A stretch of 6,589 nt of DNA. It comes from Candidatus Aegiribacteria sp. (GTDB taxonomy: Bacteria; Fermentibacterota; Fermentibacteria; Fermentibacterales; Fermentibacteraceae). How positions within the stretch are numbered: position 1 is the stretch's first letter; every line of letters begins with the position of its first letter. This document shows positions 1 to 6,589 of the stretch, piece by piece. The translations under genes and the position numbers were made by a program. The stretch is from assembly GCA_021107345.1 (NCBI GenBank), contig JAIOSX010000018.1, positions 1 through 6,589 on the forward strand, written 5' to 3'. A model generated the notes under the pieces. It was not told the origin of the DNA. It worked only from the letters and a program-made list of their open reading frames with translations, and made no database searches.

Positions 1-1069
1 ACCCCGTATCCGGGAGAGCCATATCCCCGTACTCGCATTCACTGAAGTAGGAAAAGGGCGTTCCTCTCACATAGTAGTGTTCCTCCTGAAAGCGCCCACC
101 GTAAATATTCAAGAGTGCGGCAGCAAGTTCCGGACTTACTTCGGGTCCGCTGATCCAGTTAAGATCCATGCTCAGACGAGTCTCTTCAGGTGAAGGAATC
201 GAACATTCATCGACTGAAACCGGTTCAAGATTCTCTATCAGACCAAGAAGTGCCTGCTGTCTTTCATCTTCTGTGTCAGCATCAAGCATCGCGGGCAGTA
301 CTCGGAACAGAGAATAGTCCCAGTTTATATCTCCTCTGCCTATCTGCGGATGGTGATACTTCAGGAATACCCATACTTTTCCTAGAAGATCAAGTGACTC
401 AAGCTGGAAGTCATTCACTTCTGTAAATTCAAGACCCGATCCCGTATCAAATTCATGATCCAGTTCCGCATTGGGCAGAATACGCGGTGAAGCTTCGGAA
501 AGGGGTTTGCCGTCCAGCAGGAGTTCGAGGTCATCTATCCATACTGTTCCTGTTCCGTAGAGAAACATACCCAGCTCCAGTTCGCGGCCGAAGCTACTGT
601 TCTCTATGCTTACCTCTAATTGACGCCATTCAGCAGATCCAGGCAGGTTTTCCAGGTACATGTTTTTCCACGACTCCAGTTTGCCATACTTATCGTATAG
701 GTATAGATACAGGCCTATTTTGCAGTCGTCGCTCACATCCACCGTACGAAACCAGCAACTCAGTGTAATTATATTTTCCTCATAGGTGAAAGGAGTGTAT
801 CTGCAAATACAGCCATAATCTTCCACCGGTTCTATGCCTATGTAGTTTACTCTGAAAGAGCGTACCCCGCTGTACCCTTGTAGAGAATCAGTACATCCAG
901 AGTAGCCCAGGCCTTCAAATGTCCAGCCAACCGGGATCTGGTTGTCTCCATCCATCACTTCAAAGTCCATATTGTTCAGAACAGGTATTAGAACCTGTTC
1001 AGCATTGACCACGGTAGTTATCAGTGAAATAAAGAGCGTTCTGAGTAACCATTTCCGATGTATTTTCAC
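1..1069 (-). CDS. Exported S41 family peptidase, N-terminal 356 residues (gene runs off the left edge)
   Basis: I translated this frame directly; it is open from a GTG start to the window edge. The start is chosen because GGGGGTG lies about 7 bases upstream and because it gives a signal peptide (basic MKIHRK, then a hydrophobic stretch to about residue 22, ending VNA). Residues about 31-185 look like a carbohydrate-binding-like beta-sandwich (NNMDFE, IPVGW, WIDDLEL). Residues 228-260 (LLGKVWVFLKYHHP, then INWDYSLFRVLP) are the hallmark of the region before the catalytic domain in large S41 peptidases of the Bacteroidetes/FCB type; DLNWI at 302-306 fits the same family. The Ser/Lys catalytic domain would lie beyond the window and cannot be checked. 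The family cleaves proteins outside the cytoplasm; the substrate is unknown. It has its own promoter and follows repeat copy 1. Family call fairly sure; activity not shown. Confidence 0.82.
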   Translation of the reverse strand, partial: MKIHRKWLLRTLFISLITTVVNAEQVLIPVLNNMDFEVMDGDNQIPVGWTFEGLGYSGCTDSLQGYSGVRSFRVNYIGIEPVEDYGCICRYTPFTYEENIITLSCWFRTVDVSDDCKIGLYLYLYDKYGKLESWKNMYLENLPGSAEWRQLEVSIENSSFGRELELGMFLYGTGTVWIDDLELLLDGKPLSEASPRILPNAELDHEFDTGSGLEFTEVNDFQLESLDLLGKVWVFLKYHHPQIGRGDINWDYSLFRVLPAMLDADTEDERQQALLGLIENLEPVSVDECSIPSPEETRLSMDLNWISGPEVSPELAAALLNIYGGRFQEEHYYVRGTPFSYFSECEYGDMALPDTG

Positions 1070-1100
1070 GAATGCACCCCCCCATTGACAGCAATTCTCG

Positions 1101-1130
1101 ATTATGATCACAATGTAATTAATGTTTCAA
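1101..1130 (-). promoter_or_regulatory. Probable sigma-70-type promoter of the S41 peptidase gene
   Basis: On the minus strand TTGAAA (1130-1125) and CATAAT (1106-1101) are separated by 18 bp, each one mismatch from consensus. Transcription would start near 1093, giving a leader of about 25 bases that contains the G-rich ribosome binding site. It lies between repeat copy 1 and the gene, so the peptidase gene is probably transcribed independently of the propeller gene. Inferred from sequence only. Confidence 0.55.
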
Positions 1131-1195
1131 ATCAGTCTCATATATATATAATCCGGGGCAGGATAAATGATTAAATTTGATTCTAACTGTGAATC

Positions 1196-1282
1196 CATTC
1201 TCGAACCGCATAAACACAAAAACCGCAAGGCATTTTGCCCTGCGGATAACACTCTGGCGGGCCACAGTAGATAGTATTCGAA
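1196..1282 (-). repeat. 87-bp intergenic element, copy 1
   Basis: First of three gap-free copies. It differs from copy 2 at 9 positions and from copy 3 at 10. It begins 29 bp beyond the stop codon of the propeller gene and ends 127 bp before the S41 start. Ends are CATTCTCGAAC on the plus strand and ATTCGAA on the right; these arms are roughly inverted copies of one another. The centre holds GGCATTTTGCC within a larger palindrome. Copy 1 differs in the core (CCGCAAGG where the others have CCGCCAGG), which makes its terminator-like hairpin fully paired. No target-site duplication is seen in the flanks. I do not recognise the element family. Confidence 0.9.
1218..1245 (-). terminator. Intrinsic terminator of the propeller gene, inside repeat copy 1
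   Basis: Read on the minus strand, CCGCAGGGC and GCCTTGCGG form a nine-pair stem (one G-T pair) around the loop AAAAT, followed directly by TTTTTG. This is a textbook Rho-independent terminator, about 65 bases after the propeller stop codon. It lies wholly within the 87-bp element, so the element itself supplies the stop signal. Confidence 0.7.
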
Positions 1283-1311
1283 AGATATTGGGGTGTATAA
1301 AGCGACCGTGT

Positions 1312-2595
1312 TCACCTGATGACTGTTACCAATCTGCTTTCAGTGCGATCCAGGGCGGTGACCCTGCAAAGGTAGGTTCCTGAAGATACACCATTCAGAT
1401 CCAGCTGCAGTTGTCCGCTTCCACCGTCGATATCTGAGAAGTTCTTATGAAGAACAACTCTTCCGGTGAGATCGTAGAGTACTAAACCTACATGGGCACA
1501 GTTTTCCAGGTTGATCATTAGATTCAGGATTTCATGGGTGGGATTCGGGCTCGGGCCTTGCAGAAAACTGGAGAGTTCCCGATCCTCAGTGAATATTCCC
1601 GTCTCATACTCTTCGGCGTACTTCACTCCGTCGATACCTATTCCGAAGGCGATTCTGGCAAGCATCTCTTCGCTCAAGGCAAGGGATACGCAGTAACCAT
1701 TGTCGATAACCTCTGAGGACCAGCTTCCACTATCCCTGGAACTGTACACTACACTGCATGACAGCGGATCAGTACATACAAGGTGTGGTTCACCGGAATC
1801 ATCAAGCCTCATGGAAACGAAAGTCAAGGGAGTTCCGCAATCCTGAACTGCCACCTCGAAGTGCCACTGGGAACCATCGAAATAGGTATATTTCACATTG
1901 GGACTGTTCACATAAGCCACCCTGGGATTCTGATATTCATCCAGTACCAGTGAGAATTGTTCGCAGTCAAGTGTGGTCCCTGAATCTATCAGAGTAAAAT
2001 TCCACTGAGATCCGTCCCATGATGCAAGTTTAAGGTAATCGTTCCTGTAAACGTATGCAATATGAGGGTACCCAGAGTCGTCAAGAGCAATTGAGGATGC
2101 TTCCTCCCAGCAGTCCGGGTCCACCGTTTCCTTCTCCCACTCGCTGCCTGCCCATCGGGCGTAGAGCAGTCCAGAGGATAGTTGACAGACTATGTGAGGT
2201 TCTCCCATACTGTCCAGGGCTATGGATGTATAACCGCCGTCGGAGTTTTCAACTACAGTCTTTAACCACTCTGACCCGGTCCAGTGAGCATATTTCAGCT
2301 GATAGTCGCCACTCATGCCGTATCTGTAGGTTATGTGCGGGTGATCCCACTGGTCCAGGACAAGACAGGTGTGCATACTGGTTTCTTCTGTCTCCAGACA
2401 TTCCGTAAACCACTGGTCACCGTTGTAATAAACATACCAGAGATCAATTATACCATGAGATATGTGGGGATTACCTTCACTGTCCAGGGCTATGGATGTA
2501 TAACCGCCATCGTAGTCATTTATGACCTCTATGTTCCACGCTGCCTGCACGGGTATTACCACAATAATACAAAGTAACCATGAGTATTTCTTCAT
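1312..2595 (-). CDS. Secreted seven-repeat beta-propeller protein with C-terminal sorting-like domain
   Basis: 427 residues from the chosen ATG. An in-frame ATG at 2628 would add 11 residues but has no ribosome binding site; the ATG at 2595 has GGGGT just upstream and gives a clean signal peptide (MKKYSW, hydrophobic core, cleavage near VQA-AW). Seven repeats of about 43-47 residues follow, each with a motif like SIALDSxGxPHI, starting near residues 34, 77, 124, 168, 215, 261 and 304, usually with YAxWxGSxW between them. This predicts a seven-bladed propeller related in look to sialidase/BNR-type repeats. Residues about 348-427 (SPNPTHEI, LYDLTGRVV, GTYLCRV, ending LVTVIR) are a FlgD-Ig / type IX sorting-like domain, suggesting display on or release from the surface. 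No catalytic residues can be assigned; the ligand is unknown. It lies between repeat copies 2 and 1. Confidence 0.85.
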   Translation of the reverse strand: MKKYSWLLCIIVVIPVQAAWNIEVINDYDGGYTSIALDSEGNPHISHGIIDLWYVYYNGDQWFTECLETEETSMHTCLVLDQWDHPHITYRYGMSGDYQLKYAHWTGSEWLKTVVENSDGGYTSIALDSMGEPHIVCQLSSGLLYARWAGSEWEKETVDPDCWEEASSIALDDSGYPHIAYVYRNDYLKLASWDGSQWNFTLIDSGTTLDCEQFSLVLDEYQNPRVAYVNSPNVKYTYFDGSQWHFEVAVQDCGTPLTFVSMRLDDSGEPHLVCTDPLSCSVVYSSRDSGSWSSEVIDNGYCVSLALSEEMLARIAFGIGIDGVKYAEEYETGIFTEDRELSSFLQGPSPNPTHEILNLMINLENCAHVGLVLYDLTGRVVLHKNFSDIDGGSGQLQLDLNGVSSGTYLCRVTALDRTESRLVTVIR

Positions 2596-2642
2596 CCCAT
2601 ACCCCACAAACATAAATATATGTTTCATAATTTACAAAATGC

Positions 2643-2664
2643 CACTATTGTTCACTATTGTCAA
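2643..2664 (-). promoter_or_regulatory. Candidate -35 region and tandem 10-bp repeat upstream of the propeller gene
   Basis: A perfect TTGACA reads on the minus strand at 2664-2659, but the -10 at normal spacing is poor (CATTTT, 2641-2636). CACTATTGT occurs twice exactly 10 bp apart on the plus strand (2643-2651 and 2653-2661), one helical turn, overlapping the -35. This could be a binding site for an activator that compensates for the weak -10, or chance in AT-rich DNA. Confidence 0.35.
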
Positions 2665-2736
2665 GCAATTGTCTGCCCGGCTTATATCTACATGAAATCC
2701 CATAGAGAGATTCAATGTAAATACTTGCTGAAAGCC

Positions 2737-2823
2737 CATTCTCGAACCGCATAAACGGAAAATCCGCCAGGCATTTTGCCCTGCGGATAACACTCTGGCG
2801 GGTCACAGTAGACTATGTTCGAA
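2737..2823 (-). repeat. 87-bp intergenic element, copy 2
   Basis: Gap-free match to copy 3 (7 differences) and copy 1 (9 differences). It begins 27 bp beyond the toxin stop codon and lies upstream of the propeller gene. The arms CTCGAAC (left) and GTTCGAA (right) are inverted repeats with one mismatch. On the minus strand, CCGCCAG can pair perfectly with CTGGCGG, and a second hairpin (CCGCAGGGC with GCCTGGCGG, at 2764-2786) is followed by ATTTTCC. It probably acts as the 3' end of the toxin-antitoxin transcript. Confidence 0.9.
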
Positions 2824-2850
2824 CGACGTTAATTCAGGATTGAATGTACT

Positions 2851-3114
2851 CTATTCGTAGTGTGCCCACATGCGAATTACCTTAACGATTCTTCTCTCCT
2901 CAAGAACCTGATAAACCAGTCTATGCTGTATGTTGATCCTTCGAGAACATGCGCCTGACAGATCACCAACCAGCTTCTCAAACGGAGGGGGAGATCTGAA
3001 GGGATCCTCTTCGAGGATACGAAGAAGTTCTTCGGCTTTTTCTTTAAGGCCGGAACTTACGAGTTTCTTGGCGTCTTTTCTGGCTTGTCTTGTGAACACA
3101 AGCTGCCAGTTCAC
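2851..3114 (-). CDS. yoeB: RelE-superfamily toxin, Txe/YoeB type
   Basis: 87 residues, close to the usual 84-85 for this family. These toxins are ribosome-dependent endoribonucleases that cleave mRNA in the translating ribosome until bound by the antitoxin. The family's key positions are visible: Glu46 (in PFEKL), Arg59 and Arg65 (SRRIN, HRLVY), and the terminal His85-Tyr86 (AHYE). These match the catalytic Glu, Arg, His and Tyr described for E. coli YoeB. The fold order (basic helix, PFEKL, LSGACSRRIN, HRLVYQV, VIRMWAHY) is typical. The ATG overlaps the antitoxin stop by 4 bases (ATGA), so it is translationally coupled. No truncation is seen, so the toxin is probably active. The symbol is by family resemblance. 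Confidence 0.9.
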   Translation of the reverse strand: MNWQLVFTRQARKDAKKLVSSGLKEKAEELLRILEEDPFRSPPPFEKLVGDLSGACSRRINIQHRLVYQVLEERRIVKVIRMWAHYE

Positions 3115-3353
3115 CAGTCCAACTTATTTTCACAGTCTTCCACCGGTGTATTGATACCAGCAAGAATTGATTCACGCATGCCTGGAATACTTGTAAGGTA
3201 AAGGGTCTCCTGTATTGAACGCCAGTCATCCTCACCTATCAAGACTGCTGAATTCCGCTTTCCTGCAATCTGAACAGGTTCATGCGATTGAGCTACCTCA
3301 TCAAGCAGCTTGTAAAGCCTTTTCCTTGCCTCAGTGGCTGTAATATTAGTCAT
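3111..3353 (-). CDS. yefM: YefM/Phd-family antitoxin
   Basis: 80 residues. The N-terminal part (TATEARKRLYKLLDEVAQSHEPVQIAGKR in family style, then NSAVLIGEDDWRSI) is the Phd/YefM DNA-binding and dimerisation fold. The acidic, flexible C-terminal part (about 58-80, ending NKLDW) would wrap the toxin. It neutralises the adjacent YoeB-type toxin and, as in the family, should repress its own operon, more strongly in complex with the toxin. GGAGGTG six bases before the ATG gives a strong ribosome binding site, fitting the need for excess antitoxin. It is first in a two-gene operon bounded by two 87-bp elements, which makes the operon look like a self-contained passenger unit. Confidence 0.9.
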   Translation of the reverse strand: MTNITATEARKRLYKLLDEVAQSHEPVQIAGKRNSAVLIGEDDWRSIQETLYLTSIPGMRESILAGINTPVEDCENKLDW

Positions 3354-3364
3354 TATACACCTCC

Positions 3365-3403
3365 ATACGTACGTAATATCGTACGCATATAGATTGATGT
3401 CAA
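3365..3403 (-). promoter_or_regulatory. Promoter and probable autoregulatory operator of the toxin-antitoxin operon
   Basis: On the minus strand TTGACA (3403-3398), a 17-bp spacer and GATATT (3380-3375) form a good promoter. An inverted repeat, ATACGTACG (3365-3373) and CGTACGCAT (3380-3388), matching at 8 of 9 positions with a 6-bp centre, straddles the -10. GTAC-centred palindromes over the promoter are what YefM/Phd-type antitoxins bind, so autorepression is the likely control. The operator role is inferred from position and symmetry. Confidence 0.65.
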
Positions 3404-3423
3404 TATAACAAAATGAAGCTCTT

Positions 3424-3510
3424 CATTCTCAAATCGCATATACGGAAAATCCGCCAGGCATTTTGCCCTGCGGATAACACTCTGGCGGGCCACAGTTGAC
3501 AATATTCGAA
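3424..3510 (-). repeat. 87-bp intergenic element, copy 3
   Basis: Third copy, 37 bp beyond the stop of the broken FlgD-Ig-like gene and upstream of the toxin-antitoxin promoter. Seven differences from copy 2. Its arms are CTCAAAT (left) and ATTCGAA (right): relative to copy 2 the left C to T change is matched by a right G to A change, so pairing of the arms is kept. Hairpin at 3451-3473, followed on the minus strand by ATTTTCC. Confidence 0.9.
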
Positions 3511-3547
3511 CTGACTATCGTCATCAGAAAATATTAGTGAGCGGAAG

Positions 3548-3775
3548 TTAATCCAGCAGCAGTACCTTCTCGGTCACAGAACTCCCGCTCCCGATCAGGG
3601 TAATGAAATAGATTCCGTGATCGCACCGTTCTCCGCTTCGGTTACTGCAGTTCCATGTAGCAACCTGTTCTTCACCCTCAAGATCGATCTCACTTACCAG
3701 CCTTCCAGAACAGTTGTGGATCAGAATCCTGGCCGATCCCGAAAGCGACAAGCCTGCAAGTTCAAGCCATTTCGG
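3548..3775 (-). pseudogene. 3' end of a secreted-protein gene: FlgD-Ig / sorting-like C-terminal domain fragment
   Basis: From the in-frame TGA at 3778-3776 the frame reads WLELAGLSLSGSARIL, then NCSGRLV, GEEQVATWNCSNRSG, DHGIYFITL and ends KVLLLD. This is the second half and more of a FlgD-Ig/Por-sorting-like domain; the usual leading NP.PF segment and the whole passenger protein are missing. A 67-residue reading from a TTG at 3751 is possible but would begin in mid-domain without a signal peptide or ribosome binding site, so I regard it as a remnant. It abuts an opposite-strand fragment of the same kind. Repeat copy 3 lies just downstream, as for the intact genes. Confidence 0.7.
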
Positions 3776-4020
3776 TCAATCCCAATCCGTTCTTCGATCA
3801 TCTCATCATAAATTTCAGAACCGCTGACCCTCAGGAGTGTATTGTTTCTATCCATGATTTGACGGGAAGACTTGTTGTCAGGTGGGATGCATGGCTTCCG
3901 CATAGTAATTGGAACAGTATCTTCTGGACACCCTGTTCTCTTCCAGGTGGCTTGTACACTATCACAGTAACAGGGTTCAATGGACGATCATCCACTGCAT
4001 GGGCGCTTTATCTGAACTGA
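3766..4020 (+). pseudogene. 3' end of another secreted-protein gene: FlgD-Ig / sorting-like C-terminal domain fragment
   Basis: Read directly from the sequence; it lacks a start codon. From 3778 the frame gives NPNPFFDHLIINF, then VSIHDLTGRLVV, SNWNSIFW, LPGGLYTITVTG and SSTAWALYLN before TGA at 4018-4020. That is a complete domain of about 80 residues from the NPNPF motif to the end, but nothing of the protein that should precede it. Upstream the frame runs into the minus-strand fragment, so the junction lies near 3765-3778. No 87-bp element follows this fragment. The exact left boundary is uncertain. Confidence 0.7.
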
Positions 4021-4142
4021 AAAGCATTCCCGGGTGAGGCATGTCCTGCTGCTGAATTCTGAAAGCCAGTCTGCTGCTTATTCTCCTGATATAGAATGGC
4101 TCAGGTAAGCATGGTGTGTAGCTGCGCCGCGGATGGAGGGAT

Positions 4143-4171
4143 TTGACGTCATAGTACTGTTAGCTTAAACT
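4143..4171 (+). promoter_or_regulatory. Promoter of the TrmB-like regulator, implying a leaderless mRNA
   Basis: TTGACG (4143-4148), a 17-bp spacer and TAAACT (4166-4171) form a plausible sigma-70-type promoter. The -10 ends only 6 bases before the ATG at 4178, so transcription should begin at or next to the start codon. No Shine-Dalgarno sequence is present before the ATG, in agreement. Confidence 0.5.
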
Positions 4172-4177
4172 ACCAAC

Positions 4178-5053
4178 ATGAAAAACCAAAAAAACTACAC
4201 ACAGCCATTGCAGGCTCTGGGCTTTACAGAGACCGAGGCACTGGTCTACGGTTATCTCGTCGAAAACTCCCCTGCAACTGGTTACAGGATCAGTCACGCG
4301 ATAGGCAAGCAACCACCAAATACCTACAAGGCTATCGCTACTCTCGAAAACAAGGGAGCAATCATAGTAGAGGTGGGAGACAAAAAGCTTTGTCGGGCGG
4401 TACCCCCCACGGAACTGCTTAACAATCTCGAACGACGCTTCATGCAACACCGACTGGAGGCCGACCGAGCGCTAGAAGATCTCTCCCGCCAATCACCGGA
4501 TGACGGTATCTATCATCTCAAGACCGTGGATCAGGTGATTCAGAGGAGCAGGGCCATGTTGAAGCGTGCCAGCGGCATCGTCCTTTGTGATCTGTTTCCG
4601 GGTCCTTTCGGACTGCTTGCGGATTCCCTCAGCGAAAGTGCAGCCAGGGGTGTACTCGTAGCATGCAAGGTCTATGGTGATGAACAAATCTCAGGGGTGA
4701 AAACCTACCAGCTTACCGAGCGTGAACAGGCGCTGGATATCTGGCCCGGTCAGCAGATCAGCATTATCATCGACAGCGAAGAATACCTGCTGGGGTTACT
4801 CTCCAGAGATATGACGAGTGTGCATGAGGCAGTGTGGAGCAACAGTACTTTTCAATCCTGCATACATCATAACAATGTTTCAGCTGAAATCCTGTTCACA
4901 GCAATCAAATCGGAGCACCCGGCCCTGTACGCTTCATTCGAGGAGGAGTTGAACCAGATCTCACTGCTGGCATTCCAGCCATCCGGTCTGGAGATGCTAT
5001 GCCAGCGCTATCAATCAACTCTACAAACATCTCGCGAGGATGACACATCCTGA
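4178..5053 (+). CDS. TrmB-family transcriptional regulator
   Basis: 291 residues. Residues about 8-75 form the TrmB winged helix (ALGFTETEALVYGYLVENSP, then GYRISHAIGKQPPNTYKAIATLENKGAI and the VPPTEL segment). About 80-105 is a charged helix likely to be a dimerising coiled coil (ERRFMQHRLEADRALEDL). The rest (DGIYHLKTVDQVIQRSRAML, then IVLCDLFPGPFGLLAD and AARGVLVACKVYG) is the phospholipase-D-like effector part found in this family, without a catalytic HKD motif. Relatives repress or activate sugar transport and other metabolic genes; the ligand here cannot be told. The ATG has no ribosome binding site but sits right behind a -10 box. The adjacent membrane protein gene could be a target, but nothing in the sequence proves it. 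Confidence 0.82.
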   Translation: MKNQKNYTQPLQALGFTETEALVYGYLVENSPATGYRISHAIGKQPPNTYKAIATLENKGAIIVEVGDKKLCRAVPPTELLNNLERRFMQHRLEADRALEDLSRQSPDDGIYHLKTVDQVIQRSRAMLKRASGIVLCDLFPGPFGLLADSLSESAARGVLVACKVYGDEQISGVKTYQLTEREQALDIWPGQQISIIIDSEEYLLGLLSRDMTSVHEAVWSNSTFQSCIHHNNVSAEILFTAIKSEHPALYASFEEELNQISLLAFQPSGLEMLCQRYQSTLQTSREDDTS

Positions 5054-5102
5054 TATCACGCATGAAAGATGCATGAGTTTCATACTTCAGACGGTAACTG
5101 AA

Positions 5103-5131
5103 TTGACAATCTTATATTAGTTGCATATGCT
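5103..5131 (+). promoter_or_regulatory. Promoter of the small membrane protein gene
   Basis: Perfect TTGACA (5103-5108), 17-bp spacer and TATGCT (5126-5131). It predicts a leader of about 45 bases before the ATG at 5185. The gene therefore need not depend on read-through from the regulator upstream. Confidence 0.6.
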
Positions 5132-5184
5132 ACCAATACACAGGAAGTGTTAATATTGAATCTATCTTCACAAAGGAGATAACT

Positions 5185-5364
5185 ATGAAGAAACCCAGTA
5201 AAGTAATAACTATCAACAGCATCATCTGGGGACTGGTTATTTTAGGGTGTGCGCTTGTTCTCAGAGGTACCGGAGCGTATGAAAAGATATGGCTGATTCT
5301 CGCAGGGGGCGCTTTGATCTCGACGAGTCTCATTGAAAAATCTCGCTTAAAGATAAAGGATTAG
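5185..5364 (+). CDS. Small two-helix membrane protein, 59 residues, function unknown
   Basis: I read this short frame directly. AAAGGAG six to seven bases before the ATG is a strong ribosome binding site, and a good promoter lies upstream, which argues for a real gene. The product starts MKKPSK, has a hydrophobic segment at about 11-27 (NSIIWGLVILGCALVLR), a short polar loop with GTGAYEK, a second hydrophobic segment at about 35-49 (IWLILAGGALISTSLI) and a basic tail ending RLKIKD. It is probably a hairpin in the cytoplasmic membrane with both ends inside. I do not recognise a family. Its stop codon is 4 bp from the insertion sequence; a longer original tail cannot be excluded. Confidence 0.72.
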   Translation: MKKPSKVITINSIIWGLVILGCALVLRGTGAYEKIWLILAGGALISTSLIEKSRLKIKD

Positions 5365-5369
5365 TATAG

Positions 5370-5389
5370 CGATTCGTTAAAACCATTAC
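5370..5389. repeat. Left terminal inverted repeat of the IS630 element
   Basis: 20 bp, 15 of which are perfectly inverted at the outer end of the right repeat before a single mismatch. The transposase stop codon (TAA, 5388-5386) falls inside it. Confidence 0.88.
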
Positions 5390-6522
5390 ATATACTGCAT
5401 GTCAAAGTCAAAGTTTTTCCAGCGATGGATAACAGGTTCTGTGTTTGTCTCCTCGATGCCTTTAAGGATTCTTTCCTTGAGTTCATCTTTCGTTTCAACA
5501 CGAATATGCTTCAGAAAGGTCCGTGCTATCTTTGAAAAATATGTTTCAATCAAATTAAGCCAGGACCCATGAGTGGGCGTATGAACATAAATAAAGCGAT
5601 TCGGCCTGGTCTTGAGATAGCTCATGGTTTCCTTTGAAATATGTGATGAGTGATTATCCAATATGATACGTATCGTACAATCCGCAGGATAGTACTCATC
5701 CAGTTCTTTAAGCAATAGAATAAACTCTCTGCTTCTATGCCGTTCATGAACCTGGCCGATTACATGTCCTGTATGTAAATCCAGTGCAGCCAATAGTGAC
5801 AATGTGCCGAGTCGCTCATATTCATAATCTCTTGCTATCTGCATGTGTTTCCCGGGTATTGGTGGTAAGTCAGGGGTGGTATTCCTAATTGCCTGTATAC
5901 CGGGTTTTTCATCGAGAGATACTGTGATAATCTTGTTGTCTTTCTTCTTGCTGTCGTTGATTACATTTACTTCTCTATAAACAATAAGCACTTCTTGCAT
6001 CTTCCTGTCAAAATCCTTATCCCGTCGCTCAATATAGTAGCGGATCTTATGGGGTTGAACGGGATGAGATTTGAGTATCCTCTGAATAGTTGCCTTCGCA
6101 GCCCGTTCCAAACACTTGTATCCCGCAGATGGAGCATGTTTCCGTGTATGCTTTGCCAGTTGAGATAAAGACCAGACTTCTGCGGCATAGCCGTGATCCT
6201 TCGGCTTCGTGCAGGCCAGGTTAACCACCCACGCTTTCGCATCATCTGTAATTATGGGAGATTTGGGGCTGTGATACTTGTCTTTCAATCCTGTTTCTAT
6301 TCCAGCAGCAAGGGCTTTATCAATGCACTTGTATATAGTTGGTCTGCTTGTATTCAGCTCATTGCTGATTGCTGTGATTGATTCACCATCAGAGTATTTC
6401 AGAAGAATACAGGCGCGCTGCACCTCTCTTATTGAAGCAGTTCGAGATTGACTGATTTTCAATAACTTCATATGCTGACTCTTATCCAACTTCAATTCAG
6501 GTCTGGAACTTTTACGTGACAT
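5386..6522 (-). CDS. IS630-family DDE transposase
   Basis: 378 residues, full length for the family. An N-terminal helix-turn-helix region at about 32-70 (REVQRACILLKYSDG, SITAISNELNTSRPTIYKCI) binds the inverted repeats. The DDE catalytic triad is complete: Asp204 (VSLDEKPGIQ), Asp289 (IILDNHSSH) and Glu326 (SWLNLIETYFS), the last two separated by 36 residues as in IS630/mariner enzymes. The protein cuts and pastes the element at TA targets. GGGAGGA just before the ATG is a strong ribosome binding site. No frameshift or stop is seen, so it is probably active. Confidence 0.95.
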   Translation of the reverse strand: MSRKSSRPELKLDKSQHMKLLKISQSRTASIREVQRACILLKYSDGESITAISNELNTSRPTIYKCIDKALAAGIETGLKDKYHSPKSPIITDDAKAWVVNLACTKPKDHGYAAEVWSLSQLAKHTRKHAPSAGYKCLERAAKATIQRILKSHPVQPHKIRYYIERRDKDFDRKMQEVLIVYREVNVINDSKKKDNKIITVSLDEKPGIQAIRNTTPDLPPIPGKHMQIARDYEYERLGTLSLLAALDLHTGHVIGQVHERHRSREFILLLKELDEYYPADCTIRIILDNHSSHISKETMSYLKTRPNRFIYVHTPTHGSWLNLIETYFSKIARTFLKHIRVETKDELKERILKGIEETNTEPVIHRWKNFDFDMQYM

Positions 6523-6545
6523 AGTATCCTCCCTTGGTTGAAGAT

Positions 6546-6574
6546 ACTATAGTGAAAAAGGAATGTAACGTAAA
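6546..6574 (-). promoter_or_regulatory. Promoter of the transposase, partly within the right inverted repeat
   Basis: On the minus strand TTTACG (6574-6569), a 17-bp spacer and TATAGT (6551-6546). The -35 overlaps the inner end of the inverted repeat, so transposase bound to its repeat could repress its own gene. Confidence 0.45.
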
Positions 6575-6589
6575 GGTTTTAACGAATCG
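6570..6589. repeat. Right terminal inverted repeat of the IS630 element
   Basis: Inverted match to 5370-5389 at 19 of 20 positions. It reaches the last base of the window. Confidence 0.88.

Follow-up and report, generated by a model that had tools for sequence, protein, structure and literature searches.

The window, a stretch of 6,589 nt from Candidatus Aegiribacteria sp., carries an 87-bp repeat family of three direct copies (1196-1282, 2737-2823 and 3424-3510), whose starts are spaced by 1541 and 687 bp. When the copies are aligned, their edges are sharp, their flanks are unrelated and they share a single orientation. Each begins shortly behind a gene, at 29 bp (stop codon at 1312), 27 bp (stop at 2851) or 37 bp (stop at 3548). 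The repeat search and the alignment agree here with an earlier sequence-only reading, which had described three 87-bp copies in one orientation 27-37 bp past stop codons. The three copies score E ~1e-28 with a profile built from them and three relatives, a value that is circular for these copies, and Rfam returned no matches up to E 1.

Table 1. Gene units, tails and linkers of the window.
Feature	Position	Strand	Details
Start of S41-peptidase unit, cut by window edge	1..1254	-	ORF from about 1111 down; G018 match
Linker, copy 1	1196..1254	-	GAG, terminator-like hairpin (stem 1245-1223), GTTCGAG
Tail, end of 438-aa-gene unit, copy 1	1255..1282	-	TTCGAATACTATCTACTGTGGCCCGCCA; 2 mismatches to core
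Complete 1541-bp unit	1255..2795	-	438-aa protein (ORF 1312-2628), C-terminal sorting domain
Linker, copy 2	2737..2795	-	hairpin 2762-2788, GTTCGAG; unflagged by stricter scan
Tail, end of toxin-antitoxin unit, copy 2	2796..2823	-	3 mismatches to core
Complete 687-bp unit	2796..3482	-	antitoxin 3111-3353 (Phd/YefM), toxin 2851-3114 (Txe/YoeB); Pfam, NCBIfam
Linker, copy 3	3424..3482	-	hairpin 3449-3475, ATTTGAG replaces GTTCGAG; unflagged by stricter scan
Tail, end of truncated 479-aa-type gene, copy 3	3483..3510	-	1 mismatch to core
3' remnant of unit	3483..3763	-	479-aa gene whole in G017; 82% over 281 columns

Relatives were searched in 42 draft MAGs from the phylum of Candidatus Fermentibacteria/Aegiribacteria. 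The conserved part of the repeat is a 31-bp core, made up of a fixed 28-bp tail that belongs to the gene unit and the letters GAG; what remains of the 87 bp forms a linker that varies. The tail starts with TTCGA and ends with CCGCCA, as does the 3' end of tRNA-Asp. The linker sits between a tail (or the tRNA CCA) and the next gene, and it consists of GAG, usually a terminator-like hairpin and often GTTCGAG. In the relatives the tail is constant and the linker variable. The 87 bp are a joint rather than a unit: the sharp edges and equal length noted earlier are real, but the single element splits into a 28-bp tail and a 59-bp linker.

The core has 24 matches in seven of the 42 genomes, on one or two contigs in each, and the core read backwards has none in the 42. 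All 12 tails on the six contigs that hold both a tail and tRNA-Asp lie 3' of the tRNA gene and are co-oriented, and on each of these contigs the array is headed by the CCA end of tRNA-Asp. The tails also keep to one strand on the other multi-tail contigs that were read (three in the window, three in L044, six in L045, two in L047 and four in L088). The tRNA at the array start is intact, with complete 3' ends at nine tRNA-Asp joints, and its CCA directly abuts linkers of the kinds found behind tails. The 60 nt past tRNA-Asp match a linker from behind another genome's tail at eight of 28 readable loci; these comprise seven of the eight tail-bearing genomes and one of the 20 others (hypergeometric 5e-5, kinship ignored). 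The arrays of G002, G017, G022 and G025 are bounded, past their last tail, by a gene that in the tail-free genome G016 lies 95 bp from tRNA-Asp. With the homology of this bounding gene judged by eye, G016 appears to be an array-free relative with an empty site.

Some matches fell outside this pattern, among them two further ones to a 20-mer of the tail, in G020 and G014. G020 has one tail off any seen array; an apparent inverted tail pair in the same genome was discarded as an assembly artefact, the contig being its own reverse complement. The match in G014 was taken as chance, as it lies inside a gene that reads by eye like EF-G. In G025 the first linker is truncated. No viral_contigs sequence contains a 21-mer of the tail, and plasmids and phages gave no match to a 47-nt query of tail plus linker. 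Exact scans with the window linker letters gave nothing in viral_contigs or genome_contigs; these letters, as it turned out, belong to the variable portion.

The units between the joints recur. The YefM/YoeB unit of the window is found in four other places (twice in G001, and in G017 and G018), where its limits match and its contexts differ; the genes occur with a tail in a fifth place (G024:C90), a contig on which tRNA was not detected. The S41-peptidase unit was found in one other genome: over 1256 columns it shares 94% identity with a G018 unit that encodes a 757-aa protein containing Peptidase_S41. The match to the 479-aa gene of G017 is confined to 3465-3763. Of the three putative transcription units described in the sequence-only reading, the toxin-antitoxin unit is complete, its genes being identified with Pfam and NCBIfam, while the third (ORF 3548-3751) is a C-terminal remnant. 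Across the genomes, complete units have a median of 1034 bp (n=25), unit sizes range from 118 to 4343 bp, and most units hold one operon. In most of the pairs of units that were compared, the 3' limits agree with the tail, and units are found in several species beside different neighbours. Gene-plus-one-3'-site cassettes are shared and re-ordered among these genomes. The suggestion that the window contains mobile cassettes is supported by the recurrence of the toxin-antitoxin unit with matching limits and by the clustering and co-orientation of the repeats. Both inner units are cassette-like, with limits shifted from those proposed at first (2824-3510 and 1283-2823) to those of Table 1. These small gene units, which appear to be movable, meet at the 87-bp repeat.

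A hairpin was found in 34 of 41 linkers and in 98 of 820 shuffled ones, counted with a looser script, and its own shuffles, than the standard terminator scan. The standard, stricter scan flags seven sites, against 4.2 in shuffles, and a single one of the window's three copies is among them. Folding of the element against shuffles gave z values of -2.4, -1.3 and -2.1 on the gene-sense strand and about -1.6 on the other; the hairpin itself is explained by the terminator. The likeness of the tail to the tRNA-Asp end is equalled or beaten by 31 of 20000 shuffles; once TTCGA and CCA are left out, it is beaten by 1149 of 20000. The tail was also considered as a displaced tRNA copy that arose via T-loop exchange; this was rejected, as the middle of the tails is conserved and unlike that of the tRNA, and the tRNAs retain their own. 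The linkers follow neither neighbouring unit reliably.

A tyrosine recombinase near the repeats had been proposed as a check; no recombinase was found in any array read. PF00589 and TIGR02249 are absent from the array contigs among the matches listed, and the G022 array, which was followed all the way from tRNA-Asp to its bounding gene, contains neither. Serine recombinases (PF00239) occur in eight of 14 genomes and are absent in the array-bearing G001, G017, G019 and G025. Among the matches listed, the presence of none of the scanned recombinases tracks the arrays.

Taken together, the locus is probably part of a tRNA-anchored additive cassette array without a recombinase of its own, in which the 87 bp form the joint between consecutive cassettes. 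In the relatives the array is anchored at the 3' end of the tRNA-Asp(GTC) gene, and the fixed 28-bp tail closes each cassette. The window contains no tRNA; by analogy with the relatives, the array may be anchored in the same way in its own genome. A site-specific recombinase, most likely a tyrosine recombinase, would act in trans and link a circular cassette either to the end of the tRNA or to a further tail. Candidates in G017 or G018 are XerC-like, XerD-like, a third Xer-like family and solitary IntI-type recombinases. Strand exchange would take place somewhere from CCGCCA to the first cassette-specific base; as proposed, the tRNA would stay whole because the exchange spares everything upstream of CCA. 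The linker hairpin would terminate tRNA transcription and insulate the units.

An inactive or purely homologous array is an unlikely explanation, yet the best of the alternatives. No enzyme would act today, and repeats of ~30-90 bp would permit RecA-dependent shuffling, duplication and loss of anciently acquired units. This would fit with the enzyme not having been found and with the loose assortment of the linkers, those of the window being closer to one another than to some in relatives. However, it leaves the tRNA anchor unexplained, and the coincidence of unit 3' limits with the tail and the differing neighbours of the units among species speak against it.

A variant of the integron has a slightly smaller chance still. 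Here the 87 bp would be a divergent attC, the tRNA joint an attI, and solitary IntI-family integrases would act in trans. As in integrons, including the large chromosomal arrays, ordered and mostly co-oriented units, toxin-antitoxin units among them, are each followed by one recombination-site-like element after the gene. TIGR02249 lies above cut-off in at least 21 of the 42 genomes, among them the array-bearing G002, G015, G017, G018, G024 and G025. In contrast, none is above cut-off in the array-bearing G001, G019 and G022 among the matches listed, and the recombinase stretches examined contain no tail within eight mismatches. The attC consensus comprises the boxes R'' (RYYYAAC) and R' (GTTRRRY), whereas the two ends of the element are TTCGAAT and GTTCGAG. 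The gene-sense strand folds only mildly better than shuffles. Among the matches listed no intI is adjacent to the arrays, no attI beside an intI forms the head, which is the tRNA gene, and some units are reversed. The integron membership first suggested for the window is not supported.

The dispersed extragenic repeat (REP/MITE-like or a terminator element) that the sequence-only reading had offered as its second option is very improbable. The position just past genes and the terminator-like hairpin would fit a repeat that prefers gene ends, but the core is clustered, the tails keep to one strand and the flanking genes travel with the tail. The element without a gene, named beforehand as evidence for such a repeat, was seen once, as a 118-bp gene-free unit in G025. 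A truly dispersed repeat in the same genomes looks quite different: it is present in 15 of 42, on many contigs and in both orientations. The block GGGGYCGGACGTCACTTGCGACACTTA, first read as part of the site, is a separate dispersed repeat. Least probable of all are Xer-driven modules akin to the pdif modules of plasmids, which are likewise small, often encode toxin-antitoxin pairs and use an enzyme in trans. The tail start loosely resembles dif of E. coli; pdif modules alternate in orientation with inverted sites at both ends, which the units here do not, and a dif-like site that recurs in 11 of 14 genomes (GTCCGATAAGRGATATTATGTAAA) shares about 11 of 20 positions with the tail by eye, so that this origin was dropped.

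The preferred reading, a cassette array anchored at tRNA-Asp, has its closest parallel in the additive flexible genomic islands at tRNA genes of Ca. Actinomarinales (PMC7771536), Methylophilaceae (PMC10872708) and Alteromonas (PMC4119200). As far as the available text of these reports goes, cassettes accumulate there behind conserved tRNA genes, the repeat at the cassette end duplicates a portion of the tRNA (e.g., the last 20 nt of tRNA-Lys), the content is variable and common to several species, and the enzyme is not named. The fixed 28-bp tail with its conserved non-tRNA middle, the terminator-bearing linkers and the mostly one-operon units set the present arrays apart from what is described in that text. 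Tycheposons, as described in the Methylophilaceae study (PMC10872708), also have a tRNA at one edge and host-useful cargo genes, but they span 4-200 kb and carry a tyrosine recombinase; the units here measure 118-4343 bp, and the arrays yielded no recombinase. Additive genomic islands already show the principle; the regular, terminator-linked form appears to be new.

It is conceivable, although rather doubtful, that these arrays represent a further gene-cassette platform beside integrons. The tRNA-Asp 3' end would be the primary attI-like site, and the 28-bp tRNA-end mimic with its terminator-bearing linker would be attC-like. One trans recombinase, perhaps a solitary IntI-family integrase, would feed cassettes behind the tRNA, each with a terminator that separates tRNA-Asp expression. 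The regular parts (fixed tail, terminator linker, one tRNA, array-free relative, shared units) make the enzyme and the joining point testable. Searches that rely on the R boxes of integrons would probably overlook such arrays, which would give this candidate phylum a reservoir, similar to an integron, of genes for toxin-antitoxin pairs and secreted proteins.

The 87-bp element of the window was found again in two relatives (G001 and G002; such handles denote Fermentibacterota genomes), 3' of other genes. Only the gene-proximal 31 bp are constant in these copies and read, in gene orientation, TTCGAATATTGTCTACTGTGGCCCGCCA followed by GAG. The stretch beyond this constant part varies: it is a hairpin of one of several kinds, with a T-rich tract, and GTTCGAG is a frequent ending. 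On these comparisons the element is a joint, in which a fixed 28-bp tail closes one gene unit and a linker leads to the next gene; 87 bp is the length given by one linker type. Terminator-like hairpins were scored by a custom script in 34 of 41 linkers versus 98 of 820 shuffled sequences, and a stricter standard terminator scan flagged one of the three window copies. Rfam gave no match for the window.

The sequence-only reading was borne out in that the three copies have a single orientation and dissimilar flanks and begin 27, 29 and 37 bp past stop codons. It had also placed them behind three transcription units; this holds for two, the third being the C-terminal end of a gene only. All these genes are on the minus strand. 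The array gene stops at about 3763, and the G001 stretch that the neighbouring DNA matches showed no tail; at this place (window 3763-5364) the array has therefore been linked by rearrangement to chromosomal DNA outside it.

Features of the window, neighbours of the YefM/YoeB unit and examples of a second repeat
Feature	Location	Strand	Description
87-bp element	1196-1282		
87-bp element	2737-2823		
87-bp element	3424-3510		
438-aa protein		minus	with Por_Secre_tail; gene precedes an element
Phd/YefM antitoxin, Txe/YoeB toxin		minus	genes precede an element
TrmB-type protein	4178-5053		90% identity to Candidatus Fermentibacteria MAG (G001) protein, 84% to Candidatus Aegiribacteria MAG (G002) protein
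TrmB regulator and small ORF	4139-5364		88% identical to G001 stretch
IS630-family element	5370-6589		complete-looking transposase gene 5386-6522; flanking 20-bp inverted repeats, 95% complementarity
56-bp direct repeat pair	2191-2246, 2461-2516		within 438-aa gene; 84% alike; from a repeated protein motif
YefM/YoeB neighbours	window		479-aa-type gene upstream, 438-aa gene downstream
YefM/YoeB neighbours	G001:C61		DinJ/YafQ upstream, 340-aa gene downstream
YefM/YoeB neighbour	G001:C125		443-aa gene downstream
YefM/YoeB neighbours	G017		364-aa gene upstream, 186-aa gene downstream
GGGGYCGGACGTCACTTGCGACACTTA, example	G017:C50:39947-40007		
GGGGYCGGACGTCACTTGCGACACTTA, example	G014:C26:1154-1217		

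In total, 32 tails (at most 6 mismatches) and nine tRNA-Asp joints were collected from 16 stretches, one of which is two abutting loci taken together. On the six contigs with both tRNA-Asp and tails (G002, G015, G017, G018, G022, G025), all 12 tails lie 3' of the tRNA gene in the same direction. Its encoded CCA is followed by a linker of the same kinds as behind tails. When the 60 nt that follow tRNA-Asp were compared blind, 8 of the 28 readable loci matched a linker lying behind a tail of a different genome (35 genomes gave a tRNA-Asp hit, 30 as loci, 2 of these too short; the G019 tRNA-Asp was not recovered). They come from seven of the eight tail-bearing genomes and from one of the remaining 20 (p 5e-5 by hypergeometric test, with no correction for kinship). 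The tail-bearer lacking a match is G025, whose first linker is truncated; the match outside the tail-bearers is G021, whose best tail-like sequence has 9 mismatches. The likeness of the tail to the tRNA-Asp 3' end was equalled by 31 of 20000 shuffles and, once TTCGA and CCA were removed, by 1149 of 20000 (not significant), so the tRNA link rests mainly on position. G024:C90, a contig where no tRNA was detected, carries the YefM/YoeB genes together with a tail of 4 mismatches just 5' of a gene read as mraZ-like; this is possibly a cassette away from the tRNA-Asp site.

Upstream of tRNA-Asp the gene content is largely alike across the loci read, and less alike in G016, G042 and G043. In tail-free G016, the gene of a predicted outer-membrane protein stands 95 bp 3' of tRNA-Asp. 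This bounding gene is termed FadL-like here, the G022 homologue having a weak Pfam match only; its homology across the genomes was judged by eye. Other tail-free genomes do not share this arrangement: G012 has different genes behind the tRNA. The bounding gene comes after the last tail at a distance of 208 bp (G022), 132 bp (G025), 1.6 kb (G002) or 3.7 kb (G017). A single unit separates the tRNA from the last tail in G022, whereas G017 has six there and G025 has one together with a gene-free unit of 118 bp; array head and array end of G002 are on separate contigs.

Units are common to several genomes, in altered order. Complete units, 25 in number, measure 118-4343 bp, with a median of 1034 bp. 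Array genes mostly run in the array direction, several being reversed. The YefM/YoeB unit of the window recurs at 85-92% identity in G001 (two contigs), G017 and G018 (cut by the contig end), and its genes at 77% in G024. The S41 unit of the window is 94% identical to a G018 unit. DinJ/YafQ units were seen in G001, twice in G018 (a whole copy and another cut at a contig end) and in G015, first behind the tRNA. As DinJ/YafQ precedes YefM/YoeB in both G001:C61 and G018, unit order is kept in part. Other units carry methyladenine glycosylase, TfoX_N, ChlI/ChlD-like AAA and VWA, DOMON, FG-GAP or Por_Secre_tail proteins, or a RelE-like/HTH pair.

In most unit pairs the shared stretch reaches the final base of the tail (the 364-aa pair is among the exceptions), and on the 5' side it starts 1 to 176 bases past the joint. 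The non-tRNA middle of the tails is conserved while the tRNAs retain their own 3' arm, which places the exchange at CCGCCA or 3' of it. Since linkers are reliably tied to neither the preceding nor the following gene, strand exchange is placed no more closely than in the interval from CCGCCA to the first base that is specific to the cassette.

The arrays share the layout of integrons, and the sequence-only reading had proposed mobile, integron-like cassettes as one possibility. The cassette array stands; judged by the features that define one, it is no integron. The integron integrase model TIGR02249 matched above cut-off in 21 of 42 genomes, including six of nine tail-bearers, and in none of the tail-bearing G001, G019 and G022. 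No tail within 8 mismatches was found in eight recombinase stretches (six with a TIGR02249 gene, one just below cut-off, one with PF00589 only). The solitary IntI-family recombinases (G002, G015, G017, G018, others) have ~390-414 aa and are N-terminally longer than the 315-position model. One such gene, common to G015 and G018, adjoins a 712-aa Tex-like gene in both. Among the matches listed for PF00589 (tyrosine recombinases), none is on an array contig, and array-bearing G022 has only three above cut-off. By score alone, two matches of ~140-153 bits occur in 13 of 14 genomes (one in G025), and a third of ~83-95 bits occurs in all 14 besides the XerC/XerD-like genes (e.g. G001:C46, G022:C37, G016:C3). 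Both look like housekeeping Xer-type families, which tail-free G016 and G011 have too. The presence of serine recombinases does not go along with that of arrays. A dif-like site recurs in 11 of the 14 genomes and has no close likeness to the tail. As no array-linked enzyme was found, the recombinase would be supplied in trans.

The other proposal, a dispersed extragenic repeat, was rejected on the clustering of the tails. In the phylum of G001 (42 genomes, draft MAGs), the 31-mer of tail plus GAG gave 24 matches at up to 3 mismatches in seven genomes, confined to one or two contigs per genome; the reversed 31-mer, as control, gave 0 in the 42. This is unlike the genuinely scattered repeat of these genomes, the 27-bp GGGGYCGGACGTCACTTGCGACACTTA: in 15 of the 42 genomes it lies on many contigs and in either orientation, and it is also present within some linkers. 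GGGGYCGGACGTCACTTGCGACACTTA is REP-like and sometimes forms close inverted pairs. Further tails with 4-5 mismatches are present in G024 and G025. A tail 20-mer at 2 mismatches matched in 10 of 42 genomes, newly adding G025, G014 and G020; the G014 match, read as lying within an EF-G-like gene, was treated as chance. The G020 contig (C15, 7,940 bp) is an artefact of assembly, being identical to its reverse complement; it holds one tail with a differing 3' end.

Overall, this is an orderly, real cassette array, anchored at tRNA-Asp in the relatives (draft MAGs); the window itself stops short of the tRNA. Searches of the open-access literature for arrays of this form, or for such arrays from this phylum, gave none recognisable by title or abstract. 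Additive genomic islands are described at tRNA genes in Ca. Actinomarinales (PMC7771536) and in Methylophilaceae, where the repeats are the last 20 nt of tRNA-Lys (PMC10872708), and cassettes at a tRNA in Alteromonas (PMC4119200). The present arrays work in like manner.
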